From NCBI GenBank assembly GCA_016779205.1, contig JADHOC010000010.1:46108-110107 (forward strand): a DNA stretch of 64,000 nucleotides, in the 5' to 3' direction. Shown here piece by piece: positions 1 to 64,000 of the stretch. The notes beneath the pieces were generated by a model. The model saw only the letters and a list, made by a program, of their open reading frames with translations, did no database searches and had not been told where the DNA came from. Both the position numbers and the translations under genes were made by a program. This stretch comes from Planctomycetota bacterium (GTDB lineage Bacteria; Planctomycetota; UBA1135; GCA-002686595). Within the stretch, counting starts at the first letter, position 1. Every line of letters starts with the position of its first letter.

Positions 1-624
1 GGCGAGCTGCTCCGGACGCCGACGTTCGCATACATGAGGTACAGCAACGGGGCGGAGGAGCTGTACGACATGGGGCCTGCACCCCTCGGGGACCGCCTGC
101 AGTTCACGAACCTGGTGGGGAACCCCGCCTACGCGTCCACCCTCTCCATGCTCAGGGATCAGCTGGACGCCCGGGTGGCGGAGATCGACGAGGGCTCGGG
201 CGAGCTCTACTGCGCGGGAGACGGGTCAAGCGGCCTCTGCCCGTGCCTCTTCTTCGGCGGAGCCGGTGAGGGCTGCCTGCACTCGGCGGGCTCAGGCGCG
301 AGGCTCTCGGGGTCAGGGTATGCCAACGTGGCCGCGGACACCCTGCGGCTCGATGTGCTGGGTGGGCCGCCGGGCCGGCCGGGCCTGCTCGTCTCGGGCC
401 TCACTCCGACCGCAGCGCCGCTGGGCGATGGCCTGCTCTGCCTGCAGACCCAGGTCCGGTACACCCCGGTCCAGCTCGATGCCCAGGGGGCAGCCAGCTA
501 CGCCCAGCTCGGCTTCCCCTCGCTGGCGGGGAGCACCGTCCACTACCAGTTCGCCTTCCGGGACGCTGGCCCCTGCGGTGGCGGATTCAACCTCTCGAGC
601 GCCTGGCGTGTCACCTGGCACTGA
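1..624 (+). CDS. C-terminal part of a secreted sulfatase with planctomycete-type C-terminal domain (5' end outside window)
   Basis: The reading frame is open from base 1, so the start lies upstream. The first visible residues match a sulfatase C-terminus: a YMRY segment, then EELYDM, then FTNL and NPAY, the usual 'specify substrate, then DP.E..NL' end of family S1 sulfatases. From about visible residue 70 there is an extra domain with a CPC motif, GxGxGC and a GSGARLSGSG-like turn, followed by a beta-rich stretch ending in a Trp-rich tail. This domain recurs at the ends of secreted planctomycete proteins and may be a surface or sorting domain; that role is inference. The catalytic residues are not in the window, so activity cannot be judged. 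The next gene converges from the other strand 24 bases away. Confidence 0.75.
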   Translation, partial: GELLRTPTFAYMRYSNGAEELYDMGPAPLGDRLQFTNLVGNPAYASTLSMLRDQLDARVAEIDEGSGELYCAGDGSSGLCPCLFFGGAGEGCLHSAGSGARLSGSGYANVAADTLRLDVLGGPPGRPGLLVSGLTPTAAPLGDGLLCLQTQVRYTPVQLDAQGAASYAQLGFPSLAGSTVHYQFAFRDAGPCGGGFNLSSAWRVTWH

Positions 625-648
625 GCCGGCGCGCGCGGCGGGTGAGCC

Positions 649-1845
<1,197 letters not shown>

Positions 1846-1863
1846 GGGGCAGAATGTAGCGCT

Positions 1864-4800
1864 TCAGCGCGCCCCATTGCCAATCAGGAGCGCTTTAGCC
1901 GCCTGAAGAGCCTCGGCAGCTTCACCGTTGGACGGCTGAGCGGCGAGCGCCGCCTCGAACCACTCGATGGCCGCCTCGAGGTTCCCTGCCCGGGCCTCGA
2001 CCTTGCCGAGGAGGACCATCATGGGGACGTCGCCGGGGTGTTGCTCCAGCCACGCCAGGGCGCTCTCCCGTGCGATCCCGTCCCGACCGGCGCTCCCGGC
2101 GGCCTCGACGAGGGCCCCCAGGACCCGCGGTGTGTCGCCCTCGACCCGGCGGGCCTCCAGCAGGGCGTCCGTGGCCTCGCCGAAGCGCCCGAGCTCCGCC
2201 AGGGCCGCGCCGAGGTTCAGGTGGCCGATGGCGTAGTCCGGGTCCAGCTCCACCGCGGCGCGGTATGCCTTCTCCGCCAGGTCCACCCGGCCGAGCAGCA
2301 CGTGGCTGCGCCCGATGCCTTCGAAGGCGGCGGCGTCCTCGACCGCGAGGTCGGCGCGTCCACGAACGGCCTCCTGGAAGAGGGCCAGGGCGTCGCGGAA
2401 CCTGGACTCGTCGATCGCGAGCCGGCCGTGCTCGATGAGCAGGTGGGGGAAGCGGGCCTCGGTGGTGCCCAGGTCACAGAAGGCCTCGACGTCGGCGGAG
2501 TCGACCGGGCCGCGGAAGACGCGTAGGAGGCGTCCGTCGGCGTCGTACACGAGGGTGGCCTGGTCCGCCTCGTCGAGCGCCGCGGCGACCTCGGCGAATT
2601 CGAGGAGCACCTCCCGGGTCGGGTCCAGGTCGCGGTCCTCGGGGCCGCCCGTCCGGAGGAGCGCCTCGACGACGCGGACCTCGGGTTCGGCGAGGACGAG
2701 CGGAGTCACCGGGACGTCGCGGCCCTCGCGGATCCTCACCACCAGGGGCGCCGGGGCGAGCCCGAGCGCGGCGGGAGTGCGGGCCGTCCTTGCGATGTTG
2801 GCGGGCCACGGCGCGTCTCCGATGAGGTCTCCTCGACGGGGCCAGAGCTGCGCAGGTTCGTGGAGGTACTCCTTCGAGCCCTCCTGGATGGTCCACCGCC
2901 CGACCATCCTGATGCCACGGAGCTCCTGTCGTTGTCCGGAGGGCCACGTGATCTCGAGCGTCGGCTTGACCCAGTGGTGGGCGGTCGGAAGGAGCAGGTC
3001 GGGGGAGACCTGCGACTGGAAGCCCTCGATCAGCGAGACGTGGCGCGCGTACGCACGCTGCGCCTCCCCCATGGTGCGTCCCGAGATTTTGACGCGCGCG
3101 CCGAGGGGGACCCGGGGGCCGCGCTCGGGCACCAGCTTCAATCGCACCGCGAGCTGGACGCCGCGATTCTCGTAGTACACCAGCCCGCCCAGGGTCCACA
3201 GGGCGAGGTCGAGGTCGCCGTCCCCGTCCGGGTCGAAGGGCACGATGGCGCGACCGTCGTGGGAGGCGTCGATCCCGAGGCACCAGCCGGCGTCCACCCA
3301 GGGCCGATCGGCGGGGCCCCTGTCGGCCCGCACGAAGAGTCGGTCCCGCTCGTGGCCGTTGAAGGACCCCTGGAAGCGCAGGGACTCGTTCACGTCCTCG
3401 CTCCGCTCGCCCCGCTCCAGCCTGCGGCCGTCGTCGATGACCTGGCGCCAGTAGTAGGTCTGCCAGTCGCCCAGCCCCTGGTCCCGGTGGGAGGCGAAGC
3501 CGTTGGTGACCACGAGCTCCTGGGCCCCGTCGCCGTTCACGTCGACGAACTGGCACCCCCAGGCCCACTCCGCCTCGTTGACCCCGAGGCCGCGGGCCCG
3601 GTCGGGCCAGGGGCCAGGCTCGGCGGGCTCGGAGTAGAGGGCGTTCCCGCGGGCGATGGTGTCGACCCGGCCCCGCATGGTCTCGGAGAGGCCCTCGGCG
3701 ACGGGGACCATGCGCATGCCCTCCTCGCTGGACATGTTGGACACGTACAGGTCCCAGCGCCCGTCGCACTCGAGGTCTGCGAGGGCCGCGCCCATGGTGT
3801 ACGCGCTGACGCCGCCCAGCCCCATGGCGTCGTCCGCCACAAAGCGGCCGCCCTCGTTGCGCCAGAGCACGTTGGGCCCGAAGTCGTTGCCCTCGAACAG
3901 GTCGGTGTCGCCGTCGTGGTCCGCGTCGAAGGCCAGGGCCACGTAGGTGTACCCCGTGCCCGTGATGCCGCGGGCCTCGCTCTCCTCGGTGAAGCGCAGG
4001 CCGCCCTGGTTGATGAGCAGGTGGTTGTCGGCGCCGTCGTGGGCCTCGACGGTGTTGTAGTCCGGCCCGCGGGACTCGCCGCTGCCGTAGACGGCGAAGA
4101 ACAGATCCAGGTCGCCGTCGCCCTCCACGTCCAGGGGCGCCACCGTCTGCACCGCGAGGCGGCGCAGGCCCACGGGGTTGGGGAGGGCGAACGCATCGGG
4201 GAGGTGGCGCCAGGTCCCAGGCTCGGCGTCTGTCCGCGTCCACAGACCGGCGAAGGCCTGCGCGCCACGGTACCGGCTCGTCTCCGACGCCACGATCTCC
4301 TCCAGCCCGTCGCCGTCCAGGTCCACGAACAGCACGAAGGCGGGGCGGTCGGCGAGGCGCTCCATGGGGAGGGGGATCGGCACGAAGCCGCCGACTCCGT
4401 CATTGCGGAACAGGATCGTTGACTCGTTGCTGCGGGTGGCGATGAGGTCGTCGAACCCGTCCCGGTCGAAGTCCACCACGGAGAGGCCGCCCAGGGTCAG
4501 GGTCCGGTGTCGGTCCACGAAGTCCTGGAGCAGGCGCTCGTTCTCGGCGCTGGTGCCGAAGGTGAGGCCGACCTCCATGGTCCGGTCCACGTAGCGCGCC
4601 GGGTCATCGCACTGGAGTCGCACCCCCGCGCCGAGGGGGTGGAGGTCACTCGCCTCACAGGGGTGAAAGCGCGTGAGGCGCCAGTCCTCACCCGGGGCGG
4701 TCTGCGCCTCAATCTCGGCGTAGAGGGTGACGTCCACGCGCTGGGCGGCGGGAGGTACGGCCGGTTTCGAAGGAGCCAGTGGGCCTCCCGGGGGTCTGAC

Positions 4801-5364
4801 CTCGGATCGGATGCTGGAGGTCCCGTCGGCATCCTCCGGTTCGTCCGGATTGGCAGGCGGCTCAACTCCGGCCCACCGGAGGCGAACACGGCCGATGGCG
4901 CGCTCTCCGGCGGGCTCGAGCTCGAAGCGGTCGAGCTCCAGCTCCACGCGCGCCGGGCTGGCGGTCCGGGGCCCGAGCTGCCGGAGCCGTGAGACGAATT
5001 CGTCCGGATCCTGGGTGAAGTGGGCGCTCCCCTTCAGCCACCGGACCTCGATGCCCGCGGCGGGCTCGGCGGGCCCCGGCTCCCTGATCGTGCCCGCGAA
5101 GTCCCCTTCGTCGAGGCTGCGGCTGGCTCGCTCCAGGTCGCCGCGGGCGAGGGGCTCGAGGAGCAGCGCGAGCAGATCCTGCTCGAGGCGGAGCGCCTCG
5201 GGCTCGGAGCGATCCAGGTCCACGAGGTGTGCGACCGGTGGAACCGGGCGCGATGAGCCGGGCTCCTTTGATCCGCCGCCGCAGCCCGACAGGGGGGCCA
5301 CGGCCAGGAGGACGGCGCCGAGGGCTGTGCCCTGGCAGGTGACGGAGGACTTGCGGGGGATCAC
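1864..5364 (-). CDS. Large lipoprotein with FG-GAP/VCBS repeats, ASPIC/UnbV domain and C-terminal TPRs (CRTAC1-like)
   Basis: 1166 residues with a GTG start. The N-terminus is a lipoprotein signal with lipobox LSGC (Cys28). From about 280 to 720 there are repeated Asp-rich calcium-loop motifs (DFDRDGFDDL, DLDGDGLEEI, DADHDGDTDLF, DVNGDGAQEL), typical of FG-GAP/VCBS beta-propellers. About 730-830 fits the ASPIC/UnbV domain, with LGARVKISG and a WPSGQ motif. A linker about 840-940 may be a degenerate thioredoxin-like segment, and 950-1166 holds TPR-type helices (AYRAAVELDPDYAIGHLNLG and similar). The family is abundant in planctomycetes and is thought to act in extracellular binding; the ligand is unknown. 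The start is 60 bases from the divergent neighbour, so the two probably share a promoter region. Confidence 0.88.
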   Translation of the reverse strand: MIPRKSSVTCQGTALGAVLLAVAPLSGCGGGSKEPGSSRPVPPVAHLVDLDRSEPEALRLEQDLLALLLEPLARGDLERASRSLDEGDFAGTIREPGPAEPAAGIEVRWLKGSAHFTQDPDEFVSRLRQLGPRTASPARVELELDRFELEPAGERAIGRVRLRWAGVEPPANPDEPEDADGTSSIRSEVRPPGGPLAPSKPAVPPAAQRVDVTLYAEIEAQTAPGEDWRLTRFHPCEASDLHPLGAGVRLQCDDPARYVDRTMEVGLTFGTSAENERLLQDFVDRHRTLTLGGLSVVDFDRDGFDDLIATRSNESTILFRNDGVGGFVPIPLPMERLADRPAFVLFVDLDGDGLEEIVASETSRYRGAQAFAGLWTRTDAEPGTWRHLPDAFALPNPVGLRRLAVQTVAPLDVEGDGDLDLFFAVYGSGESRGPDYNTVEAHDGADNHLLINQGGLRFTEESEARGITGTGYTYVALAFDADHDGDTDLFEGNDFGPNVLWRNEGGRFVADDAMGLGGVSAYTMGAALADLECDGRWDLYVSNMSSEEGMRMVPVAEGLSETMRGRVDTIARGNALYSEPAEPGPWPDRARGLGVNEAEWAWGCQFVDVNGDGAQELVVTNGFASHRDQGLGDWQTYYWRQVIDDGRRLERGERSEDVNESLRFQGSFNGHERDRLFVRADRGPADRPWVDAGWCLGIDASHDGRAIVPFDPDGDGDLDLALWTLGGLVYYENRGVQLAVRLKLVPERGPRVPLGARVKISGRTMGEAQRAYARHVSLIEGFQSQVSPDLLLPTAHHWVKPTLEITWPSGQRQELRGIRMVGRWTIQEGSKEYLHEPAQLWPRRGDLIGDAPWPANIARTARTPAALGLAPAPLVVRIREGRDVPVTPLVLAEPEVRVVEALLRTGGPEDRDLDPTREVLLEFAEVAAALDEADQATLVYDADGRLLRVFRGPVDSADVEAFCDLGTTEARFPHLLIEHGRLAIDESRFRDALALFQEAVRGRADLAVEDAAAFEGIGRSHVLLGRVDLAEKAYRAAVELDPDYAIGHLNLGAALAELGRFGEATDALLEARRVEGDTPRVLGALVEAAGSAGRDGIARESALAWLEQHPGDVPMMVLLGKVEARAGNLEAAIEWFEAALAAQPSNGEAAEALQAAKALLIGNGAR

Positions 5365-5424
5365 GGAATGGAAGGTACGGGGCCCCCTTCGGAGCAGCTG
5401 GCGTGAAGTCTACAATCGCCCCCC

Positions 5425-6297
5425 ATGGAGCAACGCGTCACAGCCCCCGCCTCGGGCCTCCTGAAGGCGACCCTCGTACTCTCACTCTTCGGGTGCGTGA
5501 GCCCCGCGGCTCCGCCCAGCGCCGGGCCCCAGCCGGCGCCTGTCGTCCGAGCGGAGCCAGGCGTGGCCACCGCTGCAGATGAGCCCGCCACGACGGCCGA
5601 GCCCCCGGCCGCGGCGCAGCCCGCGGCCGCGGAGTCGGACACTCAGGCGGCCGCGAGGCAGATGGCGGAGATGATCGGGCTGCTCCAGGAGTCCGAGGGC
5701 GCTCCGCTGATCGCGGCCTACGCCGAGGCGAACGGCGTGGGTGGGGCGGCCGAGATCCTGGTGCGCCTGGACCCCGAGCTCCGCAGCAAGCTGATCCGTG
5801 AGCTGCAGAGGTCCAACCCGGACGACGTGGCCGAGTACATGGAGGCCCTCGCCCTGGCCGCCGCCAGCGCAGACCGCTCCATCAAGCAGCTCCGCGAGGA
5901 GGCGAACCAGGTCATCGACGACTGGCACGCCGCCGCGGCCCGCGGCGACCGGGACGGCTACCTGGGGAGCATGGCGCCGGACGCTCGCTTCCTGGGCACG
6001 GACTCCACCGAACGCTGGGACCTGGCGCAGTTCACGAGCTACGTGAACGAGCACTTCAAGCCCGGGAGCGGCTGGACCTTCCTGCCGGACGAGCGCGCCC
6101 TGCAGATCTCCACCTCGGGGAGGTCGGCGTGGTTCGACGAGCGGCTCGCGAGCGAGAGCTACGGCGAGCTCCGCGGAACGGGGGTCCTCGAGCGCGTCGG
6201 GGACGCCTGGAAGGTGGCGCACTACAGCATGACCTTCACGGTGCCCAACGACGTGGCGGCGGACGTGGTGGAGGCGGTCAGCCGCTCCTCCCAGTGA
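5425..6297 (+). CDS. Lipoprotein with NTF2-like (SnoaL-type) domain
   Basis: 290 residues. Lipobox LFGC at Cys24 follows a hydrophobic h-region, then an Ala/Pro-rich linker to about 75. Residues 75-145 are helical and charged. From about 150 to 280 the pattern matches a nuclear-transport-factor-2-like fold: VIDDWHAAAARGD, a MAPDARFLGTD strand-turn, then GTGVLERVGDAWKVAHYSMTF, the usual last two strands of SnoaL_3/DUF4440 proteins. Such domains often form small ligand pockets, but no catalytic residue can be assigned. The last 20 bases overlap the convergent gene on the other strand. Confidence 0.75.
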   Translation: MEQRVTAPASGLLKATLVLSLFGCVSPAAPPSAGPQPAPVVRAEPGVATAADEPATTAEPPAAAQPAAAESDTQAAARQMAEMIGLLQESEGAPLIAAYAEANGVGGAAEILVRLDPELRSKLIRELQRSNPDDVAEYMEALALAAASADRSIKQLREEANQVIDDWHAAAARGDRDGYLGSMAPDARFLGTDSTERWDLAQFTSYVNEHFKPGSGWTFLPDERALQISTSGRSAWFDERLASESYGELRGTGVLERVGDAWKVAHYSMTFTVPNDVAADVVEAVSRSSQ

Positions 6298-7666
6298 CCC
6301 CAGGACCCGCCTCCGCGGCGGGGTTCCCCAGGGCCCGGGAGGCGCTCCGGCTCCGGAACCAGAGCCACGCCGTCTGGACCAGCCCGGCGATGACGAAGGT
6401 GACCAGGGCCCAGTTCAGGCCCGAGACGCCGAGGTCGTCCGCGCGCAGGACGCCGAGCTCCAGGAGGCCCCACGCGAGCACGAAGTAGATCAGGACCGCC
6501 TCGGTGATGGGGCGGGTCTGGTGGGCGTGGACGAGGAGCCCCTGGAACCAGCTCTGGGCGACCTGGTAGGCGGGCATGAGCAGGCAGAGGGCGGCGCCCA
6601 GGCGGGCCATGGGGATCAGCTCCTCCGGGATGCGCTGGACCACGCCGAACCAGAGCCCCGAGAGGGGCGTGAAGGCCATGACCGCCAGCACCGCCGCGGT
6701 GATGGTCGCGAGCCCGAAGCCGAAGCGTCGCAGCGCCCGCGGGCCCCCGCCGAGGGCGACGAGGGTGACCACGACCTCATTGAAGGCCATGCCGACGCTG
6801 CGGGTGGTGAACACCAGAGAGTGGACGGGGCCCCATGCGGCCACCGAGTCCAGAGCCCGCGGCATGCGGTTCATCCCCGCGGCGCCGATGGGTTGAATGA
6901 AGAGCGCCACCAGCGGGGTGAGGGCGAGGGGCGTGTAGAACCGCAGGAAGCGCGCCATGTTCATGGCCTCGCCCTCGGGCTCCTCCCGCAGGGCCCCGTG
7001 GATCTCCTTGACCCGCCAGTGGGCGTAGAGGGCCTCGGCGGTGACCCCGGTGGCCACCCCGAAGCCCGCCACGGCGATCCCCGAGAGGCCCGTCCACACC
7101 CCGAGCCCGGCCAGGACCGCGGCGGTGGCCACGAGGCGAACGGCCGTCCCGACGCCCACGGCGCCGCTGCGCTCGAAGCGGATGAGGGCCCCTTGCTGGG
7201 TCCGCCGGTAGCCGATGGCCAGGGTCCACGGGGTCATGATCTGGAGCCCAACCCGGCCGGGCTCCAGCACGCGGGCGTCACAGCCCAGGAGCTCGAGCGC
7301 GACGAAGTCATAGAGCGGCGTGAACGCGATGAGGGCGTGGAGCAGGGAGAGCAGCACGCTGAGCACCACGCCGTAGCGGAGGACCGCCGAGTAGCGCCGC
7401 CAGGAGGTGGAGAGCCGCGTCGACGCGGCCAGCATCATGATGATCGGGCCCTCGATCACCAGGCTGATGGGGAAGACCACCGAGCTCCACGCGGCGAGGT
7501 TGATCTTGGCCTCGGGGAGGCGCGAGACGGACGCGATCACCAGGGTCGGCTCCATCGCCATCAGGACCCAGCTCGCCGCCAATGGCGCCCAGAGGCGGAG
7601 GACCCGGCGCACATCCACGGGCTTGTCGCCCGGAACGGGGTGGTCGGGGGGCGTGGGGGAGCTCAA
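6278..7666 (-). CDS. Multi-pass membrane protein, MATE/flippase-like
   Basis: 462 residues with roughly 12 hydrophobic segments spread over the whole length, typical of the MATE/polysaccharide flippase superfamily. The first segment (APLAASWVLMAMEPTLV) and the paired half with VGMAFNEVVV suggest two related halves. Conserved polar features such as TPW...GYRRTQQG near 145-165 resemble a MATE-like or ANKH-like subgroup, but the substrate is not inferable. The upstream-most start is a TTG at 7666; an in-frame GTG about 20 codons later is an alternative and would still keep the first membrane segment. The 3' end overlaps the convergent lipoprotein gene by 20 bases. Confidence 0.7.
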   Translation of the reverse strand: MSSPTPPDHPVPGDKPVDVRRVLRLWAPLAASWVLMAMEPTLVIASVSRLPEAKINLAAWSSVVFPISLVIEGPIIMMLAASTRLSTSWRRYSAVLRYGVVLSVLLSLLHALIAFTPLYDFVALELLGCDARVLEPGRVGLQIMTPWTLAIGYRRTQQGALIRFERSGAVGVGTAVRLVATAAVLAGLGVWTGLSGIAVAGFGVATGVTAEALYAHWRVKEIHGALREEPEGEAMNMARFLRFYTPLALTPLVALFIQPIGAAGMNRMPRALDSVAAWGPVHSLVFTTRSVGMAFNEVVVTLVALGGGPRALRRFGFGLATITAAVLAVMAFTPLSGLWFGVVQRIPEELIPMARLGAALCLLMPAYQVAQSWFQGLLVHAHQTRPITEAVLIYFVLAWGLLELGVLRADDLGVSGLNWALVTFVIAGLVQTAWLWFRSRSASRALGNPAAEAGPGVTGRSG

Positions 7667-7703
7667 GGGCGGAGAGGGTGCATCGGCGCCGGCCCCGAAG
7701 CAA

Positions 7704-7742
7704 GGCGAACCCGGCGCGCGCGCTGCGCGGGCCGGGTTCGCC
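7704..7742 (-). terminator. GC-rich hairpin ending the ABC/DUF4340 operon
   Basis: A perfect 12-bp inverted repeat (left arm 7704-7715, right arm 7731-7742) encloses a GC-alternating loop that can pair further. It lies 12 bases after the DUF4340 stop codon. On the minus strand it is followed by TTGCTT, a weak U-tract, so it is a plausible intrinsic terminator or 3'-end stabiliser. Confidence 0.6.
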
Positions 7743-7754
7743 TGGGGGGGATCG

Positions 7755-9020
7755 TCAGATGCCGCCGCCTTCGGGTGGCGGCGTCAACTTCAGGGGGACC
7801 GGGTCGACGGCCCCGCTGCCGGTCGCGCCCGATGGCGCGGCGCCTTCCTCTGCTTCCGCCTCGGGCTCGGGCTCGGGCTCGGGGGCGGGCTCCATCACGC
7901 CCTCGGGGCGCAGGCGGAAGCTGGTCTCCTTCCAGGTCGGCAGGGCGTACGCCCAGCCCTCCGTGGCGGCCCGGAGCTCGGCGAGCTCCGCCTCCAGGTC
8001 GGCGCGTGACGGCCCCTCATCCTCAACCTCGCCGGGGTCCTCCCCCGTGGCAGGGGCGGCGTCCTCGGCCTCGGGCGCGAGGTCGAAGGTCAGGCGCGAC
8101 CAGGTGACCATGGTCTCGGGGTCGTCCGAGCTGGGGACCTTCATGGTCTCGACGCTGACCTGGAGGCCACCTTCCGTGGTGAAGCTCGCGTTGGAGATCG
8201 TCTCCTCCGGCCAGTCGAGGGAGTCCGCCTTGCGCACGTCATCGAAGCGGAGCCGCTGCAGGGCGCCCACCAGTTGCGCGGTGCCGGAGGGCGTCTTGGC
8301 GACCATGCCGTCCGGGATGTTCCGGACGACCATCTCGTTCTGCCCCATGTCCTCGCGGACCGCGACCACCTCCTCGCCGTCGGGGTGGGTGATGGTGGCC
8401 GCCGAGATCCGGCTGCGGTCGATGTTGAGGAACTCCTGGTTCACCCACCCCAGCGTCCGGGAGTCCACCCCGAGCTGGCCCGCGGCGAGGAACGTCTGCG
8501 GCCCCTCGCCGGGGAGGGTGTAGTACTGGGCGTCGGGCGTGACGCCCATCTGGGCCGCCGCGGGCTCGGCCCGGCTGGTGCGTTGGTTCCCGATCAGGAC
8601 GGTCTCCACCGTCGCGCCGCTCGCGTCGCTCAGGGTGACCCGCACGGAGGACGACCCCTCGAGGTCCGGGGCCACGAGACCGAGGCGCTCGTGACGGTCC
8701 GCGTTGGCGGTCTTGGCCTCCAGGCGCCGGGCGTCCCGAAGGTCGAGGAGGAGGGTCCGGATCTTCTCCTCGTTCGCCGGATAGTCCGCGGCCTCCGAGA
8801 GGACCCAGCCGGCGTCCGTGGCGCGCAGGGTGGTCGGGCCGTTCGAGGTCTCGATGAGGATCCCGCGGACGTCGTTCACGCGCTCCACGAGGCCGGGCAG
8901 CAGCCGCTCCTCGAGGGTCGCCGGGCGCGAGTCCCGGTCGCGCCCCGCCTGGAGCGCGGCGGTGGCCGCGACGGTGGCGACCGTTGCGGCCCCGAGGATC
9001 AGGATGGTCTTCTGGTTCAC
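7755..9020 (-). CDS. DUF4340 domain protein, membrane-anchored
   Basis: 421 residues starting at GTG. A single N-terminal hydrophobic segment (about 5-22) anchors a periplasmic beta-rich domain. The pattern ATDAGWVLSEAADYPANEEKIRTLLLDLRDARR matches the DUF4340 family, found as the last gene of GldA/F/G-like ABC operons. The C-terminus from about 340 is Glu/Pro-rich with an EPEPEPE stretch and looks disordered. The GTG overlaps the stop of the GldG-like gene by four bases (GTGA), so translation is coupled. Its molecular function is unknown; it probably works with the ABC complex. Confidence 0.85.
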   Translation of the reverse strand: MNQKTILILGAATVATVAATAALQAGRDRDSRPATLEERLLPGLVERVNDVRGILIETSNGPTTLRATDAGWVLSEAADYPANEEKIRTLLLDLRDARRLEAKTANADRHERLGLVAPDLEGSSSVRVTLSDASGATVETVLIGNQRTSRAEPAAAQMGVTPDAQYYTLPGEGPQTFLAAGQLGVDSRTLGWVNQEFLNIDRSRISAATITHPDGEEVVAVREDMGQNEMVVRNIPDGMVAKTPSGTAQLVGALQRLRFDDVRKADSLDWPEETISNASFTTEGGLQVSVETMKVPSSDDPETMVTWSRLTFDLAPEAEDAAPATGEDPGEVEDEGPSRADLEAELAELRAATEGWAYALPTWKETSFRLRPEGVMEPAPEPEPEPEAEAEEGAAPSGATGSGAVDPVPLKLTPPPEGGGI

Positions 9021-10954
9021 GACTTGGCTCCTCCGCTCCGGGCGGATCGGGCGCCGGCCCGGCCCATGCGCACGCTGAGCGTCAGGGCCGCGAGGATGGC
9101 GGGGATGAGGAAGATGTTGAGGAGCTTCAGGCGGGTCCCGAGGGCGTCGATCTCCGCTCGCAGCTCGCGCTTGACCTCGCGCAGCTTGCGCCGGGTCTCG
9201 ACCTGCTCGGCCCGGAACTCACGGATCTGCTCCTCCTGCTCCTCCGAGAGGATGAGGGCGCTGGAGGGGTCCTTGTCCCGCTGGAGCTGGTCCAGCCGGG
9301 CCTGGGTGTCGGCCAGCTTGGCCTCGAGCTCGACCTCCTCCGCGCGGTAGCGCTCCTGCGCCTCCAGCATGAGCGCCTCCTTGCGGGTGAAGGGCCGGCT
9401 GAACTCCGCGCGGCTCCGCAGGCTGATGAGGTCGCTGCTGCCGGACATGTTCTCGAGGGCGCTCACCAGCAGCGAGGCGTTGTCCACCTGGGGCTGCAGG
9501 CGGACGTTCCCGAAGATGTCCTGCATGGGCTGGGCCCAGACCGAGTCGTGGAGCATGTCCGCGTCGGCGAAGATCAGCGCGTTGAACGGCGCAGAGGACG
9601 CCGTGAGGTGCGGGTCATTGGCGTCCGCCTCTCCCTCAGGGGTCTCGGTCTCCTCGGCCGCGCCGGGCGCTCCATCGGGGAACGCGCTGCGCACGTTGCC
9701 GCTCACGCGCACTGCGATCGCGGTCTCGGGGGCGTTCTCGAGGAAGTTGTCCGCGACGATCTGCGGGTCGAGCGGCCCCATGAGCGACAGGGTGTCCACC
9801 GTGCCGCCCCCCGCTTCGGTGGTGGTGACCAGGGTCTCCACCTTCACGCCCTCGGGAGCGTCGTCCGCAGGGGAGAGCGCGCCCGGCAGGAAGAAGCGGA
9901 GCTTGTTCACCGGCGAGGTCAGGATGTCGTCGCCGTTGATGGTCTCGTCGGTGACCCCGAAGGCGAGGGGCATCTGCACCGGCTGGTTGGCGCGATCCCT
10001 GACGGTGAGGGCGCCGACGGAGTCGCCGACCACCCGGCTCGGGGTCAGCTCCACGCCCCAGGCGCGGAGCAGGTCGTCGATGCCGGAGTCGCTCGTGTTG
10101 TTGAGGGCGGCCATCGGGTCGCTCGACTGGCGCGCGGGGTCCAGGTAGCAGAAGGGGTCCACGAAGGCGACGACCTTGCCGCCGGCGAGGGCGAACTGGT
10201 CGATGGCGTAGCGGCCCTCGGAGGTCAGCCCCTTGGGGTGCACCAGCAGGAGGAGGTCGATCTCAGCGTCGAGCTCGGTGAGCGTCGTCGGGTCGAGGTC
10301 CACGATCTCGTAGCGGCGCTCGATGAGGTCCAGGATCGGCCAGGGCGGCAGCTGCTGGGGAGGCTGGCCGGGCTGGGCCGCGGGCTGGGAACCGCCGCGG
10401 AGGGGCAGGGAGGAGATGATCCCCACCAGGGGCAGCGAGGGGTTCTCGAGCCGATCGATCATCTCGGTCAGCTCGTACTCTAGGAAGCTCTCCCGGCGCG
10501 GATCGAGGACGGGCAGGACCTCCTCGTCGTCCACCGAGTTCGTCCCCACGATGCCCATGTAGAGCCGATCGCCCTCGGCGTTGGCGACGCGGCCCTGGAT
10601 GCCGTAGCCCACCGCGAGCTCCTCGGCCTCCGAGTAGGGCTCGGGGTCGATGATCTCGAGCCTGAGCTGGCCGCCGGAGAGGGCCACGTACTCCTCGAGC
10701 ATCTCGCGGACGCGCTCGGCGTAGCTGAGCAGCGGCGGCGCCTCGGTCGCCACGGACTTCGCGAAGAAGAACCGCAGGGTGATGGGCTCCTCGAGGCCCC
10801 CGAGGATGTTGCGGGTCCCCTCGGAGAGCGTGTAGAGACGCTGCTCGGTGAGGTCGGCGCGGACGCCGCGCAGCAGCGGGCTCGCCAGGAGGTTGAGGGC
10901 GAGGAAGAGGGCCGCCGCGAGCAGCAGGCCGAGGGTGGTGTTTCTGGGGTTCAT
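9017..10954 (-). CDS. GldG-like ABC transporter auxiliary protein
   Basis: 645 residues. One N-terminal membrane helix (about 8-26) is followed by a large periplasmic region with the features of the 'ABC-type uncharacterised transport' family: LYTLSEGTRNIL near 40, then LRLEIIDPEPYSE, and IDLLLLVHPKGL with a FVDPF strand near 270. A long charged coiled coil spans about 535-610, and a last membrane helix lies near 615-632 (LLNIFLIPAILAALTLSV). The family includes GldG of the gliding machinery, but most homologues are in non-gliding bacteria and their cargo is unknown. It sits between the permease (6 bases) and DUF4340 (4-base overlap), so it belongs to the same operon. Confidence 0.85.
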   Translation of the reverse strand: MNPRNTTLGLLLAAALFLALNLLASPLLRGVRADLTEQRLYTLSEGTRNILGGLEEPITLRFFFAKSVATEAPPLLSYAERVREMLEEYVALSGGQLRLEIIDPEPYSEAEELAVGYGIQGRVANAEGDRLYMGIVGTNSVDDEEVLPVLDPRRESFLEYELTEMIDRLENPSLPLVGIISSLPLRGGSQPAAQPGQPPQQLPPWPILDLIERRYEIVDLDPTTLTELDAEIDLLLLVHPKGLTSEGRYAIDQFALAGGKVVAFVDPFCYLDPARQSSDPMAALNNTSDSGIDDLLRAWGVELTPSRVVGDSVGALTVRDRANQPVQMPLAFGVTDETINGDDILTSPVNKLRFFLPGALSPADDAPEGVKVETLVTTTEAGGGTVDTLSLMGPLDPQIVADNFLENAPETAIAVRVSGNVRSAFPDGAPGAAEETETPEGEADANDPHLTASSAPFNALIFADADMLHDSVWAQPMQDIFGNVRLQPQVDNASLLVSALENMSGSSDLISLRSRAEFSRPFTRKEALMLEAQERYRAEEVELEAKLADTQARLDQLQRDKDPSSALILSEEQEEQIREFRAEQVETRRKLREVKRELRAEIDALGTRLKLLNIFLIPAILAALTLSVRMGRAGARSARSGGAKS

Positions 10955-10960
10955 CGTGCG

Positions 10961-11695
10961 TCAGTCCGCTTTCTTTTGGTCAACGATGACGGCGCTCCCG
11001 AAGAGGAAGAGCGCGATGACGGAGAGGAAGTAGAGGACGTCGCGGGCGTCGACGACGCCGCGGGTGATGGCGTCGAAGTGATCGAGGAAGGAGAGGTTCC
11101 TGATCGACGCGACGAACCACTCGGGCGCCCAGCCGCTGATGGCGTCGGTGACGGCGGGGAAGCCGGCGAGCACGAACAGCAGCGAGGCGGTGAAGGTCAG
11201 CACGAACGCGCTCACCTGGTTCTTGGTGAGGGCGGAGAGGGCGGAGCCCACCGCGAGGAAGCCGCCGGCCATGAGGAAGCTGCCCACGTAGCTCGCGAGG
11301 ATCACGCCGTTGTCCGGCTCGCCGAGGTAGTTGACGGTCAGCCAGTTGGTCGACGTGAGGACCAGGCCGAGGCCGGTGAAGGCCCAGGCGGCCAGGAACT
11401 TCCCGAGGACCGCGCCGCCGGTGGAGATCGGCAGGGTCATCAGGAACTCGATCGTGCCCGAGCGGCGCTCCTCGGCCCACAGGCGCATGGAGAGCGCCGG
11501 GATGAGGGCCAGGTACAGCCACGGATGGAAGGTGAAGAAGCCGCGCAGGTCGGCCTGCTCCATCTCGTAGTAGCCCCCGAGTTGCCAGGTGAAGACGCCG
11601 GCGAGGATCAGGAAGATCACGAGGAAGACGTAGGCCACCGGGGTCCCGAAGTACCCCGCCAGCTCACGTCGGAAGACGGTCATGGTTCCACGCAT
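10961..11695 (-). CDS. ABC-2 type permease (GldF-like)
   Basis: 244 residues with about six hydrophobic segments. The N-terminus TVFRRELAGYFGTPVAYVFLVIF is typical of ABC-2 permeases of the GldF/NosY type, and a RLWAEERRSGTIEFLMTLPIS motif near 70-90 is the coupling-helix region that contacts the ATPase. It is the membrane channel partner of the ATPase directly upstream, one base away, and of the GldG-like protein downstream. The exported substrate is unknown. Confidence 0.88.
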   Translation of the reverse strand: MRGTMTVFRRELAGYFGTPVAYVFLVIFLILAGVFTWQLGGYYEMEQADLRGFFTFHPWLYLALIPALSMRLWAEERRSGTIEFLMTLPISTGGAVLGKFLAAWAFTGLGLVLTSTNWLTVNYLGEPDNGVILASYVGSFLMAGGFLAVGSALSALTKNQVSAFVLTFTASLLFVLAGFPAVTDAISGWAPEWFVASIRNLSFLDHFDAITRGVVDARDVLYFLSVIALFLFGSAVIVDQKKAD

Positions 11696-11696
11696 G

Positions 11697-12647
11697 TCAG
11701 GCTCCTTGGGCGCTCTCGCCGGTGGTCACGGTGCGGAAGACGTCATCCATGTGCCCGCGGTCCACCGCGAGGCTGACGAGGTCCCACTCGGCGCCCGCCG
11801 CGACCCGCTGGACGTCCTCGAGCAGGGGGGCCTCCGAGGCCGGGAAGACCACGAAGCGGGTCTCCTCGGACACCTCGACCACCTCACCCACATGGGAGAC
11901 GGAGCCGAGCTCGCCGAGGGCGCGCTGGGCCTCGGTGGCGTGGACGCTCGCCACGGCCACCTCGATGGCGCCGGCGTAGCGCGACCTGCCGCGGAGCTCC
12001 GCCGGGGTCCCGTCGAACTTGATGCGGCCCTGGGCGACGATCATCGCGCGGGTGCATACGGCCTCCACCTCCTCGAGGATGTGGGTGGAGAGCACGATCA
12101 CCTTCCCGGCGGACATGGCCCGGATGAGCTCGCGGACCTCGTGCTTCTGGTTGGGGTCGAGCCCGTCGGTGGGCTCGTCGAGCACCAGCACGTCGGGGTC
12201 ATGCAGGATGGCCAGGGCCAGCCCGACTCGGCGCTTGAAGCCCTTGGAGAGGGTCTCGATGCGCTGGTCCATGACGGCCTCCAGGTGGACCAGCCGGCAG
12301 ACCTCGTCGATCCGCTGGGCGAGCCGGTCCGCGGCCATCCCCCGGGCCTGGCCCACGAACCGCATCATGGAGCGCGGGTTCATGTCCGGGTACAGCGGGG
12401 CCCCTTCGGGCAGGTATCCGATGCAGGCCTGGGCGCCCGCGGCGTCCGTGAGCACATCGTGGCCGCAGACGCTGATGGCTCCCGAGGTGGGGGTGAGGAA
12501 GCCCGTGACCATCTTCATGGTGGTGGACTTGCCGGCTCCGTTGGGCCCGAGGAAGCCGAGGACCTCGCCGGGTTGGACCCGGAAGGTGAGGTCATCGACT
12601 GCCGTGATGGGGCCGAACCTCTTGGTCAGGTTCTTGATCTCGATCAT
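11697..12647 (-). CDS. ABC transporter ATP-binding protein (GldA-like)
   Basis: 316 residues, first gene of a four-gene leftward operon. Walker A GPNGAGKST at 34-42, ABC signature LSKGF at 133-137, Walker B VLVLDEPT at 153-160, and the switch histidine in VLSTHILEEVE near 185. A C-terminal domain of about 80 residues after the nucleotide-binding domain is typical of the ABC-2 exporter class (DrrA/GldA). It powers the neighbouring permease. The 258 bases upstream separate it from a divergent PilZ-like gene and should hold both promoters; no clear -35/-10 pair could be picked. Confidence 0.92.
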   Translation of the reverse strand: MIEIKNLTKRFGPITAVDDLTFRVQPGEVLGFLGPNGAGKSTTMKMVTGFLTPTSGAISVCGHDVLTDAAGAQACIGYLPEGAPLYPDMNPRSMMRFVGQARGMAADRLAQRIDEVCRLVHLEAVMDQRIETLSKGFKRRVGLALAILHDPDVLVLDEPTDGLDPNQKHEVRELIRAMSAGKVIVLSTHILEEVEAVCTRAMIVAQGRIKFDGTPAELRGRSRYAGAIEVAVASVHATEAQRALGELGSVSHVGEVVEVSEETRFVVFPASEAPLLEDVQRVAAGAEWDLVSLAVDRGHMDDVFRTVTTGESAQGA

Positions 12648-12905
12648 GGCGCGAGAGGGGGTGCTCTGTCGCTATTGGAGGGGGGGCCTCTCGCGGACGG
12701 GAGGCCTGATGCGCGTCGCTACGCCCCCGGGCTGGAGGCGTTGGCGACGGGAGAGAATATTCAGAGAGGGGGGGCGGGCGCCACAGGGGTCTTGGTTCGG
12801 TGTCAGGGCCCGCCCGGAGCGGCTGGGAGGCCGCGGAGGGCAGGGGCGCCCCCGATCCGGGATCCCCCTTCAGGTGACGCGGCGCCCGGAGCCGATACCC
12901 AGTCC

Positions 12906-13592
12906 ATGAGAGCGCCCGACCGTGTATTGGTCTCGATCCCTTCGATCCCCGAGGCCGCCACCGGCGAGATCGAGTCGGTCAGGTCGGATCCCGCCGGGCT
13001 CCACCTCGTGGTGCGCTATCCCGCCTCCGACGCCCCCGTCCTGCCGGTGGGCCGCACCGGCGAGGTCCGGGTCCAGCACGGCGCTTCGGGCCAGGACCTC
13101 GTCCTCCTGGGCAAGGTCTCCCAGCGTGAGGACACCGATCAAGGGCGTCGCTACCACTTCCAGCTGGGCGCCAGGGCGCGCCAGGCCCTCGCCCCGATCT
13201 TCGAGCCCCGCCGCACGGATCGGGTCACCCTCGATGGGGAGGTGACCGTGACCCTCGAGGTCGGGGGCGGCCGTGGCCCCGTGGAGGGCACGGCCCTGGA
13301 CCTCTCCACCTGCGGGGGCTGCGTCGAGGTCCCCTGGGAGGCCGAGGCCGCGCTCCAGGGCCTCGAGCTCGTCGAGGTGACCCTCCGCGCCGAGGGACGG
13401 GCGGAGCCGCTGCGATTCGGTGCCCGCCTGAGGAGCCGACGCCTGGGCAAGGGGGTGATCCTCCTGGGCCTCGAGTTCGAGGCCCTCTCGGGCCTCCCCG
13501 GCGCCTCGCCGGAGGCGCAGCTGGAGGACTGGGTGAGGGCCTTCATCCAGGGGTCCAAGGGGCCCGCCGCCGACGCCCGCCGGAGCGCCTGA
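12906..13592 (+). CDS. PilZ-like domain protein
   Basis: 228 residues from the ATG at 12906. The reading frame stays open far upstream, but that part is antisense to the ABC ATPase gene. The central region carries a PilZ-like arrangement: an arginine cluster PRRTDR near 98-103, then about 30 residues later DLSTCGG (the D/NxSxxG motif), then LRSRRLGKGVILLGLEFEAL as the closing strands. PilZ domains bind cyclic di-GMP; here the RxxxR spacing is only approximate, so nucleotide binding is inference. The N-terminal 90 residues may be a second PilZ-type (YcgR N-like) beta domain. Confidence 0.6.
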   Translation: MRAPDRVLVSIPSIPEAATGEIESVRSDPAGLHLVVRYPASDAPVLPVGRTGEVRVQHGASGQDLVLLGKVSQREDTDQGRRYHFQLGARARQALAPIFEPRRTDRVTLDGEVTVTLEVGGGRGPVEGTALDLSTCGGCVEVPWEAEAALQGLELVEVTLRAEGRAEPLRFGARLRSRRLGKGVILLGLEFEALSGLPGASPEAQLEDWVRAFIQGSKGPAADARRSA

Positions 13593-13716
13593 CCCCCTCA
13601 GGGGCGCCAATCGAGCCTGCCCTTGCGCACTGGGGGTGGATCTTGGCACCTTCACGGCTGCGCATCCCGGCCCCGGTTGCGCGGACTTGGGGCCCGTCAA
13701 CCGCGCGGAGGGGGAG

Positions 13717-14727
13717 ATGTTTGGCCGATCCAAGAAGCGTGAGCTGAAAGCTGCGGAGACCCTGGCTGCCGAGGTCAAGGCGCAGCGAGAGGTGACGCAG
13801 GAACTCGTGGAGCGCTACGAACAGCGCACCAAGAAGACGGTGCAGGCCATCGAGGCCGCCAGCAAGGCCCGCGAGCAGCGCGACGAGTACCGCCGCGTCC
13901 TCGCCGCGGCCATCGCGAGCGAGCGCCGCCAGGAGCTCCACGTGACGGGCCTCGAGCGGGAGCTCAAGGAGGTCAAGGAGAGCGTGCTGGCCGAGGCCCG
14001 CGCCCGCGGCGCCGCCGAGTCGGCGAGCGAGAGCGCGCGGGCGAGGGTCGCCGAGCTCGAGGCGGAGCTGCGCGCGGCCGCGCTCCAGCTGGAGAAGGAG
14101 CGCGGAGACGCCGCCGACCGCGCCTGGGCCGAGCGCGAGGCCGCGCGGGCCGAGATGGTGCAGCTGGTGTCGAGGAGCCGTGATGACGCCCGGACGCTCA
14201 CGGCCGAGGTCAGGCGTGCACTGGGATGGATGGGCATGGGGGCCCGGGACGCGGACGGGCATCCGACCGATGACCCTGCCGTGCAGTCCGTCCTGCGCCA
14301 GCGTGGCAAGGTGCTCGCGGGCCTCGCCCTCGGGGCGGCGCTCGTCGGCGTCGGGCTCACGCCTGCGGCCCTGCTGGCGGCCATGGACGCGGAGCGGGCG
14401 GCGTACATCCAGCTGGCCTCGGGCGCGTCCCCCTGGCAGCTGATCCTCGGGGCGCTCGGGTGCTTCGGCGCCGCCGTCTTCCTCTATGGTCGCGCCATCC
14501 ATGACCTGCGATCGCCCGCTCCACGGGAGGACCTGGGAGCCCCGGCCGCGGCCGGGGAGCCGGCTGTTCCGGCGCCGGCGGCGTCGGAGGAGGAGCACCC
14601 TGCGCCCTCGAGCGTGGAGCCTGAAGCTGAGCCTGCGGCGGAGATTGCGGCCGAGCCCGCGGTTGAACCCGCGGCCGGGGGCGAAAGAGAGGAAGGCGAC
14701 GATGCGGAGCGCGACCGCCTCACCTGA
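13717..14727 (+). CDS. Coiled-coil membrane protein, unknown function
   Basis: 336 residues from the ATG at 13717, chosen over the upstream in-frame start at 13636 because a GGAGGGGGAG ribosome site precedes it and the protein then begins MFGRSKKRE. Residues 5-165 are highly charged and heptad-like, predicted as a long coiled coil. Two hydrophobic segments follow (about 205-230 and 245-270). The last 60 residues are Ala/Pro/Glu-rich and probably disordered. No catalytic motif is seen. It may be an envelope scaffold; this is only inference from architecture. Confidence 0.6.
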   Translation: MFGRSKKRELKAAETLAAEVKAQREVTQELVERYEQRTKKTVQAIEAASKAREQRDEYRRVLAAAIASERRQELHVTGLERELKEVKESVLAEARARGAAESASESARARVAELEAELRAAALQLEKERGDAADRAWAEREAARAEMVQLVSRSRDDARTLTAEVRRALGWMGMGARDADGHPTDDPAVQSVLRQRGKVLAGLALGAALVGVGLTPAALLAAMDAERAAYIQLASGASPWQLILGALGCFGAAVFLYGRAIHDLRSPAPREDLGAPAAAGEPAVPAPAASEEEHPAPSSVEPEAEPAAEIAAEPAVEPAAGGEREEGDDAERDRLT

Positions 14728-14794
14728 GCGGACCAAGGACGGCGGCGCCCGTCGACCGGTGACCACGGTTCACGACGTCGACTAGACTGGCGCC

Positions 14795-16576
14795 ATGCTG
14801 GTCACCCTCTCCGCGCTGATGCTCGCCCTGGTCCCCGGCCCTGCGCCCGTTCAGGTCCCTAGCGCCGAGGGGCAGCCTCAGATCACCAGGGCCACGGTGC
14901 CCGCGCCCAATGGCTCGCTGCTGCCCCTCGTCGAGTCCGTGCCGGACGGCGGGAGCCCAACCTGGCCCCAGACGGTGGCGGAGTCCAGCGGGTTCACCAG
15001 GAGCTCGACCACGGCGGAGGTGATCGCCTTCCTGGAGTCGCTCGACCCCCTCCCGCGCGGCGGCTGGCTCCAGCGCCGCGTCATCGGCCGGACCACCGAG
15101 GGGCGGGACCTGGTCGCGGTCACGGTGACCGCTCCGGGGTCGGCCGAGGAGGTGGCGGCGCGGCCCGCGGTCCTGGTGAACGCCAATATCCACGGCGGCG
15201 AGATCGAGGGCAAGGTGGCGGTCCAGCTCCTGCTCCGCGAGTTCGCCGTGGGGTACCACCGCCACCTGGCCGAGCGGCTCCGGCTGACCTTCGTGCCGGT
15301 CTACAACGCCGACGGCAACGACCGCATTGCGCGCACCAACCGGGTCACCCAGAACGGGCCCGACGGGGGCGTGGGGGAGCGGCCGAACGCCATGGGCCTC
15401 GACCTGAACCGGGACTTCGTCAAGGTCGAGTCCCCGGAGGCGAGGGCGCTGACCGGGCTCGTGAACGAGCTGCGGCCCATCGCGTTCATGGACCTGCACA
15501 CCACGAACGGCTCCTACCACGGCTACGACCTGACCTACTCGCCCAGCCTCTCGCCCAACGCGAACCCGGCGCTCGACGCCTACGTGCGAGGCGCGCTGCT
15601 CCCCGGGGTGCGCGAGCGCCTGCGCCTCGCGCGCTTCGAGGTCTTCGACTACGGCAACTTCGAGTACCCGCCCCGCAAGCGCGGGTCCCGTGGCAACCGC
15701 GGCGACCCCGTGGCCTGGTCCACCTACGACTCCCGGCCGCGCTTCGGGACGAACCTGATGGGGCTGCGGGACACCGTCTCGATCCTGTCGGAGGCCTACA
15801 GCTACCTGCCGTACCGCCGCCGGGTGGAGGCGACCTACGCCTTCACGCTCGCGAGCCTGCAGCGCATCGCGGACGGTCGGGGGGCCATTCAGGAGCTGAT
15901 CGACGCCTCGCGGGCGGCGCGGGTCGACGCGAACGGTGAGGTCACATGGATGCTCGGCGTGGACTGCGAGCTCGCGCCGGGGCGCGAGGCCCCGGTCCGC
16001 GTGAGCGAGATCGACACCGTCGAGGTCGACCTCGACCCGGAGAAGCGGGGGATGCAGGCGGGCACCCGCCGCGTCGCGCGGGGCCTCGAATCCGTGCGCG
16101 TGGTCGAGATGGAGGTCCGGGATCGCTTCCAACCGACCCGCATGGCGGAGGTCGGCCGGTGCTTCGTGCTCGCTGATCCTCCGCAAGACGTCCTCGACGC
16201 CCTTCGCGTTCACCTCGGAGAGGGGGGCGGCCTGCGCCTGCTCGCAGAGGACGTCGAGCTGGATCTGCGCCGCTTCACCGTGTCCTCGGCGGACCGCGCC
16301 ACTCGCCCGTTCCAGGGGCACCGCGAGGTCTCGGTGGAGGGCGAGTGGAGCAGTCGGGTGACGAAGGTCCCGGCGGGGGCGGTCCTGGTGCCGTGCACCC
16401 CGCTCACGGCCCACCTGCTCCACCCCGAGAGCGACGACTCCTTCACCACATGGAACTTCTTCGACCACGCCCTGTTCGAGGGCTCGCCCGAGGACGCCTG
16501 GTCCGGCGCTCCCCGTGAGGGCGTGCTCCACCCCGTGGCGATCAGCCGCGTCGCCATTGGTGAGCCCGGGCGCTGA
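14795..16576 (+). CDS. M14-family zinc carboxypeptidase, secreted
   Basis: 593 residues. A short N-terminal hydrophobic stretch (2-15) fits a signal peptide. Zinc ligands are visible as HGGE (His133, Glu136) and, about 100 residues later, His235 in DLHTTNGS. LDLNRDF near 202-208 carries the substrate-carboxylate arginine context. The general-base glutamate fits Glu333 in SILSEAYSYLPY. The layout matches peptidase M14 proteins with a C-terminal extension of about 200 residues that is beta-rich. Likely cleaves C-terminal residues or peptide cross-links of imported or wall-derived peptides in the periplasm; the specificity is unknown. Confidence 0.85.
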   Translation: MLVTLSALMLALVPGPAPVQVPSAEGQPQITRATVPAPNGSLLPLVESVPDGGSPTWPQTVAESSGFTRSSTTAEVIAFLESLDPLPRGGWLQRRVIGRTTEGRDLVAVTVTAPGSAEEVAARPAVLVNANIHGGEIEGKVAVQLLLREFAVGYHRHLAERLRLTFVPVYNADGNDRIARTNRVTQNGPDGGVGERPNAMGLDLNRDFVKVESPEARALTGLVNELRPIAFMDLHTTNGSYHGYDLTYSPSLSPNANPALDAYVRGALLPGVRERLRLARFEVFDYGNFEYPPRKRGSRGNRGDPVAWSTYDSRPRFGTNLMGLRDTVSILSEAYSYLPYRRRVEATYAFTLASLQRIADGRGAIQELIDASRAARVDANGEVTWMLGVDCELAPGREAPVRVSEIDTVEVDLDPEKRGMQAGTRRVARGLESVRVVEMEVRDRFQPTRMAEVGRCFVLADPPQDVLDALRVHLGEGGGLRLLAEDVELDLRRFTVSSADRATRPFQGHREVSVEGEWSSRVTKVPAGAVLVPCTPLTAHLLHPESDDSFTTWNFFDHALFEGSPEDAWSGAPREGVLHPVAISRVAIGEPGR

Positions 16577-16602
16577 CCCCGCGGCCGGGACAGGGTGGGG
16601 GG

Positions 16603-16679
16603 TGGCACGCCCGCCTGGATTCGAACCAGGGACCGTCCGCTTAGAAGGCGGGTGCTCTATCCAACTGAGCTACGGGCGC
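16603..16679 (-). tRNA. tRNA-Arg, anticodon TCT
   Basis: Cloverleaf on the minus strand: acceptor GCGCCCG pairs with CGGGCGT, D stem GCTC/GAGC, anticodon loop CTTCTAA giving TCT, and T arm with GGTTCGAATCC. The 27-43 pair is a C-A mismatch. Discriminator G and an encoded CCA at 16605-16603. The 5' end is three bases from the 3' end of tRNA-Pro, so the two are probably one transcript. Confidence 0.95.
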
Positions 16680-16682
16680 ATG

Positions 16683-16758
16683 TGGTCGGGGTGACTGGAC
16701 TCGAACCAGCGACTCATAGCACCCAAAGCTACGCCTCTACCAACTGAGGTACACCCCG
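16683..16758 (-). tRNA. tRNA-Pro, anticodon TGG
   Basis: Cloverleaf on the minus strand: acceptor CGGGGTG pairs with CACCCCG, starting with the C1 typical of tRNA-Pro; D stem CCTC/GAGG; anticodon loop TTTGGGT giving TGG; T arm with GGTTCGAGTCC. Discriminator A and encoded CCA at 16685-16683. Lies upstream of tRNA-Arg in the same direction. Confidence 0.95.
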
Positions 16759-16955
16759 ACGGACCCGGAGCGTAGCCCAATCTCGGCCGGGGGCCTAGGG
16801 AGCCGCGCGGCATCGGGGCGCCATCCCATGAGATGTCCCGGGTCCTCCTCCTGGTCCTGGGCAGGATCGCGTGGCCGCGCGGAAGTCGGGCGGATACCAT
16901 CTCTGCCGAGCGAAGCTCTCTCCGGCCCCCTCTTTCACATCTGCAGACGCGCCCC

Positions 16956-18290
16956 ATGTCCGATTCCACCCATTCGATGAAGGTCCTCGTGATCGGCTCC
17001 GGCGGCCGAGAGCACTCGCTCTGCTGGAAGATCGGCAAGTCGCCCATGGTCTCGGAGGTCATCTGCGCGCCGGGCAACGCCGGTATTGGTGACGTGGCGA
17101 GGATCGCCCCGGTGGCGGCGGACGACCTCGCGGGTCTCATGGCGCTGGCGGAGGCGGAGCGCCCCGGGCTCGTGGTGATCGGTCCCGAGGATCCCCTCGC
17201 CGCCGGGCTCGCCGATCGCATGCGCGACGCGGGCTTCCGCGTGTTCGGACCGGGTGCGGAGGGCGCGCAGCTCGAGGCCTCGAAGGCCTTCTCCAAGGAC
17301 CTCATCGAGCGGCACCGCATCCCCACCGCCACGGCCCGCAGCTTCGACCGTTCGGGTCAGGCCAAGGGCTACCTGGAGAGCTGCACCACCTGGCCGCAGG
17401 TGGTCAAGGCCGACGGGCTCGCGGCGGGCAAGGGCGTCTACATCTGCCATGACCTCGCCGAGGCGAAGGTCGCGGTGGACGGGATCATGGAGGAGGGGCG
17501 ACACGGAGAGGCCGGCGCGCAGATCCTCATCGAGGAGTTCCTCGTGGGCGAGGAGGCCAGCGTCTTCGCGATCACCGACGGCGACGCGGTGCTCGTGCTC
17601 GAGCCGGTCCAGGATCACAAGCAGGCCTTCGACGGGGACCAGGGGCCGAACACCGGTGGCATGGGCGTGTACTCGCCGGTCCCCGAGCTGAGCAAGCGCA
17701 TCTACAAGCAGATCGAGCAGCACGTGCTGCTGCCCTCGATCCACATGCTGCGCCGTGAGAAGATCCCGTTCCGTGGCGTGCTCTTCATCGGGCTCATGCT
17801 GACGGAAGGCGGGCCGCGGGTCATCGAGTACAACGTCCGCTTCGGGGATCCGGAGTGCCAGGCGCTCATGCGCCGGCTGAAGAGTGACATCGTGCCGATC
17901 CTCATCGCCACCGCCGACGGGACGCTCTCCGAGATCGAGAGCCCCGAGTGGGACGGGACCACTTGCGTGGGGGTAGTGGCCGCCGCGGAGGGCTACCCGG
18001 AGTCGCCCCGCAAGGGAGACGAGATCATGGGCCTCGAGGAGGCGGCCGCGGTCGAGGGCGTCGAGGTGTTCCACGCGGGCACCAAGCTTCACCGCAACCT
18101 CGACGGGGACGAGGAGGTGGTCACCAACGGTGGCCGCGTGCTGACCATCACCGCCATGGGGTCCACGGCGGACGTGGCCCGGGAGCGGGCCTACGAGGCG
18201 TACGGCAAGATCCGATACGACGGCAAGTTCTGCCGGACGGACATCGGCCGGCGCCGGGAGGCGCGCAAGGAGGCCACCTCGCGGGCGTGA
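16956..18290 (+). CDS. purD: Phosphoribosylamine-glycine ligase (GARS)
   Basis: Second step of de novo purine synthesis: joins glycine to phosphoribosylamine with ATP. Starts at the ATG at 16956 (444 residues); an ATG at 16977 gives 437 and begins exactly at the conserved MKVLVIGSGGREH. The ATP-grasp signatures KADGLAAGKGV, EEFLVGEEAS, DHKQAFDGDQGPNTGGMG and YNVRFGDPECQ are all present. Length and order fit monofunctional PurD. The stop overlaps the GTG start of a glycosyltransferase gene by four bases. purQ lies nearby on the other strand, but no other purine genes do. Confidence 0.97.
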   Translation: MSDSTHSMKVLVIGSGGREHSLCWKIGKSPMVSEVICAPGNAGIGDVARIAPVAADDLAGLMALAEAERPGLVVIGPEDPLAAGLADRMRDAGFRVFGPGAEGAQLEASKAFSKDLIERHRIPTATARSFDRSGQAKGYLESCTTWPQVVKADGLAAGKGVYICHDLAEAKVAVDGIMEEGRHGEAGAQILIEEFLVGEEASVFAITDGDAVLVLEPVQDHKQAFDGDQGPNTGGMGVYSPVPELSKRIYKQIEQHVLLPSIHMLRREKIPFRGVLFIGLMLTEGGPRVIEYNVRFGDPECQALMRRLKSDIVPILIATADGTLSEIESPEWDGTTCVGVVAAAEGYPESPRKGDEIMGLEEAAAVEGVEVFHAGTKLHRNLDGDEEVVTNGGRVLTITAMGSTADVARERAYEAYGKIRYDGKFCRTDIGRRREARKEATSRA

Positions 18291-19030
18291 GTGCCGTCGA
18301 GGAGTGCCACGGGCAGCGCCTGCGCCTCGGCGTGGGGATCTGCGCCCTCGACGAGGAGGAGGGGCTCGGGCGGCTGCTCCCGCGCCTGATGGGAGAGGGG
18401 CCGGACCGGGCCGACGTGGTGGTGGTCGCCGATGGGGGCTCGGCCGACCGCTCCCGTGAGGTGACCCGGGAGAACGGCGCCCTGCTGCTGGAAGGGGCGC
18501 GCGGGCGCGGCCCGCAGCTGGTGGCGACCGCCGAGCGACTCCTGGAGGAGGGCGTGGACGTGCTCCTCTTCCTGCACGCCGACAGCTTCCCCGGCGACGG
18601 GGCGCTGGCGGTCGTCCGGGACGCCTTCGCGGACCCCCAGCTTGTGGCCGCGGGCATGAAGCAGCGCGTGGACGCGGCGGGGCGAGTGTTCCGCTGGATC
18701 GAGCGGGCGGCCGATCGACGGGTCCGCCGCGGGATGGTCTTCGGGGACTCAGCGCTCTCCGTCAGGGCGTCGGAGTATCTCGCGGTGGGGGGCTTCGAGC
18801 CCCTGCCGCTCTTCGAGGACGTGGAGCTCTCCGATCGGCTCCGTCGCCGCGGCCCGATCCGGCTCCTCGAAGGGGCGGAGATCCTCGTGTGCGCTCGGCG
18901 GTGGGAACAGGAGGGGGTCTTGCGGTGCACCCTCAGAAACTGGATCCTCAGGGCGCTGCATCGCTCAGGTGTGGCGCCGCGACACCTCGCCCGGCTCTAC
19001 CGCCCCTTCCGGCGTGCATCCGCGCGGTGA
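18287..19030 (+). CDS. Family 2 glycosyltransferase (TIGR04283-like)
   Basis: 247 residues from a GTG that overlaps the purD stop (GTGA), so translation is probably coupled. The N-terminal half is a GT-A fold: VVVADGGSADRS (nucleotide-sugar loop), GRGPQL, then LLFLHADS carrying the DxD-like motif, and GMVFGDSALSVRASEYLAVGGF plus PLFEDVELSDRLRRRG near 175-200. The GARGRGPQL plus LFLHADS pattern is characteristic of the TIGR04283 'rSAM/selenodomain-associated' transferase family, though no radical SAM partner is seen here. Substrate unknown. Confidence 0.82.
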   Translation: MSAVEECHGQRLRLGVGICALDEEEGLGRLLPRLMGEGPDRADVVVVADGGSADRSREVTRENGALLLEGARGRGPQLVATAERLLEEGVDVLLFLHADSFPGDGALAVVRDAFADPQLVAAGMKQRVDAAGRVFRWIERAADRRVRRGMVFGDSALSVRASEYLAVGGFEPLPLFEDVELSDRLRRRGPIRLLEGAEILVCARRWEQEGVLRCTLRNWILRALHRSGVAPRHLARLYRPFRRASAR

Positions 19031-19083
19031 CCGCTCGCGCTCCCCTCCCAAGGCCCTCAGCTGCTTCCAGCAACTCGACTCAG

Positions 19084-19581
19084 ATGAACAGTCCCATGGA
19101 TCAGAGCGCCATCGAGCGGCGCTTCGACGAGTTCCTCCGAACCGAGAGCCTGAAGATGACGCCCCAGCGTCGACGCATCTTCGAGAAGGCCTTCGAGGTC
19201 CATGACCACTTCAGCGTGGAGCGCATGTACGAGTGGCTGAAGGGGGAGGACGGACCTGCCGTCTCCCGCGCCACCGTCTATCGCACCCTGGAGGTGCTCG
19301 AGCGCGGGGGCTTCATCGAGGCGGTAGAGACCGGCCGCGGCGAGGTCGTCTACGAGCACGTGCTCGGCCACGAGCACCACGACCACATGATCTGCGTCAT
19401 GTGCAAGCGCATCGAGGAGTTCCAGGACGAGGAGATCGAGGCCCTCCAGCGCAAGAACGCGGAGCGCCTCGGCTTCGTCATGACCGGGCACATGCTCCGG
19501 CTCTCCGGGATCTGCGGGGACTGCGCCGATGAGCTGCGCGAGGACGGCCGCCTCGAGGAAGAGGTGGCCCGCCTCCGCTGA
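19084..19581 (+). CDS. Fur-family metalloregulator
   Basis: 165 residues from the ATG at 19084 (a second ATG four codons on is possible). Winged-helix N-terminal domain with LKMTPQRRRIFEKAFE and the recognition helix SRATVYRTLEVL. The dimerisation domain has the His-rich metal site EHHDHMIC, the first structural zinc pair CVMC and the second CGDC near the C-terminus, as in ferric uptake regulators. Likely represses iron uptake genes when Fe(II) is bound; Zur or PerR function cannot be excluded from sequence alone. Confidence 0.88.
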   Translation: MNSPMDQSAIERRFDEFLRTESLKMTPQRRRIFEKAFEVHDHFSVERMYEWLKGEDGPAVSRATVYRTLEVLERGGFIEAVETGRGEVVYEHVLGHEHHDHMICVMCKRIEEFQDEEIEALQRKNAERLGFVMTGHMLRLSGICGDCADELREDGRLEEEVARLR

Positions 19582-19623
19582 TGGACGGCGCAGCGGTCCC
19601 CGGACCCTTGCGCGAGCGCGGCT

Positions 19624-20022
19624 TCAGTTGAGGTCGCGGACCAGGCTGTCCCGGACGCTCGTCGCGATCTCGTCGCTGTAGACCAGGTAACGCTTCGCGG
19701 CGACGCGGATCCGCGTCTGGTTGGCGTCGTAGGTCTCGACCTGGACGGTGACCAGGGCGCTGTCCACGTAGGTCTGGATCGTGCGCATGTCCTCGTCGAC
19801 CTCGATCAGGTCCGACGTCATGTGGGACATGGTGTCCTTCGCGCAGGCCCAGGTGAAGTCGAGCCCGTGGGGGACGACGCTCGACTGGGCGTTGTCGACG
19901 AACTCGTCGTTGATGACGATCGCCGCTCCGACGACCGCCACGGGGGCGCACGACGGCAGAGCCGACGCGCCGAGAAGACCAATAAGGGCGGCCGCAGCCG
20001 CCGGGAGAGAGATGCGCCTCAT
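19624..20022 (-). CDS. Small DUF3568-like lipoprotein
   Basis: 132 residues from the ATG at 20022; the longer in-frame start at 20124 would place the signal peptide internally. The h-region ends in lipobox LPSC. After AVVGAAIVINDEF the mature part has alternating strands VDSALVTVQVETYDANQTRIRVAAKRY, the pattern of DUF3568 lipoproteins. Function unknown. It starts 11 bases after the purQ stop in the same direction and may be co-transcribed. Confidence 0.65.
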   Translation of the reverse strand: MRRISLPAAAAALIGLLGASALPSCAPVAVVGAAIVINDEFVDNAQSSVVPHGLDFTWACAKDTMSHMTSDLIEVDEDMRTIQTYVDSALVTVQVETYDANQTRIRVAAKRYLVYSDEIATSVRDSLVRDLN

Positions 20023-20033
20023 GATGAGCGCGA

Positions 20034-20834
20034 CTATAGAGAAGCGCCCATGGCCGATTCCACCAGCGCCCGGTAGAAGGCGAGGCCTTCCCCCTCGGAT
20101 CGGCTGGCGGGGAGCCGGGTCCACGTGGGGTGGGCCCAGGGGTCGAGGTTGCGCTCGGGGTGCGGCATCAGCCCCAGGACCCGTCCGGTGGGGTCGCAGA
20201 TCCCCGCGACGTTCCCGGCGGCCCCGTTCGGGTTGGCCGGGTACCCGACCTCACCGCCGTCCTCGCTCACATAGGTCAGGGCGATCTGGCCCGCGGCCCT
20301 GAGCCGTTCGAGGGCGGCGTCATCGGTGACCGCGAAGCGCCCCTCCCCGTGGGCCACGGGGCAGGGCATCCGGTCTCCGGCCTTCAGCCAGGTGCACCGG
20401 CTCTCCTGGGCCTCCAGCGTCACCCAGCGGCACTCGTAGTGGTTGGAGGCGTTGGCGAAGAGGGCCACGGAGCGCTCGTTCGGAGCGGCGTCCGGCTCGA
20501 AGAGCCCCGACTCCACGAGCACCTGGAAGCCGTTGCAGACCCCGAGGATCAGGCCCCCTCGGTCCACGTGGCTCCGGAGGGCCTCGCCCAGGTGGTTGCG
20601 CAGGGAGGCGCCCCACACGCGGCCCGCGGCGAGGTCGTCGCCGTAGCTGAAGCCACCGGCGAAGACGAGGACGCCGTAGCCCTCCAGCCGGCCTGGTTCC
20701 CGGACGGCCACGTCGCTCCGGAGGAGGTCGGCGTCCGCCCCGCCCATCCTCAGGGCCCTTAGAGTCTCGTCCTCGCAGTTCGTGCCCGGTCCACGGAGGA
20801 CGAGCGCCTTGGGTCGTGTCGCGGTGGTCGTCAT
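20034..20834 (-). CDS. purQ: Phosphoribosylformylglycinamidine synthase, glutaminase subunit
   Basis: Class I glutamine amidotransferase that supplies ammonia to PurL in purine synthesis. 266 residues, longer than the small PurQ type (about 225) that works with PurS. Catalytic Cys100 in GVCNGFQ, with His225 and Glu227 in MPHPER completing the triad. The N-terminus RPKALVLRGPGTNCE and the GGFSYGDDL motif are diagnostic. purL and purS are not in the window. Confidence 0.95.
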   Translation of the reverse strand: MTTTATRPKALVLRGPGTNCEDETLRALRMGGADADLLRSDVAVREPGRLEGYGVLVFAGGFSYGDDLAAGRVWGASLRNHLGEALRSHVDRGGLILGVCNGFQVLVESGLFEPDAAPNERSVALFANASNHYECRWVTLEAQESRCTWLKAGDRMPCPVAHGEGRFAVTDDAALERLRAAGQIALTYVSEDGGEVGYPANPNGAAGNVAGICDPTGRVLGLMPHPERNLDPWAHPTWTRLPASRSEGEGLAFYRALVESAMGASL

Positions 20835-20864
20835 GGTGCTTGCAGGCGGGCGCGTGGCCCGCGA

Positions 20865-20888
20865 GGTCCAGATTCTGCGCTCTGGACC
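20865..20888. other. Inverted repeat between gmhB and purQ
   Basis: A perfect 8-bp inverted repeat (20865-20872 with 20881-20888) with an 8-base loop sits in the 67-base gap between the gmhB stop and the purQ start. There is no T-run on either side, so it may be an attenuating hairpin or an operator rather than an intrinsic terminator. Confidence 0.3.
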
Positions 20889-20901
20889 GGCCCCATGCGA
20901 G

Positions 20902-21489
20902 TCAGAGCAGCAGGATGCGCTCGGCGGCGGCCAGAAGGTCGTCCACGGCGTCCACGTAATGGCCGGACGACTCGGCCTTGCGGGCCTGCTCGGCCCCCTT
21001 CCCTGTCCGGACGAGCAGCCCCATGACGCCGATCCGCTCCCCGGCCTTCAGGTCCCGCATGGAGTCCCCGACGCACCAGGATCGCTCCAGGCTGATCCCG
21101 AGGGTCGCGGCGGCCTCGAGCATCATCCCGGGGCGCGGCTTGCGGCAGGAGCAGTTGGCCCGGTAGCCCGGGCGCCCCTCCGTGGGGTGGTGAGGGCAAT
21201 AGCCGATCCAGTCCAGCTCAACGCCCTCTGCGGCGAGGAGGGCCCGGAGGCGGTCGTGGATCTCGGCGAGCCGGTCCTCGTCGAGGAGGCCGCGGGCGAC
21301 CCCGCTCTGGTTCGTCACCACGCAGAGCAGGTAGCCGGCCTCCTTCAGGCGCCGGAGGGCCTCCGCGGCGCCCGGCAGGAGCTCGAGGTCGGCGGGGTCA
21401 GCGAGGTAGTCCACCTCGCGATTGATGGTGCCATCCCGGTCGAGGAAGACGGCGGCGTGCTCGGGCAACGTCTCAGCGATCCCCTTCAC
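20902..21489 (-). CDS. gmhB: D-glycero-D-manno-heptose-1,7-bisphosphate 7-phosphatase-like HAD phosphatase
   Basis: 195 residues with a GTG start. HAD motif I FLDRDGT (Asp17 nucleophile, Asp19), motif II VVTNQSG near 58-64, and motif III with GDSMRDLKAG. A zinc-binding loop CPHHP...CSC (Cys98, His100, Cys113, Cys115) distinguishes GmhB-type phosphatases. Role: dephosphorylates heptose bisphosphate for LPS core or other glycans. Some relatives are histidinol phosphatases, but no his genes are near. The start overlaps the stop of the PEGA gene by 17 bases. Confidence 0.85.
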   Translation of the reverse strand: MKGIAETLPEHAAVFLDRDGTINREVDYLADPADLELLPGAAEALRRLKEAGYLLCVVTNQSGVARGLLDEDRLAEIHDRLRALLAAEGVELDWIGYCPHHPTEGRPGYRANCSCRKPRPGMMLEAAATLGISLERSWCVGDSMRDLKAGERIGVMGLLVRTGKGAEQARKAESSGHYVDAVDDLLAAAERILLL

Positions 21490-21898
21490 GGGAGCGGGTC
21501 ATCTGCACGTGGATGCGGTGGGGCATCTCCCCGTCCCGGTTCTTGATGGGGAAGAAGAAGTCCTTCCCGCTGAGGAAGATCGGGAACGGCCACGAGGTCA
21601 GGTTCGTGAAGCTGTCCATGTAGAAGATCACCAGGTCCCGCTCCCCGATCTTCCAGCGCCGGGTCTCCGTGCGGTAACCCTCGAGCCGGAACTCCACCTT
21701 GTGCGGTTCATCCGGGAGCTGGATCCGCGTCGGGGTCGAGAGCCCGACGCTCACGCCGTCGATGAACACCTCGGCGCCCGGCGGGCTGGAGTCCAGGACG
21801 ATGGGCCGGCGGGCGGCGATGCAGGCGGTGAACAGCGGGACGGCCGCGAGCAGCAGCAGCGTGTTCCGGGTCCGGCGCAGGAGGGAGTGAGGGGCCAT
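21473..21898 (-). CDS. PEGA-domain lipoprotein
   Basis: 141 residues from the ATG at 21898; an upstream in-frame start at 22117 adds 73 residues with no signal and overlaps the divergent gene region. The signal LLLLAAVPLF ends in lipobox FTAC. The mature N-terminal half, VLDSSPPGAEVFIDGVSVGLSTPTRIQLPDEPHKVEFRLEGY, is a clear PEGA repeat, and the remainder is aromatic-rich with FFFPIKNRDG. PEGA domains are surface or wall-associated modules. The 17-base overlap with gmhB suggests co-expression. Confidence 0.82.
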   Translation of the reverse strand: MAPHSLLRRTRNTLLLLAAVPLFTACIAARRPIVLDSSPPGAEVFIDGVSVGLSTPTRIQLPDEPHKVEFRLEGYRTETRRWKIGERDLVIFYMDSFTNLTSWPFPIFLSGKDFFFPIKNRDGEMPHRIHVQMTRSREGDR

Positions 21899-22109
21899 GG
21901 TGCAGATTCTGGGGCGGACCGGCGCCAATGGCCAGCCACGACTTGTCTCGGTCAGCGGACCGCGCCGCCTTGACGAACTCCCGGACTCTCGCGGGGGCCC
22001 TCGAGTCCCCCAAAGGGACTTCCCGCGCGAAGGGGCTTCTGGGCTCCTGAGGGGGGCCAGCGGGGGACGATGGCAAATTCGGCTGGATCCCGCTGTCCCC
22101 AAAGCGATC

Positions 22110-23591
22110 ATGCCCAACCCGATGGCCTCACCGCTGACCTCCTCCGCCGACTCGACCGGGTCTGAACGCGCGTCCGGCCCGCCGCCCGCCGTCGAGGCGG
22201 AGTCCTCGAGGGTCGGGCTCGGCCTGCTGCTCGTGGCGCTCGTGCTTGGGCTGCTGCGCTTCGCCCGGCTGGGCGAGTGGAGCCTCTGGTTCGACGAGGT
22301 GCTGACCTGGGGGGATAGCCACGACTTCCCCGACGGCCTGGTGAACCGCGCCGGCTACTGGCTGGTCCGGCAGTCGGTCGAGTGGGCCGGCGGCGAGCCC
22401 ACGGAGTTCAGCCTGCGGCTACTCCCGGCGGTCGCCGGATACCTGGCGATCCCCCTCGCCTTCTGGGCCTTCCGGCCGCTCGCCGGTTCCACCCGGTCAG
22501 GCATGGCCGCCCTGCTCCTCGCGGTGAGCGCCTGGGAGCTCCAGTGGTCCCAGACGGCGCGCTTCTACACCTTCGTTCAGCTGACCTCCCTGGCGGGGGC
22601 CGGGCTCACGATCCGAGGCCTCCTCGCCGGGCGCTGGCCCGTGGTCACCGCCGGGGTCCTCGTGGCCGCCAGCGGCGTCTTCTTCCACCTGCAGGGGGCC
22701 CTGGTGGCGGCGGCGCTCCTGGGGGCGGCGGCGGTCGCGCCGCCGCTGCACGGGGGCGAGCAGCGGGTCTTCGGTCGCGCGGCGGCGATCACCGTGCTCC
22801 TCCCCGCGCTCGTGGGCGCCCCGTGGGTTTACGGGGCGTGGTCGAGGTATCAGGAGACCAAGGCCGTCGCCGATCCCCTGGGGTCCATGGTGCACTTCGC
22901 GCTCTCCACCGGGTGGTACGTGACGCCGGCGCTCGGGGCGGCGGCGCTCGCGGCGGTCCTCCTCCTGCTCCGGGAAGGGGACGCCCGCGGGAGGCTCGTG
23001 CTGGTCGTGGTTCTGCTCGGGGCGGGCGCGCTCGTCGGCCTGTCCGCGGCGGCCACCGTCTCCGCCCAGTATCTCTTCTCGTTCTTCCCCTTCATCGCCC
23101 TCCTCGCGGCCTGGCCCCTGGGGAGCCTCGAGGTCGGGCGGCGCCCCGTGCTGGGGGGGGCCATCGTCGTGGCCCTCGCCCTCCCACAGCTCGCGGGTTC
23201 AGCGCTCTACCTGACCTCGGAGCGCGGCCAGCGCCCCCGATGGCGCGACGCGGCCGAGTTCGTGGCCGCGAACCGGCAGGAGGGCGAGGCCGTCCTCTCG
23301 GACCCCGCGGCCGTCGTGGAGTTCTACCTCGGGGACCGGGACCCGCGCCGGGTCCGCAAGTCCGAGGACGTGGTGCTCTTCGACGCGTACAACCCCTGGT
23401 TCGTCCGGCGCGAGGTCAAGAGCGGCAAGTCCGTCTGGCTCGTCCTGAGGAACGACAACCTGATGACCTACGAGCCCGCGCTCCGGGCCAGGTTCAAGGC
23501 GTACGTGCAGGAGCACTTCAGGCTCCTCAAGCAGTTCCCCGTCCACGTGACCGGCCGGGACCTGTCGGTGGACGTCTGGTACCACAAGTAG
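22110..23591 (+). CDS. GT-C glycosyltransferase, ArnT/PMT-like (GT39-related)
   Basis: 493 residues from the ATG at 22110. About ten membrane segments. The first periplasmic loop carries EWSLWFDEVLTWGDSHD, with the acidic DE pair expected of lipid-linked sugar transferases, and later SQTARFYTFVQL matches the common second motif. The soluble C-terminal part (about 370-493) contains RDAAEFVAANRQEGEAVLSDPAAVVEFYLGDRD, typical of this protein class. Probably transfers a polyprenyl-phosphate sugar to an envelope acceptor; substrate unknown. Confidence 0.78.
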   Translation: MPNPMASPLTSSADSTGSERASGPPPAVEAESSRVGLGLLLVALVLGLLRFARLGEWSLWFDEVLTWGDSHDFPDGLVNRAGYWLVRQSVEWAGGEPTEFSLRLLPAVAGYLAIPLAFWAFRPLAGSTRSGMAALLLAVSAWELQWSQTARFYTFVQLTSLAGAGLTIRGLLAGRWPVVTAGVLVAASGVFFHLQGALVAAALLGAAAVAPPLHGGEQRVFGRAAAITVLLPALVGAPWVYGAWSRYQETKAVADPLGSMVHFALSTGWYVTPALGAAALAAVLLLLREGDARGRLVLVVVLLGAGALVGLSAAATVSAQYLFSFFPFIALLAAWPLGSLEVGRRPVLGGAIVVALALPQLAGSALYLTSERGQRPRWRDAAEFVAANRQEGEAVLSDPAAVVEFYLGDRDPRRVRKSEDVVLFDAYNPWFVRREVKSGKSVWLVLRNDNLMTYEPALRARFKAYVQEHFRLLKQFPVHVTGRDLSVDVWYHK

Positions 23592-23618
23592 GGCTGGCGC
23601 CCCTCGGCGAGGGGGGGC

Positions 23619-24182
23619 TCAGGCCCTGGACACGAAGTCGCCGGTTTCGGTGTTGACCTTCACCTTGTCGCCCGCGTGGACGTGCAGGGGCACCCGGATC
23701 TTGAAGCCGGTCTCCAGCACAGCGTCCTTCTTGATGTTGGTGGCGGAGTTGCCCTTGACCGCTTGCTCAGCCTCGGTGACCTCGAGGACCACCTGGGTGG
23801 GCAGCGCGATGGACACCGGGGTGGTCTCGTGCCAGGTGATCTCCACCTCCTCGGACTCCCTGACGAAGCACATCTTGTCCTCCGCCATCGACTTCTCGAG
23901 GTTGAACTGGTCGAAGGTCTCCGAGTCCATGAAGACGAAGTCGCCGGTCGCCTCCTGGTAGAGGTACTGGGCCTTCTTCCTGTCCAGGTAGGCCACCTCG
24001 AACTGGTCGCCAGCCGCGGGGCGGAAGGAGCCTGTCCCGCCAGACTGGAGGTTCGTCGTCTTGACCTGGATGATCGCTCGCCAGTTCCCCGGCGTGCTGT
24101 GGCTGTAGTCGGTGATGAGGAGGAGCTGGCCATCCTTGAGGAGGACCTGTCCCTTGCGCAGTTCGGTCGCCTTGACGTTCAT
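23619..24182 (-). CDS. efp: Elongation factor P
   Basis: 187 residues, the standard three-domain length. KOW-like N-terminal domain with ATELRKGQVLLKDG, central OB domain with EFVAYLDRK-type strands and SMAEDKMCFVRESEEVE, and the C-terminal signature AVLETGFKIRVPLHVHAGDKVKVNTETGDFVSR. It acts at the ribosomal E site to rescue proline stalls. The loop tip that carries the modified Lys34 in E. coli reads TPGNWRA here: Asn33 replaces Lys. No EpmA, EpmB or EarP gene lies in the window. The 117 bases to rpoN show no clear terminator. Confidence 0.95.
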   Translation of the reverse strand: MNVKATELRKGQVLLKDGQLLLITDYSHSTPGNWRAIIQVKTTNLQSGGTGSFRPAAGDQFEVAYLDRKKAQYLYQEATGDFVFMDSETFDQFNLEKSMAEDKMCFVRESEEVEITWHETTPVSIALPTQVVLEVTEAEQAVKGNSATNIKKDAVLETGFKIRVPLHVHAGDKVKVNTETGDFVSRA

Positions 24183-24299
24183 CTGGATCTTGGGTGGAGC
24201 ACGCCCGTCATGGGGCCTCCTGCGGACAGGCAGGGGCCGGGACGCTGACGGAGAGCATAGCCGGGCGGGGCACGCTGCGCCTCCCGCACCCCGCAGACC

Positions 24300-25931
24300 T
24301 CAGTATTGACGCCTCTGGGTTGAGGACGCGATGTCGAGGGCCTTGCGGTACTTGGTCACTGTCCGTCGGGCGATCTTGATGCCGTCGGAGTCCTCCAGGG
24401 CCTTGGCGATTCCCTCGTCCGACAGGGGCCTGGCGGGATCCTCGGCGGCGACGATGGCCTTGATGCGCTCCTTGATGGAGATCTGGCTGGTCGCCTCGCC
24501 GGAGGACTTGGTTGTGCCGCCGGTGAAGAAGAACTTCAGAGGGAAGATCCCGCGCGGCGTCTGGGCGTGCTTCCCCGCCACGCCCCTGGACACGGTCGAG
24601 ATGTGGACGCCGATCTCGTCGGCGATCTCCTGCATGCGGAGCGGCTTCAGCGCCTCCTTGCCGCGCTCGAGGAAGCCCCGCTGTCGCTCGAAGAGGGCGT
24701 TGGAGATCCGCTCGAGGGTCGACTGCCGCTGGGCGAGGGCGTCGATGAACCAGCTCGCCGCCTCCAGCTTCTTCCGCGCCCACTCCCGCTCCTCGGCGTC
24801 TCCTTCCTTGAGGAGCTTCCGGAAGGCCTGGGTCTGATACATCGGGCTCATGCGGAGGCTCGGGGTCCGCTCACGGTCCAGGCGGACCTTGATGGTCCCG
24901 TCCTCCTCGTCGAGTTCCACCATCACCTCGGGATGGATCACCTCCGCCGTGGTCTCGCCGAAGCCTGCGCCCGGCGACGGGTCGAGCCCCTGCAGGAGCT
25001 CGATCGCGGCCTTGACCTCCTCGATGTCGTGGCCCGTCGAGCGAGCGATCTGGGGCAGGCGGTTCGCGCGGACGTCGTCGAGGTGTCGCTCCACCAGCTG
25101 GCGCATCAGAGGGTTCCAGAGCCCCTTGCCCGGGAGCTGAAGCAGCAAGCACTCCCGCAGGTCGAGGGCGCCGAGGCCGGGGTGCACGGCCTCTCGGAGT
25201 CGCTCGAGGGCGTCGCGCACCTCGTCCTCGGTGACGATCATCAGGTCATCGGCCGCGGGCTCCTCCCCTTCACCTGCTCCGGCGATGGGCGCCGCGGGCT
25301 CCTCCTCGGCGAAGACCGAGCCGGAGCCGCTGCTCTCCGCCTCGTCGAGGATCGCCTCCGCCCCCTGGGTCCCGAGGGCTCGCTGGACCTCGCGGGTGAG
25401 CTCATGGGCGAGGGTGGACGGGGTCTCGGTGAGGTATCCGCGCTCGTCCAGGGACCACACCACGTACTCGAGGACGGTCCGCTCACGGTCGCTCAGCTCC
25501 AGGGCGCTGAGCTGGTCCAGGATGTCGGCGGCGAGGGAGCGCGCGCCCTCAGGCGCGTTCAGCATGGCCTCGTACTTCCGGTCGCCCTCCTCGCCCCCTG
25601 CGGCGCGCGGCGGGCCGCCGTCTCCGAAGTCCCGATCGATGCGCTCGAGGTAGTCGAGCATCGCGTCGGCCCCATCGGATGCGGGCCCGGCGTCCGCGCG
25701 CTCGACACGGGCCTCGGTGCCGCCGCCGTCGGCGGAGTCCGCGCCGTCGTCGCTCGCCCCGTCGCCGTCGGGCTCGACGACCTCGAGGAAGGGGTTCTCC
25801 GTGAGCTCCTGCTCGATGCGCTCCGACAGCTCCAGCAGCGGGAGCTGCAGGACCTGCATCGCCTGGATCATCTGCGGCGACTGGATCAGTCGCTGCTCCA
25901 TGCGGGCGGATTGATTGAGGCCGAGCTTCAA
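24300..25931 (-). CDS. rpoN: RNA polymerase sigma-54 factor
   Basis: 543 residues. The start is a TTG at 25931, because the following KLGLNQSARMEQRLIQSPQMIQAMQVLQLPL is the family's conserved Gln-rich region I; the next ATG would remove its first ten residues. Region II is long and acidic (about 55-230). Region III contains the core-binding and HTH parts, and the C-terminal RpoN box ARRTVTKYRK lies at 521-530. Directs transcription from -24/-12 promoters with AAA+ activators; one such activator is encoded at 29244. Confidence 0.96.
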   Translation of the reverse strand: MKLGLNQSARMEQRLIQSPQMIQAMQVLQLPLLELSERIEQELTENPFLEVVEPDGDGASDDGADSADGGGTEARVERADAGPASDGADAMLDYLERIDRDFGDGGPPRAAGGEEGDRKYEAMLNAPEGARSLAADILDQLSALELSDRERTVLEYVVWSLDERGYLTETPSTLAHELTREVQRALGTQGAEAILDEAESSGSGSVFAEEEPAAPIAGAGEGEEPAADDLMIVTEDEVRDALERLREAVHPGLGALDLRECLLLQLPGKGLWNPLMRQLVERHLDDVRANRLPQIARSTGHDIEEVKAAIELLQGLDPSPGAGFGETTAEVIHPEVMVELDEEDGTIKVRLDRERTPSLRMSPMYQTQAFRKLLKEGDAEEREWARKKLEAASWFIDALAQRQSTLERISNALFERQRGFLERGKEALKPLRMQEIADEIGVHISTVSRGVAGKHAQTPRGIFPLKFFFTGGTTKSSGEATSQISIKERIKAIVAAEDPARPLSDEGIAKALEDSDGIKIARRTVTKYRKALDIASSTQRRQY

Positions 25932-26001
25932 GGGATGAGGGCGGGCGGATGCGCGCGGTCCCAGCCTAACGACCCGCGTGGTCGCCTATACCCCGGACCT
26001 C

Positions 26002-27567
26002 TCAGCGATCGTCGCCCGATGGATAACTCCAGGAGGCCGTGACCCCGACGTCGGGCTGCTGTTGGCGCTCCGCAAGGAGCCTGAGCGGGAAGGAACGGTG
26101 GCTCCGAACGGGAAGCTGCAGTCGCCCGCTGTCGCCGTTGCCCGGGGCGTGCTCGCGGGTGCCCGACAGGCCCAGCCGGATCCCGTGGCCCACCACCTGG
26201 TCGCCGCGCACGACCGCCTCCACCAGGGTGCCGGTCACCACCCGCTCGATGACGGGCTGGCAGAGGGCTGCCTCGTTGGCGAGCTGGGGCTCGTAGCCGA
26301 CGACCATGGTCGTTTCCCTCGTGCGTCCAACACGCACGAGGGCGCCCGCGACGGTGGGGACCGTGGCGGTGAACTCGTCCCAGGAGACCCGGATCTCGGC
26401 GGGGGCGGACAGAGGATCCAGGGCCTCACGGAGTCGGCGGAGTCGCCGCGCGCGCTCGGGGGAATCGGCTGGCGCGATGAGCAGGCACTCGGTGGAGCGG
26501 GGGGGCTGGGCGCCGCGGTCCGGGAACTGACGGGCCTCCAGCTGCGCGAGGCCGGCGGGGGTCTCACCGGGAGGGAGCGCGGGGGGGCCGTCGGGGGCGA
26601 AGACATGGGGCGAGCGGAGCCTCGACCGCCAGAGTCCTCGGGCGAGGTCCACCACGCCCTCGTTCGCTGCCCCGGCGCGGAGCGCCGTGGCGCTCACCTC
26701 GAGGACCAGCTGCGCGGTGTCCTCGGTCGGTCCGCTGACCATGAGACGGAGCGGGCCGGTCTCGGGGACGAGGCCGGCGAACATCACCTGGGTCGCGTCG
26801 AGGACGGGCTGCTCCACCTGGCCAAGGGCCAGCAGCTCCGTGTCGAAGGTCTCGATCGAGATGAGCCGCGACACGTCGAGGAGACCCTGGACGAAGAGCT
26901 GCCGCTGGCCGTCCGCGTCGATCGAGGTGGAGGCCCAGAGGTGGACGAGGTCGCCGACCAGGGCGTGCCCCACCCGGGGCGCTCCGATCACCGCGTCCTG
27001 GGCCACCTCGATCCTGTAGCCGTGCACGTACGAGTGTCGCTCTTGCTGGCCGAAGACGCCCACGCCACCGGCGCGCACGACCCGACTGCCGTCGATCAAC
27101 GGGGGGCTGTCCGAGCCCGCGACCGTGAGCCGCACGCTGACGTCGAAGCGCAGCTCCGAGAGGGCGCCCTCGAGGTCCTCGAGCGCGCCGCGGGCGGCCG
27201 CGTGGGATGGGGCGGGGCCACGCACCAGCAGGGAACCGTCCAGGAGCTGGACGTTGCCACCGGCTGCGGTGGCCGCCTCCAGGGCGAGGTCCTCCGCGAG
27301 GCGCGTCGGCAGCTCGGGCCCCAGGCTGGCGCCCGCCGGGGAGTCCACCGCGTCGGGTGCGATCAGGTGCTGGCCATCCAGGGCCGCGGCCTGGGGCTGG
27401 GGCTCCTCGTTCAGGGCGTGGATGGGCACGAGCGCCCAATCGGTCTGCTGGAGCGAGGCCGCCGGTCCGCCGGCAGCGAGGGGGGCGAGTCCGAGGGCCA
27501 GCGCGGCCAGCCTGACGGCTTGTCGAGGCCGGGGAGACGGGCGGTGTGAGGTGTGGCCGGAGTTCAT
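26002..27567 (-). CDS. Exported protein of unknown function with a possible secretin-like N-domain
   Basis: 521 residues from the ATG at 27567; a GTG at 27600 adds 11 residues. A basic N-terminus leads into a hydrophobic stretch LAALALGLAPLAAGG that fits a signal peptide. Around residues 90-140 the order LEAATAAGGNVQLLDGSLLVRGPAPSHAAARGALEDLEGALSELRFDVSVRL looks like a secretin-type beta-alpha-beta N-domain, but this is judged by pattern only. The rest is beta-rich with no catalytic motif. Divergent from the FHA-like gene at 27673. Confidence 0.5.
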   Translation of the reverse strand: MNSGHTSHRPSPRPRQAVRLAALALGLAPLAAGGPAASLQQTDWALVPIHALNEEPQPQAAALDGQHLIAPDAVDSPAGASLGPELPTRLAEDLALEAATAAGGNVQLLDGSLLVRGPAPSHAAARGALEDLEGALSELRFDVSVRLTVAGSDSPPLIDGSRVVRAGGVGVFGQQERHSYVHGYRIEVAQDAVIGAPRVGHALVGDLVHLWASTSIDADGQRQLFVQGLLDVSRLISIETFDTELLALGQVEQPVLDATQVMFAGLVPETGPLRLMVSGPTEDTAQLVLEVSATALRAGAANEGVVDLARGLWRSRLRSPHVFAPDGPPALPPGETPAGLAQLEARQFPDRGAQPPRSTECLLIAPADSPERARRLRRLREALDPLSAPAEIRVSWDEFTATVPTVAGALVRVGRTRETTMVVGYEPQLANEAALCQPVIERVVTGTLVEAVVRGDQVVGHGIRLGLSGTREHAPGNGDSGRLQLPVRSHRSFPLRLLAERQQQPDVGVTASWSYPSGDDR

Positions 27568-27672
27568 GGGTGGACTAGCGATCGGGACGCGCGGGGTCAC
27601 GGGGCGTGGGGCGGGACTCCAGCGCCATCCAGGGTGGCGCGGCGGGCTCCCCTTCGAGTATCACCTGCCGGC

Positions 27673-28470
27673 ATGAACGAGGCCACGCTCACCATCCAGA
27701 CCTCTGGAAACGCCCAATCGGTCCCCCTGAGGCCCGGTTTGACCCGGATCGGGGCGGAGGGGGCTCGCGGGATCCACGTGGTGGTCCCGGGGGCAGAGGG
27801 TGAGCTCCACCTCTGGGACAACCCCCACAAGGTGGTGAGGGTGAGCGGGGTGGCGCCGATCACCGTTGGAGGGCAGACGGTGGAGGAGTTCGCGCTCGAC
27901 CACGGGGCGAGGTTCGAGTGGTGCGGGGCTCATTTTGAGTTGGACCTCGCAGGCGATGTCCTCGAGGAGCTCGCGACCCCCGCGCCGGCGCCCGCTGCTG
28001 CAGCCGCGCCTGCGGCCTCTCAAACCGGGAGCGGCCCCGGGCTCGACCCGATCGAGATCCAGGCGTTCGAGCGCGTCGCTGCGGGCATCCTGGTGGATGT
28101 CGGATTGGCGGACAAGGCCGTCGCCAAGCGCTGGCAGGCCGCCGTCATTGCCCAGGAGTGGGACGCTGACGCCGCCGCGAGGGCCATCCTGCAGGCTTCG
28201 CGGGCTGCAACGTCGGACCCCAAGTTCCTGGCTCGAGCCACCCGGCTGGAGCTTGACCTGCTGATGGCCTCCTTACAGCGGGGGGTGAAGGGCACCTCCC
28301 GGAAGGTCAGGGGTGCGGCCAAGAACTCGACGGCCTTCTTCGTGGCCAACGTCGTCGCGCTGAGCGTCTACAGCGCGATCATATTCGCCCTGCTCATCAT
28401 CGCACGAGTAAGCTACGAGTGGGACCTGAACGGGATCATCGACGGCATGGTCGACGCCGTCACCCCCTGA
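27673..28470 (+). CDS. FHA-like beta-domain protein with C-terminal membrane helix
   Basis: 265 residues from the ATG at 27673. The first 95 residues are a beta-rich module (VPLRPGLTRIGAEG...HVVVPGAEGELHLW...ITVGGQTVEEFALDHGARFEWCGAHFELDL) resembling an FHA fold, but the canonical GR...SxxH...N residues are not clear. An Ala/Pro linker and a helical region follow, and one hydrophobic segment at about 230-252 (FVANVVALSVYSAIIFALLII) ends the protein. Likely a membrane-tethered cytoplasmic sensor or scaffold; inference only. Confidence 0.5.
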   Translation: MNEATLTIQTSGNAQSVPLRPGLTRIGAEGARGIHVVVPGAEGELHLWDNPHKVVRVSGVAPITVGGQTVEEFALDHGARFEWCGAHFELDLAGDVLEELATPAPAPAAAAAPAASQTGSGPGLDPIEIQAFERVAAGILVDVGLADKAVAKRWQAAVIAQEWDADAAARAILQASRAATSDPKFLARATRLELDLLMASLQRGVKGTSRKVRGAAKNSTAFFVANVVALSVYSAIIFALLIIARVSYEWDLNGIIDGMVDAVTP

Positions 28471-28605
28471 TCTCCCTCGCCCCAGTCCTCCCTGACCCCC
28501 TCCGGTGGGGTCCCCGGAACGGACCGGACCCACGCCGCCTGCCATCCTCCGTCCAACTCCGAATTCAAACGGCCCCACCTCCGAGTCATCGGAGCCGTTG
28601 ACGCG

Positions 28606-29247
28606 ATGACCCAGAACGACGCTGACAAGAGCCTCTTCTCGCTCGCCCAGATCCAGCACCTCATGCGCGTGGAGTTCAACCGTGCGCAGCGCTACGGCTA
28701 CGCGATCTCCTGCCTGATGATCGCCGTCGACCGCCTCGGGCACCTGCGGGACATGTACGGCTACGACTCGAAGGAGGAGATCGTCGACACGATGATCCGC
28801 CTCCTGAAGTCGGAGACCAGGAGCTCCGACTTCCTCGGCCGCATGGCGGATGACCGCCTCCTCGCGGTGGTCCCGCACACCGACGCCACGGGGATCGATG
28901 TCATGACCGCCCGCCTCCTGGATGCGGCCCGTCAGCTCGAGTTCATCAGCGAGGGGCGCCAGATCCGGGTGACGCTCTCCCTGGGCGGAGCCCACGATCC
29001 CGGCGGCACCGCCGAGCGCACACTCTTCTTCGATGCCCTCCTGGAGGGAGCCGACGAGGGCCTCGAGGAGGCCGTCGCCGCGGGCGGCAACCGCTCGGGG
29101 TTCGTCCGTCCGGACCGAGTCGGATACGGAGAGGTCCACCCCCTGGCCGCGATCGCCACGGAGGAGGGCACCCGGAATGCTGACAGCGAGGTGCTGGAGC
29201 AGCGCAGGATCGACAGCTCGAACCCCTCCGACGCCGGGCAGGGATGA
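28606..29247 (+). CDS. Degenerate GGDEF-domain protein
   Basis: 213 residues. The fold pattern is that of a diguanylate cyclase domain: FNRAQRYGYAISCLMIAVDRLGHLRDMYGYDSKEEIVDTMIRLLKSETRSSDFLGRMADDRLLAVVPHTD, then VTLSLGGAHDP. The catalytic GG(D/E)EF position reads MADDRLL, so synthesis of cyclic di-GMP is unlikely; it may serve as a sensory or protein-binding module. The C-terminal 60 residues look disordered. The last four bases overlap the start of the sigma-54 activator (ATGA), which argues for a joint function. Confidence 0.75.
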   Translation: MTQNDADKSLFSLAQIQHLMRVEFNRAQRYGYAISCLMIAVDRLGHLRDMYGYDSKEEIVDTMIRLLKSETRSSDFLGRMADDRLLAVVPHTDATGIDVMTARLLDAARQLEFISEGRQIRVTLSLGGAHDPGGTAERTLFFDALLEGADEGLEEAVAAGGNRSGFVRPDRVGYGEVHPLAAIATEEGTRNADSEVLEQRRIDSSNPSDAGQG

Positions 29248-30620
29248 GGGTGCTCCTCGCCGAGGACGAGGTCACGATCTTCGTGACCCTCCGCGACGCC
29301 CTCGAGGACGCGGGGCATGAGGTCATCGGCGCGACGGACACGGCGAGCGCGCTCAAGGCCCTGGAGCTGGAGCCCGCCGCGGACGCGGTGGTGACCGACG
29401 TGCGCATGCCGGGCGAGGGGGGGCTGGCAGTCCTCGACCGCGCGATGGAGCTGGACCCCGAGCGGCCCGTGCTGCTCATGACCGGCTACGCCACGGTGGA
29501 CGATGCGGTGGACGCCATGCGCCGGGGCGCGGTCGACTACATCCAGAAGCCCTTCCGGAACGAGGCGGTGCTGCGGCGCCTGGATACCCTGTCCCGAGTC
29601 TCGGACCTGGAGGAGGAGAACCGCGAGCTACGCGAGAAGCTCGCGGCGGCGGGCCCGACGGGGATCGACGGGATCATCGGCTCCTCGGATGCGATGCAGG
29701 CGGTCTTCGACCGCGTGCGGACCGTGGCGGCCACCGAGGCGACCGTGGAGATCGAGGGCGAGAGCGGCACCGGCAAGGAGCGCGTCGCCCGCGCGATCCA
29801 TGACCTGAGCCCGCGGCGTGACGGTCCGTTCATCGCGCTCGGCTGCGGCGCCCTCCCGCTGGACCTGCTGGAGGCGGAGCTCTTCGGGCACGAGAAGGGG
29901 GCGTTCACCGACGCCAAGCAGGCGCGCCGCGGACGGGTGGAGCTCGCCGACGGGGGCACCCTCTTTCTGGACGACATCGACGACATGCCGCTCCCGCTGC
30001 AGGTGAAGCTGTTGCGGGTGCTGCAGGAGCGCCAGTTCGAGCGGGTCGGTGGAGAGGAGACGCTGTCCTCGGACTTCCGCGTCGTCGTCGCGACCAAGGT
30101 CCCGCTCCGCAACCTCGTACGCGAGGGGGGCTTCCGTGAGGACCTCTTCTATCGGGTGCACGTGGTGCCGGTGGCTCTCCCGCCCCTCCGCGAGCGGCGC
30201 GGGGACGTCCCGCTGCTCCTGCAGGCGATGATCGAGCGGCATGGTGGGGGGCGCTCTTACGAGGTCACGCGCTCCACGCTGAAGATGCTCGAGCGTTACG
30301 CGTGGCCGGGCAACGTGCGTGAGCTGGAGAACTCGGTCCAGCGCGCGATCGCCCTGGCCGGGAGCGGCCCGCGGCTCGAGGCGGAGGACCTGCTCCCGCA
30401 GGATGGGCGCTGGCGCTCGACGGCGGAGGTCCAGGTGGAGGTCCGCCCCCTGCGGGAGGTCACGCGCGAGTGCGAGGTCGAGCACATCAAGGTGGCCCTC
30501 GAGGCCACCGGCGGCCACCGGTCCCAGACCGCGGAGCTCCTGGGCATCTCGCGCAAGGTCCTGTGGGAGAAGCTGCGGGACTTCGGGATCGACCCCGAGG
30601 AGTCCGGTGACGCGGGCTGA
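29244..30620 (+). CDS. Sigma-54-dependent response regulator, NtrC type
   Basis: 458 residues. Receiver domain 1-115 with phospho-acceptor Asp52 in VTDVRMPG, Thr80 and Lys102 in YIQKPF. AAA+ domain about 145-380: Walker A GESGTGKE 172-179, the sigma-54 loop reads GAFTDA (219-224) rather than GAFTGA, and Walker B reads LFLDDID with Asp244 where Glu is usual. Sensor/arginine-finger region FREDLFYRVHV and PWPGNVRELEN-type motif AWPGNVREL are intact. C-terminal Fis-type HTH 415-450. No histidine kinase is adjacent; the coupled upstream gene is a degenerate GGDEF protein. Expected partner is the RpoN encoded at 24300. Confidence 0.93.
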   Translation: MRVLLAEDEVTIFVTLRDALEDAGHEVIGATDTASALKALELEPAADAVVTDVRMPGEGGLAVLDRAMELDPERPVLLMTGYATVDDAVDAMRRGAVDYIQKPFRNEAVLRRLDTLSRVSDLEEENRELREKLAAAGPTGIDGIIGSSDAMQAVFDRVRTVAATEATVEIEGESGTGKERVARAIHDLSPRRDGPFIALGCGALPLDLLEAELFGHEKGAFTDAKQARRGRVELADGGTLFLDDIDDMPLPLQVKLLRVLQERQFERVGGEETLSSDFRVVVATKVPLRNLVREGGFREDLFYRVHVVPVALPPLRERRGDVPLLLQAMIERHGGGRSYEVTRSTLKMLERYAWPGNVRELENSVQRAIALAGSGPRLEAEDLLPQDGRWRSTAEVQVEVRPLREVTRECEVEHIKVALEATGGHRSQTAELLGISRKVLWEKLRDFGIDPEESGDAG

Positions 30621-31425
30621 GGGGCACGGTGATCCGGAGCGCCTCCCCGACGGCGCCTGCCCGGCCACGCGAGTGAGGCTCACCGAGGGCACGCTGGTCA
30701 TCACGGACCTGCACCTCGCGCCCCTCGGGGACGCGCGCACGGCCCGCTTCGTGCAGCTGTGCGACCAGCTCGAGGGGGTCCCTGCCCTGGTCTGCCTCGG
30801 CGACCTGTTCGACATGTGGGTCTGCCGCCGCCAGGCCAACATGGAGGGATCGGTCCCGGTGCTCGACGCCTTCGAGCGGCTGGTCCGGCGGGGCACAGAG
30901 GTGCACCTGGTGCCCGGAAACCGGGACGCCTTGCTCGGCGCCTGGTTCGAGAGGCGCACGGGAGGGAGGCTCCACCCTGACGGATTCGTGGGGGAGCTGG
31001 ACGGCGGCGAGCGGGCGGTCTTCGTCCACGGGGATGCGCTCTGCACCCGGGACACCGGATACCTCCGGCTGCGTGCCCTCTGGAGATTCTGGCCCATGCG
31101 CCTGGTCTCGTGGCTGGCGCCCATGTGGTTCGCGCGCCGGGTCGGGTCCCGTCTGCGCGGGATCTCGGAGTCCACCAAGCCCACGAAGCTCCCTGACGAG
31201 AAGGCGATCCAGCGGGACGCCGTGCGGCAGGTGGCCCGGGAGGCGGGGGCGACGGCGCTCGCCTGTGGGCACGCCCACGACGTCCGGGACGAGCCCCTCG
31301 GCGACGAGGCCCACCCCCTGCGCTGGATCGTCGTCGGCGCCTGGGAGTGGGAGCGCGACCTCCTCCGGATCGGGAGGGGGGGCAGCCTCGACCTCGGCTC
31401 GTGGGCTAACATCTCCGCCCGATGA
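30607..31425 (+). CDS. LpxH-like calcineurin-type metallophosphoesterase
   Basis: 272 residues from a GTG at 30607, chosen because GAGGAG lies just upstream; it overlaps the previous gene by 14 bases. An in-frame GTG at 30673 is an alternative closer to the conserved core. Metal-site motifs in order: TDLHL, CLGDLFDMW, GNRD, HGDALC and GHAHD. The GNRD form and the DMW context are those of UDP-2,3-diacylglucosamine hydrolases (LpxH) rather than generic phosphoesterases, so a role in lipid A synthesis at the inner membrane is likely. Length is a little above the usual 240. Confidence 0.72.
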   Translation: MTRAEGHGDPERLPDGACPATRVRLTEGTLVITDLHLAPLGDARTARFVQLCDQLEGVPALVCLGDLFDMWVCRRQANMEGSVPVLDAFERLVRRGTEVHLVPGNRDALLGAWFERRTGGRLHPDGFVGELDGGERAVFVHGDALCTRDTGYLRLRALWRFWPMRLVSWLAPMWFARRVGSRLRGISESTKPTKLPDEKAIQRDAVRQVAREAGATALACGHAHDVRDEPLGDEAHPLRWIVVGAWEWERDLLRIGRGGSLDLGSWANISAR

Positions 31426-31471
31426 GCCCCTCGTTCCCAATCCACGTCTGCCCCCGCGCGGAGGATCACCG

Positions 31472-32134
31472 ATGATCATCGCCATCGACGGTCCGGCCGC
31501 GTCGGGCAAGAGCACCCTCGCGCGCGCCCTCGCCGCGCGCCTGGGCCTCACCTTCCTCGACACCGGGGCCATGTACCGCGCGGTGACCCTGGCGGCGCTC
31601 CGGCGGGACGTCCCGCCGTCGGACGCGGCGGCCTGCGCCGCGCTCGCCGGCGAGCTACGGCTCTCCTTCGACGCCGAGGGACGGATCCTGATCGAGGGGG
31701 AGCCGGGGGAGCCCCACATCCGGGGGGCCGAGGTGACCGGGCACGTCTCTGAGGTCGCCGCCCATAGCGGGGTCAGGCGGGCCCTGGTCGAAGCCCAGCG
31801 GGCCGTGGCCGCTGCGGCGGTCGAGGCCGGCGGGGGAGTGGTCGCCGAAGGGCGTGACACCACCTCGGTGGTCTTCCCGGGGGCTGACCTGAAGGTCTTC
31901 CTGCTGGCCAGCCCCGCCGTGCGCGCCATGCGCAGGGCCCGGGAGGAGGGCCGCCCCGAGATGGCCGCCACCTACGAGGCGGACCTCGCCCGTCGCGACA
32001 CCCATGACAGCCAGCGGGCCGATTCGCCCCTCCTGGAGGTCGAGGACGCCGTCCGGGTGGACACCGACACCCTCTCTCCCGAGGCCGTGCTGGACCACGT
32101 GGCCGGGCTCGCCGGGGCCAGAAGGTCCGGCTGA
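31472..32134 (+). CDS. cmk: Cytidylate kinase
   Basis: Phosphorylates CMP and dCMP with ATP. 220 residues with ATG preceded by a GAGGATCACC ribosome site. P-loop GPAASGKS at 7-14, LDTGAMYRAVT at about 28-38, and the CMP-binding GRDTTSVVFP near 130-140 (usual GRDIGTVVFP). The RRDTHDSQRADSPL motif near 173-186 matches the family's arginine lid. cmk followed by rpsA is a common bacterial arrangement. Confidence 0.95.
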   Translation: MIIAIDGPAASGKSTLARALAARLGLTFLDTGAMYRAVTLAALRRDVPPSDAAACAALAGELRLSFDAEGRILIEGEPGEPHIRGAEVTGHVSEVAAHSGVRRALVEAQRAVAAAAVEAGGGVVAEGRDTTSVVFPGADLKVFLLASPAVRAMRRAREEGRPEMAATYEADLARRDTHDSQRADSPLLEVEDAVRVDTDTLSPEAVLDHVAGLAGARRSG

Positions 32135-32439
32135 GCACCGCGCCCCGGGGCCGACCCTGAGTGCTCCGGCGAGCCCGGGCGCGCCGGGACCTCGGGCCGG
32201 CCAGGGCCTCCTGGGGTGCCTGACGGCGGGAAAGCGCCGTTTCAGGGGTCGATTCGGGCGGTGTGAGCGCGTACAACTTCCGGCTCGAACGGCGCGAAAT
32301 GCCCGATTCGACAGCGCGGCAGGAGCGTTCCCTGCTGGCTGCTCCCAAGGACCAGGCCTCGGCGCCATCACCTCCCCAGCGGGTCCCATCGACCACGCCG
32401 GGCCGCGCCCGAGACCGTAAGACACAACACGTTTCATCC
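32135..32439. other. Intergenic region between cmk and rpsA
   Basis: 305 bases without a convincing gene. The rpsA frame is open upstream to 32263, but that part lacks S1 features. This should hold the rpsA leader. The final 40 bases before the ATG are AT-richer than the rest and have no obvious Shine-Dalgarno, as is usual for S1 genes. No clear promoter pair, terminator or known leader motif was recognised. Confidence 0.4.
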
Positions 32440-34437
32440 ATGGCCGTCGCCTCGCGTCGCGTCCGCAAGTACGAGCTCGACCCTGCCGAGCTGGAGAAGA
32501 GAGTCGCCGAGTCATTCGGCACGGAGACCCTCGAAGACCTCGCGGAAAGCCTCAACGAGTCCATCGTTGACATTCTCCCTGGCCAGATTGTCGAGGCCAA
32601 GGTCGACACCGTCGACGAGCGAACCGGGCTCGTCATCATGGATGTCGGCGGGAAAGCCGAGGGCCAGATCTCGCTGAACGAGTTCGGCGATGAGCTGCCC
32701 ACCAGCGGCCAGGTCTTCGAGGTCTACTTCGAAGGCCTCGATGAGAACGACATGTCGGTGCTCTCGAAGCGCCGCGCCGATCGCCTCCGCGCCTGGGAGC
32801 ACGTCTCCCAGAAGTACGAGGAGGGCGACGAGGTCCAGGGCATCGTCCAGCGCAAGATCAAGGGTGGTCTGCTCGTGGACGTCGAAGGCGTCAACGTCTT
32901 CCTCCCGGCCAGCCAGGTCGCGCTGCGTCGCACGCACGACATCTCCGACTTCATCGACGAGCCGGTGCGCGCGCGCATCATCAAGATCGACGCGGAGCGC
33001 ATGAACATCGTCGTCTCCCGGCGGAAGCTGCTCGAAGAAGAGCGCCAGAAGCAGAAGGAGACGCTCCTCAAGGACATCACCGAGGGCCAGGTCCGCATGG
33101 GCACGGTCAAGAACATCGCCGACTTCGGCGTGTTCGTCGACCTCGGCGGCATCGACGGTCTGCTCCACATCACGGACATGTCCTGGGGCCGGATCAACCA
33201 CCCCTCGGAGATGGTTCAGCTCGAGCAGGAGCTCGAGGTGCAGGTCCTGCGCGTCGACTTCGACCGCGAGCGCATCGCGCTGGGTCTCAAGCAGAAGACG
33301 GCCTCCCCGTGGGACGGCGTCGAAGCCCGCTACCCGATCAGCAGCAAGCACAAGGGCGAGGTCGTGAACATCATGTCCTACGGCGCCTTCGTGAAGCTCG
33401 AGGAGGGCATCGAGGGCCTGGTGCACATCTCCGAGATGTCCTGGACCCGCCGCGTCAACCACCCGAGCGAGCTGGTCAAGACCGGCGACCCGGTCGAGGT
33501 GGTCGTGCTGGAGTTCAACCACGCCAAGCAGGAGATCTCCCTCGGCATGAAGCAGGCGGAGATGAACCCCTGGGACATGGTCGAGCAGCACTACCCGATC
33601 GGCACCGTCATCGAGGGCACCGTCCGGAACCTCACCAGCTACGGCGCCTTCGTCGAGATCGAGGAGGGCATCGACGGCCTCCTGCACGTCTCTGACATGT
33701 CCTGGACCAAGAAGGTCAGCCACCCCTCCGAGATGGTCAAGAAGGGCGACCAGATGCAGTGCGTCGTCCTCTCGGTCGACATGGAGAAGAAGCGCATCGC
33801 GCTGGGTCGCAAGCAGCTGTCGCCGGACCCCTGGCTCGAGCAGATCCCGGGCAACTACCACGTGGGCGACCTGCTCTCGGGTTTCGTCACGAAGATCACC
33901 AACTTCGGTGTGTTCGTGAAGCTGGACGACGACCTCGAAGGCCTGCTCCACATCTCGGAGCTGACCGACGACCGCGAGGCCAAGCCGGAGGACATCCTCC
34001 AGCCGGGTCAGAAGGTCGAGGTGCGCATCATCCGCGTCGACATCGACGAGCGGAAGATCGGCCTCTCCTTCGTGCACGCGGACTTCGACGCCGGTGAGAA
34101 CCTTCCCGCCGAGGAGGTCGCGGCCCTGACGGACGCCCTCCCGAAGGAGGAGGCCGCCGCAGAGGAGGCGGCCGCAGAGGAGGCCCCCGCAGAGGAGGCC
34201 GCCGCAGAGGAGGCCGCCGCAGAGGAGGCCGCCGCAGAGGAGGCCGCCGCAGAGGAGGCCGCCGCAGAGGAGGCCGCCGCAGAGGAGGCCGCCGCAGAGG
34301 AGGCCCCCAAGGCGGAGGAAGCTCCGGCTGAAGAGGCTCCGGCTGCAGAAGCTCCCGCAGAGGAGGCGCCCGCCGCCGAAGCGCCGGCCGAGGAGGCCGG
34401 TGACGAGGAGGCTCCGAAGGAGGGCGGCGACGCCTGA
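32440..34437 (+). CDS. rpsA: 30S ribosomal protein S1, with Ala/Glu repeat tail
   Basis: 665 residues from the ATG at 32440 (MAVASRRV). Six S1 (OB-fold) repeats are visible: IVEAKVDTVDE, GDEVQGIVQRKIKGG, GQVRMGTVKNIADFGVFV, HKGEVVNIMSYGAFVKL, GTVIEGTVRNLTSYGAFVEI and GDLLSGFVTKITNFGVFVKL, several followed by HPSEMV. They bind mRNA and bring it to the 30S subunit. From about residue 570 to the end the protein is a low-complexity acidic tail of AAAEE units and Pro-containing variants, encoded by a 15-bp tandem repeat. E. coli S1 is 557 residues, so the tail is an addition. Confidence 0.93.
   Translation: MAVASRRVRKYELDPAELEKRVAESFGTETLEDLAESLNESIVDILPGQIVEAKVDTVDERTGLVIMDVGGKAEGQISLNEFGDELPTSGQVFEVYFEGLDENDMSVLSKRRADRLRAWEHVSQKYEEGDEVQGIVQRKIKGGLLVDVEGVNVFLPASQVALRRTHDISDFIDEPVRARIIKIDAERMNIVVSRRKLLEEERQKQKETLLKDITEGQVRMGTVKNIADFGVFVDLGGIDGLLHITDMSWGRINHPSEMVQLEQELEVQVLRVDFDRERIALGLKQKTASPWDGVEARYPISSKHKGEVVNIMSYGAFVKLEEGIEGLVHISEMSWTRRVNHPSELVKTGDPVEVVVLEFNHAKQEISLGMKQAEMNPWDMVEQHYPIGTVIEGTVRNLTSYGAFVEIEEGIDGLLHVSDMSWTKKVSHPSEMVKKGDQMQCVVLSVDMEKKRIALGRKQLSPDPWLEQIPGNYHVGDLLSGFVTKITNFGVFVKLDDDLEGLLHISELTDDREAKPEDILQPGQKVEVRIIRVDIDERKIGLSFVHADFDAGENLPAEEVAALTDALPKEEAAAEEAAAEEAPAEEAAAEEAAAEEAAAEEAAAEEAAAEEAAAEEAAAEEAPKAEEAPAEEAPAAEAPAEEAPAAEAPAEEAGDEEAPKEGGDA
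34153..34302 (+). repeat. Ten-copy 15-bp tandem repeat inside rpsA
   Basis: Unit gccgccgcagaggag, coding Ala-Ala-Ala-Glu-Glu. Ten units run head to tail; units 2 and 3 differ by one or two bases (GCG, CCC), and units 4-10 (34198-34302) are identical. A degenerate Pro-containing continuation follows. In-frame unit length means copy-number change would not shift the frame. Confidence 0.95.
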
Positions 34438-34490
34438 TTTCACGGTGACCTGGGGCGCCCGTGCGGCTTGTACGGGCAGCCTCCGCTGAT

Positions 34491-34521
34491 GGGCGGGGAC
34501 GGCGAGGTGCCGTCCCCGCCC
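34491..34521 (+). terminator. Hairpin after rpsA
   Basis: A perfect 13-bp GC-rich stem (34491-34503 with 34509-34521) with the 5-base loop GAGGT, 54 bases after the rpsA stop. The following bases TGCGTT are only weakly T-rich, but position and stability make a terminator likely. Confidence 0.6.
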
Positions 34522-34563
34522 TGCGTTAACCTGAACCACGGCCCGCGCCCGGGCGCTCGATCC

Positions 34564-35673
34564 ATGTCGCTTCGATTCTCCTCGCTCCTCGTCGCCAGCG
34601 TGGCAGCGTTGCTGGCCCCCGCCTGCGCCTCGCTGGGGGGACCCGCGCCGGAGCGCGCGGGGCCGGGGGCGTCCATGGGCGCGATCCACGTGAGCTACAC
34701 CGCGGCCTTCGAGGCGCTGAAGGAGGCGCTCGAGGAGGATGACCTGCTGCTCGCTCGCTCCACGGCCCGTCAGCTTCGGGGGCGCCTTGGCCGCGAGCTG
34801 GAGTCGGCGATCCCGCTCGCCCAGGCGCGCACCCGCACCGACGACATGGCGGCGCTCACCCTCTCGGGGGAGCTGCCGAGCCGCGAGAGCGTCGAGGCGG
34901 CTCTCCTGGCCGTGGACCGCTTCGAGGACATCATCAACGGTCGCGAGCGACTCGCGGCCGTGACCCTCAGCATCGAGCTCCGCCGCCGCCCCGGAGAGGA
35001 GCTGGTGGAGGCCCGGCTGGCGGGCGAGTCGAGCTGGGCAGAGCCCCTCGTCATTCGACCGTTCGCGGCGTCGATCCTCATCGGTCGCCTGCACGTGGAC
35101 AAGGAGGGCTTCGAGGTCAACTGGAGCGAGACCGTTGTGCTCGAGGAGGGCGTGGAGCTGGCCATGGCGGCCGGGGGCACCGCCTCGATGCCCCTGGCGG
35201 AGCTCCCGATCCAGGTGCCCGTGGGCGCCATGGCGACCCGGATGTCGGTGACCCTGGTGTGCACCGGCGGGGAGCTGGAGCAGGCGGGGGACCGCTACCC
35301 TGCCCGCGTGATCACCGTGCGTGAGGCGGAGCGGACCGACATCGCGGGGTGGATCCCCACCGGCCTCGTGGAGCCCCAGCGCCTCGTCCGACTCGTGGAG
35401 CAGGGGCGGGGGTCCACTGACGTTCTCCTGGAGTGCGCGATCCGTATCGCGCCCTCCCGGCGGGCGGAGGCCCTGGACGGGCTGGGGCGGGCCATCCAGA
35501 CGCTACCCGCCGAGGCCGTGCGGCCCGTGGTCCCGGCGATCCGGTGGCTCCTTGGCGTCAGCGGGATCGACGGCTTCGGGCGGGACGAGCGGGACTGGAA
35601 GCAGCTCCTCGCGGAGCGATACGACCGCCGCGTGGCGGCGGGCGAGATCGAAGGCCTTCCAGCCAGTCGGTGA
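34564..35673 (+). CDS. Lipoprotein of unknown function
   Basis: 369 residues from the ATG at 34564. The signal SLLVASVAALLAPAC ends in a lipobox with Cys20 (APAC). Residues 40-80 form an amphipathic helical region (AFEALKEALEEDDLLLARSTARQLRGRL). The middle part alternates strands (LAAVTLSIELRRRPGEELVEARLAGES, ILIGRLHVDKEGFEVNWSETVVLEEGVEL), and the C-terminus is helical. No known domain was recognised. It lies between rpsA and tyrS. Confidence 0.6.
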   Translation: MSLRFSSLLVASVAALLAPACASLGGPAPERAGPGASMGAIHVSYTAAFEALKEALEEDDLLLARSTARQLRGRLGRELESAIPLAQARTRTDDMAALTLSGELPSRESVEAALLAVDRFEDIINGRERLAAVTLSIELRRRPGEELVEARLAGESSWAEPLVIRPFAASILIGRLHVDKEGFEVNWSETVVLEEGVELAMAAGGTASMPLAELPIQVPVGAMATRMSVTLVCTGGELEQAGDRYPARVITVREAERTDIAGWIPTGLVEPQRLVRLVEQGRGSTDVLLECAIRIAPSRRAEALDGLGRAIQTLPAEAVRPVVPAIRWLLGVSGIDGFGRDERDWKQLLAERYDRRVAAGEIEGLPASR

Positions 35674-35707
35674 ATCGGCCCCTCTGCTCCCGTAGGATCC
35701 TCCTCCC

Positions 35708-36919
35708 ATGGACACCCAAGGCCCTGAAGTGGACCGTCAGCTCGCCGTCTTCCAGCGCGGCGTCTGTGACCTGATCGAGGAGCAGCAGCTGCGCGGGATG
35801 ATCGCGAAGTCGCTGTCCGAGGAGCGACCGCTGCGCATCAAGTTCGGCATGGACCCGAGCTCGCCGGACCTCCACCTGGGCCACGCGGTCCAGCTCCGCA
35901 AGCTGCGCGACCTCCAGGACCTCGGCCACCAGATCGTCCTCATCGTCGGGGACGCCACCGCCATGGTCGGAGACCCCAGCGGCCGCAACAAGCTCCGCCC
36001 GGTCCTCAGCCGCGAGGAGGTCGACGCGAACCAGAAGACCTACGTGGAGCAGGCGGCGCGGGTCCTGGACATGGAGCGCACGGAGGTGCGTCAGAACTCC
36101 GAGTGGTTCGACAAGATGAACTTCGAGGAGCTGCTCCGGCTCACCACCCGGATGACCGTGGCGCAGATGCTCGAACGCGACACGTTCCAGACGCGCATGG
36201 AGGCCAGCGAGCCCATCGGCATCAACGAGTTCCTCTACCCGCTCATGCAGGGCTGGGACTCGGTCCAGGTGGAGTCCGACCTCGAGCTCGGCGGCACGGA
36301 CCAGCTCTTCAACCTCCTGGTGGGCCGGCGGCTTCAGGAGCAGATGGAGCAGCGGCCTCAGATTGTCCTGACCCAGCCGCTCATCAACGGCCTCGACGGC
36401 CGGAAGATGAGCAAGTCCTACGGGAACTCGATCGGGTTGACCGCCTCCGCCAAGGACATGACGTTCCGGATCATGCAGGTGGACGACGAGGTCATGGGGG
36501 ACTGGTTCCTCCACCTCACTCGGCTCGACCCCGCCCGGATCGAGGAGGCCCTCGCCGGCCACCCGCGTGAGGCCAAGGCGCTCCTCGCGGCGGAGGTCAC
36601 GGCCTTCTACCACGGAGAGGAGGCGGCCCGCGAGGCCGCCGGGCAGTTCGATCGCGAGGTGCGGGACAAGGTGCTCCCCGATGACCTCCCCGAGGTCGCA
36701 TGGGACGCGGGGTGGGGCGAGGCCCTCCCGCTGCCGAACCTCCTGAAGGAGCTCGGGCTCTGCCAGTCCACCTCCGAGGCGCGCCGCGCCATCCAGCAGG
36801 GCGGCGTCCGGCTCGACGGCGAGGTGAAGAGCGACGCCCGGGAGGAGCTCCCCCGGCCGGCCGAGCCGCAGCTGGTCCAGGTGGGCAAGAAGCGAGTGGC
36901 GCGGCTCCTCCCGAGCTAG
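35708..36919 (+). CDS. tyrS: Tyrosyl-tRNA synthetase
   Basis: 403 residues, the shorter of the two bacterial TyrRS types (TyrZ-like). Class I HIGH motif as HLGH at 56-59, and a true KMSKS at 233-237, where the longer TyrS type has KFGKT. GMDPSSPDLHLGH and GGTDQLFNLLVGR are diagnostic. The S4 RNA-binding domain is the last 60 residues (LLKELGLCQSTSEARRAIQQGGVRLDG). The ATG has ATCCTCCTCCC upstream, not a good Shine-Dalgarno. Confidence 0.95.
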   Translation: MDTQGPEVDRQLAVFQRGVCDLIEEQQLRGMIAKSLSEERPLRIKFGMDPSSPDLHLGHAVQLRKLRDLQDLGHQIVLIVGDATAMVGDPSGRNKLRPVLSREEVDANQKTYVEQAARVLDMERTEVRQNSEWFDKMNFEELLRLTTRMTVAQMLERDTFQTRMEASEPIGINEFLYPLMQGWDSVQVESDLELGGTDQLFNLLVGRRLQEQMEQRPQIVLTQPLINGLDGRKMSKSYGNSIGLTASAKDMTFRIMQVDDEVMGDWFLHLTRLDPARIEEALAGHPREAKALLAAEVTAFYHGEEAAREAAGQFDREVRDKVLPDDLPEVAWDAGWGEALPLPNLLKELGLCQSTSEARRAIQQGGVRLDGEVKSDAREELPRPAEPQLVQVGKKRVARLLPS

Positions 36920-36956
36920 GGCTCGCGGCCCGCTGCGCTGCCCGCGGGGGGAGGGC

Positions 36957-38195
36957 TCAGCCCTCGACGACCTGGCCGCTGAGCCGGACCGGAAGCTCCG
37001 TGCTGGAGCCTTCCGGTCCCACGCCGCCCACGGGCTCGTCCAGGACGAAGACGAGGTTCCCCGAGACGAAGCCGGGGCTGGCGCCGGGGAGCATGGTGAT
37101 GCGCACGCTCCACGCGGCCGCGCGACCGTCGGCGTCGGGCTGGATGGGGGTCGTGACGATCTCGAGGGGGACCGGGTCGGCGCTCTCCACGCGGGTCTCG
37201 AGCACCTTGAGCTTCGCGCCGGGGACCAGCGCGTTGAGTTCGCTCTCGAACAGGGCCCCCTCCGAGGAGCGGACCGCGCCCAGGGTGATGAGGGGTTTGG
37301 CGAGGACCACATCGGGGACGACCTGGGCGATCACGGGGACCTTCAGCCGGCCCTCGTCGCCCTCCCCGTCGCGGTCGGTGGTCCGCAAGACCACGTCGCC
37401 GCGGGTGACTCCGAGCGGGGAGAGGGGGTCGACCGAGACATCCACGTACCACACAAACTCGCCGCCGAAGGACTCGGTCACCAGGTCGACGACGAGGCCC
37501 TCCGGGGAACTGATGACCCCGAGGATCCTGGCCAGGGTCTCCTTGCGGTCGACGATGATCTTGACGCGGGCCTCGCCCCCGTGGGAGGTCGGCGTGTTCA
37601 GGAGCCGCGCCTCGGTGGGCGCGAACATGAAGGGGCGAGTGGGGAGGAAGCCGAGCTCGAGGGTGATGTAGGGCTCGAGGTCACTGTCGGTCGTCATCCG
37701 AAACAGGGCCAGCTTGCGCTGATTCGGAGCCGTGAAGGCCGTGATGACCTCGATGGACACCTCGAGCTCTGCTCCGGGGGGCACCGTGGCGATGACGTCT
37801 CCGCGGAAGGACCGGATCTCCCTCGGAGGACCGCCTCCGTTGGGGTGGATGGTCATGCCGGCGAGGCGCGTGCAGCCGCAGGCCGCCTGCGCGTTGAGGA
37901 TCTTCAGCGGGCCCTCCCCGCTGTTGCGGAACCGCACGGGCCAGGTGAGACGATCCCCGTAGATGAGCTCGCCGAAGTCATGGAAGCGCGGGCGGGCCGG
38001 ATCCTGGGGGTCGATCGTCTCGAGGAGCCCCTGCCCCTGGGCGAGAGTCTCGGCCTGGGCGGCCGGCTCCTGGGGTCCAGCGGCCTGCTGCGTGCCCTGC
38101 GAGTCGGCGGGGCGGCAGGCCGTCAGGGGCGCCAGCAGCGCCGCGAGGAGCGCCGCGAGGAGCGCCGCGAGGAGCGGAAGCGAGGGGGTCCTCAT
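36957..38195 (-). CDS. DUF1573 lipoprotein
   Basis: 412 residues. The signal peptide is a near-perfect AALL repeat ending in lipobox LTAC (Cys27). The mature N-terminus RPRFHDFGELIYGDRLTWPVRFRNSGEGPLKILNAQAACGCTRL is a textbook DUF1573 Ig-like domain with the conserved CGCT. Two or three further beta domains follow, the last including VPVIAQVVPDVVLAKPLITLGAV. Probably an outer-membrane or periplasmic structural or binding protein. The start is seven bases from the stop of the sulfatase-like gene upstream, so the two form an operon. Confidence 0.82.
   Translation of the reverse strand: MRTPSLPLLAALLAALLAALLAPLTACRPADSQGTQQAAGPQEPAAQAETLAQGQGLLETIDPQDPARPRFHDFGELIYGDRLTWPVRFRNSGEGPLKILNAQAACGCTRLAGMTIHPNGGGPPREIRSFRGDVIATVPPGAELEVSIEVITAFTAPNQRKLALFRMTTDSDLEPYITLELGFLPTRPFMFAPTEARLLNTPTSHGGEARVKIIVDRKETLARILGVISSPEGLVVDLVTESFGGEFVWYVDVSVDPLSPLGVTRGDVVLRTTDRDGEGDEGRLKVPVIAQVVPDVVLAKPLITLGAVRSSEGALFESELNALVPGAKLKVLETRVESADPVPLEIVTTPIQPDADGRAAAWSVRITMLPGASPGFVSGNLVFVLDEPVGGVGPEGSSTELPVRLSGQVVEG
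38137..38172 (-). repeat. 12-bp tandem repeat in the DUF1573 signal peptide
   Basis: Three perfect copies of the 12-bp unit agcgccgcgagg (plus strand), with four more bases of a fourth copy. Each unit encodes four residues of the AALL-type h-region, so copy changes would lengthen or shorten the signal peptide in frame. Confidence 0.9.
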
Positions 38196-38202
38196 CCGGC
38201 CC

Positions 38203-39678
38203 TCAGCGGTCCTCGGCGCCGCCGGCTTCGTCGTCGCCGCCGTAGCCCAATGAGTTCAGGGCGCCGGCGTCGGGCCCACCGTCGGAGGCGGAGGGCGGCT
38301 CGACGCGGCTGACGTCACGCTCCGTGAGGAACGCCTTGAGGCGTGCGGCCTCGGGGTGGCCTTCGGTGTAGAGGTTCTTCAGCTCGGAGGGGTCCTTGAG
38401 CAGGTCGTAGAGCTGCGAGAACTGAGGGTTACGCTCGTGCCAGATGAACTTCCAGCGGCCGTCGCAGGCCATGTAGAGGTTGTCGTACTGGTTGGGCGGG
38501 AGCTTCTTAGGCCCGGGCGCGTGGCTGTCGTAGGCGTTCAGGGCGTCGGCGTAGGCGATCCGCGGAGCGCTCTCTTCTTCGCCGCGCATCAGGTCCATCA
38601 GCGACTCGCCCTCCATGCGGGAGCGTACGGGCACCTGGAGGGCCTCCAAGATCGTCGGGGCCACGTCGATGGTGCGGACCTGGTTGCCCACCACCACGCG
38701 GCTCGGGCCGCCGGGGACGCGGATGATGAGGGGGACCCGCACGCACCAGTCGTAGAGGAGGCGGTGCTTCATCCAGCCGTGGTTGCGCAGCCCCTCGGTC
38801 ATGCCCTGGCCGTGGTCGGCGGTGATGACGATGACCGTGTTCTGGTCCTGTCCGTGCTCCTTGAGCCAGCCGCGGAGCCGCGCGATCTGGCGGTCCATGA
38901 AGGCGAGCTCGGGGTCGTAGATGCGTTCGCGCCACTCGAGGCTCCCCGGCATCGTGCGGGACTCCGCCGCGGTCGGATAGGTGATCCCGTAGTCCGCCGC
39001 GAACTCGGCGGGAGGGACCAGGGAGAAGTCGTGCACGTCGAACATGTGCAACCACATGCACCACGGGCCCTGCTCACCATTGGCGTCCAGCCACTCCAGC
39101 GCGGAGTCGGTGGTGAAGTCGCCTCGGCGCTGGGTGGCGGTCTTCCCGCCGGTGTCCCACACGGTCCCGTGCCGCTGCTGCTGCGTGAGGTCGAGGGTGT
39201 CGAGGTCCACGCCCGAGTCGAAGTCCTCGAAGCCCTGGTTCAGGTTGTAGGCGCTGGAGACGGGGTAGGAGCTGACCCGCGCGGCCGTCTGGTAGCCGCG
39301 GCCCGCGAGGAGCTCGGGCAGGGTGTCCACGGATTCCTTCAGACGGTGGGACACGTCCTCGCTGAAGAAGACCCGCATCCCATGCTTGTAGTTGTTGAGT
39401 CCCGTGAGGATCGACGAGTGGGACATGGGGGTGATCCCGGCGGTCGAGATGGCGCGCTCGAAGCGGGCGCCCTCCTCGGCGATGGCGTCGATCTCCGGCG
39501 TCAGGCCCGGGGCGCCTCCGTAGCAGCTCATGCGATCGGGCCGCGTGGTGTCGAGCGTGATGAGGAGCACGTTCATCTGGCGCTCGCCATCACCGCCGCT
39601 GCCGCAGGCGGTGAGACCGGCGGCGAGGACCAGGGCGGCGGAGAGGAGGCTGGGGAGGGGGCGTCGGCGTGCGGTCAT
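38203..39678 (-). CDS. Sulfatase-superfamily lipoprotein lacking the formylglycine cysteine
   Basis: 491 residues with lipobox LTAC (Cys25). Alkaline-phosphatase-superfamily motifs: LLITLDTTRPDRMSCYGG (metal aspartates), then the nucleophile region ITPMSHSSILTG, and VIVITADHGQGM with HG near the second metal. In type I sulfatases the nucleophile motif is C/S-x-P-x-R; here it is T-P-M-S-H, so formylglycine cannot form and a threonine nucleophile is expected, as in the TLPSH group. It is therefore more likely a phosphoesterase, phosphotransferase or non-FGly hydrolase than a true sulfatase. Same operon as the DUF1573 gene. Confidence 0.85.
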   Translation of the reverse strand: MTARRRPLPSLLSAALVLAAGLTACGSGGDGERQMNVLLITLDTTRPDRMSCYGGAPGLTPEIDAIAEEGARFERAISTAGITPMSHSSILTGLNNYKHGMRVFFSEDVSHRLKESVDTLPELLAGRGYQTAARVSSYPVSSAYNLNQGFEDFDSGVDLDTLDLTQQQRHGTVWDTGGKTATQRRGDFTTDSALEWLDANGEQGPWCMWLHMFDVHDFSLVPPAEFAADYGITYPTAAESRTMPGSLEWRERIYDPELAFMDRQIARLRGWLKEHGQDQNTVIVITADHGQGMTEGLRNHGWMKHRLLYDWCVRVPLIIRVPGGPSRVVVGNQVRTIDVAPTILEALQVPVRSRMEGESLMDLMRGEEESAPRIAYADALNAYDSHAPGPKKLPPNQYDNLYMACDGRWKFIWHERNPQFSQLYDLLKDPSELKNLYTEGHPEAARLKAFLTERDVSRVEPPSASDGGPDAGALNSLGYGGDDEAGGAEDR

Positions 39679-39819
39679 GGCTGGAGGGGCGTCAGCTTCG
39701 GGCTGGGGCGCGTGCAGAATGATCCTCGATTGCGTGGGTCCGCGGCAACGGTCGGGGCGGGAACGATGGGTTTCCCGGGGCCGACTCCGGTTTCAGCGAC
39801 GGTGAGGGGGCGTCCCCGC

Positions 39820-41211
39820 TCAGCGATCTCCGTCCTTCGAATCTGCCTCGGCCGGGATCCGAGAGAGCAGGCGCTGCATGCGCTTCTGGCCCTGGGCGTC
39901 GAGTGTCCCCATGCCGATATCGCCGATCTCCGTGGCGACCTGCCAGAGCTCGAGCCGAAGCGCGCGCTCCATGAAGAGCCCGTAGGTCTTGGTCACGGGG
40001 TAATGGTCCTGGATGAGCTCGAAGAGCGCGCGTGCGTCACCCCCGCGGGCGTCCGCGAGGAGCGCCTCGTACACCCAGGAGGCCTGTTCGATGATCTCCA
40101 TCCGGGTGTCGGGGACGCTGAAGGGGAGCGGCTTGATGATCTCAGTGCCATTCGCCCCGTCCGCCGGCACGTCCCCGTCCCCAGGCACCTCGCCCACTGC
40201 AGGCGCCTCGCCCTCGACCTGGGGCGCACCCGAGGCGGCGTTCAGGCTGGCGATCCGGCTGGCGAAGATCGCGGTCGCCTCGAGGCCGCCGCCATTCAGG
40301 ATCTCGGAGTACTGTTGATAGCGACCGAGCACGGGGACGACGGAGCCAAAGAGCCAGCGCCGCGCCTCCTCCTGCCTGGACCCCAGGCCAGCGAGCTCGA
40401 TGAAGAGGTCGCGGGTCTCGAGGTCCTTGCGGCGCCACTTGTTGACCCGCACGAGGTCATAAGCGGTCTGCCGATCGCCGAGGCCCTGCAGGAGCTGCTG
40501 TGAGAGGATCCTCGACTCGGTCTCCAGGATCGCCACGGCCTCGGGGGCCTCCATCTTCGCCGCCGAGATGCGCTCGAGCAGGAACTCGAGGTAGCGGCTC
40601 CTGAAGCCAGGCCGGAAGTCGTCGGCGCGGCGCAGGCACCAGGTGTATCCGTTCACCGCGTCCTTGCGGCCCTGTGGTTCGAGCGCGCGGAAGCGCGTGT
40701 TGGCCCAGGCGAGCCACCGGAAGGGCTCCTCGGCGGCCTTGCCCTCCGGCTTCGTGCTCTGGGAGGACTCCGCCGTGGCGCCGTAGACCGTTGCCAGGAA
40801 CTCCGTGGCGCCGTCCTCGGGGGTGAGCTGGCCCACCCGGCCTCCGCGGACGAAGTCGATGATGTCCACGGTGGGGTAGCGCCTCATCGGGTTCCGGCGG
40901 GCGCCCTCCCGGTCCTCCTTGGTGTTGATGCGCACCGCGACCCCGTTCTCCTCGATCCAGTCCTTCACGCCGGAGTCACCGAAGATCGCCTCCCGGTAGC
41001 CCCGGACCGCGGGCGTCTCCGGACCGTCGACCCAGAGGATGATCAGGAACTTCTGCAGGCGCTCCGCGCGGGAGACGGCGGACTCGAAGTCGAGGTCAGC
41101 GAGCACGAGCGGTGACTCGTCCACCGGCTCCTGGACTGCGGGCGCGGGCGTCGCGAGGAGGCAGAGCTGGATGAGGCCGGTGAGGAGCGCGCGGGAGGGA
41201 TGCATGGGCAT
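39820..41211 (-). CDS. Secreted thioredoxin-fold protein without CxxC, with helical C-terminus
   Basis: 463 residues from the ATG at 41211 (a second ATG is two codons on). Signal peptide LLTGLIQLCLLATPAPA. Residues 35-130 follow a thioredoxin-like path: DFESAVSRAERLQKFLIILWVDGPETPAV, then GVAVRINTKEDREG and RRYPTVDIIDF with the cis-Pro-like TV/PT turn. The CxxC position reads GPET, so redox activity is not expected. The rest to 463 is mainly helical with a Glu/Pro/Gly-rich linker near 330-360. Function unknown. Confidence 0.6.
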   Translation of the reverse strand: MPMHPSRALLTGLIQLCLLATPAPAVQEPVDESPLVLADLDFESAVSRAERLQKFLIILWVDGPETPAVRGYREAIFGDSGVKDWIEENGVAVRINTKEDREGARRNPMRRYPTVDIIDFVRGGRVGQLTPEDGATEFLATVYGATAESSQSTKPEGKAAEEPFRWLAWANTRFRALEPQGRKDAVNGYTWCLRRADDFRPGFRSRYLEFLLERISAAKMEAPEAVAILETESRILSQQLLQGLGDRQTAYDLVRVNKWRRKDLETRDLFIELAGLGSRQEEARRWLFGSVVPVLGRYQQYSEILNGGGLEATAIFASRIASLNAASGAPQVEGEAPAVGEVPGDGDVPADGANGTEIIKPLPFSVPDTRMEIIEQASWVYEALLADARGGDARALFELIQDHYPVTKTYGLFMERALRLELWQVATEIGDIGMGTLDAQGQKRMQRLLSRIPAEADSKDGDR

Positions 41212-41355
41212 GTCCGGATCAGGGAACGGCGTCGACGCAGTGTATTGGACGCGGCGCCTGGCCCCGAGTTCTCAGGACAAGCGCCGCTTGGAATCACGTG
41301 GCCCGCGGCGACGACTCGGGGTCGTACGCAGTGGGGGCCCGGAAAGTTGGCTCAA

Positions 41356-41874
41356 TCAGCCGGCGTTGCGCTCCGGCTGGAACTCGCGGAGCTTGTAGCG
41401 GTCGATCTTGCGGTAGAGCGTCGCCCGGCCAATCCCGAGCAGCTGCGCCGCCCGCTTGACGTTCCAGGTCGTGGTCTCGAGGGCGTGCTTGAGGATCTGC
41501 TGCTCGTAGTCCTCGAAGCGGTGGATCGAGCCCGGCTCGAGGAGCACGGTGCCGTCGTCGACGGCCGTGGGCTCCGAGGTCACCGGAGCGGAGGGCGCCG
41601 AGGCCACGGGGGCCGAGGGGGCCGAGTGGCTCACGGGGAGGAGGGGGTGGGCCGTGCACTGACGGACGACCTCGGAAGCGGTCTCGTCGGCAGACTGAAC
41701 GTCGAAGAGGACGAGGTCGGGCCGCTTGCCGTTCCCGGTAGCGCGCGCGTCGCCGGGGCTGGCGGCGAAGCGAATGAGCCAGCCAAAGCGGTGCGCCTCT
41801 TCGGAGACCCGGCTGCGGTCCGAGTCGTTGAGACCAAGGCACAGGACGGAACGCGGTTGATCAGAGGAGGTCAT
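41356..41874 (-). CDS. Fis-type HTH regulator with receiver-like N-terminal domain
   Basis: 172 residues from the ATG at 41874; a longer in-frame start exists upstream but adds low-complexity residues. The N-terminal 65 residues (SVLCLGLNDSDRSRVSEEAHRFGWLIRFA...PDLVLFDVQSAD) resemble a receiver fold, with Asp in LFDV, but the lysine half is missing. An Ala/Pro/Ser linker follows, and residues 125-165 are a Fis/NtrC-type helix-turn-helix: YEQQILKHALETTTWNVKRAAQLLGIGRATLYRKI. It lacks an AAA+ domain, so it cannot activate sigma-54 by itself. Confidence 0.75.
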   Translation of the reverse strand: MTSSDQPRSVLCLGLNDSDRSRVSEEAHRFGWLIRFAASPGDARATGNGKRPDLVLFDVQSADETASEVVRQCTAHPLLPVSHSAPSAPVASAPSAPVTSEPTAVDDGTVLLEPGSIHRFEDYEQQILKHALETTTWNVKRAAQLLGIGRATLYRKIDRYKLREFQPERNAG

Positions 41875-42514
41875 GGTCAGGAAAAGAAGTCGACGTGGTA
41901 TCGCGAGGCAAGTCGCGGGATTTGGAAGAAGGCGCGCGGCTGCGCCGCAGGCGTTGGGTGAGCGGGGGGCGAGGAGGACTCCCGCCACCGCTGTGGAAAA
42001 TGGATCGGCGGGCGCTTGCCTCGAAATGAAGCCGACTTCGAGGAACCACCAACCCTCGACGGGGGGGTGGTACTCCCACACCGCCCCGGCGGGGCCCATG
42101 GGAGCGGTCGAAGGGGTCGACCCGCGGCGGGGGGGGAGCCGCGGATCGCGGGGCCTTCCCGCTGTCCACATCCGAGACGCGGGGTAGCTCACCACCGTTC
42201 CCCTGGATCGGGCAAGAATCTCCTGATCTGCAATGGGAGGGGCCCTGGGGGCCCTGGGAAGGGCCTTGGGCGGCAGTTCCTCCTGTCAGCGTGCTCCTGA
42301 GCGCGCGGGAGTTGGGGGGGATTCGGGCCCCGCGACAGGTGGGGGCTGGCGACCGAGGAGGGTCCCGTGGCCGGGGATCGGGCCCGGGGCGTGGCGGCGT
42401 TGCGCCGCGGCGGCCGCCGCCCCCGCAAATGCGCTCACACTCCGGTCTGGGCGTGCCGTATGGTCCCGCGTGATGTGGACCGATGACCCATCCCGGGACC
42501 AACGCCCGGGGCAC
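41875..42514. other. Long G-rich intergenic region between divergent genes
   Basis: 640 bases with no convincing gene; the ORFs that cross it lack homology-like features. It holds several long G-runs (G7 at 42061-42067, G7 at 42314-42320) and a 7-bp hairpin (42122-42128 with 42138-42144) whose loop is G8A. Promoters for the HTH gene and the MORN operon must lie here. No sigma-70 or sigma-54 consensus could be picked with confidence. Confidence 0.5.
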
Positions 42515-43705
42515 ATGCCGCGCTCAGCGGCCCTCTGCTCGCTGCTCCTCTTCGTGGCGTGCTCGAACTCGGAGGAGCCGGGGACCCCAGGCGCGCCTCA
42601 GGCGGTGGGAGGCGGCGGCCAGGAGGTCGTGGACCCCTCCAGCGGAGCGGAGGCGCCCTCGCAGGACGACGTCGACGCCGCGCTCCCGGAGACCCTCGAG
42701 GACCTGGTGGAGGCCCTCGGCGCCATTCCTGCGGAACTCAAGGTGGTCACCGACCCCTCCCTGTTGGAGCCGACCGACCCTGCGGCCTGGCCCGCACCCT
42801 CGTCGGTGGGCGGGGACCCCGTTCGGATCCTGCGGGAGGTGCACCCCACCACGGGGACCCTCCTGAGGATCGCCGCGGCCCGTCCGGTCAAGGCGGAGGG
42901 AGAGGTACCGGTGCTCCACGGTCCGGAGTGGCGCTTCCACGAGTCCGGCGCGACCCGTTCCATCCAGTGGTGGAAGGACGACGTCCCCCACGGCCCCATG
43001 AAGCAGTGGCGTCCCGTGGGAATGCTCGCCCGGGAGGGCGTCTTCTCGGATGGCCAGCGTGATGGCCTCTGGCGGGTCTTCGCCAAGAACGGCCAGCTGA
43101 TCGAGCAGAAGATCTACCGCAACGGGCTCCCCGAGGGCGAGCACCGAGCGTGGTACCCCACGGGCAAGGAGAAGGAGCTGGAGACGTACAAGGGGGGCGT
43201 CCTCGACGGGCCGCGCAAGCAGTGGGGGCGTGGCGGCCTCCTCGTGCTGACGGAGGCCTATGAGGCGGGGTCCCTGAACGGGCGTTGGTCAGACTTCTTC
43301 CCCGGCACCAGCAACCCCCGGCAGTGGGGCGAGTATCGGAACGGGAAGCGCGAGGGGACCTGGCGGCGGGCCTCCGAGGCGGGCGTGACCCTCTCAACGG
43401 CCACCTACATCAACGGAGTCCTGGACGGTCTGATCCGACTCTGGAGTGAGGAGGGTGTCCTGATCGAAGAAACCACCTACTCGGAGGGGCAGAAGACCGG
43501 CCCGTCGCTGAGCTGGTACGCGGATGGGACCCCACAGTCCGAAGGCCGGCTGGAGAACGGTCGCCGGATTGGTCGATGGACCTACTGGAAGAGCGACGGC
43601 GCCCTGAACGAGCGCTGGTCCGGCGTGTTCGAAGACGACGAACGCGTCTCGCCGCTGGAGTCCGAAGGGGACGCCCCGCGCCCCCCCCAAGAAGGCCCTC
43701 GATGA
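42515..43705 (+). CDS. Lipoprotein with MORN/YwqK-type repeats
   Basis: 396 residues from the ATG at 42515, which gives a proper lipoprotein signal (MPRSAALCSLLLFVAC; lipobox FVAC). An in-frame ATG at 42473 adds 14 residues. Residues 20-75 are a Glu/Pro-rich linker. From about 165 the protein is a string of some nine repeats of about 23 residues with the pattern GxWxxWxxxGxLxxExxYxxGxxxG, as in YwqK-family 'toxin-antitoxin' annotated proteins and MORN repeats; the toxin-antitoxin label is not supported here. The stop overlaps the next ATG by four bases. Confidence 0.78.
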   Translation: MPRSAALCSLLLFVACSNSEEPGTPGAPQAVGGGGQEVVDPSSGAEAPSQDDVDAALPETLEDLVEALGAIPAELKVVTDPSLLEPTDPAAWPAPSSVGGDPVRILREVHPTTGTLLRIAAARPVKAEGEVPVLHGPEWRFHESGATRSIQWWKDDVPHGPMKQWRPVGMLAREGVFSDGQRDGLWRVFAKNGQLIEQKIYRNGLPEGEHRAWYPTGKEKELETYKGGVLDGPRKQWGRGGLLVLTEAYEAGSLNGRWSDFFPGTSNPRQWGEYRNGKREGTWRRASEAGVTLSTATYINGVLDGLIRLWSEEGVLIEETTYSEGQKTGPSLSWYADGTPQSEGRLENGRRIGRWTYWKSDGALNERWSGVFEDDERVSPLESEGDAPRPPQEGPR

Positions 43706-44652
43706 TGAACCTCGCACAGATCTGTCTGCCGCTCGCCCTCGCGGTCTTTCCCTTCCACCAGGGGCAGCAACAGGCGGAGGATCCGCCCACACCGCCGCCC
43801 TTCGAGGCCCCCCCTGACGTCGTCCCCGAGGTGGAGGGGGCGGTCTTCACGCGCTTCTACCACGACTCCGGAGCACTGGCACGTGAGGGCTACCTCAAGG
43901 ACGGCGTCCGCACGGGTGTGTGGAAGGCCTGGGACGAGTCCGGCGCGAGGCTGTACCACGGAGCGTTCCGGGACTACCGCCGCGTGGGCCCCTGGGTCGT
44001 CTACGGCAAGGGAGCGCGGGCCACGTCGAAGGGGTATTACGACGAGCAGGGCCTCCGGCACGGAGTCTGGGCCAACTACGGGAACCGCGGCGATGTCCGG
44101 CTGCTGGTGCGCTACGACCACGGCGTGCAGGATGGAGCGCTCGAGCGCTTCACCCGCGGCGGGCTGCTGGTGGAGCGGACCATCTACAAGCAGGGCCTGA
44201 AGGACGGCGCGAGCGTGCGGATGTCCACCGGCGCCAAGGAGCTCCTCGAGAAGGGGAGCTGGGCGTCGGGCAAGCGGGTGGGGCCGTGGGAGTTCTATCA
44301 CCCCGGGGGAGCCCTCCAGCGGAGCGGGAGCTTCGTCGACGGCCGCGAAGATGGGGAGTGGGTGCGCTACTTCCAGAACGGCAAGCGCGAGAGCATCGGG
44401 CGCTTCGAGGCCGGGCGCGCCGTGGGCACCTGGACGGGCTACTTCAAGCAAGGCGAGCGACGCTTCGTCGCCGAGTTCGTGAACGGTGTCCAGGAGGGCG
44501 CTTACACCGAGTGGTGGCGAAGTGGCCAGGTCAAGGCGAAGGGGGACTACAAGGCGGGGGTCTACGAAGGACCCTGGCAGTTCTGGTCCGCCGAGGGGCA
44601 GCTCGATGCCTCGCGCAGCGGCCGCTACAGCAAGGGAGCGCTGATCCAATGA
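43702..44652 (+). CDS. Secreted MORN/YwqK-repeat protein
   Basis: 316 residues. Two ATGs (43702, 43705) give MM; 43702 is taken because it forms an ATGA overlap with the upstream stop. Signal LAQICLPLALAVFP, then a Pro/Glu-rich linker, then about eleven repeats of roughly 22 residues (for example GVWKAWDESGARLYHGAF, GPWEFYHPGGALQRSGSF, GPWQFWSAEGQLDASRSG). Paralogous to the gene before it. Its stop overlaps the next gene's ATG in the same way. Confidence 0.78.
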   Translation: MMNLAQICLPLALAVFPFHQGQQQAEDPPTPPPFEAPPDVVPEVEGAVFTRFYHDSGALAREGYLKDGVRTGVWKAWDESGARLYHGAFRDYRRVGPWVVYGKGARATSKGYYDEQGLRHGVWANYGNRGDVRLLVRYDHGVQDGALERFTRGGLLVERTIYKQGLKDGASVRMSTGAKELLEKGSWASGKRVGPWEFYHPGGALQRSGSFVDGREDGEWVRYFQNGKRESIGRFEAGRAVGTWTGYFKQGERRFVAEFVNGVQEGAYTEWWRSGQVKAKGDYKAGVYEGPWQFWSAEGQLDASRSGRYSKGALIQ

Positions 44653-45749
44653 TTCTCCACGCCATCATCCTCTCGGGGACGCCGATGATCGCGCCCCAGG
44701 ACCCTGGCTCCCGCGAGCTCCGCTTCGTGCCGCCCTCGGGCGTTTCGCTCGCGATCGCGGGGACCGAGACCCACGACCTCCTCATGGAGTCGCTCCTGAC
44801 GCGCCGGGGCACAGAGGAGGCCGCCGCGGCTCCGATCGAGCTCCGCCTGCGCTCGAAGCTCGAGACGGTGATCGCCGACGGCTTCCTGGAAGAGGCCGGC
44901 CGGCTCCGGCGGCGCTACATGGACATCTCCGGGCGCCTCGAGCTCATCGACCCCAAGTCGTACGTCGAGGAGACCGGTGAGTGGAGCGGCCAGGTCATCG
45001 AGCTGAGCTCGCCCTTCCAGGGGGTCAGCGTGGCTTTCCAGCCGGTCCCCGACAAGCCCGGTCGCTTCGGGCGTCACTACGACGGCCGGGCCCTCAAGGA
45101 GAGCTTCCTCCCGACGCTCGAGGCGCCCTTCGACTGGGGCCGCTTCCTGGCGTTGGCCCCCGATCAAACCGCGAGGTCCGTCCAGCTTGGTGATCGCTGG
45201 TCACTTCCGGTCGAGGTCCTCCAGCCCTTGCTCGCGCCGAGCGGATTCCTGGCGTGGCGGGGCGAGGAGGCGGCGGACGAGCTGATCCTGCGTGCCTTCC
45301 AGAGCGGCGTGGCCGGCAACACCTACATCGGGTTCGACGGCAGCGTCGCTGGACAGGTCGAGGCCGAGGTGAAGGCTGTGGGGGGAGACTCCCCGGAGTC
45401 GAGCTTCGTGGAGCTCGAGCTGAGCTTCGACGTCACGCTGCGATCGGACCGCTCGGACTTCGTCAGCGAGAACCGCGTCGAGGTGGAGGCCGTCGAGCAG
45501 GTGCAGACCCTCGGGGCCCAGCTCGCGGTGAACCTCAAGGGGGGAGCCCGGCTGCGCTGGAGCGTGGCGGACAACCGTCCCCTTGGCGCGACCGTCCTGT
45601 GCGACGAGATCGTCGAGCTCGCCGTTCAGATCCTGCCGCCGGAGAGCGAGGTGGTCGAGCAGTCGATCCGCATGGTCGGCGGGCTGGCGAATCGCCTCGA
45701 GTTCCGCCAGGTCGAGGTGGTGGCGCCCACCCGGAGCGAGGGGCGCTGA
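44649..45749 (+). CDS. Unknown protein, third gene of the MORN operon
   Basis: 366 residues from an ATG that overlaps the previous stop (ATGA). The N-terminus ILHAIILSGTPMIAPQ is a weak signal-like stretch. The body is beta-rich with a helical stretch near 60-100 (LETVIADGFLEEAGRLRRRYMD). GQVIELSSPFQGVSVAFQPVPDKPGRFGRHYDG and SFVELELSFDVTLRSDRSDFVSENRVEVEAVEQV suggest large beta-sandwich units. No known domain or catalytic motif was recognised. Zero bases separate its stop from the convergent matrixin gene. Confidence 0.55.
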   Translation: MILHAIILSGTPMIAPQDPGSRELRFVPPSGVSLAIAGTETHDLLMESLLTRRGTEEAAAAPIELRLRSKLETVIADGFLEEAGRLRRRYMDISGRLELIDPKSYVEETGEWSGQVIELSSPFQGVSVAFQPVPDKPGRFGRHYDGRALKESFLPTLEAPFDWGRFLALAPDQTARSVQLGDRWSLPVEVLQPLLAPSGFLAWRGEEAADELILRAFQSGVAGNTYIGFDGSVAGQVEAEVKAVGGDSPESSFVELELSFDVTLRSDRSDFVSENRVEVEAVEQVQTLGAQLAVNLKGGARLRWSVADNRPLGATVLCDEIVELAVQILPPESEVVEQSIRMVGGLANRLEFRQVEVVAPTRSEGR

Positions 45750-47114
45750 TCAGGGGACGAGCTCGACCTCGAGCGCGTCGCTGAATGCGCCGCCCGCTGC
45801 CGAAGCGTCCTGGACCCAGACCTGATAGAAGACCCGGCTTCCGATCACGGCTCCGGGCGGCAGCGAGACCTGTGCACTCCCTGCGCCGAGGAAGAGCGAG
45901 ATCGTCGCCACGCGACGGACCGAGCCGCCCAGGAGGAGGGTCCCGAAGCCGGTGAGGTTCAGGCCCGGCTGGGTCCCCTCGACGACCATGGCGGTGCCGA
46001 CGAACTGGGGCGGCGCGGCGCCCGTCACGCCGATGGTGAACTGCCCCGCGGTGACGCTCGGCAGGCCGCTGTAGGCGATCCGGATCGGTCCCCCCTGGCT
46101 GGAGACCCCGGGGGCCCCGTAGGTGGTGGGCGGGCTCCAAGGAGTGCGCTGGGGGTCGAAGGGGTAGACGTTCGAGAGCGCCGCTGGGCCTGGGGTTGGC
46201 AGGAGGACGGCGACGTCGCCCGGCCCCGCGCTCGCCGGCACCTGGACCTCGACCCGAGTGCCCGCTGACCCGGCCACGGCGGGTACGGCGGTGACCTTGA
46301 TCGGCGTCCCGTCGCCAGGGTTGCTGGGATCAGCGGGCGTGAACCAGACCTCGTTGTCCGTCGGGTGGAAGCCGCTCCCCACCAGGCGCAGGGCGCCGGT
46401 CGCGGTGAACTCGTAGGTCTCGATCACGGGCTTGGCCGGGTCGAGGGCGCCGTAGAGGAACTCGAGTCCCGCGCGGTCATCCGGCTCGATGGACCGCAGG
46501 TCGAGTCCCGCGTTTGCGGTTACGGTCCCCATCGTCGCGCCGGGGATCGTCGAGTGGTCGAGCCCGAGCGCGTGGCCGAACTCGTGGGTCATCACGCCCT
46601 GGAGATCCACCGGGTTGCTCCCCGCGAGGAGGCCGCCTGGGTCGTCGCACCAGGTGACAGACCCCTCGAAGAAGCGGATCCGCCACCCGTCGCCGATGGG
46701 GATGTCGGTCTGGGCGATGGCGGCGCCCGCCGAGGGGACCGCCGAGATGATGTTGGCGTCGCGGTTCCCCGGTCCCAGCGCTCGGCCGGTGAAGAAGGCG
46801 TCGAAGTTCGAGCCGCCGGAACCCAGCACGGTTTGAAGCGGGTCCGTCGTTCCCGAGCCGTGGGCCCGTGAGCCCCACTCGGCGACCCCCTTGCGGATCG
46901 CGAGCTCGGCGCCCAGGGCGCCGGGGAAGTCCGGGTCGGGCACCTGGTTCGTGTTGGCTCGGGGGCCGGTGAAGTTGTTGAGGACCCGGAAGTCTCGCTG
47001 GGTCAGGTCGAGGACATCGCCGTACACCGCGAAGGCCCAGGAGTCGGGCGAAGCGAGGAGCCCGGCGACCCCGGAGAGGAGCAGCGCAGGGGCGATGTTT
47101 CGACGGAGGCTCAT
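45750..47114 (-). CDS. Matrixin-like secreted zinc metalloprotease (M10)
   Basis: 454 residues from the ATG at 47114; the frame continues upstream to 49178 only as an antisense opening under htpG. Signal IAPALLLSGVAGLLASPDSWA. Zinc site HEFGHALGLDH at 177-187 (His177, His181, His187, Glu178) and a Met-turn at Met195 (GATMGT) define a metzincin. Residues 205-240 close the catalytic domain (DLRSIEPDDRAGLEFLYG, typical of matrixins). The C-terminal 220 residues form one or two beta domains, including an IPT/TIG-like GSGFHPTDNEVWF stretch, that may bind substrates or surfaces. Confidence 0.88.
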   Translation of the reverse strand: MSLRRNIAPALLLSGVAGLLASPDSWAFAVYGDVLDLTQRDFRVLNNFTGPRANTNQVPDPDFPGALGAELAIRKGVAEWGSRAHGSGTTDPLQTVLGSGGSNFDAFFTGRALGPGNRDANIISAVPSAGAAIAQTDIPIGDGWRIRFFEGSVTWCDDPGGLLAGSNPVDLQGVMTHEFGHALGLDHSTIPGATMGTVTANAGLDLRSIEPDDRAGLEFLYGALDPAKPVIETYEFTATGALRLVGSGFHPTDNEVWFTPADPSNPGDGTPIKVTAVPAVAGSAGTRVEVQVPASAGPGDVAVLLPTPGPAALSNVYPFDPQRTPWSPPTTYGAPGVSSQGGPIRIAYSGLPSVTAGQFTIGVTGAAPPQFVGTAMVVEGTQPGLNLTGFGTLLLGGSVRRVATISLFLGAGSAQVSLPPGAVIGSRVFYQVWVQDASAAGGAFSDALEVELVP

Positions 47115-47327
47115 CTTCGATCTTCGGGAGGCTCGGGGGCGTCCCCTGTCCAAATCTAAGGGGCCCAGGCGAGCCCGGTGGACGGGCAGGCGCAACTGCC
47201 GAAGCAGTTGCCCCGAATCGAGCGCATGAAGGTTGCCAGCGGCGCGTTGAGGCGGAAAATCGTGGCCTCCAAACGCCGCAGGTGAGACCCGCGGTCCACG
47301 GGGATTGGTTCCCCAGGAGCCCCACAA

Positions 47328-49274
47328 ATGACTGCCCAGACAGAAAAGCACAGCTTCGAGGCCGAGGTCCAGCAGGTCCTCTCCCTCGTCATCCACTCGC
47401 TCTACACGAACCGTGAGATCTTCCTCCGGGAGCTCATCTCGAACGCCAGCGACGCGCTCGACAAGCTCCGCTTCGAGTCCCTCACGGACGGCTCGCTGAT
47501 CGAGGAGGGGGAGACCCTCGGGGTGGCCCTCGAGACGGACGTGTCGAACAACGTCCTGCGCGTCGCCGACAACGGCATCGGGATGGACCGCGAGGAGCTG
47601 ACCCGGAACCTGGGCACCATCGCGAGCTCGGGGACCCGGCGGTTCCTGGAGGCCAGCGCGGCGGACGGCAGCGGCGAGGAGCGTCCGGACCTGATCGGGC
47701 AATTCGGCGTCGGCTTCTACAGCGCCTTCATGGTCGCCGAGGAGGTGGTGGTCGAGACCCGCCGCGCGGGCAGCGACGAGGGCTGGCGCTGGAGCTCCAA
47801 GGGCGACGGCTCCTACGAGATCGAGCCGGTGGAGGGCCTCGCCCGCGGGACCGTGGTGTCGCTCCACCTGCGCGAGGCGGCCGAGGGCGAGGAGGGCGAG
47901 GGGCCCCGCAAGTTCCTCGAGGAGTTCACCCTCCGCGACGTGGTTCGCCGTTACAGCGACTTCGTCGAGTACCCGATCCAGATGGAGATCGAGCGGACGG
48001 AGCCGAAGCTCGACGACGAGGGCAAGCCCGTCGAGGGCGAGACGGTCACAGAGACCAAGCTCGAGACCCTGAACTCCCAGAAGCCCCTCTGGTCGCGGCC
48101 GAAGTCCGAGATCACGGACGAGGAGCACGCCGAGTTCTACCGGCACCTCACCCACGACTGGAACGAGCCCTACGGCAACCTGCACTTCAGCGCCGAGGGT
48201 GCCCTCGAGTACACCGCGCTTCTGTACCTGCCGAAGCAGCCCCCGTTCGATCAGTTCGACCCCTCGAACCGCGAGTCCAACGTCAGCCTGTACGTGCGCC
48301 GGGTCCTGATCCAGCGTGAGTGCAGCGAGCTCCTGCCCTCCTGGCTGCGCTTCGTGCGCGGCGTGGTGGAGTGCTCGGACCTCCCCCTCAACGTCTCCCG
48401 CGAGACCCTGCAGGACGACCCCCGCCTCGGGCAGATCCGCAAGCGCCTCGTGAAGAAGGTGCTCGACGAGCTGAGCTCGCTCATGGGCAAGGACCGCGAG
48501 GCCTACGCCTCCTTCTGGGAGGGCTTTGGCCAGGTCATCAAGGAGGGCATCTGGGCTGGGGACGACACGGACGGTCGCATCGCCGGGGTGTGCCTCTTCT
48601 CGTCCTCCAACGGCGAGGCGCCGACCACGCTCGAGGAGTACGTGGGGCGCATGGCCGACGGCCAGGAGACCATCCACGTGCTCACCGGGGCGGACCGCAT
48701 GACGGTGGAGGCCTCTCCGCTGCTGGAGGCCGTCCTGGAGCGTGGGGAGGAGGTCATCTACCTCATCGATCCGGTGGACGAGTGGATGCTCCAGCGCCTG
48801 ACGGAGTTCGACGGCAAGAAGGTCGTCCCGCTGGATCGAGCGGACTCGACCGAGGACGACGACGCCCGGGAGAAGCGTGAGGAGCTCGAGAAGGAGCACG
48901 AGGGTCTGCTCGGCGCCATCAAGGGGCCCCTCGAGGAGGAGATCTCGGAGGTCCGCTTCACGTCCCGCCTCAAGGACAGCCCCGCCGTCCTGGTCGCCGC
49001 CGAGGGCGGCATCTCCGGCCACATGGAGCGCCTGCTCAAGCGGTCCGGCCAGGAGGTCCCCCCCCAGAAGCGAGTGCTCGAGTTGAACCCGGACCACGAC
49101 CTCGTGAAGAGCCTCACGAAGCTCTACGGGGTGGATCAGAACTCCCCGCGGATCGCGGAGGCGGCCGAGGTGCTCCACGGCCAGGCGCTGCTCGCCGAGG
49201 GCGGGTCCCCGAAGGACCCCAAGCGCTTCGGGCAGCTGGTCACCGACCTGCTCCTGAATTCGGTGAAGGGCTGA
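47328..49274 (+). CDS. htpG: Molecular chaperone HtpG (Hsp90)
   Basis: 648 residues (E. coli 624). N-terminal ATPase with LRELISNASDALDKLRF (catalytic Glu, Asn), DNGIGM, GTIASSGT and GQFGVGFYSAFMVA. Middle domain with LPLNVSRETLQDD and the catalytic Arg context; C-terminal dimerisation domain from about 510. The region 560-580 has an Asp/Glu-rich insert (DSTEDDDAREKREELE). A cytoplasmic ATP-dependent chaperone, usually stress-induced; a CIRCE-like or sigma-32-like site was not recognised in the 213 bases upstream. Confidence 0.97.
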   Translation: MTAQTEKHSFEAEVQQVLSLVIHSLYTNREIFLRELISNASDALDKLRFESLTDGSLIEEGETLGVALETDVSNNVLRVADNGIGMDREELTRNLGTIASSGTRRFLEASAADGSGEERPDLIGQFGVGFYSAFMVAEEVVVETRRAGSDEGWRWSSKGDGSYEIEPVEGLARGTVVSLHLREAAEGEEGEGPRKFLEEFTLRDVVRRYSDFVEYPIQMEIERTEPKLDDEGKPVEGETVTETKLETLNSQKPLWSRPKSEITDEEHAEFYRHLTHDWNEPYGNLHFSAEGALEYTALLYLPKQPPFDQFDPSNRESNVSLYVRRVLIQRECSELLPSWLRFVRGVVECSDLPLNVSRETLQDDPRLGQIRKRLVKKVLDELSSLMGKDREAYASFWEGFGQVIKEGIWAGDDTDGRIAGVCLFSSSNGEAPTTLEEYVGRMADGQETIHVLTGADRMTVEASPLLEAVLERGEEVIYLIDPVDEWMLQRLTEFDGKKVVPLDRADSTEDDDAREKREELEKEHEGLLGAIKGPLEEEISEVRFTSRLKDSPAVLVAAEGGISGHMERLLKRSGQEVPPQKRVLELNPDHDLVKSLTKLYGVDQNSPRIAEAAEVLHGQALLAEGGSPKDPKRFGQLVTDLLLNSVKG

Positions 49275-49306
49275 GCCTACGGGCGAGGCCCCGGAGCCAG
49301 GCTGCT

Positions 49307-50485
49307 ATGGTCCGACCCATGAGCCAACGTCTCCAGGGCCTCGCCCAGTCCGAGATCCGCGCGATGACCCGCGCGGCAGACGCGGCGGGTGCGATCAACC
49401 TCGGGCAGGGGATCTGCGACCTGCCGACGCCCGCTCCCGTGGCGGATGCCGCCGTCCAGGCCATCCGGGACCGCAAGAGCACCTACACCTACTGCGAGGG
49501 GGACGCCGGTCTGCGACGCAAGATCGCCGCCAAGCTCGCGCGGGTCAACGGGATCGACGCCGACCCCGAGACCGACATCGTGGTCACCGCCGGCTCGGCG
49601 GCGGCGTTCACCTGTGTGCTCCACGGGCTCTTCGACCCGGGGGACGAGCTGCTCATCCCCGAGCCCTACTACGGGTATCACGTGGGCGCGGCCAGGGTCG
49701 CGGGGGTGGTGCCGGCCTACGTGGGGCTGCGCGCCCCCGGGTTCGAGCTCACCGCGGAGCTCCTGCGGGCGGCGATCACGCCGAAGACCCGCGGGCTCGT
49801 GCTGTGCACCCCCTCCAACCCCTCGGGGCGGATGCTGACCCGTGGGGAGCTCGAGGTGGCGGCCCGGGTGGCCGAGGAGTTCGACCTCACCGTGATCACG
49901 GATGAGATCTACGAGTCGATCACCTACGACGGGCGCGAGCACGTGTCGCCGGCCTCCATCTCGGCGGCCATGGCGCGCCGCACGGTGACGATCCTCGGCC
50001 TCTCCAAGACCTTCAGCATCACGGGGTGGCGGCTCGGCTACGTCGTCGCACCGGCGGCGATGGCCGAGAAGCTCAAGCTCGTCCACGACCTCTTCTACAT
50101 CTGCGCCCCGACCCCGCTGCAGCACGGCGTCGCCGCAGGCTTCGACCTCGACGACAGCTTCTTCGAGGGGATGAGGGCGGACTATGCCGCCAAGCGGGCC
50201 CTGCTGGTGGACACGCTCAGGGAGATCGGGCTGCCGCCGATCGTGCCCGAGGGGGCGTACTACATCCTCGCGGACGTCTCCAGCATGGGAGAGCCCACCG
50301 CCAAGGCGGCTGCCATGCGCCTCGTGGAGGAGGCTGGGGTCGCGGCGGTGCCCGGGACGGCCTTCTTCTCCGGGACCGCGGGGGAGACCGGAGAGGGCCT
50401 GGTGAGGTTCTGCTACGCCAAGGAGCAGGGGGCCCTCGAGGAGGCCTGCCGGCGTCTCCGCACCTGGGGCGCCGCCAGGGCTTAA
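49307..50485 (+). CDS. Class I PLP-dependent aminotransferase
   Basis: 392 residues from the ATG at 49307; an in-frame ATG at 49319 (MSQRLQ) is as likely. INLGQGICDLPTP, TYCEGDAGLRRKIA, Asn171 in TPSNPSG, Asp199 with Tyr202 in ITDEIYE, and Lys234 in LSKTFSITGWRLGY are the fold-I aminotransferase signatures; the SKTF...TGWRLGY form fits AspC/AlaA-like subfamily I-gamma enzymes. Substrate is uncertain (aspartate, alanine or aromatic/kynurenine). The next gene starts ten bases on. Confidence 0.88.
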   Translation: MVRPMSQRLQGLAQSEIRAMTRAADAAGAINLGQGICDLPTPAPVADAAVQAIRDRKSTYTYCEGDAGLRRKIAAKLARVNGIDADPETDIVVTAGSAAAFTCVLHGLFDPGDELLIPEPYYGYHVGAARVAGVVPAYVGLRAPGFELTAELLRAAITPKTRGLVLCTPSNPSGRMLTRGELEVAARVAEEFDLTVITDEIYESITYDGREHVSPASISAAMARRTVTILGLSKTFSITGWRLGYVVAPAAMAEKLKLVHDLFYICAPTPLQHGVAAGFDLDDSFFEGMRADYAAKRALLVDTLREIGLPPIVPEGAYYILADVSSMGEPTAKAAAMRLVEEAGVAAVPGTAFFSGTAGETGEGLVRFCYAKEQGALEEACRRLRTWGAARA

Positions 50486-50495
50486 ACTCTCGGCG

Positions 50496-51650
50496 ATGCC
50501 CGACCCCCAGGCCCAGCCGAAGCACAAGCTCCGCGTCCCGCGCGCGCGGCGCGGTCCGTTCCGGATCCTCCTGGGGACCCGCAAGGGCGCCTTCGTGATG
50601 GACGGCGAGGGGGCAGGGCGTGACTTCGAGGCGCCGCGCCCGGTGATCCTGGGCCGGACGTGCTTCCACCTGGTGCGGGACCCGTTCCGCAGGGACGTGC
50701 TCCTCGCCGGCGTGCGTGGCCCGGGCGAGGGGCCGACCGTGTTGAGGTCCGAGGACGCCGGCCTCACATGGGCCGAGGCGGACGCGCCCCCGTGCTTCGG
50801 CCCGGCCGCTCCGGACGCCCCCTACGAGCGGGTGGTCCATCAGGTCTTCTGGCTCTCCGCGGGTCACCCCAACGACCGTGATACCTGGTTCGCGGGGACG
50901 TGCCCGCAGGGGCTATTCCGCTCCGACGACGGCGGCCGCTCCTGGTCCCCGGTGGAGGGGCTGCACCTGCACCCTCGCTTCGAGGAGTGGACGGACCTCG
51001 CGGCGGATCGAACCCCGGATGGGCCGAAGCTCCACTCGGTGCACGTGGACCCGCGCTCCGCGACGCGCATGACCCTGGCCATGTCGAGCGGCGGCGTGCT
51101 CGCCACGGAGGACGGCGGGGCGAGCTGGGAGCGCCTGGAGGGGGAGTTGGACCACGACGCGGCGATCACGCCGCAGCTCGTGGTCCCCGCGACCACCAAC
51201 CCTGACCGGCTCTGGATGCAGGGCCACCACGGCCTGCACCGCATGGACCGGGAGGAGGGCGTCTGGGTCCGCACCGGGCCGCGGGGGGCGGACGGAGAGT
51301 TCCACGACGCGGGGTTCCCCGTGGCGGTCCATCCCCATGACCCTGACACCTGCTGGGTCGTGCCGCTGAACGGCGACCGCGGCGGCGCCCGGCTGCCCCT
51401 TGGCGGCCGGCCCGCGCTGTACCGGACCCGGGACGCCGGAGAGACCTGGGAGCGCCAGGGGGCCGGGCTCGCCGAGGAGGGCGCGTGGTGGACCGTGAAG
51501 CGCCAGGCGCTGGCCGTGGACGGCTGCGATCCGCTGGGCCTCTACCTGGGGACGTCCTCGGGTGAGGTCTGGGCCTCCCGCGATGAGGGGGAGAGCTGGA
51601 CCCGCATCGCGAGCGGCCTGCCCGCGATCTACAGCCTGGAGATCGGCTGA
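50496..51650 (+). CDS. Asp-box (BNR) beta-propeller protein, sialidase/VPS10-like fold
   Basis: 384 residues, no signal peptide. Five Asp-box motifs (SEDAGLTW, SDDGGRSW, TEDGGASW, TRDAGETW, SRDEGESW) at propeller-blade spacing define a WD40/BNR-type propeller. The family includes glycosyl hydrolases and exo-alpha-sialidase-like proteins, but the arginine triad of a true sialidase is not evident, so enzymatic activity is doubtful. Close spacing to the aminotransferase (10 bases) and to the membrane protein after it (6 bases) suggests one transcript. Confidence 0.8.
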   Translation: MPDPQAQPKHKLRVPRARRGPFRILLGTRKGAFVMDGEGAGRDFEAPRPVILGRTCFHLVRDPFRRDVLLAGVRGPGEGPTVLRSEDAGLTWAEADAPPCFGPAAPDAPYERVVHQVFWLSAGHPNDRDTWFAGTCPQGLFRSDDGGRSWSPVEGLHLHPRFEEWTDLAADRTPDGPKLHSVHVDPRSATRMTLAMSSGGVLATEDGGASWERLEGELDHDAAITPQLVVPATTNPDRLWMQGHHGLHRMDREEGVWVRTGPRGADGEFHDAGFPVAVHPHDPDTCWVVPLNGDRGGARLPLGGRPALYRTRDAGETWERQGAGLAEEGAWWTVKRQALAVDGCDPLGLYLGTSSGEVWASRDEGESWTRIASGLPAIYSLEIG

Positions 51651-51656
51651 CCTCCC

Positions 51657-53249
51657 ATGGGCACCCAGGATCAACCTCTGGCCGGGGGCGACGGGGCCAA
51701 CGCGTCGCGGGGTCTGCTGTACCTCGCCCTCGCCGTCGCGCTGGTGCCCTTCGCGTTCCTCGTCCACCGCTTCGACTTCCTCTGCGACGACGCCTTCATC
51801 ACGTTCCGCTACTCCCGGAACCTCGCCGAGGGGCTGGGCCTGGTCTACAACCCGCCGCAGCTGGAGGCGCCGGTCGAGGGCTACAGTGAGTTCCTCTGGG
51901 CGGGCCTCATGGCCCTCGGCATGAAGGTCGGCGCCAGCCCCGAGGTGGCGAGTCGAACCCTGTCGGTGCTGGCGGGAGTCCTCATGGTCGCGGGCCTCGT
52001 GCGGGCCCTGGTCCGGCGCTACCCCGACGCCCCCGCGGCGGTGCTCACCTCCTCCCTCCTGCTCGGCTCTGCCCCGCCGCTGGCCGTCTGGTCCACGGGG
52101 GGCATGGCCACGATGCCCACGGCGGCCCTCGCCGTCGCGCTGTTCCTGGTGGCGCACGGCGCTCCCGCCGTGGACTGGCGCCGGCGGGCGCTCCTGCTCG
52201 GGCTGATCTCCGCGGGCCTGACCCTGATGCGAGCGGACGCGGCGCTCCTCGTGGCGCTGCTCCTGTCGCCGCCGATCCTCACCGGCCTCGTCCGCAAGGA
52301 CGAGCAGCAGTGGCGGCCAGCCCTGGCCGCCGCGGCGACGGGCGCGCTGGTCTTCCTGGGTCACATGGGGTGGCGCTACTCGGTCTACGGGGACTGGGTG
52401 CCGAACACCGCCCGCGTGAAGCTGGGCTTCTCGGGCGCAGCCGCCGGACGGGGTCTCGACTACGTGGTCTCCGCGTGGCTCTCCATGCCAGGCCTGGCGT
52501 TGATCACGCTCGGGGCCCTGGCGGGCGCCTGGTGCAGCCGGCGCCGGGTGGGGGGCGCCGAGGCGAGCGGGGTGGCTGCGCTGGTGCTCGGGGGAACGGC
52601 CTACGCCATCTCCTCCGGCGGTGACTTCATGTGCTTCGCTCGCTTCCTGGTCCCGGTGGTTCCCTTCGCGGTGCTCGGCTCGGCGGGGGCGCTGGCGCGG
52701 ATCGAGGAGCGGACGCGGGCAGGCGCCGTTCTTGCGGGCTTGGCGGCGGCAATCCTCTCGGCGCTGGCCGCCTTCGACGTCCACGCGGTCCCGGAGTCGA
52801 CCCGGCTGGCCTTCCACTTCCGGCACAACCAGACGCTGATGGGGGTCCGGCCTTCGGCCTCCGAGGTCGAGCAGTGGCGCAACATGTCCGACCGCGCGGG
52901 CTACTGGGCGGAGGTGGGCCGAGCCCTGGCGCAACACGCGCCGCCGAACGCGTCCCTCGTCTACGGCGCGGTGGGGGCGATTGGCTACCACTCGAATCTC
53001 TTCATCCACGACCGCAACGGCCTCGTGACCCGTGAGGTCGCCATGCGGCCGCCCCACCAGGAGCTGCGGTCGCCGGGGCACGACAAGGTGGTCCCCGCCG
53101 AGTTCTTCCTGCGGCTCGACCCTACCTTCCTCGACGCCGGGCTCTGCGCGGCGAGCGCCTTCCCACCGCGGCAGAAGGCCGGGGCTCGCGTGGAGGCCCT
53201 CGGCCCCGGTGAACGCCCGGGGACGGTCCTCTGGGTTCAGCGCCCCTGA
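51657..53249 (+). CDS. Multi-pass membrane protein, GT-C glycosyltransferase-like
   Basis: 530 residues with about ten hydrophobic segments. The first extracytoplasmic loop carries FLCDDAFITFRYSRNLAEGLGLVYNPP and then EGYSEFLW, the pattern of GT-C arabinofuranosyl/mannosyl-type transferases (AftB-like proteins share DDAFI...RYARNLAEG...VEGYTNFLW). The acidic DD pair is the likely catalytic site. The C-terminal 100 residues are soluble. Donor and acceptor are unknown. A hairpin terminator lies 40 bases after the stop. Confidence 0.72.
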   Translation: MGTQDQPLAGGDGANASRGLLYLALAVALVPFAFLVHRFDFLCDDAFITFRYSRNLAEGLGLVYNPPQLEAPVEGYSEFLWAGLMALGMKVGASPEVASRTLSVLAGVLMVAGLVRALVRRYPDAPAAVLTSSLLLGSAPPLAVWSTGGMATMPTAALAVALFLVAHGAPAVDWRRRALLLGLISAGLTLMRADAALLVALLLSPPILTGLVRKDEQQWRPALAAAATGALVFLGHMGWRYSVYGDWVPNTARVKLGFSGAAAGRGLDYVVSAWLSMPGLALITLGALAGAWCSRRRVGGAEASGVAALVLGGTAYAISSGGDFMCFARFLVPVVPFAVLGSAGALARIEERTRAGAVLAGLAAAILSALAAFDVHAVPESTRLAFHFRHNQTLMGVRPSASEVEQWRNMSDRAGYWAEVGRALAQHAPPNASLVYGAVGAIGYHSNLFIHDRNGLVTREVAMRPPHQELRSPGHDKVVPAEFFLRLDPTFLDAGLCAASAFPPRQKAGARVEALGPGERPGTVLWVQRP

Positions 53250-53288
53250 GTGGACCTGGGCCCCGAGTTCACCGGGGGCAGATGGAAA

Positions 53289-53321
53289 GGAGCCCCCGGG
53301 GCACCGTGCCCCGGGGGCTCC
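53289..53321 (-). terminator. Perfect 15-bp hairpin between convergent genes
   Basis: Inverted repeat 53289-53303 with 53307-53321, loop of three bases (CCG). It lies between the stop of the membrane protein (53249) and the stop of the leftward small secreted protein (53362). The minus strand runs into TTTCC, so it serves best as a terminator for the leftward gene; it may act on both. Confidence 0.75.
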
Positions 53322-53361
53322 ACCCGGAGGGCCCATCCAACTTCCCTACCGGGTGGGGGAA

Positions 53362-53811
53362 TCAGCGCCGGAACCGGTGGCCCACGTGCGTCACCCGGTG
53401 GCGCGGAGAGCGAACCTCGCACCTGCTGGCGGGGACCCAGACGCGAACAGTCCGGGACTCGTAGTGGCCAGGGACGTGGCGGAGGCTGTGGTACCCGGCG
53501 CGGATGAGGACCTGGTAGCGCCGACCGCAGGGGTCATGGCGCCACTCGTAGCGGGGCTCGATCCAGACTCGCTCTTGCCGCGCCGGGATCCAGACCTGCT
53601 CGCAGCGGGTCTCGTAGCGCCCCCGTCGGTGGATCCTCGAGGTGCCGTAGTGGACGCCATAGGAAGGGGACACGTAGGGCTGGGTCGAGTGGAGGGTCCG
53701 CGAGCTCAGGGCCGTGAGCGGCTGAGCCTCGGCGGGCGTGCCGAAGGCAGCCAGGAGGAGCAGGGCCGGCGCCAGCCGGAGCCATCGGGGGGCGATCAGA
53801 ACGGGTTGCAT
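53362..53811 (-). CDS. Small secreted protein, Arg/Tyr/Val-rich repeats
   Basis: 149 residues from the ATG at 53811, which has a near-perfect GGAGGTG ribosome site seven bases upstream; the upstream in-frame start at 53976 lacks one. Signal LAPALLLLAAFGTPAEA. The mature part repeats a short motif built on W-V/I-P (CEQVWIPARQERVWIEPRYEWRHD and RTVRVWVPASRCEV) and contains several Tyr and Arg, as in small planctomycete envelope proteins with 'VWVPG' repeats. Four or more cysteines could form disulfides. Function unknown. Confidence 0.65.
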   Translation of the reverse strand: MQPVLIAPRWLRLAPALLLLAAFGTPAEAQPLTALSSRTLHSTQPYVSPSYGVHYGTSRIHRRGRYETRCEQVWIPARQERVWIEPRYEWRHDPCGRRYQVLIRAGYHSLRHVPGHYESRTVRVWVPASRCEVRSPRHRVTHVGHRFRR

Positions 53812-54036
53812 GGGAACACCTCCGTGTTCGAGGGGCAGCGGCCCGGGCGGGATCCGGCGGATCAGCCCGGGGAGCGAACGCGCTTGTTGCGCGACGGTCT
53901 CCCTCATGCACGGGCCGTGCCAGACGAGTTCATGTGCCCCTCTCGGCCCCGCGGAGGCCCCCTGGGCGCTCCGCAACCACCCGGGGAAGGGGGCCCGGTG
54001 CCGGCGGTGTCCCCCCGGTAGGGCGCTCGCGTGGAC

Positions 54037-54822
54037 TCAGGAGGACAGCACGAACTGCTTGCGGGTCACGGTGAAGCACCCCACCGCGAGGAGGAGCACC
54101 GCCGTGACCAGGAGGCGCTCCGCGGACGCCGCCGGCTCCAGGAACTCCGTCCGCTCGAAGATCTCGAGGGAGCTCCAATCGGCGCTGTCGCCGCCGACGA
54201 AGAGGGAGCGCAGGTAGAACTGGAGGCTCAGCTTCTGGGCGGACCCGGGGATGTTGGCCAGCATCACCTCGAAGGCGAAGGCGTAGCCCAGGGCGATCAC
54301 CTGCCCGCGCTTGAAGATGATGCCGATCACCGCCGCGCCGAGGGAGTAGAGGACCCCCGCGACGAGGGTGGCGCCCACGAGCGCCTGGACCGCCTCGACC
54401 GTGGGCGGATCCGCCGCGCCCATGGTGATCATGCCCACGGCCGCCCCGCTCGAGAGCAGGAGGACCGTGAGGACCAGGAGGCTCGCGAGCCAGCGGCCCA
54501 GGAAGACGGAGGCCCTCGGGATGGGCCGCGTGAAGGGATAGGTGATGGTCCGCGCCTCGGTCTCGTCGGCGATGGCGCCGATGCCGAGGAAGACTCCGAG
54601 CGCAGGGGCCACCACCTGGAGCAGCACGAGCACGCCGAGGAACATGAACACCCGCTCGCCCATGTCGCCGCCCCCGCCGACCTTGACGGCGAGGAACGCG
54701 AACAGGGGGGCGACGGCGGCGAAGAGGATGCCCGCGAGAGCACGGCGGGACGTGGCCGTGGTGGCCAGGTGCATCCTGAAGATCAGCCAGGTGGCCCGGG
54801 GGAGCGCGGTGAAGAGATTCAT
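54037..54822 (-). CDS. ABC-2 type permease (second exporter)
   Basis: 261 residues with about six membrane segments. The N-terminal LPRATWLIFRMHLATTATSRRALAGILFAAVAPLFAF and the ADETEARTITYPFTRPIPRASVFLGRWLA motif (coupling helix) are typical of ABC-2 permeases. The last of four leftward genes; it starts 13 bases after the stop of the ATPase at 54836. Substrate unknown. Confidence 0.85.
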   Translation of the reverse strand: MNLFTALPRATWLIFRMHLATTATSRRALAGILFAAVAPLFAFLAVKVGGGGDMGERVFMFLGVLVLLQVVAPALGVFLGIGAIADETEARTITYPFTRPIPRASVFLGRWLASLLVLTVLLLSSGAAVGMITMGAADPPTVEAVQALVGATLVAGVLYSLGAAVIGIIFKRGQVIALGYAFAFEVMLANIPGSAQKLSLQFYLRSLFVGGDSADWSSLEIFERTEFLEPAASAERLLVTAVLLLAVGCFTVTRKQFVLSS

Positions 54823-54835
54823 GGGTCAGTGGCCC

Positions 54836-55759
54836 TCAGCCGACGAGGTAGTCGAAGACGGCCTCGAGGCTCGCGTCGTCGCTCTTGAATCCGGAGACGC
54901 CGGCTCCGGCCGCGGCGGCCACGCCGGCGAAGGTGCTGTGGAAGGCGGCGATGTCGTCGGTCTCCACGGTCAGGGTGCCGGGATCGGTCCCGAGCTTGAT
55001 GGTGCGCACGTGCTCCAGGGGGAGCAGGGCGGTGGCGAGCAGGCGCGGGTCCCGGGCGACGAGTTCCACCCGGCTCGGGTGGCGTGAGATCAGGCGCCGC
55101 ACCTCTCGCACGCTCCCCTGGGCGAGCAGGCGGCCGCGGTGAATGAGGACCATGGTCTCGGTCAGGCTCTCCACCTCGTGCAGCACGTGGCTGGAGATGA
55201 TGACGGAGCAGCCGTCCTCGGCGAGCCCCCGGAAGAGCTCGAGGGTCTGCCTCCGCGCGATCGGGTCGAGGCCGGTCAGGGGCTCGTCAGCGATCACGAG
55301 CCTGGGCCCGTGGGCGATGGCCTGGGCCAGGCGCGTGCGCTGGCGCATGCCCTTGGAGTATCCGTTGACCTTGCGGTCCATGGCATCCTCGAGGCCGACG
55401 CGCTCCATGGTGCGGACGGCGAGGGTGTCTGCTTCGCGGCGGGACCAGCCCCCCAGCCGGAGGAGGTCCCGGACGAACTGCCTCCCGGTCTGATGTTCGT
55501 AGAGGGCGTCTTGCTGGGGGCAGAAGCCGAGCTGACGGTGGAGCCCGCGGTTGCCGAAGGGGACCTCGCCGAGGACGGTGAGCTGCCCCCTCGCGGGTCG
55601 GAGTTCGCCGACCATCAGCTTCATGAAGGTCGACTTCCCCGCGCCGTTGGGGCCCACCAGCCCCGTGATGCCCGGCTCGATCTCGACGGTCAGGTCGCCG
55701 AGCCCGACGACCTCTCCGTACCAGCGCCCCAGGTTCTCCGCTTGGATGATGGAGGTCAC
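54836..55759 (-). CDS. ABC transporter ATP-binding protein (second exporter)
   Basis: 307 residues from the GTG at 55759; the GTGA overlap with the permease stop decides this start over the longer in-frame one at 55834. Walker A GPNGAGKST 36-44, signature YSKGMRQRTRLAQA near 135-148, Walker B LVIADEP, switch His in ISSHVLHEVE. A C-terminal 80-residue domain follows. Pairs with the permease at 54037. Confidence 0.9.
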   Translation of the reverse strand: MTSIIQAENLGRWYGEVVGLGDLTVEIEPGITGLVGPNGAGKSTFMKLMVGELRPARGQLTVLGEVPFGNRGLHRQLGFCPQQDALYEHQTGRQFVRDLLRLGGWSRREADTLAVRTMERVGLEDAMDRKVNGYSKGMRQRTRLAQAIAHGPRLVIADEPLTGLDPIARRQTLELFRGLAEDGCSVIISSHVLHEVESLTETMVLIHRGRLLAQGSVREVRRLISRHPSRVELVARDPRLLATALLPLEHVRTIKLGTDPGTLTVETDDIAAFHSTFAGVAAAAGAGVSGFKSDDASLEAVFDYLVG

Positions 55760-56673
55760 GCGCCCACCTCCAGCTTGCGGGTCTGGCGCGAGAGGATCGC
55801 CGCGCTGGCGAAGGTCAAGAGACCCAGGACCCATAGCGAGGCCTCCAGGTTCCAGCCGATGCCGGGGGACGACTGGTCGAACAGGCTGTCGAAGATCCGC
55901 TGGAAGTTGTTCGGGATGGAGAGGAGCCTCCAGCCCTGCCCGCTCATCAGCTCGGCCATGGCGTTCGACCCGGCGAGCGTGAGGAAGTAGAGGATGAACA
56001 GCCCGCCGAGGGCGCGGTTACGGCGGTCGGTCAGGGACGAGATCGCCAGGACCAGGATCCCGTGGAAGAACACCCAGAGCACGGCGTAGAACTCGAGCTT
56101 CAGGATCGTGTCCCAGCGCTCGGTGAGGAAGGACCACTCCGGGGAGGCGAGGCTCGCCACCGAACAGACGATGGTGACGGGGGCCACCACCGCCAGGCTG
56201 CCCCAGAACATCACCGTCAGCAGCTTCCCCGCCGTGTAGGTGAGGCGGGACATGGGGCGCGCGAAGTAGAGGAGGTGCGCCCGCAGCTTGCGGTCCTCCG
56301 CGATGAGCCCTGAGCCGTACCAGCCCATGATCAGGACCACGAAGAACTGCATGTTCGTGAGCAGCTGGAAGATCAGGACCTCGACCTGTCCGAGCTGGCT
56401 CGAGAGCATGGCGCCCATGGCCATGGTCTGGGCCGAGGGCTCCATCCCGGCCATGTTCGTCAGGGTGCCGGACTCCGCCTCGAACTTGAGCTGCACCATG
56501 AACCCGGTGACGATCGTGAAGATCCCGGGGATGATGAACAGCAGGAGCATGGGGAGCTTCTTCTTGAACCCGATGCGGATGCCCGACCAGGCGAGCGTCA
56601 CGGACCGAAGCGGGCGCTTGCGGAGCTCGCCGTCGAAGCGGCGATAGACCTCGGTGTGGGTTGTCGCCTTCAT
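55756..56673 (-). CDS. ABC-2 type permease (first exporter)
   Basis: 305 residues with about six membrane segments. RSVTLAWSGIRIGFKKKLPMLLLFIIPGIFTIVTGFMV is the N-terminal ABC-2 permease pattern, and EDRKLRAHLLYFARPMSRLTYTAGKLLTV is the coupling-helix region. ATGA overlap with the ATPase upstream and GTGA overlap with the ATPase downstream. Substrate unknown. Confidence 0.86.
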   Translation of the reverse strand: MKATTHTEVYRRFDGELRKRPLRSVTLAWSGIRIGFKKKLPMLLLFIIPGIFTIVTGFMVQLKFEAESGTLTNMAGMEPSAQTMAMGAMLSSQLGQVEVLIFQLLTNMQFFVVLIMGWYGSGLIAEDRKLRAHLLYFARPMSRLTYTAGKLLTVMFWGSLAVVAPVTIVCSVASLASPEWSFLTERWDTILKLEFYAVLWVFFHGILVLAISSLTDRRNRALGGLFILYFLTLAGSNAMAELMSGQGWRLLSIPNNFQRIFDSLFDQSSPGIGWNLEASLWVLGLLTFASAAILSRQTRKLEVGA

Positions 56674-57686
56674 GCGCTGGTGGCCTCCGCCTTCTTCTCG
56701 CTGTCATCCACGGCCTTGAGGAAGACCTCCTCGAGCGTGGAGCGCACCGGGTCGATGGAGGAGATGTTGACCCCTTCACCGGCGGCGAGGCCGCAGAGCG
56801 CGTCGGCGTCCTCCACGCCGTGGGGGAGGGTGACCATCAGAGCGCCGTCCTCGTTCAGCGAGGTGGCATAGGCGGCGGCCTCGAGGGCGGCCTGCAGGCG
56901 GTCGGCGCGGTCCTCAACCTCGACGCGGAGGCGCCTGGACTCGGCGGCGGTGAGCTCCGCGATGGAGCCCTGGAGGATGGCCTTCCCCTTCACCAGGACC
57001 ACGACGTTGTCACAGGTCCGCTCCACGTCCGGCAGGAGGTGGGAGCAGAGGAGGATGTTCTTGTTCTGGTTCCGCCCGAGGTCCTCCACGAGGGAGAGCA
57101 TGTGACGGCGGCCGGCGGGATCGAGCCCGTTGGTGGGCTCGTCGAGGAGCAGGAACTCGGGGTCATGAACCAGGGCCTGGGCGAGCTTCAGGCGCTGCTT
57201 CATCCCCGTGGAGTAGCCGTCCAGGGCCCGGTAGCGCGCCTCGTCCAGTTCCACGTAGTCGAGGACCTCGTGGGCCCTCGTGATCGCGTCCTGCCGGTTC
57301 AGGCCCGTGAGCTTGGCCAGTGAGGAGACGATCTCCACCGCCGTCATCCCGGGGAGGAGGCAGTCGCTCTCGGGCATGTACCCCACGCGCTTGCGGATCT
57401 CGATGCGCGCCGCGCGGTTGGTGGGTTGGAGGCCAGCGACCACCGCTGTGCCTTCGGTGGGTTCGAGGAGCCCCAGGAGCAGGCCAATGAGGGTGGTCTT
57501 CCCGGCTCCGTTCGGTCCCAGGAGACCCACGGGGCCGGCGGGTAGCTCCATGTCGAGGCCGCGGAGGGCGTGGACGCTCCCGAAGGACTTGCGCAGCCCT
57601 TGCAGGCGGACGATCGGCTCCCCTCTGTTCGAGTGGTCGGTGTCCGAGGCGTGACCAGGCAGAGGATCGGGGACGTTGGAGGTCAT
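56670..57686 (-). CDS. ABC transporter ATP-binding protein (first exporter)
   Basis: 338 residues, first of four leftward genes. An N-terminal extension of about 25 polar residues precedes the domain. Walker A GPNGAGKT 57-64, signature YSTGMKQRLKLAQA near 155-168, Walker B FLLLDEPTNGLDP, switch His in LLCSHLLPDVE. A C-terminal domain of 90 residues follows. Drives the permease at 55756. The 284 bases upstream separate it from the molybdenum hydroxylase operon and should hold both promoters. Confidence 0.92.
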   Translation of the reverse strand: MTSNVPDPLPGHASDTDHSNRGEPIVRLQGLRKSFGSVHALRGLDMELPAGPVGLLGPNGAGKTTLIGLLLGLLEPTEGTAVVAGLQPTNRAARIEIRKRVGYMPESDCLLPGMTAVEIVSSLAKLTGLNRQDAITRAHEVLDYVELDEARYRALDGYSTGMKQRLKLAQALVHDPEFLLLDEPTNGLDPAGRRHMLSLVEDLGRNQNKNILLCSHLLPDVERTCDNVVVLVKGKAILQGSIAELTAAESRRLRVEVEDRADRLQAALEAAAYATSLNEDGALMVTLPHGVEDADALCGLAAGEGVNISSIDPVRSTLEEVFLKAVDDSEKKAEATSA

Positions 57687-57970
57687 CAGGGTCTTGGGGG
57701 ATCCGTCGGCGGGAACGTGCCGAGGCGGGTCGGGTCGCCGCCCTCTAGTACGGAGAGTAGCAGGCCACCCTTTCAGGAATACCGCACAAAGACCGCCGGG
57801 TTCGCGAGCAGGTCCTGGAGCCGGGAGCGTGGCGTCCAGCGTGGTGGGGCTCTAGGATGGACCCCGTCAGCGGCGCGGGCCTGTTGCTCCACGCGGACGG
57901 TGCGCCCTCGGGTGCCCACTGACCCCCGGCCAGCGCCCCCACCCGTGCTTCCCGCGAGAGGGATCGATCG

Positions 57971-58621
57971 ATGAGAGAAATGGACCCGTCGTCCGGTGAG
58001 CCGTCCGCGATCAGCAGGAGGTCCTTCCTCAAGGGGGCGACCCAGGTCGCCGCTGCCGGGGGCATCATCGGGGCCGCCCCAGCGAGCGAGCAGGACGCAG
58101 AGGTCGAGCCCGAGGTCGAGACGCTCAGCGGCTCTGCCTCCATGGAGCTGCTCGTCAACGGGAAGTCCCGCTCGGTGGAGGTGGAGCCACGGACGACGCT
58201 CCTCCACGCGCTGCGGAACGAGATGAAGCCTCCGCTGACCGGCACCAAGGAGGTCTGCGGGACCGGATCGTGCGGGGCGTGCACGGTGCTGATCGACGGG
58301 CAGCCGGCGTACTCCTGCCTCAGCCTGGCGGTCACGTGTGCGGGGCGGCCGATCACGACCGTGGAGGGGTTCGGCAGCGCGGACGCGATGTCGGACGTCC
58401 AGCAGTCCTTCTGTGACAAGGACGGGATGATGTGCGGCTTCTGCACCCCTGGCTTCGTCGTCGCCACCCACGCCGCCCTGGACCGCGCCCCGAAGGCGAG
58501 CCTGGATGAATTGAAGTACGAGCTCTCCGGCAACTTCTGCCGCTGTGGCACCTATCCCCACGTCTTCGACGCCGCCCAGGCCGTCCAGAAGGACCGGGCA
58601 CGCGGGGAGGACGGGCGATGA
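57971..58621 (+). CDS. 2Fe-2S subunit of a molybdenum hydroxylase, Tat-exported
   Basis: 216 residues. A twin-arginine signal SRRSFLKG with Arg16-Arg17 and a following AAAGGIIGAAPA h-region predicts folded export to the periplasm. Plant-type 2Fe-2S site: Cys96, Cys101, Cys104 and Cys116; second 2Fe-2S site: Cys155 and Cys158 (CGFC) with Cys190 and Cys192 (CRC). This is the electron-transfer subunit of the xanthine dehydrogenase family, like PaoA of E. coli. Overlaps the large subunit gene by four bases (ATGA). Confidence 0.92.
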   Translation: MREMDPSSGEPSAISRRSFLKGATQVAAAGGIIGAAPASEQDAEVEPEVETLSGSASMELLVNGKSRSVEVEPRTTLLHALRNEMKPPLTGTKEVCGTGSCGACTVLIDGQPAYSCLSLAVTCAGRPITTVEGFGSADAMSDVQQSFCDKDGMMCGFCTPGFVVATHAALDRAPKASLDELKYELSGNFCRCGTYPHVFDAAQAVQKDRARGEDGR

Positions 58622-60798
58622 GTCGTCCCACCAGTCGCCCCGCGGCGTCGGACCCCTCCTGGGGTGAGCGCAGCGACCTCGACGTCCTCAACCGTGACAT
58701 CCCGCGCGTGGATGGGCCGGTGAAGGCGACCGGCGAGGCCGTCTACACCCACGACGTGCGCCTGCCCGACATGCTCTGGGCCCGGGTGCTCGTGCACCCC
58801 GTCCCGCGGGCGGAGATCGAGTCCATTGACCTGGAGGCGGCCAGCGAGATGCCCGGCGTCGTGCACATCGAGGCCCTGAAGGAACCGGGTGACACCGTGC
58901 GCTATCTGGGGGACGACGCCGTCCTTGCGGTGGTCGCGGCCGAGACGCCCGACCAGGCCGCGGACGCCCTGGGGGCGATCGTGGTCCAGGCGAAGCGTCT
59001 CGCGCCGGTGGTCACCCCGGAGCAGGCGCTCGAGGAGGGGGCGCCCGTGGTGAGCCGCCGCCGCAAGGCCGACTCCAACGTCGGCCGGGCGAACGAGCGC
59101 GGCGACGAGGCCGTGGCCGATGCGGCGCTCGCTGGGGCGGTCGCGGTGGTGGAGCGGACCTTCGAGATCCCCATCCAGCACCACGTTTGCCTGGAGACCC
59201 ACGGCCACGTGGTGCAGCCCGCCCCGGACAACGATCAGGTCACGGTGTACGCCTCGACCCAGTCCGTCAGCGGCACCCCGCGCGGCCTGGCCCGCACCCT
59301 TGGGCGGGACGCCTCGAAGATCCGCGTCTTGACTCCTCACATGGGCGGGGGCTTCGGGTCCAAGTTCGGACCTGGCCTCGAGGGCGCGCTCGCCGCGAGG
59401 GTCGCGAACGTCACGGGGCGGCCTGTGCACCTCATGCTCACGCGCGCGGACGAGTTCGCGATCGCCGGTAACCGCTCCGGCTCCCGGCAGAACCTCAAGG
59501 TGGGCGCCGACAGCGACGGGCGGCTGGTCGGGCTCAAGCTCGAGGCGGACAAGCTGGGCGGCGTCTCAGGTGGATCTCTCCCGGGGCCGCCTTACATCTA
59601 CACCGTCACGGACGGGGCGGCCGTCTTCAGCAAGATCCGCTCGGTTCACACGGCCACGGACGGCAGCCGGGCCATGCGCGCGCCGGGTCACCCCCAGGCC
59701 TCCTTCGCCATGGAGGCCGCGGTGGACGAGCTGGCCTACCTGCTGGGCATGGACCTCGTGGACATTCGCATCCGGAACCTGGAGTCGGCGGTGCACCACC
59801 GCCAGCTGCGCCGGGTCGCCGAGGAGATCGGCTGGGCGGACCATCCGAACCGGGACCGGCCCGGAGCGGCCGTGAACGGGCGCGCCGTGGGCATCGGCTT
59901 CGGGGTCTCTGTCTGGGGACCCGGCGGGCGCTCTTCCCGCTGCGACGTGACCGTGCGTCCTGACGGCTCGGTCGTCTCCGCGACGGCCACCCAGGACCTC
60001 GGTACCGGGGCGCGGACCTACGTGGCCGCGATCGTGGCCGAGGAGCTCGGTCTGACGGTCGACATGGTCGAGGCCCGCATCGGTGACAGCGACCTGCCCC
60101 CGAGCGTGACCTCGGGCGGGAGCGTCACCACCGGGAGCTCGGCGCCGGCGATCAAGGACGCGGCCCACAAGGCGCGGGAGGGCCTGGAGGCCCTGCTCAC
60201 CGACGTCCTCGAGGCGCCGGTCGGATCCTACGTATGGAAAGACGGGCGCGTCTCCGTGCGTGGAGACGCGAGCCGCTCCCTCCCCTGGATCGCGGTCTGC
60301 GCCCTGCTACGGGAGCCGCTCCTGGCCCAGGGGGAGTTCCGAGACTTCCTCCACGAGGGCCGGATTCACGGCGCCCAGGCGGCGAAGGTCGAGGTGGACA
60401 CCCTGACCGGACGGGTCAAGGTCCTGAAGATGGTGACCTGCCAGGACCAGGGGCTCCCCCTGAACCGGCTCGCGCTGCGCAGCCAGATCAACGGCGGCAT
60501 GGTTCAGGCGCTCTCCTACGGGCTGCTGGAGCAGCGCGTCTTTGACGAGCAGGACGGCTTCCTGCTCTCGGACAACCTCGACCTCTACAAGATCGCCGGC
60601 TCCCAGGAGATCCCGGAGATGGTGGCGCTCATCGACGACGAGGACGAGCGACCCAGCGTCTGCGGCATGGCGGAGGCGCCGGTGATTCCGGGTCACAGCG
60701 CCATCGCCGGCGCGATTCACAACGCCTGCGGCGCGCGGCTCACTCGCATGCCCTTCACCGCGGACAACGTCCTGGAGACCCTGTACGGGAAGATCTGA
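58618..60798 (+). CDS. Molybdopterin-binding large subunit, xanthine dehydrogenase family
   Basis: 726 residues, no signal of its own; export would be with the Tat subunit. N-terminal DIPRVDGPVKATGEAVYTHDV, then HMGGGFGSKFG (Moco/substrate region), RAPGHPQASFAMEAAVDELA, the LGTGARTYVAAIVAEELG segment, and the catalytic-base Glu686 in GMAEAPVIP, which corresponds to the GxGExP motif of the family. Binds a Mo-pterin cofactor and hydroxylates an aldehyde or heterocycle; the substrate is unknown. The order (FeS, Mo, FAD) differs from PaoABC (FeS, FAD, Mo). Confidence 0.9.
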   Translation: MSRPTSRPAASDPSWGERSDLDVLNRDIPRVDGPVKATGEAVYTHDVRLPDMLWARVLVHPVPRAEIESIDLEAASEMPGVVHIEALKEPGDTVRYLGDDAVLAVVAAETPDQAADALGAIVVQAKRLAPVVTPEQALEEGAPVVSRRRKADSNVGRANERGDEAVADAALAGAVAVVERTFEIPIQHHVCLETHGHVVQPAPDNDQVTVYASTQSVSGTPRGLARTLGRDASKIRVLTPHMGGGFGSKFGPGLEGALAARVANVTGRPVHLMLTRADEFAIAGNRSGSRQNLKVGADSDGRLVGLKLEADKLGGVSGGSLPGPPYIYTVTDGAAVFSKIRSVHTATDGSRAMRAPGHPQASFAMEAAVDELAYLLGMDLVDIRIRNLESAVHHRQLRRVAEEIGWADHPNRDRPGAAVNGRAVGIGFGVSVWGPGGRSSRCDVTVRPDGSVVSATATQDLGTGARTYVAAIVAEELGLTVDMVEARIGDSDLPPSVTSGGSVTTGSSAPAIKDAAHKAREGLEALLTDVLEAPVGSYVWKDGRVSVRGDASRSLPWIAVCALLREPLLAQGEFRDFLHEGRIHGAQAAKVEVDTLTGRVKVLKMVTCQDQGLPLNRLALRSQINGGMVQALSYGLLEQRVFDEQDGFLLSDNLDLYKIAGSQEIPEMVALIDDEDERPSVCGMAEAPVIPGHSAIAGAIHNACGARLTRMPFTADNVLETLYGKI

Positions 60799-61781
60799 TG
60801 AAGGACTTCGACCTCAAGCTGCCGGAGAACCTGGACGCCGCGATCGGTGAGCTGCCCGCGGAGTACACCCGGGAGGGCGCCCAGGTCCTCGCCGGAGGGC
60901 AGGACATCGTGACGGTGATGAAGGACGACATCGAGCAGCCGGCGGCGCTCGTGAGCCTGCAGCGCCTCGGCCTCGACGGGATCCAGTGGGACGGCGACGG
61001 TGGGGTGACCCTCGGCGCCACCGTGACGGTCCAGACCCTGGCCGATGACGCCGACCTCGAGCGGGCGTTCCCGGCGCTCCGTGAGGCTGCCCGGTCCATC
61101 GGCAGCCCTCAGATCCGGAGCCAGGCGACGCTGGGGGGCAACCTCAACCAGCGGCCCAGGTGCCCTTACTACCGCCACCCCTCCGTGAGCTGCTTCAAGA
61201 AGGGCGGCTCGGTGTGTCTGGCGGAGTTCGGCTTCAACAAGTACGCCGCGATCTTCGGCGGGGGCCCCTCCTACTTCAGCCACCCCTCCGACCTGGCGAC
61301 GGTGCTGCTCATGCTCGGCGCGACGGCCTCGGTCAGCGGCCCGGACGGTGAGCGCCAGGTCCCGCTCGCCGAGCTCTACGTCCTGCCCGAGGAGTCGCTG
61401 GAGACAGAGACGGTGCTCCGCCCCGACGAGATCCTGACCTCGGTCACGATCCCGGCCCCCCCCGCGGAGACGCGCTCGAGTTACCTGAAGTTCAAGGAGC
61501 GGGCCTCCTACGACTTCGCCCTCGCGGCGGTCGCCGTGTCCGTGGTCCTGGACGGGTCCGGCGTGGTCACCGATGCCCGGGTCGTCCTCGGGGGCGTCGC
61601 CCCCAAGCCGTGGGAGGTCCCCGCGGCGGCGCGCGCCCTCACGGGGAAGTCAATGGGCCCCGAGGCGTGGACCGCCGCCGGCGCCGCCGCCGTGGCGGAC
61701 GCCGACCCGCTCGAGCACAACGGCTACAAGGTCCACCTCGTGAAGGGCCTGGTCTTCCGCGCCCTCGAGTCCCTGGCCTGA
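60798..61781 (+). CDS. FAD-binding subunit, xanthine dehydrogenase family
   Basis: 327 residues; the ATG shares a base with the previous stop (TGATG). FAD-domain features AGGQDIVTVMKD and GSPQIRSQATLGGNLNQRPRC are clear. Three cysteines at 122, 132 and 140 (RCPYYRHPSVSCFKKGGSVC) lie in the same place as the extra iron-sulfur insertion of PaoB and 4-hydroxybenzoyl-CoA reductase beta subunits, so an additional 4Fe-4S cluster is possible. The C-terminal CO-dehydrogenase flavoprotein domain ends the protein. Confidence 0.88.
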   Translation: MKDFDLKLPENLDAAIGELPAEYTREGAQVLAGGQDIVTVMKDDIEQPAALVSLQRLGLDGIQWDGDGGVTLGATVTVQTLADDADLERAFPALREAARSIGSPQIRSQATLGGNLNQRPRCPYYRHPSVSCFKKGGSVCLAEFGFNKYAAIFGGGPSYFSHPSDLATVLLMLGATASVSGPDGERQVPLAELYVLPEESLETETVLRPDEILTSVTIPAPPAETRSSYLKFKERASYDFALAAVAVSVVLDGSGVVTDARVVLGGVAPKPWEVPAAARALTGKSMGPEAWTAAGAAAVADADPLEHNGYKVHLVKGLVFRALESLA

Positions 61782-61810
61782 TCCCCGCCGTCGACCTCCC
61801 CGTAATAACC

Positions 61811-62044
61811 ATGAGTGATCCCAGGACCCCCCCCGTGAGTCCCTTCTGCGTGCACCTCGCGAGCAAGAAGATGATGATCTCCGAGCGCCCTCCCCTCGAG
61901 GACAGCGACGTGCTGGACTCGAGCCAGCACTGCTGGTGCGAGCTCTCCCACATGTTGATCGGGCCCGACGGCGACGCCGCGCACCCCGAGGACTGCCGCA
62001 AGGGGCGTGACTGCTTCGAGTCACCGCTCGCCGACCTCCTCTGA
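61811..62044 (+). CDS. Small Cys-rich protein of unknown function
   Basis: 77 residues from the ATG at 61811, 29 bases after the FAD subunit, no signal. Six cysteines: SPFCVHL, HCWC, EDC and RDC. The SKKMMISERPPLEDSDVLD and IGPDGDAAHPEDCRKGRDCFES segments look like a conserved small-protein family that may bind zinc or iron. Its place just after the hydroxylase genes is suggestive but does not prove a link. Confidence 0.55.
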   Translation: MSDPRTPPVSPFCVHLASKKMMISERPPLEDSDVLDSSQHCWCELSHMLIGPDGDAAHPEDCRKGRDCFESPLADLL

Positions 62045-62050
62045 ACTCGA

Positions 62051-62782
62051 ATGAAACTCCTCGCTTCACTCCTGATCGCCGGCTCGACGGCGATGGTCTA
62101 CACGGGAGTCCTCCCGTGCCCCTGTGAGCTCGGCGCCCGCCTCTCATCGTCCTTCAGCGCCCCGCGCACGGAGGCCGGTGCGCCGGCCGGGGTCTACCTC
62201 GAGGTTCGGAACGCCACGGTCTGGGGCGGCGCCTGCCACATCGGGTCCGAGGCCGTGAGCCAGGGGACCTATGCCGCCGCCGGCTGGTCCTTCGAGGGAG
62301 GGTCGCACGGCGGCGTCGACCTCGCCGGCGTGCGCGTGGTGTCCGTGGTGGAGGGGTCCTCGAACCTGCAGTCCGAGGCCGTCTTCCGCGCGGGCGGCGT
62401 CCCGAAGGTGCGGGCCTGCGTCTGGGTGGACGCTCCGGACGAGGACGCAGCCCAGGCCGCGGTGGACCACGTGCGCTCGCGCCTGGATCACGGCACGGTC
62501 CTGACGGTCGAGCGGACCCCCGTGACGGTGGACCTGAATGGAGACGAGTTCCGGCTGGAGGTGCCGGGGCTGCTCACGGTCGAGGGCGAGGCGCTCCCGG
62601 ATCGCTCGTGCTGCACCATGCCGGAGTCCCTCTGGTACTCCCCGCTGGCTACTGGCTGTGAGGCCGTGGTGGGGAACCCCTCCATCTGCCGCTTCGCGGG
62701 CCACGGCGTCGGTGCCGCGAGGCTCTCCCCCTGGGCGTTCGAGGGCGAGAACAGCGCCTTCGTGGCCCGCGTCGGCGCCTGA
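62051..62782 (+). CDS. DUF1326-like secreted protein
   Basis: 243 residues with a signal LLASLLIAGSTAMVYTGVLPC. The mature N-terminus GVYLEVRNATVWGGACHIGSEAVSQGTYAAAGWSFEGGSHGGVDLAGVRVVSVV resembles DUF1326, with its conserved Cys and Gly-rich strands. Several more cysteines follow (SCC, GCEAV, SICRF), a pattern compatible with metal binding. It starts six bases after the small Cys-rich gene, so they are probably co-transcribed. Confidence 0.62.
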   Translation: MKLLASLLIAGSTAMVYTGVLPCPCELGARLSSSFSAPRTEAGAPAGVYLEVRNATVWGGACHIGSEAVSQGTYAAAGWSFEGGSHGGVDLAGVRVVSVVEGSSNLQSEAVFRAGGVPKVRACVWVDAPDEDAAQAAVDHVRSRLDHGTVLTVERTPVTVDLNGDEFRLEVPGLLTVEGEALPDRSCCTMPESLWYSPLATGCEAVVGNPSICRFAGHGVGAARLSPWAFEGENSAFVARVGA

Positions 62783-62832
62783 GGCGCGCCGAGCAACCAC
62801 CCCGCCGCTCACTCCCACCGATCACCACTCCA

Positions 62833-64000
62833 TTGGCCCGCAAGAAGAAGTCCAAGAGGAAGGCTCCGCGCCGCGCGAGGCGCTCGGTCGACGACACCGA
62901 GATCGAGGAGCTCGTCATCGTTCCGGTCCGGAACATGATCCTCTTCCCGGGCGTGGTGCTCCCGCTCATGCTGGGTCGGGAGTCGTCCGTGCTGGCGGTG
63001 CGCGCCGCCGTCGAGGACGACCGTCCCATCGGCCTGCTCCTCCAGCGGGATGAGCGCGATGACTCGCCGGGGCCCGCTGACCTCTTCAAGGTCGGCACGG
63101 TGGGCGAGATCATGCGCTACTGGACGGCTCCGGACGGTCGCCACCAGGCCATCTGCCAGGGGCTCAACCGGTTCGAGGTCATCGACTACGTGGAGACCGA
63201 GCCGCTCCTCGTGGCGCGGGTGCGCCGGATCGAGGAGGTGGACCGCTCCACACGGGCCATCGAGGCGCGCTTCGTGGCGCTGAAGCAGCGCGCCGAGGAG
63301 GTCCTCAGCCTCTCGCCCGGGACGCCAGAGGATCTCGAGCAGGCGGTCCAGGGCATCGACTCGCCCGGGATGCTCGCTGACCTCGTGGCGACCTTCCTGG
63401 ACATGCCCTCCACGGAGAAGCAGGAGATCCTGGAGACCTTCGAGGTCAAGGCGCGGCTGGACCGCCTCCTCGAGGCACTCGGTCAGGCCGCCGCCGTGCT
63501 GGAGCTCAGCCTCAAGATTCGCCGTGAGACCAAGGGGTCCCTGGACCAGGCGCAGCGCGAGTACTTCCTCCGCGAACAGCTGCGGCAGATCCGCAGGGAG
63601 CTGGGCGAGGGCGACGACTTCACGGATGAGCTGGCCGAGATCCGGGAGCGCGTCGACGCGCTGAAGCTGCCCGAGGAGGCCGAGCGGGAGGTCAGTCGGG
63701 AGCTCCGGCGCCTCGAGCGGACCCCGGAGCAGGCGGCCGAGCACTCCATGCTGCGCACGTGGATGGAGGTCTTCACCGAGCTGCCCTGGAATGCCCGAAG
63801 CAAGGACACCCTCCAGCTCGACGCGGCCCAGGAGGTCCTGGACGCGGACCACCACGGCCTCGAGAAGGTGAAGCGCAGAATCCTCGAGTTCCTCGCGGTC
63901 AAGAAGCTGAACCCGGAGGGGCAGGGGCCAACCCTGTGCCTGGTGGGGCCCCCGGGCGTCGGCAAGACCTCCCTCGGCCAGAGCGTCGCCCGAGCCATGG
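62833..64000 (+). CDS. lon: ATP-dependent protease Lon, N-terminal part (3' end outside window)
   Basis: The start is the TTG at 62833, giving a basic N-terminus ARKKKSKRKAPRRARRS before the domain; there is no ATG or GTG closer to the conserved region upstream. The Lon substrate-binding domain runs about 25-220 (ELVIVPVRNMILFPGVVLPLM at the start), then a long helical region, and the AAA+ Walker A GPPGVGKT at 372-379 is the last clear motif before the window ends. The proteolytic Ser-Lys dyad is beyond it. The ATPase-coupled degradation of misfolded and regulatory proteins in the cytoplasm is the known role. Confidence 0.94.
   Translation, partial: MARKKKSKRKAPRRARRSVDDTEIEELVIVPVRNMILFPGVVLPLMLGRESSVLAVRAAVEDDRPIGLLLQRDERDDSPGPADLFKVGTVGEIMRYWTAPDGRHQAICQGLNRFEVIDYVETEPLLVARVRRIEEVDRSTRAIEARFVALKQRAEEVLSLSPGTPEDLEQAVQGIDSPGMLADLVATFLDMPSTEKQEILETFEVKARLDRLLEALGQAAAVLELSLKIRRETKGSLDQAQREYFLREQLRQIRRELGEGDDFTDELAEIRERVDALKLPEEAEREVSRELRRLERTPEQAAEHSMLRTWMEVFTELPWNARSKDTLQLDAAQEVLDADHHGLEKVKRRILEFLAVKKLNPEGQGPTLCLVGPPGVGKTSLGQSVARAM

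Follow-up and report, generated by a model that had tools for sequence, protein, structure and literature searches.

Organization of the locus

The window, a 64,000-nucleotide stretch of a Planctomycetota genome, carries three co-directional genes, encoding two MORN_2-repeat proteins (P1 and P2) and a mostly-beta protein (P3), together with a divergent HTH gene, a convergent metallopeptidase gene and htpG. The features considered here are as follows.

41356..42072, minus strand: divergent gene for a Fis-type HTH protein (HTH_8, Pfam PF02954, 3e-15), start uncertain
42473..43705, plus strand: P1, predicted lipoprotein with a MORN_2 rod, 410 aa (open reading frame, with the start revised by homologues; MORN_2 score; AlphaFold model)
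42557..42682, plus strand: predicted disordered linker of P1, residues 29-70, directly behind the lipobox (pLDDT < 50)
42560..42562, plus strand: lipobox cysteine of P1, residue 30 (FVAC/S; sequence; Cys conserved in the aligned homologues)
43702..43705, plus strand: ATGA overlap of P1 and P2 (sequence)
43702..44652, plus strand: P2, predicted MORN_2 rod with an export signal and without a lipobox, 316 aa (open reading frame; MORN_2 score; Sec-like signal)
44649..44652, plus strand: ATGA overlap of P2 and P3 (sequence; 29 of 47 relatives allow an in-frame start at -4)
44649..45749, plus strand: P3, of clade P3A, mostly-beta protein with an export-signal-like N-terminus, 366 aa (open reading frame; model)
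45750..47114, minus strand: convergent gene for an M10-type (matrixin) metallopeptidase, 454 aa (Pfam PF00413, 8e-10; motif HEFGHALGLDH)
47328..49274, plus strand: htpG (Hsp90), conserved neighbour outside the operon (synteny in relatives)

An earlier note on this DNA had described three open reading frames chained by ATGA overlaps, and the arrangement is real: both overlaps are 4 bp long, all three genes lie on the plus strand, and the P1 stop codon TGA (43703-43705) overlaps the P2 ATG (43702-43704), just as the P2 stop codon (44650-44652) overlaps the P3 ATG (44649-44651). P1 probably starts at the ATG at 42473, 14 codons upstream of the position given in the earlier note (42515), because close relatives, compared through the homologues at loci L096, L098 and L100, share an N-terminal extension (MW..D..RD...). 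For P2, there are two possible start codons, the ATG at 43702, within the ATGA overlap, and that at 43705.

On the upstream side, the HTH_8 gene (41356..42072) encodes a possible regulator. Further away, positions 39820-41211 of the window hold another divergent gene. The protein it encodes has 463 aa, a signal-like N-terminus and no Pfam match, and several other genera have relatives of this gene on the upstream side of the cluster.

Two MORN_2 proteins with export signals

P1 and P2 score 48.3 and 56.5 bits, respectively, against the MORN_2 model (PF07661), above the Pfam gathering cut-off of 29.6 bits, and their rods are homologous over the full length (hhalign 100%). The AlphaFold model of P1 (mean pLDDT 85, above 90 and mostly above 95 in the rod) consists of a signal helix, the disordered stretch of residues 29-70 and a long beta-hairpin rod, with MORN1 and junctophilin, and also OspA, as the best PDB matches in Foldseek. 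By this model and its matches to MORN1 and junctophilin, P1 is predicted to form a rod of MORN_2 beta-hairpin repeats. A rod shape is likewise predicted for P2, from its profile alignment with P1 and from profile matches to the MORN regions of SET7/9 and FAP266. The likeness to OspA of Borrelia, a single-layer beta-sheet surface lipoprotein, lies in the lipid-anchored extended beta-sheet (Foldseek probability of 1.00 to engineered OspA), but the TM-score is low (about 0.3) and a sequence relation to P1 is not expected.

Export signals were assessed with a simple hydrophobicity and lipobox scan, which revealed a lipobox in 21 of the 29 P1-type proteins with a detectable signal and in none of the 45 P2-type or 43 P3A proteins, a conserved division of signals. 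The lipobox cysteine is nearly invariant in the alignment of P1 homologues and, combined with the signal peptide, marks P1 as a predicted lipoprotein. P2 has a Sec-like signal, and P3, the N-terminus of which is export-signal-like, weakly in the window species and clearly in many relatives, is probably exported too. Neither P2 nor P3 of the window species has a clear positive n-region in its signal, so that the case for their export rests partly on the relatives. The earlier note's observation that both repeat proteins carry export signals is borne out by the scan, with a lipobox in P1 and none in P2. Such signals would place the proteins outside the cytoplasm, in the periplasm, at the outer membrane or beyond. 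They are compatible with the periplasm or the cell surface alike and do not establish the position at the cell exterior that the earlier note gave to the repeats.

The same note had presented exported repeats as a departure from YwqK annotations, which is not new, since exported MORN_2 proteins are known from Fusobacterium. There, most MORN2 proteins have signal sequences, and roles in adhesion/invasion have been proposed, the exact function being unknown (PMC12940168). The proteins described here resemble those of Fusobacterium in their tandem repeats of about 22-24 residues and predicted beta-hairpin rod. Unlike them, however, the rods form a conserved unit with the P3A gene, and one operon often combines a lipoprotein rod with a non-lipoprotein one. 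P1 (1.3e-22) and P2 (1e-19) also match the repeat region of the LIC20035 family adhesin (NF033566), but with partial coverage of the model and at 80.2 and 70.7 bits, far below the curated cut-off of 250, which leaves both outside that family.

Conservation of the cluster across relatives

The gene order P1-P2-P3 is kept in all nine genomes of the genus, including one (G004) in which the cluster spans two contigs, one carrying P1 and most of P2, the other the rest of P2 followed by P3. Among the 48 P3A loci examined, profile searches identified a P2-type MORN gene directly upstream of P3A at all 47 with an assessable upstream side; the 48th (L099) begins at a contig end, and the P2 C-terminus is present there. 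Most of the later P3A loci had been selected through their P2 match, and we therefore also took the P3A matches as the starting point. Of the family-wide P3A matches, the top 40 come from 40 genomes, and a comparison of coordinates by hand placed every one of them next to a P2-type gene; once weaker P3A matches are added, the pair is present in 52 of 81 genomes (hand count). P3A without P2 was never seen among the loci and matches examined. The reverse linkage is weaker: genomes have several other MORN_2-like places each, and in G013, G014, G094 and G120 (L157, L215, L218 and L219) a MORN gene lies near htpG, but P3A was not detected next to it. Collectively, the constant adjacency of P2 and P3 within one bacterial family suggests that the two proteins may work jointly outside the cytoplasm.

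P1 was not found at 8 loci where the upstream sequence is longer than 3 kb (L191, L193, L195-L197, L206, L211 and L212), and extra MORN genes are present at L108, L111, L189, L198, L199, L205 and L207. The synteny of the trio, which the earlier note had proposed as a check, therefore holds for the gene order throughout the genus and in much of the family, but not for P1 in several genera, where it is absent or multiplied. In one genus, a JAB-domain (Prok-JAB) gene is inserted among the MORN genes of the cluster (L111:1836-2297).

From what it took to be a strict ATGA chain, the earlier note had deduced a fixed stoichiometry, and neither is supported by the comparison. At the P2/P3 junction, 29 of the 47 loci could use an in-frame start at -4 (an ATG in 12 of these and in the window), and gaps elsewhere reach 71 bp. 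The background, based on crude gene calls, is that 102 tight co-directional pairs of this genome and its relatives include 15 with ATG at -4; with its steps taken as independent, a two-step ATGA chain is expected at about 2%, which is mildly unusual. Given this background, the overlaps were rejected as evidence of stoichiometry, and with P1 missing or multiplied as described above and the overlaps themselves variable, no fixed ratio is implied.

The conserved region extends beyond the three genes. The M10 peptidase gene adjoins P3A in 35 of the 48 loci, and in 39 of the 48 htpG follows P3A within 2 kb (37 of the 41 whose downstream sequence extends to about 1.9 kb or further). Both genes stay beside the MORN-P3A cluster across the family (window positions 45750-49274; loci L096-L221), for no obvious functional reason. 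The conservation of this wider block, the members of which are unrelated in predicted function and include a peptidase on the opposite strand, is what would be expected if the P1-P2-P3 genes were linked by inheritance alone, as part of a stable chromosomal region near htpG and without a joint function. We consider this unlikely, because conservation mostly ends past htpG outside the genus (where the downstream sequence reaches 5 kb or more, d1 is present in 1 of 7 loci and htpG in 5 of the same 7), yet P2 and P3A were never seen separated, and their open reading frames usually overlap or nearly touch.

P3 and its family

P3 has zero matches in Pfam (searched to E 1) or NCBIfam. Its AlphaFold model (pLDDT 91.6, pTM 0.87) is mostly beta, with long antiparallel strands and helices in the middle, and nothing in the PDB comes close to it. 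A PDB sequence search with the P3 profile produced just weak, unrelated matches, and the matches of the model in a viral structure library, with TM-scores of about 0.1, are meaningless. A LolA-type lipoprotein-carrier fold, which the secondary structure had suggested, is absent from the 50 best PDB matches and was rejected.

The long antiparallel strands would fit a reading in which P3A is an envelope carrier or binding protein for a lipid or another hydrophobic ligand, with the MORN rods as docking or receptor proteins as opposed to a structural scaffold. Consistent with this, the highest Foldseek probabilities among the PDB matches shown belong to two lipid-binding proteins, lipovitellin (1.00) and microsomal triglyceride transfer protein (0.93). 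However, the corresponding TM-scores are low (0.31 and 0.25) and establish neither homology nor a shared function, most of the other structure matches are generic barrels with TM-scores below 0.25, and no ligand site was identified in the model, which makes a lipid carrier an improbable alternative.

P3 belongs to a multi-copy family, with about 2-10 copies per genome (A1 profile), which is present in all 80 genomes of the taxonomic family searched. Beyond the taxonomic family, matches are far weaker and occur in a minority of the other genomes of the class and phylum; the protein family thus appears to be largely confined to the taxonomic family of the host. The relatives of P3 fall into two groups, one adjacent to MORN genes (P3A) and one without MORN neighbours (P3B), and in the tree the MORN-linked P3s make up one side of a branch with 99/95 support; L118 is long-branched, being nearest to the B side yet outside B. 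The existence of P3B paralogues without MORN neighbours indicates that the P3 fold needs no MORN partner. The window's own genome also encodes two tandem divergent P3-like genes (L150:3364-5621; G000 contig 23). P3B genes have a recurrent association of their own, the second for P3: those at L114, L117, L124, L125 and L131 adjoin genes for proteins of ~820-860 aa, and the neighbours scanned at L114 and L131 gave TPR-like and DUF1570/peptidase-MA-like matches.

A probable remote relative is DUF6263 (PF19777), with which P3 shares signal peptides and the motif LP..V.vGd.W. The DUF6263 model is weakly matched by 2 of the 37 members of the P3 alignment (best E 0.0023); P3 itself falls short of the Pfam cut-off of 26.7, with no match at E 1, and a DUF6263 match is absent from the window's own genome at 1e-6. 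When the P3 profile was compared with a profile built from ten DUF6263 proteins of the phylum, hhalign gave 97.1% (E 7.4e-11 over 225 columns, one pair), versus 9.4% for a MORN control. This comparison supports a remote relation of P3 to DUF6263 as opposed to membership. The third protein, which the earlier note had called unlike any family, is indeed without a strong family match, but it is no orphan, given its paralogues in every family genome examined and its remote similarity to DUF6263.

MORN_2 proteins are frequently annotated as YwqK antitoxins (PMC12940168), with which, going by annotation, P1 and P2 have the MORN_2 repeats in common, and a strictly linked two-gene unit is typical of toxin-antitoxin pairs. 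A YwqJ/YwqK-type toxin-antitoxin or immunity pair, in which P3 would be the toxin and the MORN proteins the antitoxin, is nevertheless very improbable. Both partners carry export signals, which argue against a cytoplasmic antitoxin; P3 has no toxin-family match in Pfam, NCBIfam or family-alignment profile searches; and each genome has several P3 paralogues that lack a MORN partner. On these grounds, P3 was rejected as a toxin. Furthermore, no recognised toxin is adjacent, the other neighbours being the M10 peptidase, htpG and HTH_8 genes, and inheritance looks vertical, with a conserved chromosomal context.

A possible exported MORN_2 assembly

MORN repeats are protein-protein interaction modules, and MORN1 rods dimerise through their C-termini (PMC7725318). 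The reading that we favour, with a confidence just short of even, is that P2 and P3A constitute a module outside the cytoplasm, often accompanied by a lipid-anchored MORN rod, with a role as a scaffold or in adhesion. P2 and P3A would bind each other outside the cytoplasm, with P3A acting as a dedicated partner, cap or carrier of the P2 rod, and P1, where present, would tether the assembly to the membrane through rod-rod contact. The assembly may serve as a periplasmic or surface scaffold or as an adhesin, and translational coupling would aid co-production without fixing the ratio of the proteins. Since several genera have the pair without an adjacent P1, an anchored three-part complex would not be general.

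A bolder version of this proposal, which we put forward only tentatively, is that P2-P3A represents a new exported two-component assembly, in which P3A evolved within the multi-copy DUF6263-like family into a dedicated partner of a MORN_2 rod, yielding an envelope structure specific to the taxonomic family, with lipid-anchored MORN rods as optional additions. The exported location of MORN_2 proteins was already known, and the new element would be the invariant pairing of P2 with P3A, as read from the genomes. As exported proteins, MORN_2 proteins are common and functionally uncharacterised; a strictly linked partner gene would provide a testable handle on their binding, and P3A and P3B offer a natural contrast of MORN-linked and MORN-free members within one family.
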